Below, in pieces: positions 1-64,000 of a stretch of DNA of 64,000 bases. Every line of letters begins with the position of its first letter. The first letter of the stretch is position 1. The stretch lies in NCBI RefSeq assembly GCF_003314435.2, contig NZ_QNVY02000004.1, positions 248,001 through 312,000 of the forward strand, written 5' to 3'. The stretch comes from Flavobacterium petrolei (GTDB lineage: Bacteria; Bacteroidota; Bacteroidia; Flavobacteriales; Flavobacteriaceae). A model generated the notes under the pieces. It saw only the letters and a program-made list of their open reading frames with translations. It did no database searches and was not told where the DNA came from. The position numbers and the translations under genes were made by a program.

Positions 1-192
1 ATATTTTTTTCCTTTAAATCGGTCAATTTTATTTGCTACCTGATCTAAAGGAATATTTATGGAACCTTTTACATTCCCTTCAGCAAACTCTGCTTGTGTG
101 CGAACATCTACAAGTAAGGCACCTTCTTTAATTAAGTTTTCCATTTGAGAGTTATCTGATTTTGAAAACATTTTTTTTAATATTTTGAACAT
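1..192 (-). CDS. Single-domain rhodanese, truncated by window edge
   Basis: The first 64 codons of a small cytosolic sulfurtransferase. The translation starts MFKILKKMFSK and continues with a rhodanese fold signature (LLVDVRTQAEFAEGNVKGS, then INIPLDQV). The active-site cysteine loop would lie beyond the left edge and cannot be checked. The start codon is 27 bp below the stop of the MBL-rhodanese gene, so it is probably the last gene of the operon driven from the promoter near 3094-3138. Rhodaneses move sulfane sulfur between persulfides, thiosulfate and acceptor proteins, which fits the neighbours. Confidence in the family is high; the product is incomplete. Confidence 0.85.
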   Translation of the reverse strand, partial: MFKILKKMFSKSDNSQMENLIKEGALLVDVRTQAEFAEGNVKGSINIPLDQVANKIDRFKGKKY

Positions 193-219
193 AATGATTG
201 TAAGGTGTGTTTGTTTTTA

Positions 220-1635
220 CTATTTTAAAACTTTGCTTTGGCAAACGAAATCGGTTTTAGGAATATTTGTTTTAGATATGGCTCCAAAACCACCCTCAAT
301 TTCAGAAAAATTCCTGTACCCTCTAGCTTGTAATATTGACGCAGCCATCATGCTTCGGTATCCACCGGCACAATGCATGTAGAAATGTTCTTTTGGGTTA
401 ATATCTTTTATCCATTCATTTATGGATGCTAATGGACGACTATAAGCTTCATTGACGTGTTCTGCTTCGTATTCACTTTTTTTGCGTACATCTATGACTT
501 TACTTTCTCCAATTTTTACTTCGTTTTCAAATTTTTCTGCAGTTATTCTGTTGATGCTATCAACTTCATAACCTGATTGTTTCCATGCTTGAAATCCATA
601 TTTTAAGTGGCCAAGTAGGTTGTCAAAACCTACACGGCTTAAGCGTGTAACTGTTTCTTCTTCAAAACCTATTTCAGTAACTAAGACAATCGGTTGTTTT
701 ACATCGGCAATTAAAGAACCTACCCAAGGAGCAAAATCACCATCAATACCGATGTTTATCGATTGTGGTACATATCCTTTTGCAAAATCACTATTGTCTC
801 TTGTGTCTAAAATTAATGCTCCGGTTTTTTCAACTACACTTTCAAATTCTATTGCATTAATACCTCTCATACCATTATTGAATACTTCTTCAAAACTTTC
901 AATCCCCGTTTTATTCATAGCTACATTCATACCAAAGTAGGCAGGGGGAGGTAACAATCCTTCAGTAACTTCTTGTACAAATTCGGTTTCCGTCATATTA
1001 GCGCGTAAAGCATAATTGGTAGCTTTTTGTTCGCCAATTGTTGAAACAGTTTCTTTACTCATGTTTTTTCCACAGGCAGAACCGGCACCGTGAGCTGGAT
1101 ATACAATTACATCATCAGCTAGCGTCATTACTTTATCTCGTAAGGAATGGAATAAGACTGCAGCTAATTCTTCTTGCGTCATGTGTGCCACTTTTTGAGC
1201 TAAATCAGGACGGCCTACATCACCAATAAATAAAGTATCGCCAGAGAAAATAGCGTGGTCTTTTCCATTTTCATCAATCAGTAAGTAGGTCGTACTCTCC
1301 ATAGTGTGACCTGGGGTGTGCAATACTTTTATTTTGATAGTACCAATTGTAAATTCCTGATTGTCTTTGGCCGAAATGAATTCAAATTCTGGCTTTGCAT
1401 TGGGACCATATACAATTTTAGCACCTGTTTTTTTACTCAAATCTAAATGTCCAGAAACAAAATCCGCATGAAAATGGGTTTCAAAAATGTACTTTAATTT
1501 TACTCCGTCTTTTTCTAACCTTTCCATATAAGGTTCTGTTTCACGTAGCGGATCTATAATTGCTGCTTCACCATTTGAGGTAATATAATACGCTCCTTGT
1601 GCTAAGCACCCTGTATATATTTGTTCTATTTTCAT
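220..1635 (-). CDS. MBL-fold/rhodanese fusion, persulfide dioxygenase-like (CstB-type), copy 1
   Basis: 471 residues: an N-terminal metallo-beta-lactamase domain, a degenerate rhodanese domain and a C-terminal rhodanese, the layout of CstB and related persulfide dioxygenase-rhodanese fusions. The iron-site motif is visible as THFHADFVSGH (His54, His56, Asp58, His63), with HTPGH (His110), SGDTLF and YPAHGAGSACG following. The middle rhodanese has no catalytic cysteine. The last one has HCAGGYRS with Cys422. Family knowledge suggests oxidation of low-molecular-weight persulfides to sulfite or thiosulfate in the cytosol. It lies 31 bp downstream of copy 2 and 27 bp upstream of a rhodanese, so these form one operon. 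The exact product cannot be told from sequence. Confidence 0.9.
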   Translation of the reverse strand: MKIEQIYTGCLAQGAYYITSNGEAAIIDPLRETEPYMERLEKDGVKLKYIFETHFHADFVSGHLDLSKKTGAKIVYGPNAKPEFEFISAKDNQEFTIGTIKIKVLHTPGHTMESTTYLLIDENGKDHAIFSGDTLFIGDVGRPDLAQKVAHMTQEELAAVLFHSLRDKVMTLADDVIVYPAHGAGSACGKNMSKETVSTIGEQKATNYALRANMTETEFVQEVTEGLLPPPAYFGMNVAMNKTGIESFEEVFNNGMRGINAIEFESVVEKTGALILDTRDNSDFAKGYVPQSINIGIDGDFAPWVGSLIADVKQPIVLVTEIGFEEETVTRLSRVGFDNLLGHLKYGFQAWKQSGYEVDSINRITAEKFENEVKIGESKVIDVRKKSEYEAEHVNEAYSRPLASINEWIKDINPKEHFYMHCAGGYRSMMAASILQARGYRNFSEIEGGFGAISKTNIPKTDFVCQSKVLK

Positions 1636-1666
1636 CTTATTTCTAATTTGAATGTACTGCTATTAA

Positions 1667-3058
1667 TTATGCTATTACCGGATTGCCTTCATTCACCCAT
1701 TCATTCATTCCTGGGGAATAATTTAAAACATTCGTATACCCATTTTTTATTAATAGGGAATAACCAATTGAAGCTCTATCACCGCCTTGGCAATGGATTA
1801 CAACTTTTTTGTCTTTACTTATTTTATCTAAATTATTTACCATAGTCCCTACAAAAACATTGTCTGCTCCTTCTATATGACCGGCATTAAATTCAGCAAC
1901 GCCACGAAGGTCTATGATCTGAACATTTGGATCCCCTTTTAATGCTTTTAGTTCTTCAAGAGAAATGAAATGGGATTGATCCAAATTCCCGGTATAAGTC
2001 TCGGTAGAAGGGATGTAGCCATAAATGTTATCAAGGCCAATTCGCATTAATTTTCTGGTGAGATCATCTAATTGGGACTCAGGAGCAAGTATCATAAAAG
2101 GTTCCTCGTAAGTTAAAAACCATCCTGCCCAAGTGGCAAAAGAATTATTACCTTGAATGTTGATGCTTCCCGGTATAAATCCTTTTGAAAATTCAGATTT
2201 GTCTCTGGCGTCAATCAATTTGATTCCTTTTGCTAATGCTTCTGTTAATTCTATTTGATTTAACTTTCTTAATTTAGGAACCGCTGTCAAAAGTGGACGA
2301 TCAACTTTATTTAAGTGCTTCATCATCGCAAAATATTTTGGTGGTTCGGGCTGATCCGTCAATAAATATTTTACAAAACCTTTTTCATCATGCTTGTATT
2401 GAAATGCCCAATTTCTCACTTTCTCGTATCCCACTGTTGTGCTTGGAACTGATCCTAAAGATTTGCCACAAGCAGAGCCCGCACCGTGCCCAGGCCATAC
2501 TTGAATGAAATCTGGAAGTTTATTAAATTTTTGTACAGATTGGTACATTTGTAAAGCACCAGCATCAGCTGTACCAACAACACCAGCAGCTTTCTCTAGT
2601 AAATCTGGTCTTCCAATATCACCCACAAATACAAAATCCCCTGTGAAAAGCATTACTGGCTCATCGCTCGCAGGAGTATCTGTAAGAAGGAAACTGATAC
2701 TTTCAGGAGTATGTCCCGGTGTATGTACAACTTCTAATATAAGATTTCCAAGTTTTATTTTTTGACCATCTTTTAATCCAATATGAGGGAATTCATATTC
2801 CCAACCTTCTCCACCTTCATCTGAAAGATACATATCTGCTCCAGTTAAAGCGGCTAATTCTCTTGATCCTGCAAGAAAATCTGCATGAATGTGTGTTTCA
2901 AGAATGTGAGTAATTTTCATGTTATTTTGCTTTGCAATTTCGAGGTAGGTATCTACATCTCTTTTTGCATCAATTACAGCTGCTACTCCTGCTTTTTGAC
3001 AGCCAATAAAATAACTGGCTTGTGCTAAACTTTTATCGTAAACGTGTTGAAAAAACAT
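1667..3058 (-). CDS. MBL-fold/rhodanese fusion, persulfide dioxygenase-like, copy 2
   Basis: 463 residues with the same three-domain layout as the gene downstream but clearly divergent from it. The metal motif is THIHADFLAGS, so the last position of the HxHxDxxxxH signature is Ser instead of His. HTPGH, TGDFVFVGD and WPGHGAGSACG are present. The C-terminal rhodanese loop is HCQGGDRAS with Cys423. First gene of the operon; its Crp-type operator and -7 box lie at 3094-3138. It probably also acts on persulfides, but it has diverged enough from copies 1 and 3 to suggest a different substrate or partner. Confidence 0.88.
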   Translation of the reverse strand: MFFQHVYDKSLAQASYFIGCQKAGVAAVIDAKRDVDTYLEIAKQNNMKITHILETHIHADFLAGSRELAALTGADMYLSDEGGEGWEYEFPHIGLKDGQKIKLGNLILEVVHTPGHTPESISFLLTDTPASDEPVMLFTGDFVFVGDIGRPDLLEKAAGVVGTADAGALQMYQSVQKFNKLPDFIQVWPGHGAGSACGKSLGSVPSTTVGYEKVRNWAFQYKHDEKGFVKYLLTDQPEPPKYFAMMKHLNKVDRPLLTAVPKLRKLNQIELTEALAKGIKLIDARDKSEFSKGFIPGSINIQGNNSFATWAGWFLTYEEPFMILAPESQLDDLTRKLMRIGLDNIYGYIPSTETYTGNLDQSHFISLEELKALKGDPNVQIIDLRGVAEFNAGHIEGADNVFVGTMVNNLDKISKDKKVVIHCQGGDRASIGYSLLIKNGYTNVLNYSPGMNEWVNEGNPVIA

Positions 3059-3093
3059 ATCTTTTATTTTTAGATTAATTACTAATTAGGAAC

Positions 3094-3138
3094 CAAAATT
3101 ACGTATTGCATTTATTAAAAACTGTGACATAAGTTACA
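3094..3138 (-). promoter_or_regulatory. Crp/Fnr-type operator plus -7 box for the MBL-rhodanese operon
   Basis: Palindrome TGTGACATAAGTTACA at 3123-3138, and on the minus strand a -7 box TAATTTTG at 3094-3101 matching the Bacteroidota consensus TAnnTTTG. Centre-to-centre distance is 33 bp, as in seven other promoters of this window. Translation starts 36 bp below the -7 box. Confidence 0.8.
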
Positions 3139-3152
3139 CAAGCTTTTTATAA

Positions 3153-3815
3153 CTATAATTGTATTATTTTACCAGTATGAACATCGTAGCGCATGGATAC
3201 AATTTTTGGATGCTTCTCTTTTACAATAGGATTTTGTTTGATTAAATTTGTTGAATGTGCAATGTTAGCATTTATTGATCCTAATAAATTTTTATCCTTC
3301 GGCATTTTTTTTTCTTCTTCTTGTTCTTCTTGTTCCTGAGCAAGAGTTTCTACAATATCATCAATGTGACTTAAATGTTTTTTATATAAATTATCTTTAT
3401 CAGCTATATAGGCTTTAATGGCACCACATTCTGTATGACCCAAAACAACAATTAATTTTACATCAAGATGTTCTACGGCATACTCAATACTTCCCATGTC
3501 AATATCTGAAATTAAGTTTCCTGCATTTCTAATGACAAACAAATCACCTAATCCTTGGTCAAATAATACTTCAGGAGAAACCCTGCTGTCAGAACAAGTA
3601 AGCACTACAGCAAAAGGATGTTGTTCATTTTGGTTTTTTAGCACTGTTTTTTTGTCTTGATGCGGATGAATAGATTTTTCGTTTATAAAACGTTGATTTC
3701 CAGAAATTAGTTGTTCTATTGGTTCTTGGTTTTCAGCAATCGGGTTTGCTATTTCTTCTTTCTTGCAACCTATTGTAATACTTAAAATTGCAATTGCTAG
3801 GATTGTTTTTCTCAT
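3153..3815 (-). CDS. Beta-class carbonic anhydrase, lipoprotein
   Basis: 220 residues. The N-terminus is a lipoprotein signal (LSITIGC, lipidated Cys17), so the enzyme should be anchored in the cell envelope facing the periplasm. Zinc and catalytic residues of beta-carbonic anhydrases are visible: CSDSR (Cys74, Asp76, Arg78) and HTECGA (His127, Cys130). It interconverts CO2 and bicarbonate. An acidic linker rich in Glu/Gln (about residues 155-170) separates the core from the C-terminus. It has its own Crp-type promoter (3836-3880) and sits between two persulfide dioxygenase-like genes, so it is likely co-regulated with sulfide metabolism. The link between carbonic anhydrase and sulfide is inference. 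Confidence 0.92.
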   Translation of the reverse strand: MRKTILAIAILSITIGCKKEEIANPIAENQEPIEQLISGNQRFINEKSIHPHQDKKTVLKNQNEQHPFAVVLTCSDSRVSPEVLFDQGLGDLFVIRNAGNLISDIDMGSIEYAVEHLDVKLIVVLGHTECGAIKAYIADKDNLYKKHLSHIDDIVETLAQEQEEQEEEKKMPKDKNLLGSINANIAHSTNLIKQNPIVKEKHPKIVSMRYDVHTGKIIQL

Positions 3816-3835
3816 TTTACTTTCTAATATTTCTT

Positions 3836-3880
3836 CAAAAGTAGCTTGTGAATTTTGTATTTATTGTAACTTATATCACA
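3836..3880 (-). promoter_or_regulatory. Crp/Fnr-type operator plus -7 box for carbonic anhydrase
   Basis: Operator TGTAACTTATATCACA at 3865-3880; minus-strand -7 box TACTTTTG at 3836-3843, a perfect TAnnTTTG. Spacing between centres is exactly 33 bp. Confidence 0.8.
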
Positions 3881-3884
3881 TAGC

Positions 3885-3919
3885 AAAAAAAGAGATTGCC
3901 TTTTTTAGACAATCTCTTT
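3885..3919 (-). terminator. Rho-independent terminator after MBL-rhodanese copy 3
   Basis: On the minus strand, arms AAAGAGATTG and CAATCTCTTT form a 10-bp stem followed by a T-run. It lies just below the stop of the gene ending at 3942. Confidence 0.8.
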
Positions 3920-3941
3920 ATAATAAAAAACAATGAATTAT

Positions 3942-5357
3942 TTACAACAGCGTTGTTGGACAAACATAGTCTGATTTTAGAAGATTGGTGTTTTTGATTT
4001 CGGCAAATCCACCAATAACGTCAACAAAGTTATCCCATCCGCGTTGTTTTAAAATTGAGGCAGCAATCATACTACGATATCCACCGGCACAATGCAAAAT
4101 AAATTTTTTCTCTTTTGGAAATTCTGCCAAGTGATTGTTGATTTCGTTTAAGGGAACATTAATTGCTCCGATAAGATGTTCCGATAAAAATTCGCTTTTC
4201 TTTCTGACATCAAAAATTAGTGTTGCATCAAAATCAATAGTGTCTTCCAGTTGTTTGGCCGTAATTCTGTTTACGGTATCCAATTCAAAACCTGCCTTTT
4301 TCCAAGCAGTAATTCCACCGTTCAAGTAGCCAATAGTATGATCGTACCCAATACGCGAAAGGCGTACCATACTTTCTTCTTCCTTACCAATTTCAGTAAC
4401 TAATAAGATTTCTTGTTTGATATCAGCAATCATTTCTCCCACCCACATCGCAAAACTTCCGTCTAAACCAATGTTAATACTGTTCGGAATAAATCCTTTA
4501 GCAAATTCAGATGCGTCACGTGTATCCAATACTAAAGCTCTGGTTTCATTGGCCACTACTTCAAATTCGGTTGGATTTAAAGGTGTTTTCGCTTTTTTTA
4601 GTATTGCATCTAAACTGTCATAGCCATTAATATTCAGTAACACATTGGCTGGAAAATAGGCAGGAGGATTCGTTAATCCGGTCAAAACAGCGGTAACAAA
4701 CTCATCTTCGGTCATCTTTGGGTTCAAGGCGTAATTGGTTTTCTTTTGGTTGCCCAAAGTATCGGTAGTTTCTTTACTCATCATTTTCCCGCAAGCCGAA
4801 CCCGCACCGTGATTTGGATATACAATTAAATCATCTGACAAAGGCATAATTTTAGTTCGCAAAGAATGATACAAATGACGCGCTAATTTGTCTTGAGTTA
4901 AATCAGCCACAACATGTTGCGCTAAATCTGGACGACCAACATCACCAATAAACAAAGTGTCGCCGGTTATAATTCCGTGTTCTTTTCCGTTTTCATCAAT
5001 CAGTAGAAACGTAGTACTTTCCATGGTGTGTCCCGGTGTATGAATCACTTTTACTTTATAGTTTCCAATTTCAAAAATCTGTCCATCTACAGCAGAAATA
5101 ATTTCATACGCTGGTTTAGCCGTTGGTCCGTATACGATTTTCGCATTCGTTTTATTTGCTAAATCCAAATGTCCTGAAACGAAATCAGCGTGAAAATGAG
5201 TCAAAAATACATATTTGATTTTGGCGTTGTCTTTAAATGCTCTATCAATATACGGTTGTACTTCGCGTAAAGGATCAAAAATGGCGACTTCTCCATTATT
5301 TTCAATATAATAAGCTGCGTGTGCAATACATCCGGTATAAATTTGTTCGATTTTCAT
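3942..5357 (-). CDS. MBL-fold/rhodanese fusion, persulfide dioxygenase-like, copy 3
   Basis: 471 residues, same length and layout as copy 1 and much closer to it than to copy 2. The metal motif is THFHADFVSGH, followed by HTPGH, TGDTLFIGD and YPNHGAGSACG; the last rhodanese has HCAGGYRS with Cys423, and the middle rhodanese lacks a catalytic cysteine. Predicted cytosolic persulfide dioxygenase/sulfurtransferase. Monocistronic: it has its own operator (5483-5498) and a terminator below the stop. Three such fusions within 5 kb suggest recent duplication of copies 1 and 3. Confidence 0.9.
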   Translation of the reverse strand: MKIEQIYTGCIAHAAYYIENNGEVAIFDPLREVQPYIDRAFKDNAKIKYVFLTHFHADFVSGHLDLANKTNAKIVYGPTAKPAYEIISAVDGQIFEIGNYKVKVIHTPGHTMESTTFLLIDENGKEHGIITGDTLFIGDVGRPDLAQHVVADLTQDKLARHLYHSLRTKIMPLSDDLIVYPNHGAGSACGKMMSKETTDTLGNQKKTNYALNPKMTEDEFVTAVLTGLTNPPAYFPANVLLNINGYDSLDAILKKAKTPLNPTEFEVVANETRALVLDTRDASEFAKGFIPNSINIGLDGSFAMWVGEMIADIKQEILLVTEIGKEEESMVRLSRIGYDHTIGYLNGGITAWKKAGFELDTVNRITAKQLEDTIDFDATLIFDVRKKSEFLSEHLIGAINVPLNEINNHLAEFPKEKKFILHCAGGYRSMIAASILKQRGWDNFVDVIGGFAEIKNTNLLKSDYVCPTTLL

Positions 5358-5482
5358 AATCAGGGTTTTTGAATTAATAATAGTTTCAGATCAATAAGAT
5401 TGTGGCAAATTTAGAAGACACTTTTAATTTCCAAAGTGATAATTATCATACTAAAACAACTATTTTATCAGTAAATATAGTA

Positions 5483-5498
5483 TGTGACAAAAGTCACA
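5483..5498 (-). promoter_or_regulatory. Perfect Crp-type palindrome upstream of MBL-rhodanese copy 3
   Basis: TGTGACAAAAGTCACA has perfect 6-bp arms. It is 126 bp above the start codon, farther than the other sites. No -7 box is found 33 bp away; a weak candidate (TCACTTTG at 5432-5439) is 55 bp away centre to centre, which would be two helical turns more. Confidence 0.7.
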
Positions 5499-5533
5499 GA
5501 AGGAAATACAACTGTTGTTTTTTATTTATTACA

Positions 5534-5562
5534 AATAAAAAAACCATCACAAGGATGGTTTT
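5534..5562 (-). terminator. Rho-independent terminator after peroxiredoxin
   Basis: Minus strand reads AAAACCATC-CTTGT-GATGGTTTT followed by more T residues. It lies 24 bp below the peroxiredoxin stop codon. Confidence 0.8.
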
Positions 5563-5585
5563 AATTAATGAAAGATTAGAGTTGT

Positions 5586-6230
5586 TTAAAGTGATTTTTT
5601 GGCTAAATACCAGTCCACCATTTCTAAATTACTTTTCTTTCTTTCTGCTAAAGCTTCCACAGTTTTAGGCGCTGGGATAATTACTTTATCGCCCGGTTGC
5701 CAATCAAGAGGCATGGCTACTTTATGCTCATCTGAAGTTTGTAAAGCCAGTAGAGAGCGTTTAATCTCTGCCATGTTTCTACCTACATTTAATGGGTAGT
5801 ACATGATCAAACGTACTTTTCCTTCTGGATCCATAATGAAAACGGCTCTAACAGCGGCAGTTTCACTTTCTCCTGGTTGTAGCATTCCGTATAATTTTGA
5901 AACCTCCATACTAATATCGGCAACTATCGGGAATTCAAATAAAACGCCTGTTTTTTCATGAACTGCATTAACCCACGCAATATGAGAGTGGATACTATCA
6001 ATACTCAAACCCATCAGTTTAGTATTGTGTTCTGCAAAAAAATCTTTTTCAAGAGCAAAACCACTCATTTCTGTTGTACAAACTGGTGTGAAATCAGCAG
6101 GATGCGAAAAAAATACAACCCAACTACCTTTATTGTATTCTGAAAATTTTAATTTTCCTGTAGTTGTTACAGCTTCAAAATCTGGAGCCATATCGCCAAT
6201 TCTTGGCATTAAAAATGCTTTCTCTTCCAT
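5586..6230 (-). CDS. Peroxiredoxin, 1-Cys Prx6 type
   Basis: 214 residues, the usual length of the Prx6 subfamily. The peroxidatic motif PADFTPVCTTE contains Cys51. The C-terminal half has the Prx6-type extension (DPEGKVRLIMYYPLNVGRN and a later PGDKVIIP). The enzyme reduces hydroperoxides, and in sulfide-oxidising settings may also meet persulfides. It is controlled by a Crp-type promoter (6263-6307) and ends in a terminator, so it forms its own transcription unit within the sulfide regulon. Confidence 0.93.
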   Translation of the reverse strand: MEEKAFLMPRIGDMAPDFEAVTTTGKLKFSEYNKGSWVVFFSHPADFTPVCTTEMSGFALEKDFFAEHNTKLMGLSIDSIHSHIAWVNAVHEKTGVLFEFPIVADISMEVSKLYGMLQPGESETAAVRAVFIMDPEGKVRLIMYYPLNVGRNMAEIKRSLLALQTSDEHKVAMPLDWQPGDKVIIPAPKTVEALAERKKSNLEMVDWYLAKKSL

Positions 6231-6262
6231 AATATTATTTTTTGATTATTAATTTACTGATG

Positions 6263-6307
6263 CAAATATAATTTAGATAAATCTTACTAAAGGTGACTTT
6301 AGTCACA
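6263..6307 (-). promoter_or_regulatory. Crp/Fnr-type operator plus -7 box for peroxiredoxin
   Basis: Operator GGTGACTTTAGTCACA at 6292-6307 and minus-strand -7 box TATATTTG at 6263-6270 (perfect TAnnTTTG), 33 bp apart by centres. The rest of the 363-bp gap up to 6593 is AT-rich with no other feature seen. Confidence 0.8.
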
Positions 6308-6593
6308 TTAAATAGAAAAAAATTATAATATTTTTTTTATAATAGATTTTTACTATTATTAGATTTGTAGAATTTATTGTAAGCCATTTAGCTATGAATT
6401 AGAAATATATAAGTTATTTGCTATATACTATTTAAAAATAATATTCAATCAATAATAAATTGTACTAAGTAATTTAGAGTTTAAAAATAAAATTTTAAAT
6501 TTGGTTGTTTAAAGGAAGTTTGGGTTTTCAATTTACTGTAATTTGATTTAGAATTTAAGAAAACAATTTTTAGAAATTTAAAAACATTTTAAA

Positions 6594-7337
6594 ATGAAAG
6601 TCAGGTATTTTATTCTAATTCTATTGATTGGTTTTTCTAGTATACTAAGAGCTCAAACGGATACATTGTATGTTTATGGCCCTGGCGGTCCAGCAGCTGC
6701 AATAGAGGAATGTGCAAAAATATTTTCAAATAAAACTTCTATTCCTGTAAAAGTAAAAGCAGGTCCCGAAGTGGAATGGATTCAAAGAGCTAAACAAAAT
6801 GCTGATCTAATTTTTGGAGGATCAGAGTATATGCTTACACAATTTACTATGCAGCATGAAGGTTTAATTGATACCGCTACACGAACGGAATTATATAAAA
6901 GAGGCGCTGCAATTTTAGTACGTCCAAACAATCCTAAAAATATTACTTCATTAAAAGACCTGACTAAAGTAGGTATTCGAATTTTAGATGTGAATGGTGC
7001 AGGGCAATTAGGTATGTGGGAAGATTTAGCTGGCAGACAAAATCTGATAGGAGGAATTCAAAAAAATATTTACAAATCTTTCCCTAATACAGCAATGGCT
7101 ATTAAAGCATGGAAAGAAGATAATACCTATGATGTATTTATTAGTTATACATCATGGTATTTGAGATTAAAAGATGTCTCAACGTTAGTTACGATTCCTG
7201 TCAGAAATACGGTTTATAGAGGTACTCCTATTGCAATAACTACTGTTACTATACAGAAGGCAGAGGCACAGTTATTTATTGAGTTTATGCTTTCAAATGA
7301 AGGGCATGCTATATTTAAAAAATGGGGATGGGAATAA
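6594..7337 (+). CDS. AcfC-like periplasmic solute-binding protein
   Basis: 247 residues with a signal peptide ending near RAQ (residues 1-21). The mature protein resembles accessory colonization factor AcfC and ModA-type binding proteins: LYVYGPGGPAAAIEECAK at the N-terminus, a ligand-loop region FGGSEYMLTQF, and FISYTSWYLRL later. Such proteins bind small oxyanions or carboxylates in the periplasm. No transporter gene is adjacent, so partner and ligand are unknown. It is one of few plus-strand genes in the first 30 kb. Confidence 0.75.
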   Translation: MKVRYFILILLIGFSSILRAQTDTLYVYGPGGPAAAIEECAKIFSNKTSIPVKVKAGPEVEWIQRAKQNADLIFGGSEYMLTQFTMQHEGLIDTATRTELYKRGAAILVRPNNPKNITSLKDLTKVGIRILDVNGAGQLGMWEDLAGRQNLIGGIQKNIYKSFPNTAMAIKAWKEDNTYDVFISYTSWYLRLKDVSTLVTIPVRNTVYRGTPIAITTVTIQKAEAQLFIEFMLSNEGHAIFKKWGWE

Positions 7338-7726
7338 TTAGCTAGAATTATAAAAGAATTGACAACTCTTTATCCACTGTTCACCTAACTATTTGGCAAG
7401 TTCTGATAGGTATGTTCAATCATAACTTAATTGAACCGCCTTATTTTTAGAAGCTTTCCCATAAATTTTGTGCATTTGTTTTAGAAGCTGAAATTAAGTT
7501 TTATTTTTTAACTTCCTTTGATGGCTAGGTTAGCATGCCCAGTTTATAAACTAAAATAATTTTGGATTACCATTAGCAATAATTTTTAGTGGAGCAGAAA
7601 AAAAGTACTATTTTTTAGCGGAAATCTTAATTTAAATTAATCATATTGAATGATAGAAATTAATTGCAAGTAAGCAAAGTAAATAAATTCAGTGATTGGA
7701 TAATTTTAAATAATTTTGAGCCAATT
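7338..7726. other. AT-rich intergenic region with one weak hairpin
   Basis: No open frame of note. A hairpin GTTCAAT/ATTGAAC (7414-7436), followed by a short T-rich stretch, may end the plus-strand gene before it. Nothing else recognised. Confidence 0.4.
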
Positions 7727-8164
7727 TTATTCCGTTTTAAGGCGGTTATTCCAATAAAACATAAGTAGCATCGTAACAATTACTGAAGATGCTATACCTT
7801 CAATAAGTGTACAAATTATACAGACATTTATGGATGAATTTCCACCTAACCAAAAATTTTTGGGTAATGCTTCCATATAAGCATCGCCTCCTTTTATATA
7901 GCTGTAGATTACTAATCCTATTACGCTTAAGAGCACTCCTATTAATCCTGTACTTAATGCTGAAATGGAATCAGATGCAAAATTTATTTTGCCTTCTGCC
8001 AGTTTCATTTTTAGAGTTCTATTAATTCCGTAAAAAATAAAAAATACATTAAAGTACCGTAAATACATTATATCAGAAAAACCAAATATATTAATTAGTA
8101 AAAAATATACTCCTATTCCAATGAAAATAATAATTCCATTTAATAATTCTTTTGAGAGTTTCAT
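7727..8164 (-). CDS. Small four-helix membrane protein of unknown function
   Basis: 145 residues with about four predicted transmembrane helices (near residues 9-28, 30-47, 68-90 and 108-136). No known motif is recognised. It faces the AcfC-like gene tail to tail and has no clear operon partner. Its hydrophobic pattern and length are consistent with a real inner-membrane protein; function is unknown. Confidence 0.6.
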   Translation of the reverse strand: MKLSKELLNGIIIFIGIGVYFLLINIFGFSDIMYLRYFNVFFIFYGINRTLKMKLAEGKINFASDSISALSTGLIGVLLSVIGLVIYSYIKGGDAYMEALPKNFWLGGNSSINVCIICTLIEGIASSVIVTMLLMFYWNNRLKTE

Positions 8165-8442
8165 TTATTTAATTTTTAAATTAATATTTGTTATTGACTT
8201 GATAATTAAACTAATAAGAATTAAAATTACAAAATAAAATTATGTTTTACTAATGATTAATAATCTATTCAAGTTATAGCTTTTATCATATTATTTGAGT
8301 TAATCATAGAATTAAAACTAATTAATTTTTTTGAAGGAATTATTTTTACGATATCGTTACCAATTTCCTGTTTTGTAAGAGGTTCTTAATTTTTTTTAAT
8401 AAAAAGCGTATGCAGGTTGAATTTTTTTTTGTTTTTTAATTT
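8165..8442. other. AT-rich intergenic region
   Basis: No gene, operator palindrome or repeat was recognised between the small membrane protein and the terminator downstream of the TonB receptor. Confidence 0.4.
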
Positions 8443-8487
8443 AAAAAGGTAGAGTAGCTCATTTTGAGAGCATCTCTACCTTTTAGG
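8443..8487 (-). terminator. Terminator hairpin downstream of the TonB receptor
   Basis: Inverted repeat AAAAGGTAGAG / CTCTACCTTTT (11 bp) with an inner GCTC/GAGAGC pairing, about 60 bp below the stop at 8545. T-rich on both sides, so possibly bidirectional. Confidence 0.7.
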
Positions 8488-8544
8488 ATTTTACTTTTCT
8501 AAAGTATTCAGCGCATAAAGGTCCGTTTTATTCTTTGGATTTTG

Positions 8545-10653
8545 CTAAAATGTATAATTCACAAAAACGGTAAAATTTCTTCCTATTTCGGTTATTGGAG
8601 TTCTTGAAAATCCAGTTTGGCCGTTGAAAGCATAACTTAAATGATTGTTGTACTGCTTGTCAAAAAGATTCAAAATTCCCATTCCTAGATTTAGGTCTTT
8701 TATAGGAGTAACACCCGCTTTTATGTCCATGATTTCATATCCTGAAGTTGGAATTTCATCATAGGATTTTGATATTTTATTTTGCTCAGCAGTCAATGTA
8801 TAATGAATTGCTGCCCAAAAAATGTCCTTTTCAAAACCAAGTTTCAATCGGGTTACCAAAGGCGGTGTAAGGGGTAAACTCTCCTTATAATCTTTATTCT
8901 CTGTGTAAACATAAGCAACTTCCGTCAGGAAATTAAAATGCGTTGCAAATTTTATATCTCCAAAGATTTCGAATCCTGTTTTGAAAGCATTTTCAATATT
9001 TCTAAAAACTTTTGGATGGATAGGTGGAGTAGTAGGGTTGTATTTTCTAATTAAGGTTTCATCAACCACTCCCATAATGTAATTTTCATAGATTGAATAG
9101 TAAATGGAACTTCCGAATTTTATTTGTTCAAAAAAACTGGAAATAGTTTCTTTTCCTGTCAAACCTAATTCAAACTGATTATTGGTTTCCGCTTTTAGAT
9201 TTGGATTTCCAATGTATTCGTAAGGGTCACGACCGATATTGAAATAGGAAATATAACGCTCCTCAATATTGGCAGCACGAGTTCCTCTCCCGTAGGCAAT
9301 TTCCAAAGTATAATCTGGAGAAAGTAATCTTTTATACGAAATGGTTCCGCTGAAGTTAGCCTCATTTCTTTGTTCTAAGTTTGGATACAATGCTGCAAAA
9401 TTAGGATCTAGATCCCTTGCTTCAGAAGTAACAAAATCTATTCTTGCCCCTATATTGAAAATTGATTTTTCAGAAGCAAACCACTTAGCTTCCGCAAAGG
9501 TTCCAAAAGTATTATTGTAACTGTCTTGCCACACTTTGTCATAATAAGCCATTGGAGTTGGTAATACCATGCCCGCCATATTTCTTTTGACCAGTCGATC
9601 TCGTCCGCCTTCACGAGAAATGTTAACCATATCAAGACCAGTGAAAAGTTTCCAACGTTCAGTAAAATTCCATTCTGCTTCCAGTTTTCCTCCATAAGTC
9701 GTGGCATTTACTGCAGAAGACGCTTCGGTACTGGCATAAGCAGCTCTTCTTGTATTACTCATCAAGTGATCTACAAAAGAATAATAGACTTTAGCAGATA
9801 ATCCTTTGAATGTTTTACTGTCGCTTATCCATTTGTAATCTAAACTTCCAATGGAGCTGTCATCAATGTCAGTATCCATAGACAATCCGGCATGAAGAAC
9901 ATCTCTTCCAAAATTCTGACGAAAATTGGCTTGTAATCTTTGATTATCAGTAAAGTTATAGCCTACTTTTAGGCCATAGCTGGTACTTTTAAAAGAAGAG
10001 GGGATTTCAGTACCGTCACCATCTTTATAATTCCCATAATCTCGATAACTCAGATTTCCTGATATATCAAATTTGCCAAAGTTTCCGGCTAAATGTAGCA
10101 TGTTTACTAATGAATTGCCATTGCTTTCATAACCAGAAGATAAGGAACCGGATACTTTTTTATCACTATCCTTAGCGTTTCTAGTCACTAAATTTACGAC
10201 TCCTCCAAAAGTATTTCCATAGCGAACCGAAAAGGGACCTTTGATAATTTCTATTTTGCTGACTTCCTCAGGATTTACTAATGTGGTAATCGGATCCATT
10301 CGGTTGGGGCAGGCGTGCGATGCTTTGGTTCCACCATCGAACTGGACATTTAACTGTTCGTACTGACTTGCTCTAAAAGCGGGATCTACGGCATAGCTTC
10401 CTCTTTTAATCAAAGAAAAACCGTTGATATCACTGAATAATTCCCCTGCATTTTTTGGTTGGACTACTTTTTCCTTGTAATCTTGTTTTACGATAGTAAG
10501 TGTTGGGTCCGTTTTTGTGTTTCCGGTAACGATAACCTCATTTAATAATATCGTTTTTTTGTTTACTGTATCTTGCTTGTTTGTAGTTTCTTTGGTTTGT
10601 CCAAAGGATACAACAGAACACCATAGCAAAGCCACAATGAATGTATTTTTCAT
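8545..10653 (-). CDS. TonB-dependent outer-membrane receptor, copper (OprC/NosA) type
   Basis: 702 residues: signal peptide (residues 1-19), a TonB-box region (NEVIVTG), a plug domain (to about 160) and a 22-strand barrel ending in aromatic residue Phe702. The plug contains SHACPNRMDP, i.e. Cys115 and Met119 in the CxxxM spacing used by the copper receptor OprC, and HAGLSMD (His254, Met259) in the barrel region that supplies further ligands in that family. It likely imports copper. The gene follows the small CNGKC protein, and both are read from a Crp-type promoter at 11117-11161, which links copper supply to the neighbouring copper-containing cbb3 oxidase. The metal is inferred from motif similarity only. 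Confidence 0.85.
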   Translation of the reverse strand: MKNTFIVALLWCSVVSFGQTKETTNKQDTVNKKTILLNEVIVTGNTKTDPTLTIVKQDYKEKVVQPKNAGELFSDINGFSLIKRGSYAVDPAFRASQYEQLNVQFDGGTKASHACPNRMDPITTLVNPEEVSKIEIIKGPFSVRYGNTFGGVVNLVTRNAKDSDKKVSGSLSSGYESNGNSLVNMLHLAGNFGKFDISGNLSYRDYGNYKDGDGTEIPSSFKSTSYGLKVGYNFTDNQRLQANFRQNFGRDVLHAGLSMDTDIDDSSIGSLDYKWISDSKTFKGLSAKVYYSFVDHLMSNTRRAAYASTEASSAVNATTYGGKLEAEWNFTERWKLFTGLDMVNISREGGRDRLVKRNMAGMVLPTPMAYYDKVWQDSYNNTFGTFAEAKWFASEKSIFNIGARIDFVTSEARDLDPNFAALYPNLEQRNEANFSGTISYKRLLSPDYTLEIAYGRGTRAANIEERYISYFNIGRDPYEYIGNPNLKAETNNQFELGLTGKETISSFFEQIKFGSSIYYSIYENYIMGVVDETLIRKYNPTTPPIHPKVFRNIENAFKTGFEIFGDIKFATHFNFLTEVAYVYTENKDYKESLPLTPPLVTRLKLGFEKDIFWAAIHYTLTAEQNKISKSYDEIPTSGYEIMDIKAGVTPIKDLNLGMGILNLFDKQYNNHLSYAFNGQTGFSRTPITEIGRNFTVFVNYTF

Positions 10654-10687
10654 TTTAAAGTTTTAAAATTGATAGGATTTTTTTAAT

Positions 10688-11077
10688 TTACGAAAATGAA
10701 AAAAAGTTTTGTGGAGGGTGAAAATTATTTCCAAAACTATTGAAATTATGCAGCTTACATTTTGTTTGGATGTTATTTTTTATTGCAATAAACAATTTGA
10801 ATTCAATAATTTCGATGGGTTGAAAAAAGAGTACTATTTCTTTTTCAATACTAATATCTTTATCAGGATTTTGGTTTTCAGTTGCTTTCGCTATTTTTGC
10901 CAAAGCACACTTTCCATTACATTTCAAGATTGGTTTATCCTTGTTTTCGCAATATTTTTCGGTAAAGTCAGTATTATTTAATGAAAAATCAAGAATAGAA
11001 TAAGTCATTCTTAAATTATAAAATAAAATAGATATTAAAAATACCGTTACAAATATATATTTCAGTACTGTTTTCAA
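10688..11077 (-). CDS. Small membrane-anchored CNGKC protein, probable copper handling
   Basis: 129 residues: one N-terminal membrane segment (residues 5-25), then YCENKDKPILKCNGKCALAK, which has three cysteines with a CxxxC motif, and a C-terminal FHPP. Small proteins with this Cys pattern commonly precede TonB receptors in Bacteroidota. The spacing of 34 bp to the receptor gene and a shared Crp-type promoter suggest they work together at the envelope. Metal or thiol chemistry is suggested by the cysteines, not proven. Confidence 0.75.
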   Translation of the reverse strand: MKTVLKYIFVTVFLISILFYNLRMTYSILDFSLNNTDFTEKYCENKDKPILKCNGKCALAKIAKATENQNPDKDISIEKEIVLFFQPIEIIEFKLFIAIKNNIQTKCKLHNFNSFGNNFHPPQNFFSFS

Positions 11078-11116
11078 AAGAGAAGTGAGTTAACAAGAGA
11101 TTTTTGTAATCTTGAA

Positions 11117-11161
11117 CAAATTTAAAGTATAATTTTTATGTGTAAGGTGATAAAAGTCACG
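11117..11161 (-). promoter_or_regulatory. Crp/Fnr-type operator plus -7 box for the copper receptor operon
   Basis: Operator GGTGATAAAAGTCACG at 11146-11161; minus-strand -7 box TAAATTTG at 11117-11124, a perfect TAnnTTTG, with centres exactly 33 bp apart. Confidence 0.75.
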
Positions 11162-11181
11162 TTCAGTTATTAGTTGGTTCT

Positions 11182-11778
11182 TTATTTTTTGGTTCCAACA
11201 AATCGAATGATATCGGCTTTGCCCTTATGAAATTCACCTTCATTTAATGCTACACTTTGTATTTCGCTGATATCACAATTTAATTCTTCAAAATCTTCAA
11301 GTATCATTTCTTTTGTGTAAAGCATCGCCAAATCTTTAGGTCCACCAGAGTTATTTTGCAATTGATTCGGATTAAAGGCTTCTATTATAATTTTGCCGCC
11401 GGGCTTCAACCAAGTGATTGCTTTTTGGTGTATTTTTTTTCGAATTGACGCAGGGAAATGCGCATAGATAAAAGCAACTGCATCAATAGTATTTTTTTCA
11501 TAAGTTACCGTGACAGCATCTTCAATAGTATAATTTATGGATACATCTTTACGAGTAGCTAATTGAATTGCTTTTGATTTTCCTATTATACTGGTATCAA
11601 AAGCATGTACTTCCCATCCATTGGCGGCAGCATAAACGGCATTTCTTCCTTCGCCTTCACAGGGTAGAATGATTTTTCCGGGAGCTAACTGTTGGAGTTG
11701 TTCAGCGAAAAAAACATTAGGTTCTTCTCCATAAACATATTCTCTTTCGCTGTATCGTTCATTCCAAAAATTTTTCAT
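11182..11778 (-). CDS. Class I SAM-dependent methyltransferase (TehB/TPMT-like)
   Basis: 198 residues. The start MKNFWNERYSEREYVYGEEPN is typical of TehB-like and thiopurine-type methyltransferases. The SAM-binding motif is ILPCEGEGRNAVYAA and the acidic end of strand 2 is VHAFD. AVAFIYAHF and LKPGGKIIIE correspond to motifs IV and post-IV. Family members methylate small thiols, tellurite or selenite in the cytosol; the substrate here is not known, though a thiol acceptor would suit the island. It ends 20 bp above the copper operator and starts 51 bp below the cydB stop. Confidence 0.85.
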   Translation of the reverse strand: MKNFWNERYSEREYVYGEEPNVFFAEQLQQLAPGKIILPCEGEGRNAVYAAANGWEVHAFDTSIIGKSKAIQLATRKDVSINYTIEDAVTVTYEKNTIDAVAFIYAHFPASIRKKIHQKAITWLKPGGKIIIEAFNPNQLQNNSGGPKDLAMLYTKEMILEDFEELNCDISEIQSVALNEGEFHKGKADIIRFVGTKK

Positions 11779-11829
11779 ATTTGTGTATTCTTTATTTTTT
11801 TACGGATTAAAATAAAATGCTATTTCGAA

Positions 11830-12867
11830 TTAATAACTTGTATCATCTAGTTTCACTTTTCCGTTGAATGTGCGGTATAAAAAGATAAAATAAGCTGCAA
11901 GGAGGGGCGTGCCAATCACCACAATAGTCAACATGATTCCTAATGATTTTTGCGACGATGCGGCATTGTAAATGGTTACGCTATACTTTGGATCGATCGT
12001 AGAAATTAATAATGTTGGATACAATTGTAAAGCAACCAAAACAAGCAAAAACGCCATTGTCAGAGAGGAAAAAACCAGTGCGAGCATATATCTTTTTTTT
12101 GATGCTAAACGCGGAACATTGGCTACAGCCAAGAAAGAAATTAACGGAACAACGAAATAAAGTGGATTTGCTCTGAAATTTTCGGTAACTTCCGGTATAA
12201 AAACTAAAGTGTAAAGTGTGGTAATACCGAAGCTTATAATGAAAAATATCATTCCTTTTTTCAATAAGAAAGTAAGTCTTGCATGAAGTCTTCCTTCTGT
12301 TTTTAGTAATAAATAAATAGCGCCTTGGGTCATAAATAGCGATAAAGTGGTCAACCCAACCATTATTGCGTAAGGACTTAAGAAAGAGAAAAACATATCG
12401 CCTTTGTATGCGAAATTGGGTCCCAGTGCAAAGCCTTGTAAAATATTACCTAAAACTACACCAAGCAAAAATGAAATCATAATACTGGAAATACTGTATA
12501 CGTAATCCCAAGTTTTTCTCCACCAAAGCATTTCTTCGTCACTTCTGAATTTGATAGCTACGGCACGAAGTACATTAAACATTAGAAAGAGCATAAAGGG
12601 AACATACATTGCCGATAACATTGTGGCGTACATTACCGGAAACCCAGCAAATAAAGCACCACCACCAATAACGAGCCATACTTGATTAGCATCCCAAACA
12701 GGAGCAATAGCATTGATAGCAATTCTGCGACTTAAATCTTTTTTTAAAAATAGATGCCATGCACCAGCTCCAAAATCAAACCCTTCTAAAATGGCATAAC
12801 CTGAAAATAAAAGCCCTATGACTAAATACCATAAAGTAGGATAATCAACTCCTAAAAAATATTCCAT
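11830..12867 (-). CDS. cydB: Cytochrome bd ubiquinol oxidase subunit II
   Basis: 345 residues with about nine membrane helices. The N-terminus (LWYLVIGLLFSGYAILEGFDFG) and VWDANQVWLVIGGGALFAGFP are characteristic of CydB. It pairs with CydA in the high-affinity quinol oxidase, which is comparatively resistant to sulfide and NO, a useful property in a cell that oxidises sulfide. It lies 21 bp below cydA and belongs to the unit that starts with the DUF983 gene. Confidence 0.97.
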   Translation of the reverse strand: MEYFLGVDYPTLWYLVIGLLFSGYAILEGFDFGAGAWHLFLKKDLSRRIAINAIAPVWDANQVWLVIGGGALFAGFPVMYATMLSAMYVPFMLFLMFNVLRAVAIKFRSDEEMLWWRKTWDYVYSISSIMISFLLGVVLGNILQGFALGPNFAYKGDMFFSFLSPYAIMVGLTTLSLFMTQGAIYLLLKTEGRLHARLTFLLKKGMIFFIISFGITTLYTLVFIPEVTENFRANPLYFVVPLISFLAVANVPRLASKKRYMLALVFSSLTMAFLLVLVALQLYPTLLISTIDPKYSVTIYNAASSQKSLGIMLTIVVIGTPLLAAYFIFLYRTFNGKVKLDDTSY

Positions 12868-12888
12868 AATTGATAATTTTTAAGTTTT

Positions 12889-14241
12889 TTAAATGGTTGT
12901 GAAATTTACCGGTTTCTCAGCTTCTTCATAAGGGCCGTGTTTGATTTTTTTGTTGACCATATAGATGAATAAAACAAAAAGGATCGTATAAACCACTAAA
13001 AATAAGATTAAAGAAAAGAGGATGTGACTGGAAGTCACTTCTTGTGAAAAAGCTTTATCGGTTCGTAACAGACCATAAACTACCCAAGGTTGTCTTCCCA
13101 TTTCGGCTGCAAACCATCCTACTTGGTTGGCTATTTGTGGTAAAATTACAGCGAACGAAAAAATCCACAACAGCCATTTAGTTTCAAATAATTTTCCACG
13201 CCACCACATAAAACAAGCAAACAATGATAATCCAATTAAAGCCATCCCAATAGCAATCATAATATGATAAAACTGAAAAACAGCATTAATCTGGCTTGGT
13301 CGGTCTTCCACCGGAAAACTATTCAACCCCGTAATCGGCGCTTTAAAATCTTGGTGCACTAAAAACGATAGCCCGCCAGGAATACCAATCCCGGTAACTT
13401 TTTGTTTTTCTTTATCAACCCAACCCAAAAGATACAAGTCCGCTGGTGCTGATTTTTCGAAATGCCCTTCCATTGCCGCTAATTTTGCGGGTTGGTTTAC
13501 TGCAACGCCATCTGCTGAACTGTGTCCAGACACTAACTGGCCTAAAGAAAAGATAGTTGCTACAACAAGCGCTATTTTAAATGCTTTTTTAGAAATTTCG
13601 ACAAAACGACCTTTTCTGATATAATAAGCATGTACACTTAAGACCAAAAATGCTCCTGCCAAAATCGCTCCTTGCCAAGTATGGATGATTCGGTCTACGC
13701 TTGAGGGATTGAACACCATGGCCCAAAAATCAGTTACTTCGGCACGTGCCATTAATCCTTCACCCACGATGTGGAATCCTGCGGGTGTTTGTTGCCACGA
13801 ATTAGCGACTACAATCCAAACTGCCGAAAACATCGAACCTAAAAAAACACCTAATGTAGAGACAAAATGAACCCAAGGCTTTACTCTGTTCCATCCAAAA
13901 AGCAAGACACCAAGAAAGGTGCTTTCTAAACCAAAAGCAAATAAACCCTCGGCGGCTAAAGCACTACCAAAAATATCACCTACAAATCTTGAATATACGG
14001 CCCAGTTGGTACCAAATTCAAATTCCATGATAATGCCGGTAGCCACACCAATACCAAATGTTAAGGCAAATATTTTAATCCAAAAGCGCGTTAAAATTTC
14101 ATATTCTTTATTTCCGGTTTTAAGGTAAAGTCCTTCCATAAGAACCATAATCAAACCGATTCCAATGCTTAAAGGGGGATAGATATAATGAAAAGCAATG
14201 GTGAAAGCAAACTGAATTCGAGCAAGAATCTCTACGTCCAT
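12889..14241 (-). CDS. cydA: Cytochrome bd ubiquinol oxidase subunit I
   Basis: 450 residues, the short Q-loop form. RIQFAFTIAFHYIYPPLSIG contains the heme ligand His18; FGIGVATGIIMEFEFGTNW, the WQQTPAGF signature and GRQPWVVYGLLRT near the C-terminus are all present. It holds hemes b558, b595 and d and reduces oxygen to water with quinol. It starts 6 bp below the DUF983 gene, and cydB follows. Confidence 0.98.
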   Translation of the reverse strand: MDVEILARIQFAFTIAFHYIYPPLSIGIGLIMVLMEGLYLKTGNKEYEILTRFWIKIFALTFGIGVATGIIMEFEFGTNWAVYSRFVGDIFGSALAAEGLFAFGLESTFLGVLLFGWNRVKPWVHFVSTLGVFLGSMFSAVWIVVANSWQQTPAGFHIVGEGLMARAEVTDFWAMVFNPSSVDRIIHTWQGAILAGAFLVLSVHAYYIRKGRFVEISKKAFKIALVVATIFSLGQLVSGHSSADGVAVNQPAKLAAMEGHFEKSAPADLYLLGWVDKEKQKVTGIGIPGGLSFLVHQDFKAPITGLNSFPVEDRPSQINAVFQFYHIMIAIGMALIGLSLFACFMWWRGKLFETKWLLWIFSFAVILPQIANQVGWFAAEMGRQPWVVYGLLRTDKAFSQEVTSSHILFSLILFLVVYTILFVLFIYMVNKKIKHGPYEEAEKPVNFTTI

Positions 14242-14247
14242 AAGTAA

Positions 14248-14646
14248 TTATTTTTTAGTATTATTGGGGTGAAATTTATCATCACCATGAAAAAACATTG
14301 TCAACCACAACACTCTTGATAAACGCATTAACCACGGTTGAAGTGCGATAAGCAGTATTACATTTAGAGGAAACCACAACAGCACTTCTTTATTTTTGAA
14401 GCCGTAACCTGTAGCAGCAATCCATGCGATAAAAGTTACTATTGATATGCCAACTGTTAATCCGTAACTGACATAGCCGGTGCCTTGATAAAACCCAGGT
14501 TCTAATTCAGTGCGCTGACTGCAGAGGGAACATTTTTCGACCATTTTATTGCCATCGGTGATATTATACCATTTGTTTATGAACAAGTTTCCTTTATGGC
14601 ATCGGGGACATTTGAATGAAAATATATTTTTTAAGAATTGAAGCAT
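14248..14646 (-). CDS. DUF983 membrane protein, first gene of the cydAB unit
   Basis: A CPRC...CSLC zinc-ribbon-like N-terminus is followed by two membrane helices, as in DUF983 proteins. The open frame reaches up to 14664, but the -7 box of the operon promoter occupies 14662-14669, so transcription should begin below that. The ATG at 14646 (MLQFLKN, 132 residues) is therefore the better start. DUF983 proteins often sit near oxidase genes in Bacteroidota; their role is not established. Only 6 bp separate it from cydA. Confidence 0.8.
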   Translation of the reverse strand: MLQFLKNIFSFKCPRCHKGNLFINKWYNITDGNKMVEKCSLCSQRTELEPGFYQGTGYVSYGLTVGISIVTFIAWIAATGYGFKNKEVLLWFPLNVILLIALQPWLMRLSRVLWLTMFFHGDDKFHPNNTKK

Positions 14647-14661
14647 ATTTAATATTTTAAT

Positions 14662-14706
14662 CAAAAATAGTTTTTAAAGACAAGGTAGTGTGTGATAATT
14701 GTTACT
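14662..14706 (-). promoter_or_regulatory. Crp/Fnr-type operator plus -7 box for DUF983-cydAB
   Basis: Operator TGTGATAATTGTTACT at 14691-14706; minus-strand -7 box TATTTTTG at 14662-14669, a perfect TAnnTTTG, with 33-bp centre spacing. The position of the -7 box decides the start of the first gene (14646, not 14664). Confidence 0.78.
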
Positions 14707-14725
14707 TAACAAGAACTTGTTTGTT

Positions 14726-15610
14726 TTAAATTTGGTAGAACTGACTTGTATTTATAAATTTCCGTTTGAATGCATCAGGGGTTATGTTTTCATACTTCTT
14801 GAAGAAGCGACCAAAATAGGAATTGTCTTCAAAGCCTAATTCATAAGCAATTTCAGCAACCGTTTTTTGTTCGTGGATAAGTAAGCGCTTGGCTTCTAGC
14901 AGGATTCTATTTCTAATTAATTCCCCGGCTGCTATATTTACAACATCATTGCAAACGGAATTGAGGTAATTGGGACGAATATACATTATGGAAGCATACT
15001 CTTTTACAAAGTGTTTTTGTTTATAATGTTTGTCTATCAGTTCTTCAAAATGATGAACAAGTTGCAAGGATTGACTGAATTCAGTGTTTTTAGGTATAGG
15101 TTCAAACAATCGGTTTAAATCTATTAATAATAAATTAAGCAGGGAACGTAAACTTTTCTCATAATCAGCTTCATTGGTTTTATATTCATTTAACATCCAT
15201 ATTGCAATAGATTTTAACCGTTCAAATTTTTCTACAGCAATTTTTAAATAGGGTTGCTTATGACGATAGGTGAGAAACGAAAATTCACTTAATTGATAGT
15301 TTTGATACCGAAGTGCAAAAAAATCACTTTCGAATACTAATATATATCCCTCAATTTTATCAAAATCCAGCCATTGGTGAATTTGTCCATTATACATGCA
15401 TGTTACAGATAGCGGTTCAATGGGAGATTCTTTAAAATCAATCAATTGTGATCCTGTATTTTTTTCATTAAGCAAAATCATGTAATAATTATGGCGGTGC
15501 GGAATATTTAATTTTTGCATAAAAGGTAAAAAATCCGAAGTATGGTACACCGCAAACTTTAGTTCATTTTGTGTTACTTCACTACATTTGATATTTTTAA
15601 TTTCATTCAT
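14726..15610 (-). CDS. AraC-family transcriptional regulator
   Basis: 294 residues: an N-terminal cupin-like sensor domain with HRHNYYMILL (about residues 38-47) and a C-terminal double helix-turn-helix (VAEIAYELGFEDNSYFGRFF followed by KKYENITPDAFKRK), standard for AraC proteins. Its start is 8 bp below the stop of the preceding gene, so it is transcribed with the cbb3 oxidase genes. It may respond to a small molecule linked to respiration; the target is unknown. The shared motif upstream of ccoN and of the first SQR gene (GTGGTGCTTTA) is a candidate site, but this is speculation. Confidence 0.85.
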   Translation of the reverse strand: MNEIKNIKCSEVTQNELKFAVYHTSDFLPFMQKLNIPHRHNYYMILLNEKNTGSQLIDFKESPIEPLSVTCMYNGQIHQWLDFDKIEGYILVFESDFFALRYQNYQLSEFSFLTYRHKQPYLKIAVEKFERLKSIAIWMLNEYKTNEADYEKSLRSLLNLLLIDLNRLFEPIPKNTEFSQSLQLVHHFEELIDKHYKQKHFVKEYASIMYIRPNYLNSVCNDVVNIAAGELIRNRILLEAKRLLIHEQKTVAEIAYELGFEDNSYFGRFFKKYENITPDAFKRKFINTSQFYQI

Positions 15611-15617
15611 AAATTAA

Positions 15618-16016
15618 TTATCCTAAAGAAGTTATTATATAATAAATTGCCCAAGCAACAAAAACAATTATAGCAGCCCACAACCAAGACGGTACATTTT
15701 TAGGCGTCTCGCTTCCGAAAATTAAAAATTGTTTTTGATTTCCTTTTCCATAGGCATTAATCATCATAGGCAAAATTCCATCAACAACATCATTGTCATT
15801 TAATCCATCTAGGGTTATAGCGGGACCGTTGCGAACGGTAAAAGGAATTATTCTGATGCCTTCTTTACCAGATGGATCCTTACTAACTATTTTTAGTTGA
15901 TGTAAGCCATCAGTCAGTTTTCGAGTATCTAACTCAAAATTTACAGGGACATCAAATTCTCCGATGGGTTGAATTTCATCATCTACAAATATAATTATTT
16001 TGCTTTTACTGTCCAT
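15618..16016 (-). CDS. Predicted membrane-anchored protein of the cbb3 operon
   Basis: 132 residues. An Ig-like beta-rich region (about residues 1-105, with DGLHQLKIVSKDPSGKEG) is followed by one C-terminal membrane helix (WLWAAIIVFVAWAIYYIITS). No catalytic motif is seen. Its one-base spacing from the gene above and position between oxidase subunits and the AraC gene suggest an accessory role in the oxidase. No closer family assignment could be made. Confidence 0.65.
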   Translation of the reverse strand: MDSKSKIIIFVDDEIQPIGEFDVPVNFELDTRKLTDGLHQLKIVSKDPSGKEGIRIIPFTVRNGPAITLDGLNDNDVVDGILPMMINAYGKGNQKQFLIFGSETPKNVPSWLWAAIIVFVAWAIYYIITSLG

Positions 16017-16017
16017 T

Positions 16018-16278
16018 TTATTCGAAATTTATAACGGTTCTTTTTATATGATTTGCATCGGTTTCTTTTGGTTTTACCAAATATTTTATGGCAAAAAATA
16101 AGGTAACAAAAACGGTAGCCACCATAGTCCATACAATTACATAGTCCAAGTTACTTTCGGGACCTGCACCATGTGCTATACCTCTTAAAATTTTGGGCTG
16201 TTGCTTTTCACACATCGGACAGGCATAAGTTGCTATTGATAGTATTGAAAACAGAATAGAAAATAGTGACTTTTTCAT
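16018..16278 (-). CDS. Small cbb3-operon protein with CPMC motif
   Basis: 86 residues: a signal peptide (to about residue 19), CPMCEKQQP directly after the cleavage region, and one membrane helix (YVIVWTMVATVFVTLFFAIK). A CxxC motif right after a signal peptide suggests thiol or metal binding at the periplasmic side, for example heme- or copper-related assembly. It lies 5 bp below the cytochrome c subunit and 1 bp above the next gene. Function is inferred from context only. Confidence 0.65.
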   Translation of the reverse strand: MKKSLFSILFSILSIATYACPMCEKQQPKILRGIAHGAGPESNLDYVIVWTMVATVFVTLFFAIKYLVKPKETDANHIKRTVINFE

Positions 16279-16283
16279 CTTAC

Positions 16284-17297
16284 TTATTGTTTAGGTGCAC
16301 TTAATTTTGCGAGATCCATTAATTTTTGTACTTGTTCCGGTGTTACCTTTTTAGCTGTGTTTCCCCAACTTGTTTTCTCATGGTTCATTATGGCTGCAAC
16401 TTCTTCCGCTTTTAAATTTCCGTTAGTTCCTACTGCGGGCATTACTCCATAATCTTCTCTTGCGTCGTAGCCATTCATAATGATGCCTACCATAATTTCA
16501 GGATTGTCATCTAATACTATTTTACTTCCTTTTAAAGGAGGAAAAGCACCTTTTAAACCCTCACCATTTTGTTGATGACAACTCATACATTGGGCAGCAT
16601 ATAATTCGGCACCATCTAATTCCTTTGCACCAGCACCTGTCGTATCATCTGTTTCTTTTTTCTCTTTTTTATAAAGAAAATCTGGATTAGGTGTGCCATC
16701 TGGTAATTTTACTTGTTTTAATGATTGAAGATACGCTACTAAATTTAATGCCTCTTCAGTAGCTACTACATCTCCAATTTTACCATGCATAAATTCACTA
16801 GGTACATTCACTTTTATATCCCCTTTTTCTGCTTTTGATTTAATTTCAAATAACCAGGGATAAGGTGCCATAATGGATTGAGGCATGACAGTCCTGGGGT
16901 TATATAAGTGAACCAAATGCCAATCCTGGCTCGGTTGCCTTACACCAATATTGGTTAAATCCGGACCGGTTCGTTCTGTACCCATTAAAGTTCCAGCATT
17001 TTGCCAGATACTTTTTCGCGTACTTAGAGCATAGTCAGCTGCTATTCCGGGTCTGTCGCCCCAAGTTTTATCCATATCTACATTTCGAACTTGTTGCGAG
17101 TGACACCCGACACATCCCTCTCGAATGTAAATTTGTCGTCCGGCTTCTTGCTCTTTAGTAAGCGGAATACTTCCATATAATGGAGCATTATTTTCTTGGT
17201 TGTACTGTGATGGAAGAACGGCAACAAAAAGCGTTAGTGTACCAAAAAGAATTGTAGCAAGTGAAAAGAGTTTCTTATGTTCGTGAAATAGACTCAT
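16284..17297 (-). CDS. ccoO: cbb3 oxidase cytochrome c subunit, CcoO fused to a CcoP-like c domain
   Basis: 337 residues: one N-terminal membrane anchor, then a CcoO-type domain with IREGCVGCHSQQVR (Cys62, Cys65, His66) and the axial-Met region VMPQSIMAPYPWL. A second cytochrome c domain has QCMSCHQQNGEG (Cys237, Cys240, His241) and MPAVGTNG. It should pass electrons from the bc1 complex or soluble cytochrome c to CcoN. The usual separate CcoP with two hemes is absent, and this fusion carries just one extra c domain. It starts 6 bp below ccoN. Confidence 0.9.
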   Translation of the reverse strand: MSLFHEHKKLFSLATILFGTLTLFVAVLPSQYNQENNAPLYGSIPLTKEQEAGRQIYIREGCVGCHSQQVRNVDMDKTWGDRPGIAADYALSTRKSIWQNAGTLMGTERTGPDLTNIGVRQPSQDWHLVHLYNPRTVMPQSIMAPYPWLFEIKSKAEKGDIKVNVPSEFMHGKIGDVVATEEALNLVAYLQSLKQVKLPDGTPNPDFLYKKEKKETDDTTGAGAKELDGAELYAAQCMSCHQQNGEGLKGAFPPLKGSKIVLDDNPEIMVGIIMNGYDAREDYGVMPAVGTNGNLKAEEVAAIMNHEKTSWGNTAKKVTPEQVQKLMDLAKLSAPKQ

Positions 17298-17303
17298 CGT
17301 TAT

Positions 17304-19460
17304 TTATATTTTAGTTTCAACTGCATTAGTTTCAATATTTTGATTGATAAATTCAAATGCTTTTTCTTTTATATCAATCTCAATTGTAGGTTTCATCATT
17401 TTATACATATTGTAAGCTAAAACAATATGAGAAAGCCACATTAACGTTCCTCCGATAGCTCTCCACAACCAATACGGACCCATCATTACCACACTATCAA
17501 TAAATGGTTTTCCTTCTGCCCACATCAATCCTTTGAGCGTACCACCAATCATAAGTGGTATGGTGTAAAATTGTAAGCCTATTAAAGCCAACCAAAAATG
17601 AGCACCAACACCCAGCTGTGGTGGTTCTTTGCCAGTAAGTCTTGGCACAATGGCATAAATACTTCCAAACAATAAAAAGGTAATGATACCATACATGGTT
17701 ATATGAGAGTGGGCAATAGTAAAATCAGTAAAATGCCATATTAGATTAGTAGATCTGAAGGCTTCCGCAGTACCTTGGAAAGAACCTGTAAAATAATAGA
17801 TAACACCCACAAAGAAGAATGGAAGAGAATAACTATTACTTATTTTTCCCCAAGAACCTCTAAATGTCATTAGATAATTTATGGTACCAGCGGTAACTGG
17901 AATAAGCATACCAACGCTTCCAACAATAGCAACAGTTTGCAGCCACCAAGGTAAAGCACTAAAAACAAAATGATGAGTTCCAATTACAGTATAAAAAAGA
18001 ATTTGTGACCAAAAGGCTAGCACTCCTAAACTGTAGGAATAGATAGGTTTGTTCAGTTGTTGTGGCAACAGGTAATATAAGACCCCAAGCATAGAAAACA
18101 TAAACCACATTCCAACGGCCTGATGCATATAATATCCTTGTACTATGGTTTCACCAATACCATCTTGCCCCATTGGGATATATGCAATTATAGCAACAAT
18201 AAGGATGAAAATGTACGAAGCAATAATGAACCAGTTAGAGATGTATATTTCATGTGTGGTTCTTTTTGCTACAGTTTTAATAAAGTTAATCACGGTAAGC
18301 ATCAAACCATAAGCCCATACTGCCATTATTGGCCAAATAATTTCACGATATTCACCACCACCATTATTAATTCCAGCCATTAAAGATATGCCACCAACCA
18401 ACATCGCTACATTCACACATATCAAAGCCGTCCAGCCATTTTTTATACTGTGCAAAGGGGCATTACTCACCATTGGAACGATATAATAACCCAATCCCAT
18501 GATTCCGATAGTTGCCCAAGCCCAAAAAACTAAATTGGTATGAACTGCTCTAAGTCTTCCTATGCTCAACCAACTGAAGGTATCTGCATCCGGTGCAATA
18601 AATTTAATACCTACATATTCACCAACACTACTTCCTATAAACAACCAAAATACAGCTGTGCCCAAAAACCATAAAATCAATTTAGTCAGTTGTGGATCAA
18701 TTTTAGGGCGTTTTATTGGGGGACGTTTTACAGCAAAATAACGATAGTTTGTTTCTGAACTAATGCTTTTCAGTAATCCTTTTTTGTCTTCAGCTATTTC
18801 AGTGCCGGATAATTCAGTTGATGATAGGCTATAATCTAGTTTTTGTTTCAGTTCTTCTAATTTTTCAATTGGAGGAATGTTTTCTGGACTAGAAAGATAT
18901 GCTGCTAATTCTTCAGCTTCTTTTATTTTTTGTGAGTTGAAGAACTGATTAAATCCCTTGTTCACTTTTATCGCTAAATATAAAAGAGCGAAAAATAAAG
19001 GAATAAATACCAAAACTAAAGTAATAATAACTCCCGGTTCAGAAAATAAATGTGCTCTATTTGCAGGTGCAGTTTGTGCGAAAGTTATTTGCGGCAGCAG
19101 TGAAATAACACCGAGAATCAGAACCGATATGATTTTATTGGATTGATTTTGTTTCTTTTTTAAAATTTCAATTTCAGAAGTACTTAAGTTATTGAAGTAT
19201 TTTTTAAATTTATCTTTTTTAGTCAAATTTTTATCATTGAGAAAATGAGCAGTAACGGTATTTAGTTTTAGGACTAAAAGGAAAACCAGCCCCACAATTA
19301 TTATAATTAAGCTTGTCATTAATCCTAAAAAACCTATTGATTTATTTGGAAAAAAACTTACTCCATTATCCGTTTGAGCACTTGTTGCTAATGGTAAAAG
19401 GAAAGTCAATGCTACAAAAAGGATCTGCTTTGAAAAGGTATGTTTCATTTGAAAAGCCAT
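17304..19460 (-). CDS. ccoN: cbb3-type heme-copper oxidase catalytic subunit with N-terminal extension
   Basis: 718 residues. The catalytic core starts near residue 255. By comparison with remembered proteobacterial CcoN: low-spin heme ligand region RLRAVHTNL (His307) and HSH (His584/586), CuB ligands His446 (MHQAVG) and His496/497 (GTHHFVF), and the cross-linked Tyr at 490. The helix VIII Glu of CcoN (usual STFEG) is Gln562 here (GSFQG). The 250-residue N-terminal part is unusual: it contains two similar segments (about 10-75 and 109-175), each a signal-like helix ending in AQT followed by another helix. The retained Tyr argues for an oxygen reductase over an NO reductase. Confidence 0.88.
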   Translation of the reverse strand: MAFQMKHTFSKQILFVALTFLLPLATSAQTDNGVSFFPNKSIGFLGLMTSLIIIIVGLVFLLVLKLNTVTAHFLNDKNLTKKDKFKKYFNNLSTSEIEILKKKQNQSNKIISVLILGVISLLPQITFAQTAPANRAHLFSEPGVIITLVLVFIPLFFALLYLAIKVNKGFNQFFNSQKIKEAEELAAYLSSPENIPPIEKLEELKQKLDYSLSSTELSGTEIAEDKKGLLKSISSETNYRYFAVKRPPIKRPKIDPQLTKLILWFLGTAVFWLFIGSSVGEYVGIKFIAPDADTFSWLSIGRLRAVHTNLVFWAWATIGIMGLGYYIVPMVSNAPLHSIKNGWTALICVNVAMLVGGISLMAGINNGGGEYREIIWPIMAVWAYGLMLTVINFIKTVAKRTTHEIYISNWFIIASYIFILIVAIIAYIPMGQDGIGETIVQGYYMHQAVGMWFMFSMLGVLYYLLPQQLNKPIYSYSLGVLAFWSQILFYTVIGTHHFVFSALPWWLQTVAIVGSVGMLIPVTAGTINYLMTFRGSWGKISNSYSLPFFFVGVIYYFTGSFQGTAEAFRSTNLIWHFTDFTIAHSHITMYGIITFLLFGSIYAIVPRLTGKEPPQLGVGAHFWLALIGLQFYTIPLMIGGTLKGLMWAEGKPFIDSVVMMGPYWLWRAIGGTLMWLSHIVLAYNMYKMMKPTIEIDIKEKAFEFINQNIETNAVETKI

Positions 19461-19553
19461 AATTATTTGTTTTAAATTATATTGTAGAATTCTTTTAAAG
19501 ATAATTAAAAAAAGAGTTAATAGTGGTGCTTTATATTTTTAAAAAGATATCTA

Positions 19554-20759
19554 TTACGCTGTTCCTTTCAATATTTTATTCCAATATAGCCAGGGTAAAA
19601 CTTTTGTTTTTAAGATCCACATTGACCATCTTGGTTTTGCTTGATCAATAGGAAAAGACATTTTTGGAGTATTGCTGTAATCAAACTCAGCTAACATTAA
19701 TTTTCCGTATTGAGTAGGAATTGGGCAAGCTGCATAACCATCGTATTTTGCTGTAGGTTGTTTATAGTCTAGTATCGAAAGTACATTTGCAACAACTACA
19801 GGAGCTTGTTTGCGTATGGCTGCACCTGATTTCCCACAAGGGGCGCTTGAGCTGTCTCCCAATGAAAATACATTTGAAAACTTATTGTGTTGCATTGTAT
19901 ATTTGTCAACATCAACATATCCTAATGGGATTGTCAGATTCGTGAGTGGGCTTTCTTTAATAAAGTCTGGTGCTGATTGTGGGGGTACAGCATGGCATAA
20001 ATCAAATGGAATTGATTTTCGTTCTACTTCACCGCTACTATTTTCCTGTTCGTAATACGCAATTTTTTTATCCCCATCAATTTCAGTAACATCAACTTTA
20101 AAATGAGTTTTTATATTTCCTCTTTTTACTACTTCATCCAAAGTTTTCGCGTATTCTTTTATTCCAAAAATGATACTTCCACCAGAAAGGTAATGAACAT
20201 CACATTTATCGAGGATTCCTTTTTTACGCCAATAATCGACAGCTAAATACATAACTTTATGCGGTGCTCCACCACATTTTATAGCGCCCTTCGGATTGGT
20301 AAAAATTGCGGTTCCTCCTTCAAAGTTTTTTATGAACTCCCATGTTTTCGGTGCAAATTCAAAAGAATAATTACTGCTTACATTATTTTTTCCTAACGTT
20401 TCTTTCAGACCTTTAATTTTTCCCCAATCTAATTGTATGCCTGGACATACAATTAAAAAATCATAACTAATTTCTTTACCATTAGTACAAACGACTGTAT
20501 TCAGTTGCGGTTCAAATTTAGTTACTGCTTCTTTTATCCAAGTAGTTCCTTTTGGTATAAAATCCTTTTCCTTCTTTACCGTTTTATTGATATCATAAAC
20601 TCCTGCACCAACTAAAGTCCAAGCTGGCTGATAATAATGTTTCTCGGAAGGTTCAATAATTGCAATATTTAAATTGCTTCTTTTTCGAAGTAATTGCGAA
20701 GCTACTGAAAGACCAGCATTTCCTCCACCTATGATTACTATTTGATAATGACTTGACAT
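19554..20759 (-). CDS. Sulfide:quinone oxidoreductase, type II-like, copy 1
   Basis: 401 residues. FAD site IIGGGNAGLSVASQL at the N-terminus; YQPAWTLVGAG, CPGIQLDW and KCGGAPHK (Cys162) are typical of the SQR family that includes mitochondrial SQOR. The second redox cysteine expected in the motif GDCT is replaced: the sequence is LGDSSSAPCGKSG, leaving only Cys308 nearby. The C-terminal amphipathic tail should bind the membrane. It should oxidise sulfide to a persulfide and pass electrons to quinone, feeding the MBL-rhodanese proteins. No good Crp box was found upstream; a weak TGATAAATGTCA sits at 20862-20873. Confidence 0.9.
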   Translation of the reverse strand: MSSHYQIVIIGGGNAGLSVASQLLRKRSNLNIAIIEPSEKHYYQPAWTLVGAGVYDINKTVKKEKDFIPKGTTWIKEAVTKFEPQLNTVVCTNGKEISYDFLIVCPGIQLDWGKIKGLKETLGKNNVSSNYSFEFAPKTWEFIKNFEGGTAIFTNPKGAIKCGGAPHKVMYLAVDYWRKKGILDKCDVHYLSGGSIIFGIKEYAKTLDEVVKRGNIKTHFKVDVTEIDGDKKIAYYEQENSSGEVERKSIPFDLCHAVPPQSAPDFIKESPLTNLTIPLGYVDVDKYTMQHNKFSNVFSLGDSSSAPCGKSGAAIRKQAPVVVANVLSILDYKQPTAKYDGYAACPIPTQYGKLMLAEFDYSNTPKMSFPIDQAKPRWSMWILKTKVLPWLYWNKILKGTA

Positions 20760-20877
20760 TTTGTTATAAATTTTAATTATACAAATTAAATCAAATTCAA
20801 GAATAGGTGTGTGGTGCTTTAATGGGTTTTAATGGTACTTTTTACTTTAAATAAAAAACACTGATAAATGTCATTGT

Positions 20878-21558
20878 TTATAAAATAATTCCATCGGCCA
20901 TTTCAATAATTCTATCACTGGCTTTTGCAAAATCATTGTCGTGGGTTACCGCAAGTACCGTTTGATTAAATTCGGTCGTCAGATGTTTGAACAAATCAAA
21001 AACAATTGCTGCATTTTTACTGTCTAAATTCCCCGTTGGTTCGTCGCCCATAATGATTTTCGGATCGTTTATTAAGGCTCTCGCAATGGCAACGCGCTGT
21101 TGTTGTCCACCTGAAAGTTTGGAAGCGGGTTTTAATGCTTGGTCTTTCAAATCTAATTTTTCTAAGATGGAATACGCTCTTGATTCAATTTCTTCTTTAG
21201 AATATTTTCCTAATTTGAGTGCTGGTATCATTACGTTTTTTAAACTCGAAAATTCAGGTAATAAATAATGGAACTGAAAAACAAAACCTATTTTTTCATT
21301 GCGAATAGCAGCTAACTGTTCTTTTGTTTTTTGGGTTAAATTTTCACCGTCTAAAATAATATTTCCTTCATAATCCGTATCCATTGTTGAGAGAAGGTAT
21401 AACAAAGTCGATTTTCCCGAACCTGATTTTCCTACCATAGTTACAAATTCTCCTTTATGAATGTCAAAAGAAATATCGTTCAATACCTTAAATTTTTCGG
21501 GTTCGTAAAAATATTTACTAACTCCTTTTGCTTGTAATAATAGTTCTGATTGTATCAT
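20878..21558 (-). CDS. ABC transporter ATPase, LolD/MacB type
   Basis: 226 residues. Walker A GKSGSGKST, signature LSGGQQQR, Walker B IIMGDEPTGNLD and switch VTHD are all present. The subfamily pairs with FtsX-type permeases. Its start overlaps the permease stop by 4 bp (ATGA), so translation is coupled. It is the last gene of a six-gene unit: TetR, cupin, TolC-like, membrane fusion protein, permease, ATPase. Confidence 0.95.
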   Translation of the reverse strand: MIQSELLLQAKGVSKYFYEPEKFKVLNDISFDIHKGEFVTMVGKSGSGKSTLLYLLSTMDTDYEGNIILDGENLTQKTKEQLAAIRNEKIGFVFQFHYLLPEFSSLKNVMIPALKLGKYSKEEIESRAYSILEKLDLKDQALKPASKLSGGQQQRVAIARALINDPKIIMGDEPTGNLDSKNAAIVFDLFKHLTTEFNQTVLAVTHDNDFAKASDRIIEMADGIIL

Positions 21559-22796
21559 TTTCTAAAAATTGTTATAGGATCTAATTTAGCTGCTTTTCTG
21601 GCCGGAATATATCCCGCCAATGTGGTTACGATTAATCCGAATCCTATTCCTAAGCCAAAGAATTTTGGGAAAAACCGAATCGGGAAAAAACCAATATCGC
21701 CGCCAACCCACATATTACCCATTACTTTTACTAAAAGCATCGCTAACACCAAACCAAATGCAATCCCGATTAATCCAATAACAATAGCTTCTTTTACAAA
21801 AATTTGGATGACATCTTTGCCTGAAAATCCAATCGCTTTGAGAATCGCAATATCATTCAGTTTTTCCATGATAGTCATATTCAAAATATTGTAAATGCCA
21901 AAAGCCGCTACCAGCATTATCGAAAATGAAATAGACATGGCCATCATTTTCCTGATTTTATTCGCTGCCGCTGCCGAAGCATTGGCTGTTTCCCAATCTT
22001 CAACTTCATATCCACTTAACTGTTTGAATTTTGGAATTAGTTTTTTAGCCGTTTCATAATCATTGATATTCACATAAATATCGGTTATGAAACTTGCGCC
22101 CTGTTTGTTGAGTTGTTGCGCTGCCGAAATGTTGGTATACGATAGTGTTTTGTCAGTATTTGTAACTCCGGTTTTCAATAACGCAACCACTTTCATCACT
22201 TTAGAAACGCCATAAGCTGTGGTGACCGAAATATTATCAGCCAACCGAACATTCAGTTTTTCAGCAATTCCAACCCCTAAAATGATTCCGTTTTGATTGG
22301 CTTTTAAGTCGGAATATTTACCTTCAACAATGTATTGTTCCAATTGAAACATCGTGTTTTGCTCCTCGATATTCACTCCGGATGTTCTTCCTGTTACTTG
22401 TGCTTCTCCATTATTGTAAAACACATTTGCCGAAACATTTGGCGTTACGCCAATTACCTCAGGTTGTTTTTTTAGCGCTTCGATGAGTAAATTCGGATTG
22501 ATTAATTTTTTGCTTTCTTTGGTAATTTTAGGATTGGTAAGCAAGGCTAAATCGGTTTTGCTCGTTTTAACTAAAGGCTGGCTGATGTGTTCTTCTTTAT
22601 AAATGCGTAAATGTGGCGTCGATTTAAATAAACTTTCAACAGAATATACTTCAAAACCATACATCAGCGAATTCATAAAAATAAAAATTGCAATCCCAAC
22701 CGTAACTCCTAATGCAGCGACCATCGTCTGTTTCTTTTTGGAAATCAAATGGATAAAAGCAATTTCAGAATTGATATTGTGTTTGTAATTTTTCAT
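21555..22796 (-). CDS. FtsX/MacB-type ABC permease
   Basis: 413 residues with one N-terminal helix (KKQTMVAALGVTVGIAIFIF), a periplasmic MacB-PCD-like domain (about 45-275) and three C-terminal helices (FSIMLVAAFGIYNILNM and onward). It uses the ATPase next to it for mechanotransmission-type export with the fusion protein and TolC-like channel. Overlaps the gene on each side by 1-4 bp. Confidence 0.92.
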   Translation of the reverse strand: MKNYKHNINSEIAFIHLISKKKQTMVAALGVTVGIAIFIFMNSLMYGFEVYSVESLFKSTPHLRIYKEEHISQPLVKTSKTDLALLTNPKITKESKKLINPNLLIEALKKQPEVIGVTPNVSANVFYNNGEAQVTGRTSGVNIEEQNTMFQLEQYIVEGKYSDLKANQNGIILGVGIAEKLNVRLADNISVTTAYGVSKVMKVVALLKTGVTNTDKTLSYTNISAAQQLNKQGASFITDIYVNINDYETAKKLIPKFKQLSGYEVEDWETANASAAAANKIRKMMAMSISFSIMLVAAFGIYNILNMTIMEKLNDIAILKAIGFSGKDVIQIFVKEAIVIGLIGIAFGLVLAMLLVKVMGNMWVGGDIGFFPIRFFPKFFGLGIGFGLIVTTLAGYIPARKAAKLDPITIFRK

Positions 22797-23893
22797 CAGT
22801 ATAGTTCTTTTAATACGATTTGATTTTCTTTTAAACCCGCTAGTATTTCAACATAATTAGAGGAAACAATCCCTGTTTTTACTGCTATTGGTTTTCTGTC
22901 TTCATCCAAAACTTTGTTACCATAACCCAAAAAACTTCTTGGAATAACTAAGGCATTTTGCTTTTTATTTACAAAAATATTAGCTTCTAATTGGGTTCCG
23001 GAAATAGCAAAATCCATAGGTTCTGTAAAAATGGCTTTTATGATAAAAGATTGCGACTGCTCATCAAAAGTGGGCAGTATTTCTGAAATAACGCCTTGGT
23101 AGGTTTTGTCACTGTTTACGTTCAGTTTTACCACGATTTGCTGGTTCAATTTTATCTTTCCCATATTGCTTTCGTCGATATTCAAATTGGCGTAGATTTT
23201 CTGGTTATTGGCAATCACCGCAATAATATCACCCTTGCGGACATAGTCGCCCACTTGCTTTTTCTGTTTGTAAATTTTACCGTTTACCAAAGCTTTTACT
23301 TCATTAAAATCCCGAAGAACCTGACTGTTTTCCAGTTGTTGGTTTTGAACAATTACTTGCTGATTGGCTTGAACCAAAAGATTTTGATATTGTTGTTCCA
23401 ATGCCGAGACTGAAGCTCTCGAATTGCTCACGGCAACCAATATATTTTCGTACTCAACCTTAGCAATGCTGTTACTTTCAACGAGATTTTTATATCGAAC
23501 AGCCAACAATTCATCTTGCTGCAGTTTTAATTTTGCTGCGTTCAGATTGGCTTTTGATTGTTGTAAAAGTGGCGCATTGGAACTGGTATTTGCTTTTGCG
23601 ATTTGCAACAATTTGGAACCACTTTTAGTATTGATACTACTTTGCGGATTGTCGATTACAGCCAAAATTTTTCCAACAGCCACTTCATCGCCCTCATTAA
23701 AATTGATTTTGGTGATGTATCCTTCGGTTTGAGCCATCAAATTGTATTCGTCATCGGCTTTTAAAGTTCCCGATGCAAAGACCATTTCGGTGATATTTTT
23801 GCGTTCTACTTTGCTTTCTTCCGTTTTTTTACCACAGGAAAAAAGCAGTGCGAGTGATGCTAAAATTAGTGTGCTTTTTACTATTGTTTTCAT
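22796..23893 (-). CDS. Periplasmic membrane fusion (HlyD/MacA-like) lipoprotein
   Basis: 365 residues: lipoprotein signal (LALLFSCGKK, Cys20), a biotinyl-lipoyl-like hairpin half (AQTEGYITKINFNEGDEVAVG), a Gln/Asn-rich coiled-coil (about 95-205) and a beta-barrel part. It bridges the inner-membrane permease and the outer-membrane channel. Shares its end base with the permease start and its first base with the stop of the TolC-like gene. Confidence 0.92.
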   Translation of the reverse strand: MKTIVKSTLILASLALLFSCGKKTEESKVERKNITEMVFASGTLKADDEYNLMAQTEGYITKINFNEGDEVAVGKILAVIDNPQSSINTKSGSKLLQIAKANTSSNAPLLQQSKANLNAAKLKLQQDELLAVRYKNLVESNSIAKVEYENILVAVSNSRASVSALEQQYQNLLVQANQQVIVQNQQLENSQVLRDFNEVKALVNGKIYKQKKQVGDYVRKGDIIAVIANNQKIYANLNIDESNMGKIKLNQQIVVKLNVNSDKTYQGVISEILPTFDEQSQSFIIKAIFTEPMDFAISGTQLEANIFVNKKQNALVIPRSFLGYGNKVLDEDRKPIAVKTGIVSSNYVEILAGLKENQIVLKELY

Positions 23894-25203
23894 TATTGAA
23901 TGGTGTTGTTGAGGTTTATTTTTGTGGTCAAATAGGAAATATTAGTGGCTATCACTTTTAAGTTGAGTTCTGCATTTAATTTATCATTAAAAGAAATCAT
24001 TAAATTATCAAGCGAAATCAAATCCTGATGGTATATTTCTAAATTTTTAGTGTAGGTGTCAATTTTCAGTGCAGCAATTTTTTGGTTAATCACATAACTG
24101 TCAACTGCTTTCTGATACTCTAATTTCAACTGTTGGTTTTGATTGTTTTCCTGAAGCAAATTGTGTTTTGCATTATCTTCGGCAATCGCAGCAGTTGTTT
24201 TTAAATTTCTTTTTTGCAGATATTTAGAAGCGTCCGGCAGTGCATAATTCAATCGAAGTCCTACATAAGAGGCTTGAAACGTATTTGAATTTGGATTAAA
24301 AAAGCCGGCATTGCTATTGTCTTGATACATCCAGTTTCCCACTAATGAAAGTGTTGGAAAAAACGAAGAATTGAAACTTTTCAACTCTTGATTGGAAACC
24401 TCTTGAAGCAACTTGCTCTGTTGACTCAATAAAGTATTGGTAACATCCAAAACAGTATTTTCCGTTGCATTTTCTTGTGTATCACTTATTTCTAAAACAG
24501 TTGTAATTGGAATATCACAGGCTGTTTTCAAAATGTTATTCTGTTGGAGTAGGACAGTAGCTAGTTGTGTTTCTTTATCTTCAATCTGCAATACATTTGC
24601 AGTAGCTTGATTCAAATCTTGTTGCCTGGCCAGACCTTCTTTTTGTTTGTTGGAAACAATGTCTTCAATCTTTTTAGTATTCGAATAATTGTCATGCAGT
24701 ATTTCAATTTGTTTTTGAATGGAAACGATGTTGTAATAGGTGGTTGCTATGGTCTCAAAAAGATTTTTCTTAACCAATAAAGTCGTTGTAACGGCATAGT
24801 TTTCATTAATTTTAGACGCTTTTATTTTCTGCCAAGCTGGAATATTTATCAAATCAATCTGTGGTGTAATTGCAATGGTACTGATGTATTGTTGTCCAAA
24901 TTGTGTTTCTTTAAAAGTACCGGGAGTACCCCCAAAGATTTCTGCCGGCAAATAATTAGAAGGTAATTGTAAATTATCCGTAGCCGAAGCCGTTGCATTT
25001 GCTCGTGGATTAAAAGCATTTATTTTTGAAATTAAAGTTTGGTACTTTGACAATGCCACTTGTTCGTTAGAAATTTTAAGTATTGCCGCATTTTTTTCGG
25101 CATAATGTAAAACTTGATCAATGGAGTTAAAAGAAACCACATCTTGGGCTTTTGATTGAAAACCAAGCAAAATGAGTAGTAGTATTTGAAATATATTTTT
25201 CAT
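23893..25203 (-). CDS. TolC-family outer-membrane efflux protein
   Basis: 436 residues, signal peptide ending in KAQ (about residue 19). Two internal repeats with long alpha-helical, Gln/Asn-rich segments are typical of outer-membrane efflux proteins. It forms the exit channel of the tripartite pump encoded downstream. Part of the TetR-led operon. Confidence 0.9.
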   Translation of the reverse strand: MKNIFQILLLILLGFQSKAQDVVSFNSIDQVLHYAEKNAAILKISNEQVALSKYQTLISKINAFNPRANATASATDNLQLPSNYLPAEIFGGTPGTFKETQFGQQYISTIAITPQIDLINIPAWQKIKASKINENYAVTTTLLVKKNLFETIATTYYNIVSIQKQIEILHDNYSNTKKIEDIVSNKQKEGLARQQDLNQATANVLQIEDKETQLATVLLQQNNILKTACDIPITTVLEISDTQENATENTVLDVTNTLLSQQSKLLQEVSNQELKSFNSSFFPTLSLVGNWMYQDNSNAGFFNPNSNTFQASYVGLRLNYALPDASKYLQKRNLKTTAAIAEDNAKHNLLQENNQNQQLKLEYQKAVDSYVINQKIAALKIDTYTKNLEIYHQDLISLDNLMISFNDKLNAELNLKVIATNISYLTTKINLNNTIQ

Positions 25204-25209
25204 TATAAT

Positions 25210-25497
25210 TTATTTAATGAGTAGTAAATTGCTGTCCATTTTTGCGTTTATCCAATGTTTTACATTTGCTTCAATAATTATATAGTCACCTGTTAGGAGT
25301 ATTTCTTTTTTATGATTTTCATTCTCAAAAATTACATTCCCATCAATACATACTAATAATGCTGGTGTTTTTGTACTATGTTCTTTGAGTTGCTCATTCT
25401 TTAAAATTTTAAGCGCAATAACATTTCCTTCCATTGCTTTAAATAATTGCAATGTTGAAACAGCTTTGTCACTAATATGTAGATTGTTTAGTTTCAT
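25210..25497 (-). CDS. Small cupin-fold protein
   Basis: 95 residues predicted as a single cupin barrel: conserved pattern KEHSTKTPALLVCIDG, GDYIIIEANVKHWINA. Only some of the usual metal-binding His residues are present (His40, His82). Located between the TetR gene (7 bp) and the TolC-like gene (6 bp), so it is co-expressed with the pump. It may bind the pump substrate or a related ligand; function unknown. Confidence 0.7.
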   Translation of the reverse strand: MKLNNLHISDKAVSTLQLFKAMEGNVIALKILKNEQLKEHSTKTPALLVCIDGNVIFENENHKKEILLTGDYIIIEANVKHWINAKMDSNLLLIK

Positions 25498-25504
25498 TTT
25501 AATT

Positions 25505-26110
25505 TTATTTTATATGGATTAAAGTAAGTATAGATTGTATCATTTTATTTCCTTCGATTTCAATATCAAATTGGAATTCTGCCATGCGCCATTTGTACAT
25601 TTGGAGTCGAAAAGTTCCCATTACGATATGCGTTAAATCATCAGCAGAAATGGCTTTGGTGAAAACGCCTGATTGCTGACCTTCAATCAGTAGTGGTTTT
25701 AGATGTTTAATTTTTACAGTCATTATTTTATATATCATTTCGTTGATGCGCTGGCTTTCTTCCATTAAACCATCTGAAAAAACGGCTACAACAAAGTGTG
25801 GATTTTGTTTAAAAAATGAATATTGATTCTGAAATAATCGAACAAACTGCTCTTTTTGATTTTCATTTTTGGAATACGATGCTGTTAATCTTTCATCCAT
25901 ATTGGTGGCTAGAAAATCCAGTAATGCAAGGATGATTTCCTCTTTGCTTTCAAAATGCCTGTAAATCGCGCTTTCAGAAAATTGCATTTCTTTGGCAAGC
26001 TCTTTTATGGTCAAACCACTAACGCCCGATGCAGTTAGAATTCTTCCGGCCGCCTTAATTATCTCCAGTTGTTTTGCTGAAATTTCCATTTTAAATTGAT
26101 TTAGAAACAA
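25505..26110 (-). CDS. TetR-family repressor of the efflux operon
   Basis: 201 residues. The N-terminal HTH (ILTASGVSGLTIKELAKEM then QFSESAIYRHFESKEEI) is a clear TetR_N domain, followed by a variable ligand-binding helical domain. First gene of the tripartite efflux operon, so probably autoregulating. A Crp-type box lies 50 bp above the start (26160-26175), adding the operon to the sulfide/respiration regulon. Confidence 0.9.
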   Translation of the reverse strand: MFLNQFKMEISAKQLEIIKAAGRILTASGVSGLTIKELAKEMQFSESAIYRHFESKEEIILALLDFLATNMDERLTASYSKNENQKEQFVRLFQNQYSFFKQNPHFVVAVFSDGLMEESQRINEMIYKIMTVKIKHLKPLLIEGQQSGVFTKAISADDLTHIVMGTFRLQMYKWRMAEFQFDIEIEGNKMIQSILTLIHIK

Positions 26111-26130
26111 GTAAGTGAATGTTCACTCTG

Positions 26131-26175
26131 TAAATTTCCGAATATTAATTCCTTTGTAGTGTGATAATTGTCACA
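26131..26175 (-). promoter_or_regulatory. Crp/Fnr-type operator upstream of the TetR-efflux operon
   Basis: Near-perfect palindrome TGTGATAATTGTCACA at 26160-26175. The position 33 bp below by centres (26131-26138) reads GAAATTTA on the minus strand, a poor -7 match, so the promoter may be weak or different. A second palindrome-like GTGAATGTTCAC at 26115-26126 may be the TetR operator. Confidence 0.65.
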
Positions 26176-26246
26176 TACGCCAAAAAAATCCCTTTCAATT
26201 TTACTCAAAAGGGATAACAAACAAAAAAATAAATGGGTAATAATTA

Positions 26247-27521
26247 TTATGCAGTTCCTTTTAAAATTTTATTCCAATATAACCAAGGTAATACTTTTGT
26301 TTTAAGGATCCACATGGCCCAATTTGGTTTTGCCTGATTTATAGGAAAAGTCATTTTTGGCGTATTAGTATAGTCAAATTCGGCTAACATTAATTTTCCG
26401 TATTGAGTAGGAATAGGGCAGGCGCTATAGCCATCGTATTGTGCTGTCATTTTTTGATTATCCATAATTGCCAAAAGATTTTCTACCACAACCGGAGCTT
26501 GTTTTCTAATTGCCGCACCCGTTTTACTACACGGCGCATTGGTGCAATCTCCAAGAGCAAATACATTTGAAAAACGAGTATGCTGCATTGTGTTCTTGTC
26601 AATTTCCACATATCCTAATGGATTTGCGGAGTCGCGCAATGGACTGTTTTTTATAAAATCAGGAGCTGATTGTGGTGGAACTGTATGGCATAAATCGAAA
26701 TTCAATGTTACTTTTTTAAGTTCTTTATCAGCGCTATTTTCTATTATACCGTAGCAGCCGGCATTTTTAGAAGATAATTTCTGGTTTAGGTTTTCATCAA
26801 TTTCTTTAGTTTCAAATTCAACTGTTTTCTTTTCACCATCTATCGCCGTAACATTAGCACCATAATGAACGTGAATATTATATTTAGCCACAACTTTTTT
26901 TAATGTATCGGCATATTCTTTGACACCAAATATTACGCCTGCTCCAGAAATATAATGAACATCACATTTGTCCAAAATTCCTTTTTTACGCCAATAATCG
27001 CAAGCCAAATACATAATTTTGTGAGGTGCTCCACCACATTTGATAGGTGTTGTTGGGTTTGTGAAAACTGCCGTACCGCCTTTAAAATTTTCAATCATTT
27101 CCCATGTGTAAGGTGCGTGCTGAAAGGAGTAGTTGCTGCTGACATTATTTTTTCCAAGCGTTTCCTTAAGTCCTTTTATTTTATTCCAATCCAATTGAAT
27201 CCCGGGACAAACCACTAAGTAATCATAAGTGAATTCATCACCTGTAAGGCATTTTACTCTGTTTTCATCAGGCATAAATTCAGCTACAGCCTCTTTGATC
27301 CAAGTTGTATTCTTTGGAATTACATCTTTTTCATTACGAACGGTTTTATTAATATCAAATATACCGGCACCAACCAATGTCCATGCAGGTTGATAATAAT
27401 GTTTTTCAGATGGATCAATGATTCCGATGTTTAGATTACTTCTTTTGATAAGTAATTGGGAAGCGACAGAAAGTCCTGCATTTCCACCACCGATGATTAG
27501 TATTTGATAATGATTAGCCAT
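26247..27521 (-). CDS. Sulfide:quinone oxidoreductase, type II-like, copy 2
   Basis: 424 residues, closely related to copy 1 across most of the length but with a 20-residue insertion near residues 245-270. FAD site IIGGGNAGLSVASQL; redox cysteines Cys162 (KCGGAPHK) and Cys326 (LGDCTNAPC), the pair expected for this family, so this copy looks fully equipped. It oxidises sulfide at the membrane and donates electrons to quinone, which cytochrome bd can reoxidise. It has a strong Crp-type promoter at 27548-27592. Confidence 0.93.
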   Translation of the reverse strand: MANHYQILIIGGGNAGLSVASQLLIKRSNLNIGIIDPSEKHYYQPAWTLVGAGIFDINKTVRNEKDVIPKNTTWIKEAVAEFMPDENRVKCLTGDEFTYDYLVVCPGIQLDWNKIKGLKETLGKNNVSSNYSFQHAPYTWEMIENFKGGTAVFTNPTTPIKCGGAPHKIMYLACDYWRKKGILDKCDVHYISGAGVIFGVKEYADTLKKVVAKYNIHVHYGANVTAIDGEKKTVEFETKEIDENLNQKLSSKNAGCYGIIENSADKELKKVTLNFDLCHTVPPQSAPDFIKNSPLRDSANPLGYVEIDKNTMQHTRFSNVFALGDCTNAPCSKTGAAIRKQAPVVVENLLAIMDNQKMTAQYDGYSACPIPTQYGKLMLAEFDYTNTPKMTFPINQAKPNWAMWILKTKVLPWLYWNKILKGTA

Positions 27522-27547
27522 TTTTTTTGATTTTTTTATTGTGAATA

Positions 27548-27592
27548 TAAACGTAAAGAATTTACAAACAGACTATTGTGACTTTTGTCACA
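27548..27592 (-). promoter_or_regulatory. Perfect Crp-type palindrome plus -7 box for SQR copy 2
   Basis: TGTGACTTTTGTCACA at 27577-27592 has perfect arms. Minus-strand -7 box TACGTTTA at 27548-27555, 33 bp away by centres. Confidence 0.8.
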
Positions 27593-27600
27593 TACGTGTG

Positions 27601-28398
27601 TTATTTTAGGAATAACTCTTTGGTGATGATATAAATACCCATTACCAAAACAAACCAACCAAAAGCAGGTTTTAGTTTTGCACCATCAATCTTTTTGGAT
27701 AATGCAGTTCCAATAAAAATTCCAACAATTGCAAAACCTGAAATGGTAAATAAGAACTGCCAATCAATAATACTTTCTCCACCTTCTCCAAAAAAGCCTA
27801 TTAATGATTTGGCTGCAATAATTACAAGCGATGTTCCAACCGCTTCTTTCATGGGTAATTTACTCAGAATAACTAACGCAGGAATTATTAAAAATCCTCC
27901 ACCTGCACCAACTAAACCTGTAATAATTCCAACAATTGCACCTTCAATAAGTATCAATGGATAATTGAATTTTTGTTCTCCGGCTTCTTCTATTGTATTT
28001 TTTTTATCTTTTTTAATCATTGTGTAAGATGCAATAACCATGATTACAGCAAAAAGTAACATTAAAAAAAGATCTTTAGTCAATGTGAAACTTCCTGTCG
28101 AAAAGATCTCTTTAGGTATAGCGGGAACGATAAAAGCTCTTGTAGTAAAAACGGCAATTATGGATGGGATACCAAAAACAATGGCTGTTTTTATGTTTAC
28201 CAACCCTTTTTTGAAATAACCAACAGTTCCTACTGCACTGGTTAGACCAACAATAAACAACGAATAAGCAGTTGCTAGTACCGGTTCAACTGCAAATAAA
28301 TAAACTAAAACGGGTACAGTAAGAATGGAGCCACCGCCACCTATCAGTCCTAAAGCAACGCCAATCAGAATTGACGCAAAATAACCTATATATTCCAT
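27601..28398 (-). CDS. TauE/SafE-family sulfite or sulfonate exporter
   Basis: About 265 residues with eight predicted helices and the duplicated glycine-rich motifs of the family (LGLIGGGGSILTVPVLVYL and GLVGAGGGFLIIPALVIL). The open frame extends to 28461, but the Crp-type operator occupies 28447-28462 and the -7-like box 28418-28425; the ATG at 28398 (MEYIGYFAS) is therefore chosen. Family members move sulfite, sulfoacetate or other sulfur anions; in this context it would export sulfite or thiosulfate made by the persulfide dioxygenases. Confidence 0.9.
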   Translation of the reverse strand: MEYIGYFASILIGVALGLIGGGGSILTVPVLVYLFAVEPVLATAYSLFIVGLTSAVGTVGYFKKGLVNIKTAIVFGIPSIIAVFTTRAFIVPAIPKEIFSTGSFTLTKDLFLMLLFAVIMVIASYTMIKKDKKNTIEEAGEQKFNYPLILIEGAIVGIITGLVGAGGGFLIIPALVILSKLPMKEAVGTSLVIIAAKSLIGFFGEGGESIIDWQFLFTISGFAIVGIFIGTALSKKIDGAKLKPAFGWFVLVMGIYIITKELFLK

Positions 28399-28417
28399 AA
28401 TTATAAATTTTATACTG

Positions 28418-28462
28418 CAAATATTGCTAGTTAAAATTTTATAATCTGTAACATTTATCACA
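28418..28462 (-). promoter_or_regulatory. Crp/Fnr-type operator plus -7-like box for TauE/SafE
   Basis: Operator TGTAACATTTATCACA at 28447-28462. Minus-strand AATATTTG at 28418-28425 is one base from TAnnTTTG and is exactly 33 bp away by centres. It sets the translation start at 28398. Confidence 0.75.
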
Positions 28463-28471
28463 TAGGAAGAT

Positions 28472-29098
28472 TTATTTTAAAAGTTCAATATTATTGCGAT
28501 GCATTTTTAGTACCCCTCGTTGCTCTAGTTTTTTGAGTAATCGAGATATAACTTCTCTAGAAGTATTCAATTCACTTGCAATTTCTTGATGCGACAATTT
28601 TAAATCATCACAATCACAAGCATCTCTATGCCTTTTTAAGTAAAATTCCAAGCGTTCGTCCATTGCTCTAAAAGCAATACTGTCAATCACATCAAGGACT
28701 TCTTCAAACCTACTTCGATACGTATCAATTACAAATTCATACCAACTGCGATGTTGCATCATCCATTTATCCATCAATTGCAATGGTACCATAATTAATT
28801 CAACATCCTCAACTACTTTTGCCATAATTTGGCTTTTTTGATTTTTTGTTGCGCATATCATTGAAATAGCACAGGCTTGACCTGGCTGTAAATAATACAT
28901 GAAAAATTCGCTGCCTTCTTCATCTTCTCGATAGATTTTTATTTTACCGCTCAAAACGAGCACAGTATTTTTTATGTACTGACCTGTTCGCATAATGACA
29001 TCTCCAGCAGCAAAAGATTGCTGTAGGGCATTTGTATTAACGTCTATTAGAAGAGCATTTGAGAAGGATGGGAATTTTTTTTTAAGGATATCGTTCAT
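28472..29098 (-). CDS. Crp/Fnr-family regulator, candidate controller of the sulfide island
   Basis: 208 residues: an N-terminal cyclic-nucleotide-binding-like domain, dimer helix (about 110-140) and C-terminal winged HTH. The recognition helix NTSREVISRLLKK has Arg181, Glu182 and Arg186 in the positions that let E. coli Crp read TGTGA. The effector domain carries PGQACAISMICA with Cys76 and Cys82, and CDC (Cys161, Cys163) precedes the HTH. The FNR four-cysteine N-terminal cluster is absent. Effector unknown: reactive sulfur, redox state or a nucleotide are options. No operator was found upstream of the gene itself. Confidence 0.9.
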   Translation of the reverse strand: MNDILKKKFPSFSNALLIDVNTNALQQSFAAGDVIMRTGQYIKNTVLVLSGKIKIYREDEEGSEFFMYYLQPGQACAISMICATKNQKSQIMAKVVEDVELIMVPLQLMDKWMMQHRSWYEFVIDTYRSRFEEVLDVIDSIAFRAMDERLEFYLKRHRDACDCDDLKLSHQEIASELNTSREVISRLLKKLEQRGVLKMHRNNIELLK

Positions 29099-29189
29099 TT
29101 ATTTGTTTTTTGAAAGTTCATAAAAGTAGTCAAAAATAGATTTTAGAATTTATTTTTTTTAAATAGTTTGATTATTTTAGCTAATACAT

Positions 29190-29372
29190 TTATTTTAATA
29201 ACTTCAGTTTAGTAGTATAGTAGGCGCGTTGTAAACGCTTCGACTTGTTTTTATAAGGTAAGTATGCACTCATTTCAAACGAGAACCAGTTAGCTAGGAT
29301 GCCGAAATATAAAACTATTACCGCAAACATCAAGGCAAGAACGTAAAGAGCGTCATTATTAAAATAGCCCAT
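29190..29372 (-). CDS. Small single-helix membrane protein
   Basis: 60 residues: one membrane helix (ALYVLALMFAVIVLYFGILANWF) and a basic C-terminal tail (KNKSKRLQRAYYTTKLKLLK). No family was recognised. Lies below the Crp/Fnr gene on the opposite side from the regulon. It could be real or a chance frame. Confidence 0.4.
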   Translation of the reverse strand: MGYFNNDALYVLALMFAVIVLYFGILANWFSFEMSAYLPYKNKSKRLQRAYYTTKLKLLK

Positions 29373-29850
29373 AAATTGGCACGAAGAATACTCTCGATGA
29401 TTAAAACCGAAACACCCTATAAAATTAATAGAAATTTATTGTTAGAAAAATAAAAATAACATTCTTAAAAAGCTCAACCATACCAGAGAATAAACTACAA
29501 AACAGCTAGGGTGATTCCATAAAACGAAGGCACATTTTGTAGCAAGCATCTATTTTTATTCTTATAATCAAACAGATACAGGTGGTCTCGTTCTAAAAAA
29601 CGAAAACCACATATAGGAGTTGGATTTTCAAGCATTTAAAAGAAAGACTATGAAATTAAAGAGATCAAAATACGTGGCATTATTGAAAAAGTTAGAATAA
29701 CTTTTTCAGTCTAAGCCTTCGGCGGACAAAAAGTTGTTTCCAACTTTTTCAACAAGCCGTAGGAGCGGAATTTTATACTCGAAAAATAACCAACATATAT
29801 CCCTCTCAAAAGTTGTGAATAACTTTATGATGCTTTACATAGGAGTGGCT
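29373..29850. other. Non-coding stretch with hairpins at the distal end of the cassette array
   Basis: No convincing gene. Two hairpins: GTGGT-TCGTT / AACGA-ACCAC (29582-29610) and AAAAAGTTG/CAACTTTTT (29730-29751). A TAGGAGYGG motif occurs twice in the same orientation (29759 and 29840). The palindromic element expected after the last cassette box (29851-29861) was not found, so the array may have been cut here. Confidence 0.4.
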
Positions 29851-29861
29851 GTTATAGGGCG
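29851..29861. repeat. Cassette-end box of cassette 5
   Basis: GTTATAGGGCG on the plus strand. Its sequence matches 10 of 11 bases of the reverse complement of the box at 30466-30476 (TGCCCTATAAC), which marks the start of the same cassette. This pairing is the R''/R' relation of integron cassettes. Confidence 0.65.
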
Positions 29862-30062
29862 TTTTTTTATTTATTTAGATTGTCAATTTACACTTTCAAT
29901 AAAAAATTCGCTTTTTAGTATGTTTTTATATTTTTTTGCTTTACGAACTTTTATTTTTTGGATTTTATAAAGTATTTTTTCAATTAACGTTTCTCAAAAT
30001 TTCAGTCTTCAAGTTTCTACTTTTCAGATTACAATTTTCAATATAAATCGCTGTTTAATATT

Positions 30063-30416
30063 TTATTCGCGAAATTTAGACGTTGACATATGTTTTACAA
30101 TTTCTTTGATTTCTTCAGTAATCAGTCCTCTTAGGTTCTCAATTGCTGTGTTTTTTTCAGCTACAGGAACAGTTTGTATTTCTTCTTCAAAATCGTTTAA
30201 TGCTTCATTTCCAATTTTAATTAATTCATCAGATAACATTACAAGTGTTTGCTTCATTGCTTCTAATTTATTTTGTAAGTTGGCAAAAACATCATTACTT
30301 TTTTGAGGTTGAATACTATTATAGATGCTTTGAGATTTATCTAATAACTGCTTTTTTATCTCGCTATTGAAAAGTGCGTTGACACGAATGTCTAAACTAT
30401 TTTCTAAATTATTCAT
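30063..30416 (-). CDS. Helical protein of unknown function (cassette 5)
   Basis: 117 residues, almost entirely predicted helical with coiled-coil character (for example LQNKLEAMKQTLVMLSDEL) and an acidic stretch NDFEEEIQ. No signal peptide and no known motif. It is the sole gene between the cassette boxes at 30476 and 29851, so it is cargo of an integron-type cassette. Typical of such cassettes, it has no recognised relatives that I could name. Confidence 0.6.
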   Translation of the reverse strand: MNNLENSLDIRVNALFNSEIKKQLLDKSQSIYNSIQPQKSNDVFANLQNKLEAMKQTLVMLSDELIKIGNEALNDFEEEIQTVPVAEKNTAIENLRGLITEEIKEIVKHMSTSKFRE

Positions 30417-30465
30417 TTTCTAAATTGTTAAATTATATTTTTTTCGATCGTTGTCTTTTTTAAAA

Positions 30466-30598
30466 TGCCCTATAACGTTATGCCATTTTGAGCTAGCTGG
30501 AATTTAGTGAAATTATAGTTTCACATCGCGTTTTCGTTAAGCCGAAAATTGAGCGGTTACGAACTTCCAGCTAGCTCAAAATGGCGGTTAGCTGACGT
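30466..30598. repeat. attC-like palindromic element A
   Basis: A 133-bp imperfect palindrome between cassettes 4 and 5. Outer boxes TGCCCTATAAC (30466-30476) and GTTAGCTGACGT (30587-30598), then long arms CCATTTTGAGCTAGCTGGAA and its exact complement. The centre carries a loop shared (in the minus-strand reading) with elements B and C: GTTCGTAACC, TTTTCGGCTTAAC, GAAAC. It starts 5 bp below the stop codon of the gene ending at 30603, the place where integron attC sites lie. Confidence 0.75.
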
Positions 30599-30602
30599 AT
30601 TT

Positions 30603-32648
30603 TTACACTGCTTTTCTAAGCTGAGCACTTACTTTTTCGTCAATTAAATTCGGATATTCATTTTCAAATTTTTCTTTTACTGATTTATCTTTAATTGATA
30701 ATTGATTATGTAAATAGCCTAATTTTCTTTTATTTAACTCAATAAGTTCAGACCAAGTCATTACATAAACCTCAATGTTTTTTTCAGTTTTTCGGTCATA
30801 TAAAAATGGATTATCTTTATAGTTTTCCCTCTGAGATTTTACTTTTGATTTTGCATAACTATTTAATTTAGATGAAATTAATAAAAGTTTATACTTCACT
30901 TTATCACTTGGTAATGCTGAATTTTCTTCAATAGTGAATGCATAACGATCAATTTGATTAAGCTCTTTTTGACCTATAGAGCATTTTGGTGATTTTAATT
31001 CAACGACCATAATTTCACGAGTATCGTTATCAGTTATTCTTTCATTGTAGAAAAATAGGTCTGTAATATCGTCCATATTACCTTCTGTCTCAATTAAATT
31101 GTCGTCATTTTTTGACGGTATATAATTGAAATATTTATTTCTTAATTCATTTAGGATGTTTCCAATTTTTTTATCTGACCATAAATGTGGTGATCCATTA
31201 TAATTTTCACCAAATAACCATAATTCATTTTCAACAATTTTATGTAATTGGCTTCTTTCTTTTAAATGTTTAGATATTTCACCATATACTAGCTCGTGTA
31301 AGAAGTTTAAAAACTCTAATTTTTCAGAAACTTGACTTGCAAAATGAATAACATCTTCTAAATCTGTTTTTTGAAGAAGTGAATTAAATTTTTCTAAATT
31401 CTCTTCGGATAATTTTAGAATTTTTTTAAATATGTATTCGATATTACCATTACTAATAGCTTTATCTAATAGAGGATATAGAAAATTTCTAATTTTTTCA
31501 TCTTTTTGAATTAAATGATGTTCATCTTCAAGTATATATGCTATTTTTTTAAAAACAACTTCTTGAGAAGTTGAAGCTGGTTTATTATCTAAATAAGGAT
31601 AGAATTTATCTTTTTCTAAGCTAGCGACAAATTTTTCAAATCTTTTATTTCTTGCTTTAAAAAAATCATTGATAGATTCTTTAACAGTATTTTTTAAGTT
31701 TTTAATTTCTTCTTCACCAAGTGATTCGATATCTAAATTTCTAAATAGATCAATGTCAAAAAAATCTGATTCAACATATATAAACCAAGTTCCTAAATCG
31801 GTTGTGTACCAATCGGAAGAATAGGTGTATTCATAAGCGACCGATTTAACTCCATCATTCTCAGTTTGAAAGAAAACTTTAACTTTATTAATTTGTGATT
31901 TTATATTGTAAAAATAAAAATTGATGTCGTGGTCTTTTCCGTTTTTATCAGTATAAGGAACGTTTTTAAATATAGGTTGTCCAATGACGAAATCGGATTT
32001 TGATAATTTGTGGTCGTTTACAAAAAAACTTATTTTATCATTAAAAATTTCATAGGGATAATTTTCAAAAAGACTTTGAGTTATGTTTTCACTTAAAAAG
32101 TCAGTAGCTATCTTATTTTTATTAAAAACTTTTGGTTGAGTATTATGATGAAAATTTTCAATTTCTACTTTGTAATAAGTATCTAGTTTTTTTTCTTCAA
32201 AATACTGAAAATCAATTTTTAAATCGGTTTTCTCAAGTTCAATATCTTTTAAATCGGTTGTATCTATTCCAAAAAGTGTTTTGCTGAATTTTTTTTCCTT
32301 TTCATCATATGCTACAGTTTCAATTTTCATTAACTCTCCAATTTGAAAAGAGCTAAATCTTCCAATACCTTGTCCTTTTTCTTTAACATTTGTACCAATT
32401 TGTAAAATTTTGGTTTTAAATTCTGAAAAAGGGACACCATATCCATCGTCAACAATTGATATTTTTTCAATACCTGATTTAACGGTAATAGAATTATTGT
32501 AGACAATCTCAATTTTTATATTTTTTGCCTTAGCTTGGATTGAGTTATTTATTAATTCCTTAAAGGCTTTAAAAGTATCACCGTATTTTGTTAGATGACT
32601 TTTAATGACTCTCGAGTTTGTCGTTAGTTTTTCTGTAATTGATTTCAT
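30603..32648 (-). CDS. GHKL-type ATPase with C-terminal PD-(D/E)XK-like nuclease domain (cassette 4)
   Basis: 681 residues. The N-terminal part has the Bergerat ATP-binding motifs of the Hsp90/MutL/histidine kinase fold: FKELINNSIQAKA (N box, about 29-41), IVDDGYGVP (G1, about 65-73) and KGQGIGRFS (G2, about 91-99). A long helical middle leads to a C-terminal region with NELWLFGENYNG, DDITDLFFYNE and MVVELKSPK, which fits a PD-(D/E)XK/DUF4263 (Shedu-like) nuclease core. ATPase-nuclease proteins of this kind are often anti-phage effectors; the role here is inferred. It is the only gene of its cassette (boxes at 32681-32691 and 30587-30598). Confidence 0.75.
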   Translation of the reverse strand: MKSITEKLTTNSRVIKSHLTKYGDTFKAFKELINNSIQAKAKNIKIEIVYNNSITVKSGIEKISIVDDGYGVPFSEFKTKILQIGTNVKEKGQGIGRFSSFQIGELMKIETVAYDEKEKKFSKTLFGIDTTDLKDIELEKTDLKIDFQYFEEKKLDTYYKVEIENFHHNTQPKVFNKNKIATDFLSENITQSLFENYPYEIFNDKISFFVNDHKLSKSDFVIGQPIFKNVPYTDKNGKDHDINFYFYNIKSQINKVKVFFQTENDGVKSVAYEYTYSSDWYTTDLGTWFIYVESDFFDIDLFRNLDIESLGEEEIKNLKNTVKESINDFFKARNKRFEKFVASLEKDKFYPYLDNKPASTSQEVVFKKIAYILEDEHHLIQKDEKIRNFLYPLLDKAISNGNIEYIFKKILKLSEENLEKFNSLLQKTDLEDVIHFASQVSEKLEFLNFLHELVYGEISKHLKERSQLHKIVENELWLFGENYNGSPHLWSDKKIGNILNELRNKYFNYIPSKNDDNLIETEGNMDDITDLFFYNERITDNDTREIMVVELKSPKCSIGQKELNQIDRYAFTIEENSALPSDKVKYKLLLISSKLNSYAKSKVKSQRENYKDNPFLYDRKTEKNIEVYVMTWSELIELNKRKLGYLHNQLSIKDKSVKEKFENEYPNLIDEKVSAQLRKAV

Positions 32649-32680
32649 AAATTATTGATTTCTCTCATTTTTTGGTAATA

Positions 32681-32691
32681 TGTCAGCTAAC
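32681..32691. repeat. Cassette-start box of cassette 4
   Basis: TGTCAGCTAAC on the plus strand (GTTAGCTGACA on the coding strand). It matches the reverse complement of the cassette's end box GTTAGCTGACGT (30587-30598) over ten bases. Confidence 0.7.
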
Positions 32692-32834
32692 GTCAGTCTG
32701 TGAAAAAACCTCCGTTGTATTATCATCAAATATAACAAAATACTAGTATGAAAAGAAGATTTTTCGTATTTTTAAGAATGCAACACATCACAGGTATTTT
32801 CCGTTAAAAAAAGTGTTTTTCAAGTTTAGAAGAT

Positions 32835-33277
32835 ACTAGTATATGTCCCGATAATCAGCTGCGATTTATCGATGCCTTTGTCGAATATATTGACTTCTCT
32901 AAGCTCGATTTTGCTATAAAAACGCTCAAGACCGAAGGTCGCCCGAGTTTCAATAGTAAATTGTTTCTAAAGATGTATTTATATGGTTATCTCAACGCAA
33001 TTAGAAGTGATCGAGATCTAGAAAAGTAGTTTTTCAGAAACATTAAAATGCAATGTCTTTTAGTAGAAATTCGTCCCAATTATCAAAGCATTACCCATTT
33101 CATAAAAATAACCCAATCGCATTAAATAACACTTTCAATCTATTTGTTTCGTTCTTGAAAGATGCTGATTTGATAAGTGATGAAACCATAGCTACCGATC
33201 GTTTTTTGGCGGTAGCCAAAACAAAATTTCCTGTCAAAACTAATTTTATGGGTAAGGTAACTTGTGTTCAAAAGTGA
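32835..33277 (+). pseudogene. Remnant of an IS1182-family transposase
   Basis: Plus-strand frames with stops give DNQLRFIDAFVEYIDFSKL, GRPSFNSKLFLKMYLYGYL and NAIRSDRDLEK, then after a stop and shifts FRNIKMQCLLVEIRPNYQSI and a fragment DETIATDRFLAVAKTKF. These match the order of the N-terminal DUF772 part of IS1182-type transposases. The catalytic C-terminal half is missing. The remnant lies between cassettes 3 and 4 and is the only element of known mobile type in the array. Confidence 0.75.
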
Positions 33278-33396
33278 AGGAAAATACGAAACCAAATCCA
33301 AAATACTTCTCTAAAAAAAAGAGGACACTAAATCCTCTTGAAATTCTCCTTTAAAACTTTACGATAACTCCATAGTTCCTTCCAGTGAACGGTTCC

Positions 33397-33457
33397 GTTC
33401 AACCGGAGTTTCATTGTTCGTGCTGCGCACGCAACGAATCTCTAGCTGTTATGCCCA
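33397..33457. repeat. Short attC-like element following cassette 3
   Basis: A 61-bp imperfect hairpin bounded by GTTCAAC (33397-33403; GTTGAAC on the coding strand, a perfect GTTRRRY) and GTTATGCCCA (33448-33457). Inner arms pair GAGTTTC...GTTCGTGC with GCACGCAACGAATCTC. It differs from elements A-C in length and loop but ends with the exact complement of the start box of the cassette (34079-34088). Confidence 0.6.
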
Positions 33458-33469
33458 GTTTTTTTTTAA

Positions 33470-33510
33470 GACCCTGTTTAAATTCTAATAACTAAAATTT
33501 AAACAGGGTC
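33470..33510. repeat. Perfect 15-bp inverted repeat
   Basis: GACCCTGTTTAAATT (33470-33484) and AATTTAAACAGGGTC (33496-33510) with an 11-nt loop, 31 bp below the stop of the cassette 3 gene. No T-run follows the stem on the coding strand, so it is not a classic terminator although it could stop or stabilise the transcript. Confidence 0.7.
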
Positions 33511-33541
33511 AAAATATAATAAAAATAAAATTTTGAATTCT

Positions 33542-34006
33542 TTATTTTCTGATTGAAGAAAAATACCAATCTCCTATAGCTTTATCAGATAAACTTGAAT
33601 CAAGAAGAAGTTTCCATTTGTTAGACCAATCAATCCATTTTGATTTACGTTCGTCAAAATCTAGCATAAAAGTGTCATAAGTCCCAAAACTTTTACCTTC
33701 ACTTTCCAAATCATCATTTATTTTCTTATTTATTTCACGTGCTTTTTCCCAACCTTCTTCACTATCTCTACTATCCATTGTAAAATTAAATAATGATTTC
33801 AAAAAGAATGTTCGTTTTATTACTTCTTTTGGTTTCAGGTTCGTCTCTTTCAAATAATCTCTGAAAAGCTCAATCTGTTTCTCTTTATCAAATTCTAATT
33901 CTATTGTCTCATCAGTATGGAAATGCGAGGTCATTGGTACAAAATCATATTTAATTTTGAGGTCTTGTGCATCAAACCATTCTAAAATTTTTTCTAAAGG
34001 TGTCAT
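33542..34006 (-). CDS. Unknown protein (cassette 3)
   Basis: 154 residues, soluble, mixed alpha-helical, rich in charged and aromatic residues (EGWEKAREINKKIN, SKWIDWSNKWKLLL). No signal peptide and no motif recognised. Bounded by TGGGCATAAC (34079-34088) and its exact complement GTTATGCCCA (33448-33457), so it is the single gene of an integron-type cassette. Confidence 0.65.
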   Translation of the reverse strand: MTPLEKILEWFDAQDLKIKYDFVPMTSHFHTDETIELEFDKEKQIELFRDYLKETNLKPKEVIKRTFFLKSLFNFTMDSRDSEEGWEKAREINKKINDDLESEGKSFGTYDTFMLDFDERKSKWIDWSNKWKLLLDSSLSDKAIGDWYFSSIRK

Positions 34007-34078
34007 AGTTTTTTTTTTGTTTTTTTGTATTATTTTTTAACAATTTTTAATTGTAAGTATCCATTTCTGCGGTAAAAT

Positions 34079-34208
34079 TGGGCATAACGTTATTCTGCTT
34101 TGAGATGGCTGGAAGTTCGTAACCACTCAGTTTTCGGCTTAACCGAAACTTGATGCGAAACGATAATTCGACTAAACTCCAGCTAGCTCAAAATGGCTTT
34201 TGGCAGAT
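34079..34208. repeat. attC-like palindromic element B
   Basis: About 130 bp between cassettes 2 and 3. Left box TGGGCATAAC, right box TTTTGGCAGATG. Arms TTTGAGATGGCTGGA and TCCAGCTAGCTCAAA pair with few mismatches. Loop: GTTCGTAACC, TTTTCGGCTTAACCGAAA, TTGATGCGAAACGATAATTC. The loop is nearly identical to element C, although the arms differ. Confidence 0.75.
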
Positions 34209-34212
34209 GTAT

Positions 34213-35234
34213 TTATTTTTTCGTCCAATTTATAAACTCATTCATAACTTCTTTCCAATGTTCTTTTTCGTAATTTGCTCTTCCATTATCATTAACTTCA
34301 AAAAAGTTATGTTCTAAATTTAAGTATCTTTTATATGTTAAATTATCCTTTGCGTTTTGGATATAAAATAAAGGAACTAAATCACATAAATCAGAAGCAA
34401 TATCATTTGTACCATAAGCTAAATAAGTAGGTATTTTGATTTGTAACCAATCATTTAATAATGGTCTTGAGAAAGATTTCCAAGCTAATAAATTTGGATT
34501 TTCTTTTAAAGTTTCTTTATTATAAGCTTCTCTATACATTTGATATGTGTTTTCGATATATTCATTAGCTTTTTCCCAAGTGATTTCTTTTCTTTCGGCT
34601 TCCTTTCTATAGTTTCTAATGTTTTGGTCAATTCTTCCAAATGGGTTTGCACCAAATAATCCCAAATGTGTAACTTTCTTGTTGTTTAAAGCAATAAGTG
34701 TTGCAACTTTAGAACCTTGAGAATGTCCAGCAACTACTAATTTTGAATTATCTACCCATTTCTGTCTTCGCAAAAAATTTAAAACTTTCTCTGCTCTATA
34801 TTCATAATTCTCTAAAAAATCTGCTTTTACATATTCCTTATCAAATTCATCGGGTTTTCTACATTTGGAATATAGCAATAAGATTTATTTAAGTTTTTTT
34901 CATTAACAATTACAGGAGTTTTCGGCATTGAAATGACAATTAAATGATAGTTCTTTTTTATTTCATTTATTTCGAAATTTGTTATTCCACCGCCAATCAT
35001 CCATATATTTTCTTTTGCTGGTTTTACGAATAATGGCATTGGCAAAGAACCTTGACAAAATAAAAAAATAGGTTTTATTTCGTCTAAATTAGTATCGATT
35101 AATACAAAATTGATAGTATCCTTTTCTTTTTTGATACTGAATTGAATAGCTTGATTATTTATTATATTTAGTTTCTGTCCAAAACTTATTTGGATTAAAA
35201 GCAATAAAAATAATGTCGTTTGTAGTTTTTTCAT
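34213..35234 (-). pseudogene. Secreted alpha/beta hydrolase split by a frameshift (cassette 2)
   Basis: Two overlapping frames make one hydrolase of about 340 residues. The upstream part (from 35234) has a signal peptide ending SFGQ and the first strands (PIFLFCQGSLPMPLF). The downstream part carries the nucleophile elbow AGHSQGSKVA, the acid region YGTNDIA and a late His (NLEHNFF). Reading joins at a run of four T on the plus strand (34855-34858); one more base there restores PNVEKPDEFDKEYVKAD. Real mutation and sequencing error are both possible. Cassette boxes: 35243-35249 and 34198-34205 (TGCCAA core). Confidence 0.75.
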
Positions 35235-35242
35235 AATATATA

Positions 35243-35370
35243 TGCCAACGTCCCCGCTGCTTTGAGATGGTGTGTGGTTCGTAACCTTTCAATTTTCGGC
35301 TTTGCAGAAAATTGATGCGAAACGATAATTCCACCAAATTACACACTAGCTCAAAACAGCTGTTGTGCGT
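35243..35370. repeat. attC-like palindromic element C
   Basis: 128 bp between cassettes 1 and 2. Left box TGCCAAC, right box GTTGTGCGT. Arms TTTGAGATGGTGTGTGG and TTACACACTAGCTCAAA: relative to element B, GCTGGA has become GTGTGT on one arm with matching change on the other, so the stem has been kept by compensatory change. The loop (GTTCGTAACC, TTTTCGGCTT, GATGCGAAACGATAATTC) is almost the same as in B. Confidence 0.78.
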
Positions 35371-35381
35371 TCGTTTTTTAT

Positions 35382-36542
35382 TTACGATTGTTTTAAAAGT
35401 TCATCTAAAACTCTTTTGCCATTTTCATTTCCTGGGTTTAGTTCAACAGATTTTTTATACATTTTAATTGCTTCTTCTCTTTTATTAATTTTCAATAGTA
35501 TGGCTCCATAACTATCGTAAGCATTTCCGCTTGTAGGATTTAATAATACGTTTAGTTTGAAAGTTTCTAAAGCTTTTTCATTTTCGTTCTTGTTTAAATA
35601 TTCATAACCTAAATTATTTAGGTTGTCTTCCGAATGTATGTAGGCACTATTTTCTTTCTTGACATTGTTTAATGAACTAATTGCATAATTTAGCGTACGT
35701 TCATAAACTTCCGTTTTCTGTTTTTTATCTAGTGTTTCGGCATAACTTTTCGCTATTGTTGTTATAACTAAAGTTGGATTATCAAACCAAATTCCGTGAC
35801 CACATTCAAATGCGGTAATACCGATACTTTTTGGATGACTGGCAACAAAGTTTTTATGACATTCTTTCCAATGTTCTACTTTTTCAGTTTCTTTAAAAGA
35901 TGGAATTCCACTAACTAAATCTACAACTGGAATATTTTGTGGAATTGAAATTTCACTCATCATTTTTACAGTTTCACGTATATTTGTAGCCATATAATAT
36001 ATAGCAAGTTTGTTTTTTTTCCACTCTGGAATAAGCAGTTCTTGCTTTTTTAAATCGCTTTCTACAAACTTTTCCATAAAATTATGGTTTACATCTATTA
36101 ATACAATCGATTTTACAAGATTTGGATTCCTTACTGAATATAAAGTTGAAAAGTAACCGCCAAAAGAATGAGAAACTAACATAATTTGTTTGTTGTAGCC
36201 CAATTTTTTTAATCCAGTTTCTAAATCCACAAGGCTATTTAACATATTGTGTTTTGAGTCTTCAGTTTCTAAAGTATTCATAGTGCTTTTACCTAAACCT
36301 TCTCTATCATATGTTATTATTGTTGCTCCAGTTAAATCTGCAATTGGTTGCAGAATAGAATTCCAAACTCTTCCAGCACTTCCAGCACCAGCTTCAAAAA
36401 GAATTGGAATTCCTGAACCTTTTATAATGTTGAAATGTAGTTTATGATTTCCTACATCCACTAAAGTATCAATTGTTTGAGACTGACTTTTTATTGAACT
36501 AAAAAGTATAAAAAAGATAATAACTTTTAAGAATAATTTCAT
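35382..36542 (-). CDS. Secreted alpha/beta hydrolase with C-terminal TPR repeats (cassette 1)
   Basis: 386 residues: signal peptide (to about residue 21), an alpha/beta hydrolase domain with oxyanion-side FEAGAGSAGRVW, TYDREGLGKS and nucleophile VSHSFGGYFS, and a C-terminal pair of TPRs (NEKALETFKLNVLLNPTSGN and KREEAIKMYKKSVELNPGN). Likely a periplasmic esterase or related hydrolase. The unit is flanked by GACGCACAAC (36595-36604) and its complement GTTGTGCGT (35362-35370), making it the first cassette of the array. Confidence 0.85.
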   Translation of the reverse strand: MKLFLKVIIFFILFSSIKSQSQTIDTLVDVGNHKLHFNIIKGSGIPILFEAGAGSAGRVWNSILQPIADLTGATIITYDREGLGKSTMNTLETEDSKHNMLNSLVDLETGLKKLGYNKQIMLVSHSFGGYFSTLYSVRNPNLVKSIVLIDVNHNFMEKFVESDLKKQELLIPEWKKNKLAIYYMATNIRETVKMMSEISIPQNIPVVDLVSGIPSFKETEKVEHWKECHKNFVASHPKSIGITAFECGHGIWFDNPTLVITTIAKSYAETLDKKQKTEVYERTLNYAISSLNNVKKENSAYIHSEDNLNNLGYEYLNKNENEKALETFKLNVLLNPTSGNAYDSYGAILLKINKREEAIKMYKKSVELNPGNENGKRVLDELLKQS

Positions 36543-37016
36543 TTTAAAATTTTAAGTTTTTGTTTTTTCGTTTTTCGGTTAGTTTTGGTAAAATGACGCA
36601 CAACTAGTAGATGGGTCTGATAAAATCACACCTATCACCCTAAATTTAGAGAGATAGGTCTGACTACGGTCAGACTTTGTTTCAGATCAAATGTATAAAT
36701 ATTTTTTTACAAATCATCAAATGGACTTTTTATCTGCTGAATACTTTTCGTACTTACATAAGTATAAATTTAAGTTATTTTACTACTATTATGACCCGGT
36801 AATTCTTGTATATATGTTTGAACTGAGCTTAGTATATACAACCTTTTTGGTTAAATTACTGAAAGTTCATTTCGATAATTTATATTCAATAACTAACGTA
36901 CAAAACCCTTTCTAAAATTCTTTACGGTTTTCCAAATAGGCAATAAAAAAAATGCCTAAGCATCTTTTTATTTTATTTTTTTATCCGTTATTGTTCTCTA
37001 TCAGTGTTTACTTATT
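36543..37016. other. Region upstream of the cassette array
   Basis: Contains the first cassette box (36595-36604), where the flank is CAACTAG, not CAACG as at the other junctions; this may be the original insertion site. Two hairpins follow: ACCTATC/GATAGGT (36631-36659) and GTCTGAC-TACG-GTCAGAC (36658-36675). A further hairpin AGGCA/TGCCT (36938-36957) is followed by a T-rich stretch. No integrase gene is present. Confidence 0.5.
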
Positions 37017-37295
37017 TTACTTCCGTTTTGCATTCTCTTTAATAAACTTATCTACATTAATTTCTACATTTAAGATATTGATAGTTTTGAGATTTAATGC
37101 TTTACCAAGAAAAATTAATTTTTCTAACGTAGGATTAGCGCTACCTCTTTCGATTGTACCAATTAAATGTTTTGTCAAACCAATATTTTTATCAGCAAGT
37201 TCTTGCTGAGAAATATTTCCATTATTATAGTCTGAGCTTGGTATTTTTTCACGGAGTTTTCTCATTTCCTCTCCTAACTTTTCTTTTTCAGTCAC
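37017..37295 (-). CDS. XRE-family HTH regulator
   Basis: 92 residues. Canonical Cro/CI-type HTH: REKIPSSDYNNGNISQQELA then DKNIGLTKHLIGTIERG and NPTLEKLIFLGKALNL. It begins with GTG (37293-37295); the ATG one base off is followed at once by TGA, and the next in-frame ATG would cost about ten residues before the HTH. An 18-bp perfect palindrome 51 bp above the start is its probable operator. Confidence 0.85.
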   Translation of the reverse strand: MTEKEKLGEEMRKLREKIPSSDYNNGNISQQELADKNIGLTKHLIGTIERGSANPTLEKLIFLGKALNLKTINILNVEINVDKFIKENAKRK

Positions 37296-37345
37296 ATCGT
37301 TTTTATTAGCTTTTGCTAAAATTCATTCTTATTTGTGAAATTAAT

Positions 37346-37363
37346 GGTATGATATATCATACC
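37346..37363. promoter_or_regulatory. 18-bp perfect palindrome, probable operator of the XRE regulator
   Basis: GGTATGATATATCATACC reads the same on both strands. It sits in the likely promoter region of the XRE gene, as expected for an autoregulated Cro/CI-type protein. Confidence 0.7.
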
Positions 37364-37460
37364 GTGTTATTTTTTTTATTATGTTTGTAATATAATTGCA
37401 TATTAAATGTAATTTTGCGATTCTTCATATAAAATATTTGAAGCATTCGCTTTGAATCTC

Positions 37461-37565
37461 GCGTCGAAAAACTGGTACTTTAAGCAACGAGATGATAAGT
37501 TAGATGCTCACGTCCCATGGCGTGGGCTCACTTATTGTTGCACGGTATACCAGTACCTTCGGCGC
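37461..37565. other. Long imperfect hairpin, possible structured RNA or mobile-element end
   Basis: Nested pairings: ACTGG/CCAGT (37471, 37550), GCAAC/GTTGC (37484, 37537), ATAAGT/ACTTAT (37495, 37530) and CTCACG/CGTGGG (37507, 37521), with outer GCG.CGAA/TTCGGCGC. Total about 105 nt. No known RNA family was recognised. It lies in an 880-bp stretch without a sure gene, between the XRE regulator and SusC. Confidence 0.5.
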
Positions 37566-37686
37566 AGTAAGCTGAGTTCCATGCCATTTTTTATGCGCAA
37601 AAGGTACTCCTTTTATTCTTAGCAAATCTTCTTTTTTACAGTATCGTAAATCAATCAATTAATTGAATTAGTTAGTTTGGAAACGC

Positions 37687-37723
37687 ACTGCCTGCGTTGG
37701 GCTGCAACTGGCAACGGCAGTGT
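37687..37723. repeat. Compact hairpin in the SusC upstream region
   Basis: CACTGCC...GTTG...CAAC...GGCAGTG pairs around a 12-nt loop. A possible 30-codon frame with one hydrophobic segment (37858-37950, MKYYKTIKVTLILALITLII) lies downstream but is not supported further. Otherwise nothing is recognised from 37566 to 38177. Confidence 0.4.
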
Positions 37724-38177
37724 ACTTTCCTAAAAAAAACAACAATATAAATTCAAAAGCTTTTGCACCCAAAAAAAGAGTGCTCTCAAGATCTGTGGTA
37801 ACAGCAATGGCGCAAATCGAAATAATGAATTGAAAAACAGGAAACAACAACGAAAACATGAAATACTATAAAACTATAAAAGTTACTTTAATTCTAGCTT
37901 TAATTACACTGATAATTTGTTGGCTTTATGGTTCCGATGCTTTTATATAAACAGCAATAACTAAGAAAAATAACTATTTATTTTCACATCATACAGCTTG
38001 CTTAGATGTGACAAAACCTAATAAAATACAGATAACGCCTATGACTTAAAAAACAAAAATCTATGCCTTAGCGCTTTCGAGGCTAATCACTAAAAAAAGG
38101 CCCTCTAACTCTTCTTGGCGGACGAATAGAGGACCAAAGCAAACTAAACCGAAGTCTAACTAAACCAATTCAAAAGT

Positions 38178-41171
38178 ATGAAAAAAAAATCATTTTTGAA
38201 GTTTTGGACAACAACACAACTGTCCAAACTGTACTGCATCCTTTTCCTGTGCTTCATAACAGGATTAAATGCTCAAACACGATCTATCAAAGGTAAAATT
38301 ACCGATGATACCAGCACAGTTCCTGGTGTAACCATAAAGGTTAAAAATAAGCCAACAACAGCATTTTCTGATGAAAATGGAAATTACACCATACTAGCAG
38401 GGGAGAATGATGTTTTGGTTTTTTCCTATCTAGGCTATAAAACGATTCAAATTGTAGTTGCAGATCAAGCAACTATCAATGTAAAATTGACTGAAGATGC
38501 AACGACTTTAAAAGAAATCGTAATAAATGCCGGATATTATTCTATTAAAGAAAAAGAGCAAACCGGTAGCATTGCAAGAATGACTGCAAAAGATATCGAC
38601 AAGCAACCTGTCACAAATGTACTAGCCGCAATGCAAGGAAGAATGGCAGGTGTCAATATCATTCAAGATGGGGGAACTCCCGGCGGTGGTTTCCAAATTA
38701 AAATTAGAGGTCGCAACAGTATTCGCCTTGATGGAAATGAACCATTATACATTATTGATGGAGTTCCCTATTCAAACGAGTCCATAGGAAGCACGAATAC
38801 TTCAACGGCATTACCAAGCCAAGCCAGTCCGCTCAACAGTATTAATCCCAATGACATTGAAAGCATCGAAGTATTAAAAGATGCTGATGCGACTGCAATT
38901 TACGGCTCAAGGGGAGCAAACGGCGTAGTCTTAATTACTCGAAAAAAAGGAAAATCAGGTAAAACAAACATTTCAGTAACTGCCTCAACAGCCGTTGGTA
39001 CAGCGACTAAATTTGTAGATCTGATGAATACGGAGGAGTATTTATCGATGCGTAAACAAGCATTTATCAATGATGGAATTCCAATATCGGATACCGATTA
39101 TGATTTAAATGGAGCTTGGGATCAAACTCGATATACCAATTGGCAAAAGGAATTATTAGGCGGTTCAGCAACAATTAATGACTTTAGAACCAGTATCTCT
39201 GGTGGTAGTGAAACAACACAATTCTTGATTAGTGGGAACTACAGAACCGAGGGAACAGTCCTTCCGGGAGATTTCAGGTACATTAAAGGAGGGATTCTTA
39301 GCTCAATAAACCACACTTCTTTAGATAAGAAATTCAAAATCTCTTTTTCGGGAAATTACACGGCACAAGATAATCTACAAGCAGCGACAGATTTGACGTT
39401 AACAGCGCGTTATTTGGCACCAAACGCTCCAGCACTCTACGATTCAAATGGAAATCTGAACTGGGAAAATGATACCTTCGAAAATCCTTTGGCACCTCTA
39501 AAAAGTACCTACCGTGCGAACACCAATGACTTAGTAGCCAACAGCGTGTTGTCTTATGAATTAATTCCAGGGTTAGAAATAAAATCAAATTTTGGTTTTA
39601 CCGATTTAAAAACGAAAGAAGTCCGAACGATACCATCCACGATTTACAATCCCGTTTACGAAGTTGGGAGTGACAATTCATCAATGTACTTAAACCTTAC
39701 CAGCAGACAATCATGGATTATAGAGCCACAACTAAGAGGTTTCAAAAATTTTGGAAACCACAAATTTGATATACTAGTGGGGATGACAAGCCAACAGCAA
39801 CGTACAGAACGCCTATTCCAATCAGGTATTGGTTTTGCAAACAATAATCTGATTAACAACTTAGCTTCTGCAATTACAAAAAACACAACCAATAGCGATA
39901 CCTTTTTATACCGTTATCAAGCTTTTTTTGGTCGCATCAATTACAGTTACAACGAAAAATACTTTTTAAACTTTACAGGTCGTCGGGATGGATCCAGCCG
40001 ATTTGGACCAGGCAAACAATATGCTAATTTTGGTGCTATTGGAGCTGCATGGATTTTTAGCAAAGAAAAATTCAATCCAGAAAATAGTAAAATGAGTTTT
40101 GGAAAACTCCGTTTTAGTTATGGAACTACGGGTAATGATCAAATTGGAGATTATCAGTTTTATGATACTTACGGTACAACTGGTGCAAATTATCAGGGCA
40201 TAATTGGGTTACAACCTACACGACTTTATAATGCCGATTTTGGATGGGAAACCAATCGTAAACTAGAATTAGCTTTAGAAACTGGTTTTTTTAAAGACAG
40301 AATTTTTAGTACGCTAGCGTTGTATAGGAATCGTTCGTCGGATCAATTGGTGGGTATTCCTATGCCAGCTACAACAGGTTTCTTGTCATTGAATGCGAAT
40401 CTTGATGCTACCGTTGAAAATTCAGGTTTTGAATTTTCCGTACGAACCCTAAATATTGATTCAAACTCTTTTAAATGGTCAACGAACTTCAATGTGGCCG
40501 TTGCAAAAAATAAACTACTTTCTTTTCCAAATCTTTCAGGTTCCACTTTTGCAAATCGGTATGTGATTGGACAATCAATTGATATTGTAAAATTATACCA
40601 AAGCAAAGGTGTTAATCCACAAACAGGATTATACGATTTTGAAGATTTAAATGGGGATGGAAGCATAACAGCAGGCGACAAGCAAATTAGCAAGGACTTA
40701 TCTCCTAAATATTTTGGAGGTATCCAAAACCAATTGGACTATAAAAATTGGCAATTGGATTTTTTATTGCAGTTCGTAAAAAGAGACAATTACGATTACA
40801 TTTCAAATGTTCCGGGAGGTGGTCAAGTAAACCAAAGCAACACTAGTGGTGACGCTTGGCAGCAAATTGGGGATCAAAGCAGTTCGCAACTGCACACTAC
40901 GGGACTAAATGGTGCAGCGGTAAGCACCTATTATAGGTACATAGAAAGCGATGCTGTAATTACAGACGGCTCTTTTATCAGACTAAAAAATATTTCACTT
41001 TCCTATGATATTCCGTTACAAGCGACCACTAATGTAAAATGTAAACTTTTTATTCAAGGTCAAAACCTACTGACATTTACATCTTACAAAGCAGGTGATC
41101 CCGAGTTTAAGTTCTCAGGATTCCTCCCTCCACTAAAAGTGATCAGTGGCGGAATGACATTAAACTTTTAA
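38178..41171 (+). CDS. SusC/RagA-family TonB-linked outer-membrane transporter
   Basis: 997 residues: signal peptide, an N-terminal carboxypeptidase-like beta domain (RSIKGKITDDTSTVPGVTIK), plug domain with the SusC signature GRNSIRLDGNEPLYIIDGVP and IESIEVLKDADATAIYGSRG, and a large beta barrel ending in Phe (MTLNF). It imports oligomers with the SusD lipoprotein encoded 18 bp downstream. There are no glycoside hydrolases nearby, but a peptidase follows, so the substrate is more likely a peptide than a glycan. Confidence 0.96.
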   Translation: MKKKSFLKFWTTTQLSKLYCILFLCFITGLNAQTRSIKGKITDDTSTVPGVTIKVKNKPTTAFSDENGNYTILAGENDVLVFSYLGYKTIQIVVADQATINVKLTEDATTLKEIVINAGYYSIKEKEQTGSIARMTAKDIDKQPVTNVLAAMQGRMAGVNIIQDGGTPGGGFQIKIRGRNSIRLDGNEPLYIIDGVPYSNESIGSTNTSTALPSQASPLNSINPNDIESIEVLKDADATAIYGSRGANGVVLITRKKGKSGKTNISVTASTAVGTATKFVDLMNTEEYLSMRKQAFINDGIPISDTDYDLNGAWDQTRYTNWQKELLGGSATINDFRTSISGGSETTQFLISGNYRTEGTVLPGDFRYIKGGILSSINHTSLDKKFKISFSGNYTAQDNLQAATDLTLTARYLAPNAPALYDSNGNLNWENDTFENPLAPLKSTYRANTNDLVANSVLSYELIPGLEIKSNFGFTDLKTKEVRTIPSTIYNPVYEVGSDNSSMYLNLTSRQSWIIEPQLRGFKNFGNHKFDILVGMTSQQQRTERLFQSGIGFANNNLINNLASAITKNTTNSDTFLYRYQAFFGRINYSYNEKYFLNFTGRRDGSSRFGPGKQYANFGAIGAAWIFSKEKFNPENSKMSFGKLRFSYGTTGNDQIGDYQFYDTYGTTGANYQGIIGLQPTRLYNADFGWETNRKLELALETGFFKDRIFSTLALYRNRSSDQLVGIPMPATTGFLSLNANLDATVENSGFEFSVRTLNIDSNSFKWSTNFNVAVAKNKLLSFPNLSGSTFANRYVIGQSIDIVKLYQSKGVNPQTGLYDFEDLNGDGSITAGDKQISKDLSPKYFGGIQNQLDYKNWQLDFLLQFVKRDNYDYISNVPGGGQVNQSNTSGDAWQQIGDQSSSQLHTTGLNGAAVSTYYRYIESDAVITDGSFIRLKNISLSYDIPLQATTNVKCKLFIQGQNLLTFTSYKAGDPEFKFSGFLPPLKVISGGMTLNF

Positions 41172-41189
41172 TCCTCAAAAAATAGTAAT

Positions 41190-42599
41190 ATGAAAAATTT
41201 ACAATTTATAACGGTACAAACAAAGCCATTTCAGGTGTATCGCATTCTTTTGGTTTTGACAGTGATACTTTTTTCAAGTTCCTGTAGTGATTTTGTAGAG
41301 GTTCCATTACCTAATTCTCAGCTTACAGGAACTACAGTGTTTGAAAGTGAATTGACAGCAAATGCATCAATGGCACAAATCTATGCACAACTTCGTGACG
41401 GCGGCATCCTATCTGGGTTACCTACTGGTGCATCTGTTAGAATGGGATTGTACGCGGATGAATTACAGGATTATACCAACTCTACAATTGCCCTACCTAT
41501 TTACAACAATGCGCTTACGGCTGATAATGCTACTGTGGCGTCACTTTGGACTTCAAGCTATAGTCAAATATATAACGCCAATTCAGTTATTCAAGGAGTT
41601 GAAAATTCGACCGGGTTACCTATTGCGGTTAAAAACAGAGTGTCGGGTGAAGCACTATTCGTTCGTGCTCTAGTACATTTTTATCTATTACAAATTTATG
41701 GTAGCATCCCCTATATTACAGGAACCAATTATGAAATTAATAGAAAAGTTATGCGTAGTGCTGCGGATGAAGTATATGCAGCAATCGTGAAGGATTTAGA
41801 AAGCGCCAGTTCAAGATTACCTGAAAATTATAGTTCTTCGGATCGTGCAAAACCCAATAAAATGGTGGCCAAAGCCATGCTGGCCAGAGTATATTTATAC
41901 AGGAATAAAAATACAGAAGCAGCAAATGAAGCAACTACTGTTATCAATAGTCCGCTTTATGCTTGGGAAACGGATTTAAACAAAATTTTTCTAAGAAATA
42001 GTAAAACTACTATTTGGCAATTAGCATCAGCAACAGCGGTACGAAACAGTAATGAAGGTACAACTTTTATTTTCGTATCAGGTCCACCACCAGTTTGTGC
42101 GCTTCGTACCGATTTTATGAATGCATTTGAAACAGGCGACCAACGCAAAGTGAATTGGACAAAGTCAGTTACCACCGGACTAAATACTTGGAATCATCCC
42201 AATAAATACAAACTGCGCACCGCAACAACAAGTTCGCAGGAATATTCTATTGTGTTGCGCTTAGCAGAACAATATTTGATTAGAGCCGAGGCAAGAGCAA
42301 AACTAGGCGATTTAGCAGGCGCAAAAGAGGATTTAAATAAGATAAGAACGACCGCTGGTTTACCAATAATTACCTCAACTATCGCCACTGAAATTTTATC
42401 TGAAATTCAAAAACAACGAAGATTTGAGTTTTTTACTGAACATGGGCATCGCTTTTTTGATTTAAAGCGCAGTGGAACAGTCGATGGAGTACTATCTGTT
42501 TCAAAACCAGGTTGGAACAGTGCAGATATTTTGTGGCCTATTCCAGAGCTAGAATTGAATGCAAATCCAAATTTACAACCTCAAAACACAGGATATTAA
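41190..42599 (+). CDS. SusD/RagB-family outer-membrane lipoprotein
   Basis: 469 residues: lipoprotein signal (ILFSSSCSDF, lipidated Cys33), then the SusD fold with TPR-like helices and the C-terminal motif RRFEFFTEHGHRFFDLKRSG typical of RagB/SusD. It forms the lid over the SusC channel and captures substrate at the cell surface. Follows susC by 18 bp in the same operon. Confidence 0.96.
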   Translation: MKNLQFITVQTKPFQVYRILLVLTVILFSSSCSDFVEVPLPNSQLTGTTVFESELTANASMAQIYAQLRDGGILSGLPTGASVRMGLYADELQDYTNSTIALPIYNNALTADNATVASLWTSSYSQIYNANSVIQGVENSTGLPIAVKNRVSGEALFVRALVHFYLLQIYGSIPYITGTNYEINRKVMRSAADEVYAAIVKDLESASSRLPENYSSSDRAKPNKMVAKAMLARVYLYRNKNTEAANEATTVINSPLYAWETDLNKIFLRNSKTTIWQLASATAVRNSNEGTTFIFVSGPPPVCALRTDFMNAFETGDQRKVNWTKSVTTGLNTWNHPNKYKLRTATTSSQEYSIVLRLAEQYLIRAEARAKLGDLAGAKEDLNKIRTTAGLPIITSTIATEILSEIQKQRRFEFFTEHGHRFFDLKRSGTVDGVLSVSKPGWNSADILWPIPELELNANPNLQPQNTGY

Positions 42600-42603
42600 A
42601 GTT

Positions 42604-45186
42604 ATGAAGCTATTAAAAAAAAATAGTACTATCGCTTTCAGTTATTCTTGTAAAAAAACAATTTTGTCATTTTGGATAGTATTATCCTGCTCTATTTACG
42701 GGCAGGATAATTCCAAAAAGAATATTGCTGTAGCAGAGTATGAAAGGTGGGGCAAATTAGAAAACAGAGCTATTTCCCAGAAAGGAAACTGGATATCATT
42801 TGATATGCAGTACAGCAATGGTTCAGATACATTATTTGTAAAACATACGCAGCAAAAGATTGGATTTAGTTATCCACTAGGAACACAAGGCAAATTTGGT
42901 GGTGAAATTGCATTTGGTGCCTTTCAAGGAGATAAAGTAATTGTTACCATCTTAGAAAATAGTGAAAAAATTATTATATCAAATTGTACTGCTTTTGAAT
43001 TTGCAAATAGTGGGAAAATTATTGTGAGCTATTCCAGTGATGGGGAATTAATCATGAGAACAATAAAAAACAAAGAAATCATTTGTGTTCCAAATGTAAC
43101 AGAATACCAATTGGATCAGCCTAACAATATCCTGTTTTATCACACTATCCATGAAGGGAAAAGTAGTTTCGGAACAATTAATCTTAGGACAAACCAAAAA
43201 ACAGAATATTACACAACGACACATAAGTTATCTGGTCTGACATTAGCAGGATATGGAAAAGGTGTTTTTTGGCTCGAAGAGGGCATCAACGGGAAATACA
43301 CAAAACTGAATTTCTACAAAACCCAAGATAAAAGTATTCAAACCTTTGAACCAAAATCATTCTTAAATTTTCCAGAAAAGCATGAAATTGTTACCACAAA
43401 ATCTTTCAAAATTTCAAGTGATGGTAAAAGAGTGTTTTTTGGAATCGCGAAAGTCAAAGAAGAGGCAACACCAAAAAAAGACGATGTCGAGGTTTGGGAT
43501 ACAGAAGATTTATGGATTTATCCAAAAGCAAGCAGAGAAAATCTTGAGGGGTACGCCACTTTATCGGTTTGGTTTATTGAAGAAAAGCGGTGGAATACGA
43601 TTACAAATAAAGAACTTCCTTTTGTACAGCTTAACGGCAGTAAATCAGTTGCAATACTTTACAATCCAACTGCATATGCACCTCATTTTAAGCGCTATGG
43701 AGAGGTTGACTATTTCTTGTACAATCTGGCTGATGGCACCAAAAAGTTATTTTTAGAAAAGCAACCTGGTGAAAATTACTTATTGTCTTTTTCTCCAAAT
43801 GGAGCATACATATGCTATTTTAAAGATAAAAATTGGTGGCTGTACAATATAAAAACACAATCTACGGTGTCAATTGTTCCACCTGCAGGTTCCGAATGGG
43901 TTTCAAATGATTTAAAGTACATAACAAGACCACATGTTTTTGGAATGAAAGGATGGAGTGATAATGGAGAATACCTTTTGCTACAAGACGAATTCGACGT
44001 CTATCAATTTAACATCAAAACAAATAAACTAAAACGCATTACTAATGGACGAGAAAGCGGTACCTACTTCACTGTAGATGGTTCAAATATCAAGCAAATA
44101 GGAAATGACAATTACAATGGTTGGGCTCTTACTGAAATTAATTCAGCTAATAATTTAATCGTTTCATCAAGAAATGCGGCCACCAAGTCACAACAATTTA
44201 AATTAGTTTCTACATCCAACACTTTAATTCCAGTAGCAAATAATGCTACAAAATCAGATGAACTGCGTAGAGCCAATAATGAAGTCTATGTCTATCGAGA
44301 ACAATCACATAATGAGTCTCCCAGAATTGTATCTTTTAAAAACGGTGTAAATAAGGTTCTGTTTGAAAGCAATAATCATGATAAAAACTTTAATCAAGGA
44401 AAGGTAGAACTAATTTCATTTTCGAATTCAAAAGGAGACAAACTGCAAGGATTATTATATTATCCGGTAAATTATGAAGTAGGCAAAAAATATCCGATGA
44501 TAACCAATGTGTATTCGCAAATTACAAACTCATTGCACGAATATAGCATTCCGACTTTATACAACGATACCGGTTTTAATGTAAAGCATTTTGTGCAACA
44601 AAATTATTTTGTATTATTACCAGATGTGAAATATTATGAAGGAGAAACCGGAAATAGTGCACTGGATTGTGTTGTTGCTGCAAACAATGCCGTTGTAAAA
44701 ACAGGAATGATTGACTTAAAGCATATTGGCTTAATAGGGCATTCTTTCGGAGGTTATGAAACAAATTACATTATTACAAAATCGAATATTTTTGCAGCGG
44801 CAGTATCGGGTGCAGCAATTTCTGATATGGTAAGTTGGTATTTTAGTAACTCAAAAAGTCTCAATATCCCAGAATTATGGCGAAGTGAATCGCAACAATG
44901 GAGAATAGGAAAATCTATTTTTGAAGACAAAGAGTTGTACCTAAAAAATTCACCAATACTTTATGCAGATAATATTACTACACCATTACTGTCTTGGGTG
45001 GGTAAAATGGAGACTAATTTACCCTACGAACAGAGTTTACTTTTTTATAATGCATTGAGAAGAGCCAAGAAGAAGAATGTTTTATTGGTATATCCAAAAG
45101 ACCAGCATGTAATTGTAATCAAGGAGAATAAAATGGACCTTACAAAACGAATTACCGATTGGTTTGACCGATATTTAAAGGAATAA
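42604..45186 (+). CDS. S9-family (prolyl oligopeptidase-like) serine peptidase
   Basis: About 860 residues from the ATG at 42604, chosen because a longer frame from 42559 would overlap susD and add no signal peptide; from 42604 a signal-like segment (TILSFWIVLSCSIYGQ) follows. A beta-propeller region precedes the alpha/beta hydrolase domain. Nucleophile GHSFGGYE (Ser714) and His (YPKDQHVIV) are present; the usual catalytic Asp of GEKD appears as Glu in GKMETNLP. Probably periplasmic, cleaving peptides taken up by the SusC/SusD pair. Confidence 0.88.
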   Translation: MKLLKKNSTIAFSYSCKKTILSFWIVLSCSIYGQDNSKKNIAVAEYERWGKLENRAISQKGNWISFDMQYSNGSDTLFVKHTQQKIGFSYPLGTQGKFGGEIAFGAFQGDKVIVTILENSEKIIISNCTAFEFANSGKIIVSYSSDGELIMRTIKNKEIICVPNVTEYQLDQPNNILFYHTIHEGKSSFGTINLRTNQKTEYYTTTHKLSGLTLAGYGKGVFWLEEGINGKYTKLNFYKTQDKSIQTFEPKSFLNFPEKHEIVTTKSFKISSDGKRVFFGIAKVKEEATPKKDDVEVWDTEDLWIYPKASRENLEGYATLSVWFIEEKRWNTITNKELPFVQLNGSKSVAILYNPTAYAPHFKRYGEVDYFLYNLADGTKKLFLEKQPGENYLLSFSPNGAYICYFKDKNWWLYNIKTQSTVSIVPPAGSEWVSNDLKYITRPHVFGMKGWSDNGEYLLLQDEFDVYQFNIKTNKLKRITNGRESGTYFTVDGSNIKQIGNDNYNGWALTEINSANNLIVSSRNAATKSQQFKLVSTSNTLIPVANNATKSDELRRANNEVYVYREQSHNESPRIVSFKNGVNKVLFESNNHDKNFNQGKVELISFSNSKGDKLQGLLYYPVNYEVGKKYPMITNVYSQITNSLHEYSIPTLYNDTGFNVKHFVQQNYFVLLPDVKYYEGETGNSALDCVVAANNAVVKTGMIDLKHIGLIGHSFGGYETNYIITKSNIFAAAVSGAAISDMVSWYFSNSKSLNIPELWRSESQQWRIGKSIFEDKELYLKNSPILYADNITTPLLSWVGKMETNLPYEQSLLFYNALRRAKKKNVLLVYPKDQHVIVIKENKMDLTKRITDWFDRYLKE

Positions 45187-45190
45187 AATA

Positions 45191-45222
45191 AATAAGTGCA
45201 GTTTGAAAAAACTGCACTTATT
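45191..45222. terminator. Bidirectional terminator
   Basis: Perfect 14-bp stem AATAAGTGCAGTTT / AAACTGCACTTATT with a GAAA loop, between the convergent S9 peptidase and DUF6520 genes. Confidence 0.88.
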
Positions 45223-45229
45223 CGTTAAT

Positions 45230-45508
45230 CTACGGATTAACAGTTCTAAAAAGCGGCGTAGAACAGGTCGTTTCACTATCTTTATCGAATACTTGTGAAG
45301 AACCACTCATACAAAAAGCATTTCCAGTAACATCGCAATCTACGTTTACCAGTTTACAACTGGAAGGGAGTGGTGAATGGATATAACCATTAATAATTGC
45401 AGTAGCCGTTTGGCTTTCTTTAGCCGTACTAGTGGTTACAGCAGCAGCACTAGCCAATGAGAATGCTACCATTGGAAGCACCATCAATTTTAAAAAATCT
45501 GTTTTCAT
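45230..45508 (-). CDS. DUF6520-type small secreted protein
   Basis: 92 residues: signal peptide (MVAFSLASAAA), a short mature part with Cys residues (SSCKLVNVDC, FCMSGSS, TTCSTP). The pattern matches the flavobacterial DUF6520 peptides, which often occur next to MauE-domain proteins. Their function is not known; the cysteine-rich mature peptide could be a secreted effector or the substrate of neighbouring gene products. Confidence 0.75.
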   Translation of the reverse strand: MKTDFLKLMVLPMVAFSLASAAAVTTSTAKESQTATAIINGYIHSPLPSSCKLVNVDCDVTGNAFCMSGSSQVFDKDSETTCSTPLFRTVNP

Positions 45509-45597
45509 AATAAAAAAATTAATAATTATTATTTCGATCTACTCTTTTCTACAGGTTTTCGATCTTACCCCTGATACCGGCCAGTATATCTTTCATT

Positions 45598-47082
45598 TTA
45601 TTTTTTTAGTTGCGTTAACATTGGGGTCCCAAAAGTATATTTTACAATTTGATGTCCTACTATTGCATACAAGGCCTTTTCAGTTATCAATAAATCACTC
45701 ATTTTCATTTTATTTTCGTGGTAGATGTAGAAACTGAATAAATAGATTTTATTCGTAATATCATAAACATCAATTATAGAAGCATGGTCCCAGTTTTTTT
45801 TACTTTCGTAACGACCACGAAGCCCTGATTGATTAAACAAAAGTTCATTAAAGGCAGCACTTCTTAAATTAACAGTATAAGGCGGAGCTGCAAGTTTACT
45901 ATCCCCTGATTTTTTGACTCTGACTACTTTTAATTTAGCTCTGGTAGTGGTATCTATAGTCGTAACGTGATGGACAAGTTGCAAAGCTGTATCGGCTACA
46001 ATAAATTGATTCCGATAGAAATACGTATAAACGATTTTCTTTAAACCCTCACTGTAAGTCAGGGTTCCGTCCGTGTCAAAAATACCGTCTATTTGTTTTT
46101 GTAATAAGTGCTTTTGCTTTCTAATTTTTAAAGAATCATCTAAAGCTATTGTACCCAATATATTTTCGTAAGTACCTAATTGTTGCCCTCTAAATACACA
46201 AAGAGTAGAATCAATTGGCTGTAATGTAGTAAAGTAAGGTTTTTTGGTAACCCAAATGGTAGCTTTCCAATCAGAAACTAAACCCCGATAAATGATAGGA
46301 ATAGAACCATCATAAAGAAAAAAATGAGCACCCAAAATTTTTGTTTTAACGGCTCTAAAAGGTAAAGTATCCGGAGTAAGTTGAATAGAATATTGTTTTT
46401 TATGTTGCAATGTGCTGTCAAACTCAATGATAGTTAAAGGAGAAATGGTATTTCCTAAATAGATATTTCCTTTAGAGTGGCCGACAAAGTAAAATCCATA
46501 ATTATTTAAGTTTTTTGTTAAAGTCCTTGATGCAACGTTAGGAGTAAATCGACGAATAAATGGATTTTGCTTCTTCATAGTATCCTCTGATGATAGAAAT
46601 AAAAAAACAACGAAAAGCACACTTGATACTACTATTAATAACAGTGAGATAATCCCTTTTTTATCATATTGATGAAGCAACAGACTACAACTACCTATGA
46701 AAATGAAAAAAAGGTTGAAAATCAAGTGTTCATTCCATCCTAACTTTTCTAAAATTCCACCACAAGAGCATGGAATAAACGAACTAAAATTCAAAATCAA
46801 AATAATATATGTAGTAAAAACAGTCATTAAGCCCACTGATAAATAAAGGGCCTTTATTCGACTTACTCGCAGAGATAAAGCAACTACTAGTCCCAATTCC
46901 GCAAAAATTACAAGAAACGAGATAGAAGCAGCATAAGCACTTAAAAGTGGAGACTGGCCTAATTGTGTTTGAAAGTTTTCAAAATCAATTAGTTTACTGA
47001 TTGCAGCATACGTAAACAAAATGATATACAGGAAGCAGACCATCTCTAAAAATACATTTTGTAATTTAATATTCAGTTTCAT
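45598..47082 (-). CDS. MauE-domain membrane protein with large C-terminal extension
   Basis: 494 residues: about five N-terminal membrane helices (residues 10-160) with a MauE/DoxX-like core containing CSCGG (about residues 106-110), then an approximately 320-residue beta-rich, probably periplasmic domain without known motif. MauE proteins take part in disulfide or cofactor formation in the periplasm, which fits the cysteine-rich DUF6520 neighbour. The upstream region (47130-47164) shows a motif like the phased repeats at 48571-48646. Confidence 0.75.
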   Translation of the reverse strand: MKLNIKLQNVFLEMVCFLYIILFTYAAISKLIDFENFQTQLGQSPLLSAYAASISFLVIFAELGLVVALSLRVSRIKALYLSVGLMTVFTTYIILILNFSSFIPCSCGGILEKLGWNEHLIFNLFFIFIGSCSLLLHQYDKKGIISLLLIVVSSVLFVVFLFLSSEDTMKKQNPFIRRFTPNVASRTLTKNLNNYGFYFVGHSKGNIYLGNTISPLTIIEFDSTLQHKKQYSIQLTPDTLPFRAVKTKILGAHFFLYDGSIPIIYRGLVSDWKATIWVTKKPYFTTLQPIDSTLCVFRGQQLGTYENILGTIALDDSLKIRKQKHLLQKQIDGIFDTDGTLTYSEGLKKIVYTYFYRNQFIVADTALQLVHHVTTIDTTTRAKLKVVRVKKSGDSKLAAPPYTVNLRSAAFNELLFNQSGLRGRYESKKNWDHASIIDVYDITNKIYLFSFYIYHENKMKMSDLLITEKALYAIVGHQIVKYTFGTPMLTQLKK

Positions 47083-47129
47083 AGTACTTTTTATTTAAAG
47101 CAAAATTCTGAATTATAAAATGACTATAG

Positions 47130-47164
47130 TTGTCTTTTTGGGAGTAAGAGATGACTAAAACGGA
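47130..47164 (-). promoter_or_regulatory. Candidate operator upstream of the MauE/DUF6520 unit
   Basis: TTGTCTTTTTGGGA (47130-47143) agrees with the repeat TTGTCAATTCGGGA seen upstream of the neighbouring divergent genes, and a weaker copy (ATGACTAAAACGGA) starts 21 bp further. Spacing equals two helical turns. Confidence 0.5.
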
Positions 47165-47169
47165 TAACT

Positions 47170-48099
47170 TTAATCCTCAACTGACGAAATAAAACCAACT
47201 TCATTTCGCTTTAATTCGTTGGGAGAAAAACCAAATTGTTTTTTAAATGATTTTGAAAAATTTGGATAATTATTAAAACCATTCATGACAGAAATATTTT
47301 TTAACGGTATTCCAGTATGTTCAATCATAAAGAAAGCTCTTTTGAGACGCTCTTGATTATAAAACTGATAAATACTAGTCTTAAAAAAATGGCGAAAACC
47401 ATCTTTTAATTTATGTTCATTAGTACCAAATTTAGAAGAAAGCACCTTTAAGGAGAGAAGGGGTTCTTCAAGGTGTGCTAAAATATAATCATAAAGTTTT
47501 TGAATCAATAACGCATCTGCCTTTCGAGTTTTATTATGTTTCTCGTTTTCATTCCCATACAGTAAAGGACTATAAGTATCTTGACGTGCAGGAGTAACCA
47601 GATTTATTATAATTTCCGAACCATTAACCAACCTTACAATGTTACTGGCAACCGAAATAGGTAAATGTTCTTTAGGTGTAAAATCTAATGTAATAGTTGT
47701 AGGCAAAGTACTATTTGCATCAACTACTTCTTGAAGTTGTTCAAAAGAAGCTGTAGTAATAATGTCCGCCAAAGATAGGTTGATCAACTCAGATTCGGAA
47801 TGACCCAAAAAGGAAGTAACTTCAGGAGTAAAGCTCTTGATTAAAAAAGACGAATCTAAAACAAATGTGCTTAGAGCTGTAACTTGAAGGGTCTTATGTG
47901 TATTAATGTAACCAATTTGAAAAACCGACTCCTGCATTTCTTCCGCTACCATATTAATTAAAACAACTAGCGTTTCCAATTGTTCATCATTTGAACTTAA
48001 AGGAATGCGCGTGTTGAAATTGCCACGTGCCATCTCAAATAACATTTGATGAATTGTAACAATACGCTCTTCGTTGTATGTTTTATTCATAAGATTCAA
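47170..48099 (-). CDS. AraC-family regulator with PAS-like domain
   Basis: 309 residues. An N-terminal helical segment, a PAS-like sensor (about residues 75-160, FVLDSSFLIKSFTPEVTSFLG and HSESELINLSLADII), and a C-terminal AraC HTH (IPLKNISVMNGFNNYPNFSK SFKKQFGFSPNELK region). Likely controls the DUF6520/MauE and possibly SusC/SusD and PLP-enzyme genes through the phased repeats found upstream of them. Co-transcribed with the gene above (28 bp). Confidence 0.85.
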   Translation of the reverse strand: MNLMNKTYNEERIVTIHQMLFEMARGNFNTRIPLSSNDEQLETLVVLINMVAEEMQESVFQIGYINTHKTLQVTALSTFVLDSSFLIKSFTPEVTSFLGHSESELINLSLADIITTASFEQLQEVVDANSTLPTTITLDFTPKEHLPISVASNIVRLVNGSEIIINLVTPARQDTYSPLLYGNENEKHNKTRKADALLIQKLYDYILAHLEEPLLSLKVLSSKFGTNEHKLKDGFRHFFKTSIYQFYNQERLKRAFFMIEHTGIPLKNISVMNGFNNYPNFSKSFKKQFGFSPNELKRNEVGFISSVED

Positions 48100-48127
48100 C
48101 TTTTAATTTTTTATCTTATAGTAAACG

Positions 48128-48511
48128 CTAAACAAACCCTTTTAGATAAATTAAAGCGTCATCTTCTTTCGTGAAAATTTGAGTAGGTACAGAGGGCTTA
48201 CTAATCTCTACATAAAAAGTACTAATAATCAAGGAAAGTTTTTCATTTACAATAAGTGCTACTGCTTGCGTCAAAATAGAGCCCGACTGTGCTAAATGAT
48301 CTCTTCCAGCTTTCTCAGTAGCAACAACACCCCTAATATCACATAAAATAGGATAAGTACATTCGTTTTGAAAATGAATTCTATCGGTTACAACGCACTG
48401 GGCTACCCTTAAATCAATAGTAGTATTAGGCTTGTATTCAAAAAAGAGAATGCCCCCAGAGATCCAAAACCTGGCAAAATCATTCTCATAAAAATCATGT
48501 GCTGCAATCAT
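48128..48511 (-). CDS. STAS/SpoIIAA-like protein
   Basis: 127 residues with the beta-alpha pattern of STAS-type small domains (FWISGGILFFEYKPNT, PILCDIRGVVATEKAGRDHL, IISTFYVEISKPSVPTQIF). Comparable proteins occur next to PAS/AraC regulators in Flavobacteria, and could be signalling partners. First gene of the minus-strand unit below the phased repeats. Confidence 0.6.
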   Translation of the reverse strand: MIAAHDFYENDFARFWISGGILFFEYKPNTTIDLRVAQCVVTDRIHFQNECTYPILCDIRGVVATEKAGRDHLAQSGSILTQAVALIVNEKLSLIISTFYVEISKPSVPTQIFTKEDDALIYLKGFV

Positions 48512-48570
48512 GTTTTACGAATTTAATTTTTCTAATTTAACAAAAATATAAACATCTATTAATAAGACAC

Positions 48571-48646
48571 TTGCCAATTTGGGATTATTTGTTGCAATTT
48601 GGAAGTTTTAGTTGTCAATTCGGGACTTTGACTTGTTATATCGGGA
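48571..48646. promoter_or_regulatory. Four helically phased direct repeats in a divergent promoter region
   Basis: TTGCCAATTTGGGA (48571), TTGCAATTTGGAA (48592), TTGTCAATTCGGGA (48612) and TTGTTATATCGGGA (48633). Starts are 21, 20 and 21 bp apart, two turns of the helix. They lie between the divergent STAS-like gene (48511) and the PLP-enzyme gene (48734), a layout typical of AraC-type operators. Confidence 0.7.
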
Positions 48647-48733
48647 GTATTGAGGTATTGGATGAAATAACTTTCAATTTTTATGATGAATTTTAGATAT
48701 CTAAATTTTTAAAACAACTTAAACAATTTAAAA

Positions 48734-51163
48734 ATGGCAAAAATTAAGCACAATAATTTCATAGACACAGTTGATGAGGTTTTATCAGGAGCAAAAAAAG
48801 AAGGATTACTACATCTATATGCAGAAGACAAAAAATTGACAGGTAGGACAATCCAAGTTAAGGGAAAGGAAATGTTTCATTTTGGTACAACAGGTTACTT
48901 GGGACTCGAACAAGACATTCGGTTGAAAGAGGCTGCAATAGCAGCCATAAACAATTATGGTACACAATTCCCACTTTCAAAGTCATATATTTCGCATCCG
49001 CTTTACAGTGAACTAGAGCAAAAAATTGAATTAATGTATGGTATACCACCCATTATAACAAAGAACAGTACATTAGGACATTTAGCTGTTATCCCGACAT
49101 TGATAAGAGATGAAGATGCCGTAATAATGGATCATCAAGTACATTGGAGTGTACAAAATGCGTGTCAGCTTTTAAAGCTACGGGGAATTCCAGTGGAGAT
49201 GATCAGACATAGTAATTTGGAAATGTTAGAAGATAAAATCAAACAATTAACTACCAAATGCAATAAAATCTGGTATATGGCTGATGGTGTATATTCCATG
49301 TTTGGTGATTATGCACCTATCCCAGAATTATTGGCTTTGACTCAAAAATATTCTCAGCTTAATCTCTATTTTGACGATGTTCATGGTATGAGTTGGCGAG
49401 GTAAAAATGGAACTGGTTTTATTTTTGATATGATAGAAGAACTTCCAGAAAATTGTATTGTGGTGAGTACATTAAGCAAAACCTTTGGAGCCAGTGGTGC
49501 GACGGTATTTTGCAGGAATCAGAAACTAAGAGATAAAATCAAAAATTTCGGCGGTCCATTAACTTTTTCCGCTCAGTTAGAACCTGCATCTGTAGCAGCA
49601 GCAATCGCTTCGGCAGACATTCATTTATCTCCTGAAATAGAATTGAAACAAAAAGTGCTAGCGGATAAAATCGATTATTTTAACCAGTTATTATCAAACG
49701 GAAACCTCCCCATAATTTCAAAAAATGATTCGCCAGTGTTCTTTTTGGGTATGGGTACGCCTGCAACAGCTTATAAGTTTGTGCATCGCCTATTTGAAGA
49801 AGGATTTTTTCTGAACTTGGGAATTTATCCAGCAGTTCCAATAAAGAATACAGGAATCAGAATAACATTATCGAGCCACAATAAGCTAGAAGATATTACA
49901 GCCTTAGCTGATGCAATGGAATACCATTTTCCCAAAGCTTTGGAAGAAACAAATAGTAGTGAAATCAAAATCAGACGGGCTTTTGGAATGGACAATAAAA
50001 AAGCAGAAAATATTTCACAATCAAAAGAGCAGGAGCTTTTTATCGAAGAAAAAAATACCATTCAAGATATTGAAAAATCAGCATGGAATCAATACATGGG
50101 AAAACAAAATATTTTCGATTGGGATGGTATTGTTTATTTAGAAAAAACATTTAGTCAGCATCCAGACCCGACTAACCAATGGGATTTTTACTATTATATC
50201 ATTAAAGACAACAAAGGTATCATAGTATTAATGACCTTTGTTACCTACGGTCTTTGGAAAGACGACATGCTGGCTACTGAGTCGGTTTCTATCCATTTGG
50301 AAGAAATAAGAAAGACTAATCCTTTATACCTCACCTCAAGAGTATTGGGTATGGGCTCTCTATTTACCGAAGGAGAACACTGCTTTATCAATCAGGAACA
50401 TCCTTTGGCAGAAAAAGCATTGAAACTATTATTGGATAAGCTAGAAGAAAAATTCAATGACTTAAATGCAGACATGTTAGTTTTAAGAGATTTCGAAAAA
50501 GACAACAGCTACAACAAAATAATAGTAGATCAAGGTTATTTCAAAATAGACATGCCGGAATCCTGTGTAATTGAAAATCAAGTTTGGCATTCACACGAAG
50601 AGTTTACAAAAACATTATCGTTGCGTTCCCGTAAACATTTCAATAAAGAGATAGAACCTTATGAGAAGTACTATGATGTTGTAATAAAAGATAAATTGAG
50701 CAAATCAGAAATAGGAAGAGCATATCAACTCTACAACAATGTAAAAGACAATAATTACGCTATCAATACATTCCGATATACCCAAAAAATTTTCGAAAAC
50801 ATGAATGAAAGTCCCAACTGGGAATTTATAGTATTAGCCCTGAAAGTAGAGCCTGAAAATCCATTTGTAGGAGTTATGTTTTGCTACAAAAATGACAATC
50901 ATACCTATGTACCGGAATTAATAGGTATGGATTATAAATGGGCGAAAGAATACCAACTGTACAGGCAATTGTTATTTCAAACCATAAAAAGAGCTAATGA
51001 GTTGCAACTTCAAAAGATAGATTTTGGAGTGTCAGCCTCATTTGAAAAAAGAAAATTAGGAGCTAGGATAATTCCAAAAGTAGCCTATGTTCAGGCAAGA
51101 GACAATTACGCAATGGAACTTATGAATACTTTGCAAAATGATTACAAATCAATTGCAAAATGA
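48734..51163 (+). CDS. PLP-dependent acyltransferase (AONS family) fused to a GNAT-type domain
   Basis: 809 residues. The N-terminal 400 residues are an alpha-oxoamine synthase-like fold-type I PLP enzyme (FGTTGYLGLEQD, DGVYSMFGDYAPI, FDDVHGMSWRG, and PLP lysine Lys249 in TLSKTFGASGA). The C-terminal 390 residues resemble GNAT/acyltransferase proteins (FDFGVSASFEKRKLG-like ending). Relatives condense an acyl thioester with an amino acid, as in 8-amino-7-oxononanoate, sphingoid base or sulfonolipid synthesis. Sulfonolipids are common in Flavobacteria, but the substrate here cannot be assigned from sequence. Confidence 0.8.
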   Translation: MAKIKHNNFIDTVDEVLSGAKKEGLLHLYAEDKKLTGRTIQVKGKEMFHFGTTGYLGLEQDIRLKEAAIAAINNYGTQFPLSKSYISHPLYSELEQKIELMYGIPPIITKNSTLGHLAVIPTLIRDEDAVIMDHQVHWSVQNACQLLKLRGIPVEMIRHSNLEMLEDKIKQLTTKCNKIWYMADGVYSMFGDYAPIPELLALTQKYSQLNLYFDDVHGMSWRGKNGTGFIFDMIEELPENCIVVSTLSKTFGASGATVFCRNQKLRDKIKNFGGPLTFSAQLEPASVAAAIASADIHLSPEIELKQKVLADKIDYFNQLLSNGNLPIISKNDSPVFFLGMGTPATAYKFVHRLFEEGFFLNLGIYPAVPIKNTGIRITLSSHNKLEDITALADAMEYHFPKALEETNSSEIKIRRAFGMDNKKAENISQSKEQELFIEEKNTIQDIEKSAWNQYMGKQNIFDWDGIVYLEKTFSQHPDPTNQWDFYYYIIKDNKGIIVLMTFVTYGLWKDDMLATESVSIHLEEIRKTNPLYLTSRVLGMGSLFTEGEHCFINQEHPLAEKALKLLLDKLEEKFNDLNADMLVLRDFEKDNSYNKIIVDQGYFKIDMPESCVIENQVWHSHEEFTKTLSLRSRKHFNKEIEPYEKYYDVVIKDKLSKSEIGRAYQLYNNVKDNNYAINTFRYTQKIFENMNESPNWEFIVLALKVEPENPFVGVMFCYKNDNHTYVPELIGMDYKWAKEYQLYRQLLFQTIKRANELQLQKIDFGVSASFEKRKLGARIIPKVAYVQARDNYAMELMNTLQNDYKSIAK

Positions 51164-51194
51164 CGAAAGATATTGACAACTAATATTTAAAAAG

Positions 51195-52028
51195 ATGTTT
51201 GAAAAAGCGATTGAATCATTTAATGCTGTCTGCAATGAAATTTTAGAGGCAAACGATACAATGCAAAATAAGGCTTGCAATGGAATTGTATTGTGTAATA
51301 AAACATTAACGAACTTAAAAGAGATAGTTGATAAAAATGATTTCAACACCGTTCCGGAGGAGATCGATTTTTTCAAAAATATCAAACCCGTTCCTATGAG
51401 TTTATTGATCTATTTTACAGAAGTGCGTTCCTGCGAGCTAAGAATGCCAAAAGCGGGAAACACTTATAAAGTCGAATTCCTCCAAAAAGAATTGCGGAAA
51501 ATTAATAAGTTCTTTTACAGAAATGCCGATTTTGTGCATTATATGGAACAAGGATACAGTTATCTGGATCATCAATTCTTTACTCGAAACCATCGCGATA
51601 ATTTTCCCTTTACACCTATGACTGATTATTACCAATTTCCGGAATTTTCAACATCGCAAGACATGCTCTGGGCAAAAGTAAAGGCGATGTATCGATTTAT
51701 TCATTACATCCGACAAGCACTAAAAAGACTAAAAGTGGATGATTCTGATATTTTTGAAGAAAAAAAGCATAAAGTATTGGTATGGACAGGGCCAAAAACA
51801 GCTTTGACAGAATTAATCTACGCCTTGTTTTCTAATGGAACAATCAATCATGGTGCGGCAGATATTAATATGATAACGACATCATTTGAAGATTTTTTCA
51901 ACATCAAACTAGATAACATTTATAAAACCTATACTGAAATTAAAGCACGTAAAAGCAGTAAGACAAAATTTCTGGAGGAATTAACGCTAAACCTACAGCA
52001 AAAAATGTATAGAGAAGACCAAGAATAA
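51195..52028 (+). CDS. rteC: RteC-family conjugative-transposon regulator, copy 1
   Basis: 277 residues of the RteC family: FFKNIKPVPMSLLIYFTEV, the C-terminal KVLVWTGPKTALTELIYALF, and FFNIKLDNIYKTYTEIKARK. RteC activates excision of CTnDOT-type elements in Bacteroides. It marks the left part of a conjugative element. A strong terminator follows. A second, inverted rteC lies at 62690-63517. Confidence 0.9.
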   Translation: MFEKAIESFNAVCNEILEANDTMQNKACNGIVLCNKTLTNLKEIVDKNDFNTVPEEIDFFKNIKPVPMSLLIYFTEVRSCELRMPKAGNTYKVEFLQKELRKINKFFYRNADFVHYMEQGYSYLDHQFFTRNHRDNFPFTPMTDYYQFPEFSTSQDMLWAKVKAMYRFIHYIRQALKRLKVDDSDIFEEKKHKVLVWTGPKTALTELIYALFSNGTINHGAADINMITTSFEDFFNIKLDNIYKTYTEIKARKSSKTKFLEELTLNLQQKMYREDQE

Positions 52029-52048
52029 AGCCTTAACCACTATGCCCA

Positions 52049-52092
52049 CAAGCAGTAAATCCTGATTTTAAAAGGATATACTGCTTTTTTTT
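52049..52092 (+). terminator. Rho-independent terminator after rteC
   Basis: AAGCAGTAaATCC / GGATaTACTGCTT stem with a run of eight T on the plus strand. Confidence 0.85.
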
Positions 52093-52149
52093 ATGCCAGA
52101 ATCAATCAAAGAACAATTATCAGAAAAATTAAGGTTTTTACTTTTTTCA

Positions 52150-52219
52150 TACTACGAAAGCCATGGGGATAAAATCCAATAAAAGCTGCTGAATTTTATA
52201 AAAACATACTAAACAGTAC
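52150..52219 (+). repeat. 70-bp direct repeat, copy 1
   Basis: Begins TACTACGAAAGCCATGGGG and ends AAACAGTAC. About 62 of 70 bases match copy 2 (52391-52460), 241 bp away. A short frame from 52094 (MPESIKEQLSEKLRFLLFSY) runs into it and stops, so these look like duplicated 3' ends of a decayed gene. Confidence 0.75.
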
Positions 52220-52390
52220 TAATCTAAAAACAGAAATCATGGTTTCACTCATTTTTCATGAGAAGATCACTCAAATAATTGGAGCCTAAAAAGAGAATAT
52301 TTTAAATCGAATAAGAAATCATCATTTTATGGAGAATTATTTTCCAGTAAAACCAAGGCTTTAAGAATTTTAAATGTTAAAGTTTTTCAG

Positions 52391-52460
52391 TACTACGAAA
52401 GCCATTGGGATAAAATCCAACAAAAGCAACTGAATTTTGTAAAAGCATTTTAAACAGTAC
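52391..52460 (+). repeat. 70-bp direct repeat, copy 2
   Basis: Begins TACTACGAAAGCCATTGGG and ends AAACAGTAC. In one frame it reads YYESHWDKIQQKQLNFVKAF then stop, the same peptide end as in copy 1. No complete gene is present between 52094 and 52506. Confidence 0.75.
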
Positions 52461-52512
52461 CTCTATCTGGAAGAATTGCTACATACTGCGTATTGAACCT
52501 AAATTTTTGATT

Positions 52513-52821
52513 ATGAATATCGACAGAATAGAATTTATGGCTTGGATGGAGCGAATCATGGAGCGATTTGACATCCTTATGGAATTGGCAATTGGGACTA
52601 AAAATCAACATGCGATTATTGATGGAGAAGAGCTGTTGGACAATCAGGATATTTTACAAATACTGAAGATAAGCCCACGATCCTTGCAACGTTACCGCTC
52701 TTCCGGTAAGTTACCCTATTATACAATTAGTGGAAAAATTTATTATAAGCTCTCAGATGTGCACCAGTTCATCAGAGAAAGCTTTACCTCTCCCTTGTCC
52801 AAAGCAAAAGTCAACGGCTGA
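52513..52821 (+). CDS. Excisionase-type (HTH_17, MerR-like) DNA-binding protein
   Basis: About 102 residues from MNIDRIEF; an ATG two codons upstream is possible. The C-terminal half is an HTH_17 domain: NQDILQILKISPRSLQRYRS and GKLPYYTISGKIYYKLSDVH. Such proteins are frequent next to mobilisation and excision functions of Bacteroidota conjugative transposons. Confidence 0.85.
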   Translation: MNIDRIEFMAWMERIMERFDILMELAIGTKNQHAIIDGEELLDNQDILQILKISPRSLQRYRSSGKLPYYTISGKIYYKLSDVHQFIRESFTSPLSKAKVNG

Positions 52822-52904
52822 CAAATGATGTCAATTAAAGCCAACCAAAGAGAAACAGTGGCAGCTTCTTTACTTTCGGCATAGAAATAGAAAATATTCA
52901 GATT

Positions 52905-54359
52905 ATGAGCGAACAAACTTTAGATACACCAAAATCTCCCGAACAATTATCTGAGATATTATTGGTACTGGATAAAGAGAAAAAGAAAATTCAGGCTGTA
53001 AAGGGCATTGATAAAAATGGCAAGCTGGAAACCGTTGAACCTATAAAGAAAAACCAGAACCAGTTTATGCGGGTGGATAAGAATGGCGATTTATTTTCTA
53101 ACTTTTTTTCTAATTTTTTCAGCCAATTAAAGGATCCTACTCGTTTTTCCTTTTTCAAAGTTACTGAACCTGTCGCTATTGATATGGCAAATGAAATGCA
53201 AAAACAGATGGATAGACCAACTCCCGAAGTAGAACAGCTGATGAAGCAACACGAAGTGAAAGCAGAACCTGATAAAAATAATAATAAACAAGAAAATAGA
53301 AATAGTATGGAAACAACACAGACAACATCGGAAACAGGTGGATACCGTTACAAACCAGAACAGATTGACTGGGAAACAATGAACAATCTAGGATTGAATA
53401 AAGAAAAACTTGAAAAGATGAACCTCCTTGATCCTTTATTGAGAGGTTTTAAAACCAATGAGCTTGTACCAGTAAGCCTTAATCTCGGCACTGCCGTTAC
53501 TCGGATGGATGCACGACTGTCTTTACAACAAAATGATGAAGGAGCGGTTGTGGTTGCTATTCATGGTATCCGCAAAGAACCTAATCTGAATTTTGCTTTT
53601 TTCGGTCATGAGTTCAGTAAGGAAGATAAAGAGAACCTGCTCCAAACAGGCAATATGGGGCGTGTGGTCAATCTGATCAATCCTAAAACTAATGAGACCA
53701 TTCTCTCTATTGTCAGCGTGGATAGGCTGACTAATGAGCTTATTGCTCTGCGAACAGACAAAATCAAAATCCCTGATGAGATCAAAGGCGTGAAACTGGA
53801 TGATGTACAAAAGCAAACCCTTATGGAGGGTAAGCCGCTTCATATAGAGGGTATGACTTCCAAAAAAGGAACTTCGTTTGATGCAGAGGTACAATTCAAT
53901 GCCGACAAACGTTTTGTAGAGTTCTTGTTTGACAGGAATAATACCAATAAGCAGGTACAAGGTAATGAGAAAAAACAATCGCTGGAAACTCCGAAAACTT
54001 TTAGAGGTAAAGAACTGGATAATGAGCAGTATCAAAAGTTCAAAGACGGTCAGACTGTCTATGTTAGTGGATTGGTGGATAAGAAAGGTAAAGAATACAA
54101 TGGTTACATCACTTTCAACAAGGGGACAAACAAAACAGATTTTTCTTTTCAAAACCCGAACAAAATCAAAGAAGAGGCAAAACCTACCGAAGCTCATAAA
54201 ACACAGACGGCAGTCAATTCTGAAGGGAAAACTAATGAAGCGACCAAGAATATCAAAGAGCCTTTAAAATCAGGACAAAAAAATCCCGACAGCAAGGAAC
54301 AGCTGGAGGAACAAGAAGCAGCCAAAGCACCGGCCAAATCTAAAGGCATAAAAAGGTAA
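52905..54359 (+). CDS. DUF3945/DUF4099 protein of conjugative transposon
   Basis: 484 residues: N-terminal segment with LLVLDKEKKKIQAVKGIDKNG, a DUF4099-like part around 140-250 (IDWETMNNLGLNKEKLE) and two tandem DUF3945 repeats around 290-420 (LDDVQKQTLMEGKPLHIEGM and LDNEQYQKFKDGQTVYVSGL), followed by a charged low-complexity tail. Conserved in CTnDOT-like elements just upstream of topB; its role is not known. 21 bp separate it from topB. Confidence 0.88.
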   Translation: MSEQTLDTPKSPEQLSEILLVLDKEKKKIQAVKGIDKNGKLETVEPIKKNQNQFMRVDKNGDLFSNFFSNFFSQLKDPTRFSFFKVTEPVAIDMANEMQKQMDRPTPEVEQLMKQHEVKAEPDKNNNKQENRNSMETTQTTSETGGYRYKPEQIDWETMNNLGLNKEKLEKMNLLDPLLRGFKTNELVPVSLNLGTAVTRMDARLSLQQNDEGAVVVAIHGIRKEPNLNFAFFGHEFSKEDKENLLQTGNMGRVVNLINPKTNETILSIVSVDRLTNELIALRTDKIKIPDEIKGVKLDDVQKQTLMEGKPLHIEGMTSKKGTSFDAEVQFNADKRFVEFLFDRNNTNKQVQGNEKKQSLETPKTFRGKELDNEQYQKFKDGQTVYVSGLVDKKGKEYNGYITFNKGTNKTDFSFQNPNKIKEEAKPTEAHKTQTAVNSEGKTNEATKNIKEPLKSGQKNPDSKEQLEEQEAAKAPAKSKGIKR

Positions 54360-54380
54360 TTACTAAAAATGTATTGAATT

Positions 54381-56471
54381 ATGAAAGTAGTGATTGCAGA
54401 AAAACCAAGCGTAGCCCGTGAAATAGCAGCCCTGTTAGGAGCCACCGAAAAGAAAGATGGCTACCTAATGGGCAATGGCTATTATGTTACGTGGGCTTTT
54501 GGACATTTGGTAGGATTGGGTATGCCGGAAGATTACGGAATTTCAGGATTTCAGAAATCATACCTGCCGATACTTCCAAATCCTTTTTTATTGACCGTCC
54601 GAAAAGTCAAAAAAGACAAAATCTATGTAGCAGATACAGGAGCGTTAAAGCAGTTAAAGGTAATTGAACATGTTATCAACCTTAGTGAAGAGATTATTGT
54701 CGCAACCGATTCTGGGCGTGAGGGTGAACTGATATTCCGCTATATCTATGAATACCTCAAAAGCTACAAACCCTTTGAACGTCTTTGGATTAGTTCGCTG
54801 ACCGAAAAGGCAATCAAGCAGGGCTTTGACAACCTAAAACCTGGTAGCGATTTTGACGGATTATATCAGGCAGCGCAGGGCAGGAGCCGAGCTGATTGGC
54901 TTTTGGGCATAAATGCTTCTCAGGCATTAAGCATTGCCGCAGGCAACGGGATTTATTCGCTTGGAAGAGTTCAGACGCCTACACTTGCTTTGATATGCAG
55001 GCGTTATCTGGAAAATAGAAATTTTTCGGTACAGCAATACTGGCAAATACAGGTGTCCCATACAAAAGAGTTCATAGACTTTAAAAGCCTTTCCAAAAAC
55101 AAATGGCAAGATAAAAAGCTGGTGGAAAATATATTAAAGTCCATGGAAAGAAATGGCAATACAGTTACGGTCACCACTGTAGAAACCAAAAATGTGACGG
55201 AACAACCGCCTTTGCTGTTTGATCTGACTGGCTTACAAAAAGAAGCTAATAAAAAGTTGAATCTGACGGCTGAAGAAACCTTGAACATTGTCCAAAGCCT
55301 GTATGAAAAGAAATTTATTACTTACCCACGCACTGGGAGTAAGTATATTCCTGAAGATATGTGGGCAGAGATTCCAAATCTTATCAGGGCTTTGCAGGAA
55401 ATGGTAGCCTTCAAGCGAGCAATAACCAAAGTGAAATGGGGGCATTTCAATAAACGTATCGTAAACGACCTTCGTGTTACAGATCATCATGGTCTGCTGA
55501 TTACGGACAAAATCCCTTCGGCATTAAAGGCAAAGGAAAATGCCGTTTACAATATGATTGCCTTTCGACTACTTGAAGCAATTTCACAAGCCTGTACAAA
55601 AGAGATAACCGATATTACTTTACAGGCTTTGCATTATGATTTTGCCCTGAAAGGCTGCAAGATATTGGAACCAGGTTGGCGGTCCATCAAAGGCAGTTTT
55701 TCAGATAATGATACTGGACCTATGCAGGAATTACCCGAACTAAAAAAAGGTGATGAACTCAAAATCAAAGATGCTTCGGTTTTGGAAAAGAAAACCAGAC
55801 CACCTGTGCTTTATACTGAGGCCGGACTTTTATCAGCTATGGAAACGGCAGGAAAGGAGATTGAAAATGAAGAGGAGCGAAAAGCAATGCAAAACGTAGG
55901 TATTGGTACACCAGCCACAAGAGCCGCCATTATTGAAACCCTGTTTAGCCGTAACTATATCCAAAGGGAAAATAAATCCCTGATACCTACCGGTAAAGGA
56001 TTGCAAGTCTATGAACTGGTCAAAGACAAGAAAATTGCCGATTTAGCAATGACCGCAGAGTGGGAGCTGGCTTTGCAGAAAATTGAAAACAACGAAAGTA
56101 ATGCGGAAGCTTTTCAAAAAGAAATGGAAATCTATGCCACATCTATTACCAATGAATTGCTGCAAACGGCCATTGCACAAGAAAACACGCCTACCCTTGT
56201 TTGTCCTAAATGCAAAAAGGAGCAACTGATTATTAGGGATAAAATTGTTAAATGTCCTGATGAGGTCTGCAACTGGGTACAGTTCCGAAATGTATGTGGT
56301 GTGCATGTAAGCATAACTGATATAGAAAGTCTTGTCAATACTGGCAAAACTTCTCTTATAAGAGGAATGAAAAGTAAAGCTGGAAAGAAATTCGAGGCCT
56401 ATATTGTATTGAATGAAAAAGGGGAAAGCTCCTTTGAATTTGAAAAATCTAATTTATCAGGTAGAAACTAA
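54381..56471 (+). CDS. topB: DNA topoisomerase III
   Basis: 696 residues, type IA topoisomerase: TOPRIM domain [16 protein letters not shown] with ATDSGREGE (Asp110-Glu116), catalytic Tyr315 in [13 protein letters not shown], and a C-terminal zinc ribbon CPKC...CPDEVC. The common YPRTD has Gly at the last position, as is frequent in conjugative-element copies. It resolves single-stranded intermediates during element transfer or replication. Its 3' end abuts a decayed ORF6N gene. Confidence 0.96.
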
Positions 56472-56829
56472 AGTCTTTAATCAGGCTGTAAAGCGGAATA
56501 TAGACCGCTTTCCTGAAAACTTCCGTTTCCAGTTGACCCAAGATGAATTTGATACTATAACCTTGAGGTCACAATTTGTGAACTCAAGTTTGAATTATGC
56601 GGGAAGGCGTTATCTGCCTTATGCTTTTACCGAACAAGGTATCGCTATGCTCTTATCTGTGCTCCGCAGCTATACTGCCGTAAAAGGATGACCACGACCG
56701 TTTTCTCATAATTATAATACCGAACTCTATCATATTGGAGTATCATTTAAAGATCTGGGTAAAAAATGGTTTGCCTTTTCAAGAATGGATATTGAGATTG
56801 GCAGAATGCTTCAAATTTTATCCGTTTAG
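56455..56829 (+). pseudogene. Decayed ORF6N-domain gene
   Basis: Starts inside the topB end with [29 protein letters not shown], then [20 protein letters not shown], a clear ORF6N (phage-type DNA-binding) domain lacking its N-terminus. After a stop at 56689 the sequence continues as YNTELYHIGVSFKDLGKKWF and AFSRMDIEIG, perhaps the rest of the same gene in another frame. It has no start of its own and is likely non-functional. Confidence 0.75.
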
Positions 56830-56852
56830 CAAAATTATAAACAAAATATAGT

Positions 56853-57290
56853 ATGGATACACAACAAAAAGAACTGTCGTATTTTAGATTACGACTACAA
56901 GAATTATTAAACACCAGCTTTCCAGAAAAGGCTCATGACGAAAAATTTATAAACCAGCGTTCCTCTTGGGCTACCAATGCCTATGAAGGTGCTTTTCAAT
57001 CGGGAAATGATATTGAAAAATGTAACGAAATCGCCAATTATATTCTATTTGACGGTTTACATTTTTCTAAGTTCGATACCGTGTTTCAGGTGGTTTGTAA
57101 TGAGTTCGACACCATAATGGCAGATGAAGAATTGCGACCATTTACTTTAAAAATGTTCCGTGTTTGTGAACCTATTTTCTCCAACTATGAACTAACTGAT
57201 GACTTCGCTTATGGTTATGAGTATGACCAGCTCTACACCGAAATAACCGGAACCATCGCAATATGGATAGCGGAAAATGGGCTTCAGTAA
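56853..57290 (+). CDS. DUF1896 protein of conjugative transposon
   Basis: 145 residues, predicted soluble and helical, with the family pattern [30 protein letters not shown] and [13 protein letters not shown]. Typical of CTnDOT-like elements between topB and the large methylase/helicase. Overlaps the next gene by 14 bp. Role unknown. Confidence 0.88.
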
Positions 57291-60200
57291 AAAGCAACAT
57301 CTCCAACAGAACATTGATGCCTTACGAATTGCTTTCAAAATTGAAAAGGAGAACCGACAAGCTACCATAGGCGAAAGACTGCTAATGATGCAATACAGCG
57401 GATTTGGCGGTCTTAAATTCGTTTTGAACCCCATAGAAAATGAAATAGACATCAATAATTGGCGAAAAACTGAACACGATTTATTTCCACTTACACAGGA
57501 GCTCCACCAACTATTAAAAGAAAATTCCGAAGACGAAAAGCAATACCGCAGGTATGTGGACAGTATGAAAAGTTCGGTGCTGACGGCTTTTTATACACCG
57601 CCACAGGTTATAGATGCAATTTCTTCAACATTGAGTGATAGCGGTTTGAACATTCAAAAATTCCTTGAACCTTCCGCAGGTATCGGCTCTTTCATACAAT
57701 CCTTTTCCGAAAACCAGCAACCCAATGTAACTGCTTATGAAAAGGATTTGCTTACTGGAAAGATTTTAAAACAGCTTTATCCCGAAAGCAATATCCGTAT
57801 AAGTGGTTTTGAGGAAATACCCGAAAAGGAACAAAACACTTATGATGTAATTGCAAGTAATATCCCTTTTGGCGATACTTCCATATTTGACCTTTCGTAT
57901 TCCCGAAGTAAGGACGAAGCAAAAATACAGGCATCCCGAAGCATCCACAATTATTTTTTTTTAAAAGGAACGGATATGCTCCGTGACGGTGGCTTGTTGG
58001 CATTTGTTACCTCGCAGGGTATTCTAAATAGCCCAAAAAACGAACCGATACGCAGGGCGTTGATGCAGAATAGTAATCTGGTTTCGGTTGTTAGATTGCC
58101 AAATAATCTGTTCACTGAATATGCAGGTACAGAAGTTGGAAGCGACCTGATTATCCTACAAAAAAATACGGCAAAACAAAGTCTGATCGAAGTGGAAGAA
58201 CTGTTTTGCCAAAGTAATACAACAGAATATAATACACCAAACAATGCTTTTTTTCAGGATAGCACAAGAATTGTTCATACAGATAGAAAATTAGACACCG
58301 ACCCTTATGGAAAATCAGCCTTAATTTATACGCATAAAGATGGCGTTACTGGAATTGCCAAAGACCTTAAAAAAATGCTTTCAGAAGATTTTGAAAATCA
58401 TCTGAATTTGAGTTTATACAAAGGCGAGCCGAACATACAAATTCCAATTACAACAACTGTTACAGCTCCCATTGTAGAGCCTATAACGATTAAACCAACA
58501 CCTGTAACCATTCAGGAAAATCCAAATGAATTAAAACAATTAAGCATTTTCGACTTGTTTGAAAATGTGGACGAACCAGTAGCGGTTATTGCTCCACCAA
58601 AAAAAGGTACTCAAACTCAAAGGCAAACTTCCACGAAGCGAAGAGCCAATATTGTTCGCCAAGCAGACTTGTTCAGTTCGGCGATACAACCACCTTATAT
58701 CCCTCCAATTTCAAATGGAAATACCAATGGAAATACTTCAACTGTCAGCAAAAAAGAGGAAGTTATCGGCGACCTGTTTTCGGGCTTAAACGGAAATGGT
58801 CAGGCTCAAAAGCAAACCGTTGTCAGTACCATTCCCGAACCTGCTCTATACAGCAAAGGATTACAATCATTTCATCGAAGTGATTGTCTTGTTATAGATA
58901 ATGGTTGGGTTGGTCATTTGCAAGATGTTGATAAAAATGGAGCAACGGCAATGTTCCATCCCTTGCAATTACCATCATTCCAGAAAGTAAGAGCCGAAGC
59001 CTACATTTCAGTAAGAGATAGCTATCTCGATTTGTATCAAAAGGAAGCCGAAAAGCAAAACGAACATACAGTAGAAAGGGAAACGCTGAATAATTTGTAT
59101 GATGTTTTTGTAAAAAGATATGGCAATTTGAACAGTGCCGAAAATATCAAATTGATTAAAACAGACAGTGCAGGGAAAGAAATTCCTTATCTGGAACGTG
59201 TAGTTGGTGGTGTGGTGCATAAGGCGGATATATTCAGTCGTCCCGTTACTTTTTCTACTACCATTTTAGCAACAGACAATCCCGATGAGGCTTTAGCATC
59301 ATCACTGAACAAATACGGCAAGGTGGATTTGTATTATATGTCCGAAATCAGCAGTATGCCTGCCGATGCTTTGAAAGAAGCCCTACACGGTCGTATTTTC
59401 TATAATCCTTTACAAAAGGAATATGAAATAGCCGAACGATGGATTGCTGGAAATATAGTAGAGAAATCTGAAGAGGTCAAAGCCTATCTTGAAAGTAGTC
59501 CCGATGATGCAGAAGCCAAAGTAAGTCTTACGGTTTTGGAAGAAGCCAAACCAAGACGCATTGAGTTTGAAGAACTGGATTTCAATCTCGGCGAACGCTG
59601 GATACCCACAGGGATTTATGCCCGTTTTGCTTCGCATTTGTTCGATACGGAAGTCAATATCCATTATTCCGAAAGTTCGGATGATTTTTCGGTAAAGTGC
59701 AATCAAAAGAATGTGCATATATGGGATAAATATGCCGTAAAATCAGAGAGTAGAACCTTTGATGGGATTGCTTTGCTTAAACACGCACTCGTAAACACCA
59801 CACCAGACATTACTAAAAAAATCAAGGTTGGTGACCAAGAAGTCAAGGTCAGGGATATGGAAGCCGTACAGATGGCGAACACCAAGATTGACGAAATCCG
59901 CACCGCCTTTACCGATTGGCTTCACGCTCAAAACGATGAATTTAAAAATAGGTTGACTGACCAGTATAACAACACATTCAACTGTTTTGTACGACCGAAT
60001 TATGATGGAAGCCATCAGGAATTTCCGGGTTTGGATAGAAAATCATTAGGTATTGAAGACTTGTATTCGAGCCAGAAAGATACTGTTTGGATGATAAAGC
60101 TGAACAACGGTGCTATTTGCGACCACGAAGTTGGCGCTGGGAAAACATTGGTAATGTGTACGGCTTCACAAGAAATGAAGCGTTTAGGTCTGGCACACAA

Positions 60201-62673
60201 ACCGATGATTATCGGGTTAAAAAGTAACGTTCACGAAATTGCAGAAGCTTACAGATCCGCCTATCCACACGCAAAAATTCTCTATCCTGGCAAAGAAGAT
60301 TTTACGCCCAAAAAACGCTTGCGGATTTTCGGGGATATTAAAAACAACGATTGGGATTGTGTGATATTAACCCACGACCAGTTTGGCATGATACCGCAAT
60401 CGCCCAAAATGCAAAAGGAAATTCTCGAAATTGAATTAGACAGTGTAGAGCGAAATCTCGATGCTCTAAAATCAGAAGGCAGTGAAGTTACACGAGGGAT
60501 GCTTGCGGGTGCTATCAAACGGAAAGAAAATCTTGAGGTAAAACTGAAAACCCTGCAACACGATATTGATAACAGAAAGGATGATGTAGTAGACTTCAAA
60601 ATGATGGGCATCGACCATTTGTTTGTGGACGAAAGCCATCAATTCAAAAATTTGATGTTCAACACACGCCACACAAGGGTTGCAGGATTGGGAAATGTAG
60701 ATGGAAGCCAAAAAGCAATGAACCTGCTTTTTGCAATTCGAACCATTCAAGACAAAATACAAGCGGATATGGGTGCGACTTTCCTTTCCGGAACAACAAT
60801 CAGTAATTCACTTACGGAATTGTACCTTTTGTTCAAATACCTGAGACCAAGAGCGTTGGAAAAGCAAGGAATTAACTGTTTCGATGCTTGGTCTGCTATT
60901 TATTCAAGAAAAACTACGGATTATGAATTCTCGGTTGCCAACAATATTGTAGCAAAAGAACGTTTCCGATACTTTATTAAAGTGCCAGAATTGGCACAAT
61001 TCTACTCTGAAATTACAGATTACAGAACGGCAAAAGATATTGGCATTGACCGCCCTGAAAAGAACGAAATACTGTATAACATTCCACCAACACCCGACCA
61101 GACAGCATTTATCCAAAATCTGATGGATTTTGCAAAATCGGGTAATGCGACTTTGCTGGGAAGAGCACCTTTATCGCAACGAGAAGAAAAAGCAAAAATG
61201 CTTATCGCTACCGACTATGCCCGAAAAATGTCTTTAGATATGCGAATGGTTGGCGGTAGATATGATGACCATCCCGACAATAAAGCATCCCATTGTGCGA
61301 CAAACATTGCGAAATATTACAACAAATTCAATGCACAGAAAGGTACACAGTTTATCTTTTCCGACCTCGGCACCTACAAGCCTAGCGAATGGAATGTATA
61401 TTCTGAAATAAAACGCAAACTTGTGGAAAATCACGGTATTCCGGCACACGAAGTCCGTTTTATACAGGAAGCCAAAAACGATAACCAGCGTAAAGGACTT
61501 ATCAAGGATATGAACGAGGGTAAAATTCGTGTGATTTTCGGTTCTACAAGTATGCTTGGAACTGGCGTGAATGCACAGAAAAAAGCCGTTGCAGTTCATC
61601 ATTTAGATACGCCTTGGCGACCAAGCGACCTTACCCAAAGGGATGGAAGAGCAATACGAAAGGGTAATGAAATTGCTAAGCATTTCGCAAACAATAAAGT
61701 GGATGTAATTATTTATGCTACAGAAAAATCGTTGGATAGCTATAAGTTCAATCTCTTGTACAACAAGCAACTTTTTATAGACCAGCTTAAAACTAATAAC
61801 CTCGGCAAACGTACCATTGATGAAGGAAGTATGGACGAAAAATCGGGAATGAATTTCTCGGAATATGTGGCTATCCTTTCAGGAAATACAGACTTGTTGG
61901 ATAAAGCCAAATTAGAAAAACAGATTGCCGGATTGGAAAGCGAAAAACAGGCTTTCAACCGTTCAAAGTATAGTGCGAAGTACAAATTGGAAGACTATAC
62001 GGCTGAATTGGACAAAGCCCAATCCCGATATGACCGTATGAGCCTAGATTGGAATAATCTGCAAGAACGTATCCAAAAACGTTCTGACGGTATTATTACC
62101 AATCCTGTTCAGTTGGACGGTTTACCGCCCAATGCGGATATAAAACAAATCGGTGCAAAACTCAACCAGCTTGCGGATAAAGCCCGTACAGGTGGTGATT
62201 ACGAGGAAATCGGAAGTCTTTATGGTTTTCAGCTTTTGGTAAAAACGGAAATGTCACAAAAAGACGGTGTGGATATTCGTGTAAATCGTTTTTTGATGCA
62301 AGGCGAGGGAAATATCAAATATACCTACAACAATGGTCTAATCGCTAAAGATGAAAAGCTAGCTGCTATGAACTTCCTTAACGCACTGGAAAAATTGCCT
62401 GGATATATTGAGCAGGAGCAAAAGAAAATTACGGAAATACAAAAAGACCTACCTATTCTTCAGGAGGTCATAAATGGTACGTGGTCTAAGGAAAGCCGAT
62501 TGAGCGAACTCAAAACCGAACTGGCCGCCGTTGAACGAAAGATACAGTTATCAATTACGCAGGAAACTAAAGAGGAACCTGCGGAACAAACCGAAAAACA
62601 AAAGCAAACGCCAAGCATTTCGGAGAATATTGTACGGATAAAAGGTGTTCATTTACCACGTGGAGTATTGTAA
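57277..62673 (+). CDS. Large N6-adenine methylase/SNF2-type helicase fusion of the conjugative element
   Basis: 1798 residues. The N-terminal methylase has SAM motif [11 protein letters not shown] (about 129-139) and catalytic SNIPFGD (about 194-200). A long Pro/Gln/Asn-rich linker (about 385-520) follows. The C-terminal helicase has Walker [11 protein letters not shown] (about 949-958), Walker B FVDESHQ (about 1117) and motif [13 protein letters not shown]. Such proteins are carried by CTnDOT-type elements and may protect the element from host restriction or help remodel DNA during transfer; neither is proven for this family. Confidence 0.92.
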
Positions 62674-62689
62674 TATGCAAAAGAATTTG

Positions 62690-63517
62690 CTACATTTCGT
62701 CCTGTTCGTCCATTTTTCTAATCAAAGCATCCCGTAAGCTGTCAAGGAATTTGGTGCTGTTTATTTTTCGGGATTTAAGTTCCATAAATGTATGATAAAA
62801 GTCGCCTAAATCAAGATTAAAAGTACGTTCAAATGTTTTGGCAATAACCTTAATATCTGCATTTCCATTGTCAAACACACCTTGCGAATACAGTGCATAA
62901 ATCAATTCTATCATTGCTGTTTTGCTCCCTGTCCAATTTAATTTCGGCAGGTCTGTTGATTTATCTCTATACGCCGTGTTGTGAAGCTGGTCTTCAAGAT
63001 AGACTTGTATCAGGTCGTTGGCAATAATTTTTGCAACTTTGTAATCGTGTGAAGTAGAAAAACTATGGTCTGCTTCAAAATAAAATGTGTCTAAACTTAG
63101 CTTAATATCGTACTTGCCCCGAACAAACAGCTTATCATCAATAAATGAGTTATTCGTCCGGTAGTATTTATAAAATTCAAGGTTGTTGTCAAAATACCTT
63201 TTAAGTTTTCTCAATTCATCATTAAGGTATTTTTTAATAGGTTTTGAACCGTAAGGCTTTTTTGTTTCGATTTTATAAATGGCATTATAATAAATTAGTT
63301 TTGAAACGATAGTAGGTTTTTGATATTTAAAAAAATGGATTTCTTCCCCAATATTCTTAAATCCTCTGTTTAGAACATATTTCTTTACTTCCGACAAGTA
63401 TTTTAGAATGATATCTATAACGGCTTCTATCCGTTGTATAGAGTGATCGGTTTCAATCTCCAAATCGTTGATTTCTGTTTCCAGCTTGTGTAGTGTTTCT
63501 GTATAAAATTTGTTCAT
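62690..63517 (-). CDS. rteC: RteC-family regulator, copy 2 (inverted)
   Basis: 275 residues with the RteC pattern: EEIHFFKYQKPTIVSKLIYY and KLNWTGSKTAMIELIYALY, followed by LDLGDFYHTFMELKSRK. Related to copy 1 at 51195 but clearly divergent, and on the other strand, ending 16 bp past the methylase/helicase gene. Either the element has two regulators, or two elements have met here. Confidence 0.9.
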   Translation of the reverse strand: MNKFYTETLHKLETEINDLEIETDHSIQRIEAVIDIILKYLSEVKKYVLNRGFKNIGEEIHFFKYQKPTIVSKLIYYNAIYKIETKKPYGSKPIKKYLNDELRKLKRYFDNNLEFYKYYRTNNSFIDDKLFVRGKYDIKLSLDTFYFEADHSFSTSHDYKVAKIIANDLIQVYLEDQLHNTAYRDKSTDLPKLNWTGSKTAMIELIYALYSQGVFDNGNADIKVIAKTFERTFNLDLGDFYHTFMELKSRKINSTKFLDSLRDALIRKMDEQDEM

Positions 63518-63663
63518 CTGGCTATTTTGAAGTCTATATTTGAGTTAGTGAAAAAAAATAAACTGTGTAATTTGTAGGCTATATCACATCTAATGATTTT
63601 TTTTGAAATTATTATAGAGCCTATTTGCAATAGCTTAGCTTCTTCCATAATCGGTTAAAAGAT

Positions 63664-63696
63664 TTCAGGAATGTTTATTAGAACAATTCCTGAACA
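63664..63696. terminator. Terminator hairpin between the CDF transporter and rteC copy 2
   Basis: TTCAGGAATGTT / AACAATTCCTGAA stem; the T-run is strongest on the plus strand (CTCTTTTTTTATTT), weaker on the minus strand, so it may act both ways. Confidence 0.5.
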
Positions 63697-63759
63697 CTCT
63701 TTTTTTATTTCTATTATCTCCTATTCTTCTAAGATAAAGGCAACTATAGATATAGGGAT

Positions 63760-64000
63760 TTACTTCGCTAACTTCAATATTCTGTAAGCTCCCCTTGCTA
63801 CAATTACAAATACAATAGCCCCAATAATCAAATCAGGATAACTTGAATTGAGCCAATTAACTAAAAGACCAGCAACAATAACTCCCGAATTGATAATGAC
63901 ATCATTTGATGTGAATATCATCGAAGCCTGCATATGCGCTTCTTTACTTTTGTTCTTTTGTAAGAGATAAAGGCAAAATACGTTTGCAATCAATGCTAAA
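63760..64000 (-). CDS. Cation diffusion facilitator transporter, cut by the window edge
   Basis: The last 80 or so residues of a CDF-type efflux protein: QASMIFTSNDVIINSGVIVAG corresponds to the metal-site helix V, followed by LIIGAIVFVIVARGAYRILKL. An in-frame Met at 63993 is not the start; the gene continues beyond 64000. Likely a Zn/Co/Cd exporter in the inner membrane, adjacent to the conjugative element and perhaps part of its cargo. Confidence 0.8.
   Translation of the reverse strand, partial: LALIANVFCLYLLQKNKSKEAHMQASMIFTSNDVIINSGVIVAGLLVNWLNSSYPDLIIGAIVFVIVARGAYRILKLAK

What the first reader, a model, noticed from the sequence alone, without database searches (positions are those of the whole stretch)
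35243..35370. Compensatory arm changes and a conserved loop in the attC-like elements
Elements A (read on the minus strand), B and C share a central sequence of about 60 nt (GTTCGTAACC, TTTTCGGCTT, GATGCGAAACGATAATTC), yet their arms differ: GCTGGA/TCCAGC in A and B versus GTGTGT/ACACAC in C. Pairing is preserved by matching changes on both sides, so folding is under selection, as expected for a site recombined as single-stranded DNA. A strongly conserved apical sequence is not usual for classic attC sites and may bind a protein.
Basis: seen in the sequence. Interest (0 to 1): 0.7.

Follow-up and report, generated by a model that had tools for sequence, protein, structure and literature searches.

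The report
Bacteroidota integrons with a different recombinase
The three folded DNA elements are the recombination sites of gene cassettes in an integron, a gene-collecting device, that appears widespread in Flavobacterium and its relatives but seems to run on a recombinase lacking the part thought to define such enzymes, and similar cassette ends frame several known antibiotic-resistance genes.

Summary
Elements A, B and C fold and their arms co-vary (51 sites, 11 genomes: 95 both-side changes against 34.6 +/- 8.3 when arms are dealt anew, 0 of 1000). They are attC sites. The genes between such sites are cassettes whose start (GTT plus 6 nt) is complementary to their own end: 46 of 59 match 6/6, against 2 of 77 across one attC. 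The window array begins at an attI-like site beside a broken recombinase gene. Intact relatives have attI and a cassette directly downstream (71 of 89 loci, against 15% of swaps). The recombinase groups with IntI apart from Xer but lacks the ~41-residue IntI insertion (39 of 39). In the class, canonical IntI is in 1 of 295 genomes, this family in 130 of 295. One whole cassette is shared by two species with both ends at G^TT. So: a widespread integron system with a non-IntI recombinase. The conserved loop is better read as a lineage mark than as a protein site. aadS, ere(D), tet(X2) and blaVEB-1 show such cassette ends. Recombination is inferred, not shown.

The parts
36710..36814 (-). relict of the recombinase gene: last 35 codons, one in-frame stop; no further piece found in the window
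   Evidence: tblastn 88.6% identity, E 3e-13; DNA 90% over 119 nt
36604..36709 (-). attI-like region: two inverted repeats, then CTACTA^GTT
   Evidence: read from sequence; same layout and place as in the intact locus L024
35250..36604 (-). cassette 1: start GTTGTGCG, gene 35382-36542 (alpha/beta hydrolase with TPR), end CGCACAAC at 35362-35369, then attC C
34089..35249 (-). cassette 2: start GTTGGCA, hydrolase-like gene split into two frames (34213-34878 and 34827-35234), end TGCCAA then attC B
34080..34206 (+). attC of cassette 2 = element B; its R'' core reads AAA in place of AAC
33448..34088 (-). cassette 3: start GTTATGCCC, gene 33542-34006, end GGGCATAAC at 33448-33456; what follows is not an attC of the A-C type
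30477..32691 (-). cassette 4: start GTTAGCTGAC, gene 30603-32648 (HATPase, weak HSDR_N match), end GTCAGCTAAC then attC A
30467..30596 (-). attC of cassette 4 = element A; arms perfectly paired, core along the gene strand
29851..30476 (-). cassette 5: start GTTATAGGGC, gene 30063-30416, end GCCCTATAAC at 29851-29860; attC not recognisable

Best explanation
A, B and C are attC sites, each at the 3' end of a gene cassette, in a decayed integron whose attI and recombinase relict lie at 36604-36814. A tyrosine recombinase of a Bacteroidota family that lacks the IntI-specific insertion excises cassettes as circles and inserts them, through the folded non-gene strand of attC, into attI directly 3' of its own gene, joining at G^TT. 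Shown by sequence: cassette ends complementary to each other, attI placement, a shared cassette with exact ends, loss of homology at attI, arm covariation. Inferred: that this recombinase does the joining, that the substrate is single-stranded, and that cassettes are read through from the recombinase side.
For: Cassette ends: 46 of 59 at 6/6 (34 different end sequences), 53 of 59 at 5 or more; across one attC 2 of 77 at 6/6; dealt anew 3.5%. First cassette behind the recombinase: complementary ends of 9 nt or more in 71 of 89 loci, against 14.9% of 1780 locus swaps, so a few of the 71 will be chance; with a 1.4-kb limit 42 of 76, against 0 of 11 downstream of XerC/XerD. Of 2977 directed collinear alignments among 78 recombinase loci, 145 end within -10..+15 of G^TT, 17 end 16-100 past it, 0 go further. 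Shared cassette F. denitrificans L117 / G228 L212, about 1.44 kb at 90.6%, both ends at GTT, flanks unrelated; G228 is another species, its recombinase DNA being 72% identical. Window attI and relict. Own genome: no IntI over cut-off, but two intact members of this family, each followed by attI and a cassette. Covariation. Folding asymmetry 35 against 5 of 51.
Against: No experiment in hand. The recombinase fails the IntI cut-off (197.5 of 265 bits) and lacks the domain described as necessary for integron-mediated recombination, so another enzyme could do the work. 11 of 89 loci show no match of 8 nt or more. The 78 loci were chosen for having a 9-nt match, and most of their alignments (2815 of 2977) end before attI and so test nothing. 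Canonical IntI loci of the phylum also show 9-nt matches downstream, in 4 of 11, as expected of integrons, so the signature is not peculiar to this enzyme. In G243 the long array has only a 34% relative within the 38 kb fetched. Six of 59 cassettes fail the end test. Window cassettes 3 and 5 lack a recognisable attC.
Confidence: 0.88

Rival explanations
1. True integron cassettes moved by a canonical IntI acting from elsewhere; the Bacteroidota recombinase is a bystander.
For: blaVEB sits both in a class 1 integron and beside a relative of this recombinase, so IntI1 contexts accept such cassettes; canonical IntI is over cut-off in 84 of 296 genomes of the phylum.
Against: Canonical IntI is in 1 of 295 genomes of the class while this family is in 130 of 295; attI lies at this gene's 3' end in locus after locus.
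Confidence: 0.06
2. Dispersed palindromic repeats (MITE or REP-like) spread by a transposase; the cassette look is accidental.
For: Dispersed copies in the genome; a transposase-like gene lies near the site in L025 and another in L024 (their nature is recalled from the sequence, not tested).
Against: A repeat does not make the two ends of the intervening gene unit complementary to each other nor move gene plus one repeat as a unit with both ends at GTT.
Confidence: 0.03
3. The elements act as RNA, for example terminators or mRNA stabilisers, and folding is selected for that reason.
For: They lie between co-directional genes and fold well on the gene strand too.
Against: The other strand folds better in 35 of 51 sites; no Rfam match in the window at gathering scores; RNA function does not explain the cassette ends.
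Confidence: 0.03

Closest known systems
Sedentary chromosomal integrons (Vibrio and others; recalled, and passages of PMC8618304)
   Same: Tyrosine recombinase, adjacent attI, cassettes often of unknown function each with an attC hairpin, attC conserved within a lineage, arrays without a nearby integrase
   Different: Recombinase lacks the IntI insertion and carries another N-terminal domain; recombinase gene co-directional with the cassettes, attI at its 3' end; complementary cassette ends of commonly 9-10 nt, against the classic 7-nt R box (recalled)
IntI integron integrases (TIGR02249; IntI4, 2A3V)
   Same: Same group apart from XerA and XerC/D (100/97, together with an IS91-linked recombinase)
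   Different: 60-61 residues between KDR and HxLRH in 39 of 39, against 102 in 11 of 11 IntI; below cut-off
NCBIfam NF040815 (recomb_XerA_Arch, 'site-specific tyrosine recombinase/integron integrase')
   Same: Best NCBIfam match; a plasmid copy in Chryseobacterium is annotated with that name, so NCBI's naming already hints at integrons
   Different: 211.5 bits, just under its cut-off of 220; the name alone describes no arrays
Integron-like subgroup of tyrosine recombinases (PMC8138268, passages)
   Same: The paper says the insertion is not fully conserved in that subgroup; the present family may fall there (not tested)
   Different: The passages seen describe no cassettes, attI or attC for members without the insertion
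Homology-free integration of aph(3')-IVb in Riemerella (PMC13148043; passages and section 11 read)
   Same: A member of Flavobacteriales (recalled); 27-bp 5' UTR and 140-bp attC-like 3' UTR move with the gene; the authors themselves compare the fold with attC
   Different: That section names no recombinase and calls the mechanism not fully elucidated

Membership tests
Integron (as a system) | Cassettes with attC whose ends are complementary through a circular form | tested here: met
   46 of 59 at 6/6 against 2 of 77 across one attC; five window units by reading
Integron (as a system) | attI adjacent to a recombinase gene, insertion at G^TT | tested here: met
   71 of 89 loci; homology stops at attI; window 36604
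Integron (as a system) | attC forms a conserved hairpin under selection | tested here: met
Integron (as a system) | Cassettes exchanged between genomes as units | tested here: met
   L117/L212; one complete case at this standard
Integron (as a system) | Recombination through the folded bottom strand | not testable with these tools
   only a folding asymmetry, 35 of 51
Integron (as a system) | Cassette promoter Pc | not tested
   -
IntI integron integrase | IntI-specific additional domain | tested here: not met
   insertion absent in 39 of 39; IntI4 residues 186-245 face 18 residues
IntI integron integrase | Score over the curated cut-off of TIGR02249 | tested here: not met
   197.5 of 265 bits; 0 over cut-off in own genome
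IntI integron integrase | Place in the IntI clade | tested here: inconclusive
   beside IntI, apart from XerA and XerC/D, outside the IntI rows; order with an IS91-linked recombinase unresolved (AU p 0.23)
HARP domain (SMARCAL1) for the N-terminal 56 residues | Sequence and fold match | tested here: inconclusive
   4o66 third in a profile search (E 0.42), first and second in Foldseek (E 0.6 and 0.77), not among the rows shown by VIA-align; no Pfam HARP hit in 9 proteins

The most novel reading that the evidence does not exclude
A second recombinase lineage, beside IntI, runs integrons across the class Bacteroidia. It replaced or never had the IntI-specific insertion and reads folded attC with an N-terminal, perhaps HARP-like, domain. 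This Bacteroidota cassette pool is a source from which resistance genes such as tet(X), aadS, ere(D) and blaVEB entered plasmids, class 1 integrons and Gammaproteobacteria.
Probability: 0.5. Interest if true: 0.92.

Novelty: new variant of a known kind. Interest (0 to 1): 0.85.

Why it matters
A large survey with IntI profiles reports, in the passage I saw, a single complete integron in Bacteroidetes, in Salinibacter (PMC9024848); another paper lists Bacteroidota among phyla with integrons without detail (PMC8618304), and an early one found intI in the Bacteroidetes/Chlorobi group (PMC2426708). If 130 of 295 genomes of the class carry this recombinase, a major route of gene exchange there has been overlooked, the IntI insertion is not essential for integron-type recombination, and the unexplained homology-free uptake of resistance genes in Riemerella (PMC13148043) gains a testable kind of enzyme. 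It also suggests a cassette origin for several resistance genes.

Tried and rejected
Strand choice from G-T wobbles in the arms: rejected, GT 80 against AC 100 cells. The recombinase at C19 beside a site (L025): 33% identity, followed by a transposase-like gene, set aside as IS91-linked (the IS91 link is recalled). The automatic pairing of A3 put a gap inside the 3' arm; its pair counts were replaced by arm-justified counts. First tree held mistranslated rows; replaced, then extended. HARP-like domain: only suggestive; unrelated folds fill the rows. Rfam: no hit. Literature: the 10 paper searches, of open-licence PMC papers only, listed none whose title or abstract start describes integrons of such a recombinase in Bacteroidia; seven papers were opened in part, the other listed papers not. 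No search asked about tet(X), aadS, ere(D) or blaVEB as Bacteroidota cassettes, so nothing is claimed about print there.

Full report
What is there. The window (G000:C17:248001-312000) comes from a Flavobacterium-type genome: its recombinase is 94% identical to that of F. caseinilyticum. On the minus strand, between 36.8 and 29.8 kb, I read five units. Each begins GTT + n and ends with the complement of n + AAC: GTTGTGCG/CGCACAAC, (G)TTGGCA/TGCCAA, GTTATGCCC/GGGCATAAC, GTTAGCTGAC/GTCAGCTAAC, GTTATAGGGC/GCCCTATAAC. The three elements of the finding sit at the ends of units 1, 2 and 4.

Test of the cassette reading. A covariance model from 12 own sites (R1) found matches at E <= 0.001 in 43 of 61 genomes of the genus, own included. 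In 14 fetched array stretches and the window it gave 86 matches. I kept 77 and dropped nine: element A and its opposite-strand match, four other opposite-strand duplicates, one partial match and two of the weakest (L298:736, L303:3701). Of 59 units between consecutive sites, 46 had all six bases after GTT at the start complementary to the six before AAC at the end, and 53 had five or more; the 46 hold 34 different end sequences, as some cassettes are duplicated. Across the two ends of one attC it was 2 of 77, and 3.5% when dealt anew. This is expected if each unit closes on itself as a circle, and from no other process that I considered. Of the six misses four are spaced 1.8 kb or more and may hide an undetected site; the decayed site B scores 5.

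The recombinase. L024 (G000:C18) has a 347-aa tyrosine recombinase, then, 102 nt past its stop, TACTA^GTTAGGCAC, a two-gene cassette and an attC of the same type as A-C. Of 121 recombinase loci (own two included; some genomes may be in both collections), 89 had 1 kb or more downstream; 71 of these show complementary ends of at least 9 nt, against 14.9% of 1780 locus swaps. XerC/XerD loci show none at 9 nt in 11; canonical IntI loci do in 4 of 11, as integrons should. DNA homology between loci stops at this G^TT: of 2977 directed alignments among 78 loci picked for a 9-nt match none runs over 100 nt past it, though 2815 end earlier. The window carries the last 35 codons of the same gene, with a stop, and the same attI layout at 36604-36814, so its array is dead or depends on another copy. 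Decay also shows in the split cassette 2 gene and the altered R'' of B.

Family. phmmer splits on IntI4 (2A3V): IntI4 residues 186-245 face 18 residues. In an alignment of 61 rows the stretch between KDR and HxLRH is 60-61 residues in 39 of 39, 102 in 11 of 11 IntI, 65-69 in XerC/D. IntI and this family lie on one side against XerC/D (100/99.9); the family itself is one side of a branch with only 84/87. With two XerA and an IS91-linked recombinase added, the latter joins IntI and this family (100/97) and the order is unresolved. The IntI insertion is called a defining characteristic of IntI (PMC9668308, passage). Counts at E <= 1e-60: family 102 of 199 genomes, class 130 of 295; carrying the gene does not prove an array. 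Canonical IntI: class 1 of 295; phylum 84 of 296 over cut-off, and of the 85 genomes with a match only one is of the window's class. That this class is Bacteroidia is inferred from the organism, not printed. The N-terminal 56 residues form bbabba in AlphaFold models of moderate confidence (pLDDT 82.8 and 70.5, pTM 0.51 and 0.53) and weakly resemble the HARP domain of SMARCAL1, which I first recalled from the GARW..VWHLP motif.

Mobility. F. denitrificans L117 and the unnamed G228 (L212) share about 1.44 kb at 90.6% identity, starting at GTTAGTGGC and ending at CGTT, with unrelated flanks. G228 is another species: its recombinase DNA is 72% identical and it holds a second, shorter match to the cassette. 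A further pair (L074/L078) shares a cassette gene but its match runs into the attC, so I do not count it. Full-length relatives of the recombinase are also on two Chryseobacterium plasmids.

The finding's own claims. Covariation: see the observation check. Loop: identity 0.85 against arms 0.78 and flanks 0.51. Conserved mismatches, C-A in 46 of 51 and A-G in 33 of 51, may matter more than the loop. Strand as modelled more stable by over 0.5 kcal/mol in 35 of 51, the reverse in 5. That strand is the non-gene strand in the own sites that could be scored, except A (L014 had no ORF in reach, L013 had one ORF on either strand), and in the arrays L294 and L307; other genomes were not checked. A is one of the 5, and there the stabler strand is again the non-gene strand.

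Resistance cassettes (by-product). On plasmids, relatives of the recombinase, 49-51% identical over part of its length, lie directly before tet(X3) (TpnF, pHH1107 and pJAT2044) and before blaVEB-3. tet(X2) in a Bacteroides xylanisolvens plasmid starts GTTATGTGCC, ends GGCACATAAC and is followed by an attC-like hairpin; aadS and ere(D) beside it have 10-nt complementary ends too. Three such pairs stand against 0.64 in shuffles, 9 of 300 reaching three, so the count alone is modest; the fit to three genes in a row, with inverted-repeat arms between them (seen by eye), is the stronger point. Homology of tet(X3) with tet(X2) begins at that G^TT, and of blaVEB-3 with blaVEB-1 of a class 1 integron at GTTAGCGG, one chance base aside; blaVEB-1 there ends TACCGCTAAC, the complement of its start. 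For tet(X3) and blaVEB-3 themselves no complementary end was found: their 3' parts are changed or cut. In Riemerella a gene with 27 bp before and an attC-like 140 bp after it integrates without homology, mechanism open (PMC13148043, section 11); whether Riemerella has this recombinase was not tested.

Not shown: catalysis, strand use, promoter, whether one cassette pool serves both IntI1 and this recombinase.

Noticed in passing
L392 (NZ_CP072214.1) 838-1748, 1867-3320, 3501-4708: aadS, ere(D) and tet(X2) lie in tandem, each with 10-nt complementary ends and attC-like arms between them, like a Bacteroidota cassette array.
   Followed up: partly
L389, L390 and L391: Relatives of the recombinase (annotated 612-666 nt) sit directly upstream of tet(X3) and blaVEB-3 on plasmids of Gammaproteobacteria and of an uncultured host, with an attI-like G^TT between.
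   Followed up: partly
window 30467-30596: Element A has its core along the gene strand and perfectly paired arms, unlike B and C.
   Followed up: partly
A3 rows L009b and G205f: Chimeric attC: 5' arm of one type with 3' arm of another, so pairing is broken; suggests exchange of attC halves.
   Followed up: no
G243:C1 about 203-233 kb (L294, L295): 27 attC matches on one strand, a large chromosomal array; only a 34% relative of the recombinase within the fetched 38 kb.
   Followed up: partly
L025:2551-5374: Genes of a candidate defence pair (PADLOC PDC-M62A/B) start directly behind an attC, as a cassette would; the end was not checked. First cassette of L024 matches PDC-S42; PD-T7-4 and PDC-S18 matches in other arrays.
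   Followed up: partly
window 33448-33370: Cassette 3 ends in what looks like a different attC type, whose start resembles a site in Algoriphagus L166.
   Followed up: no
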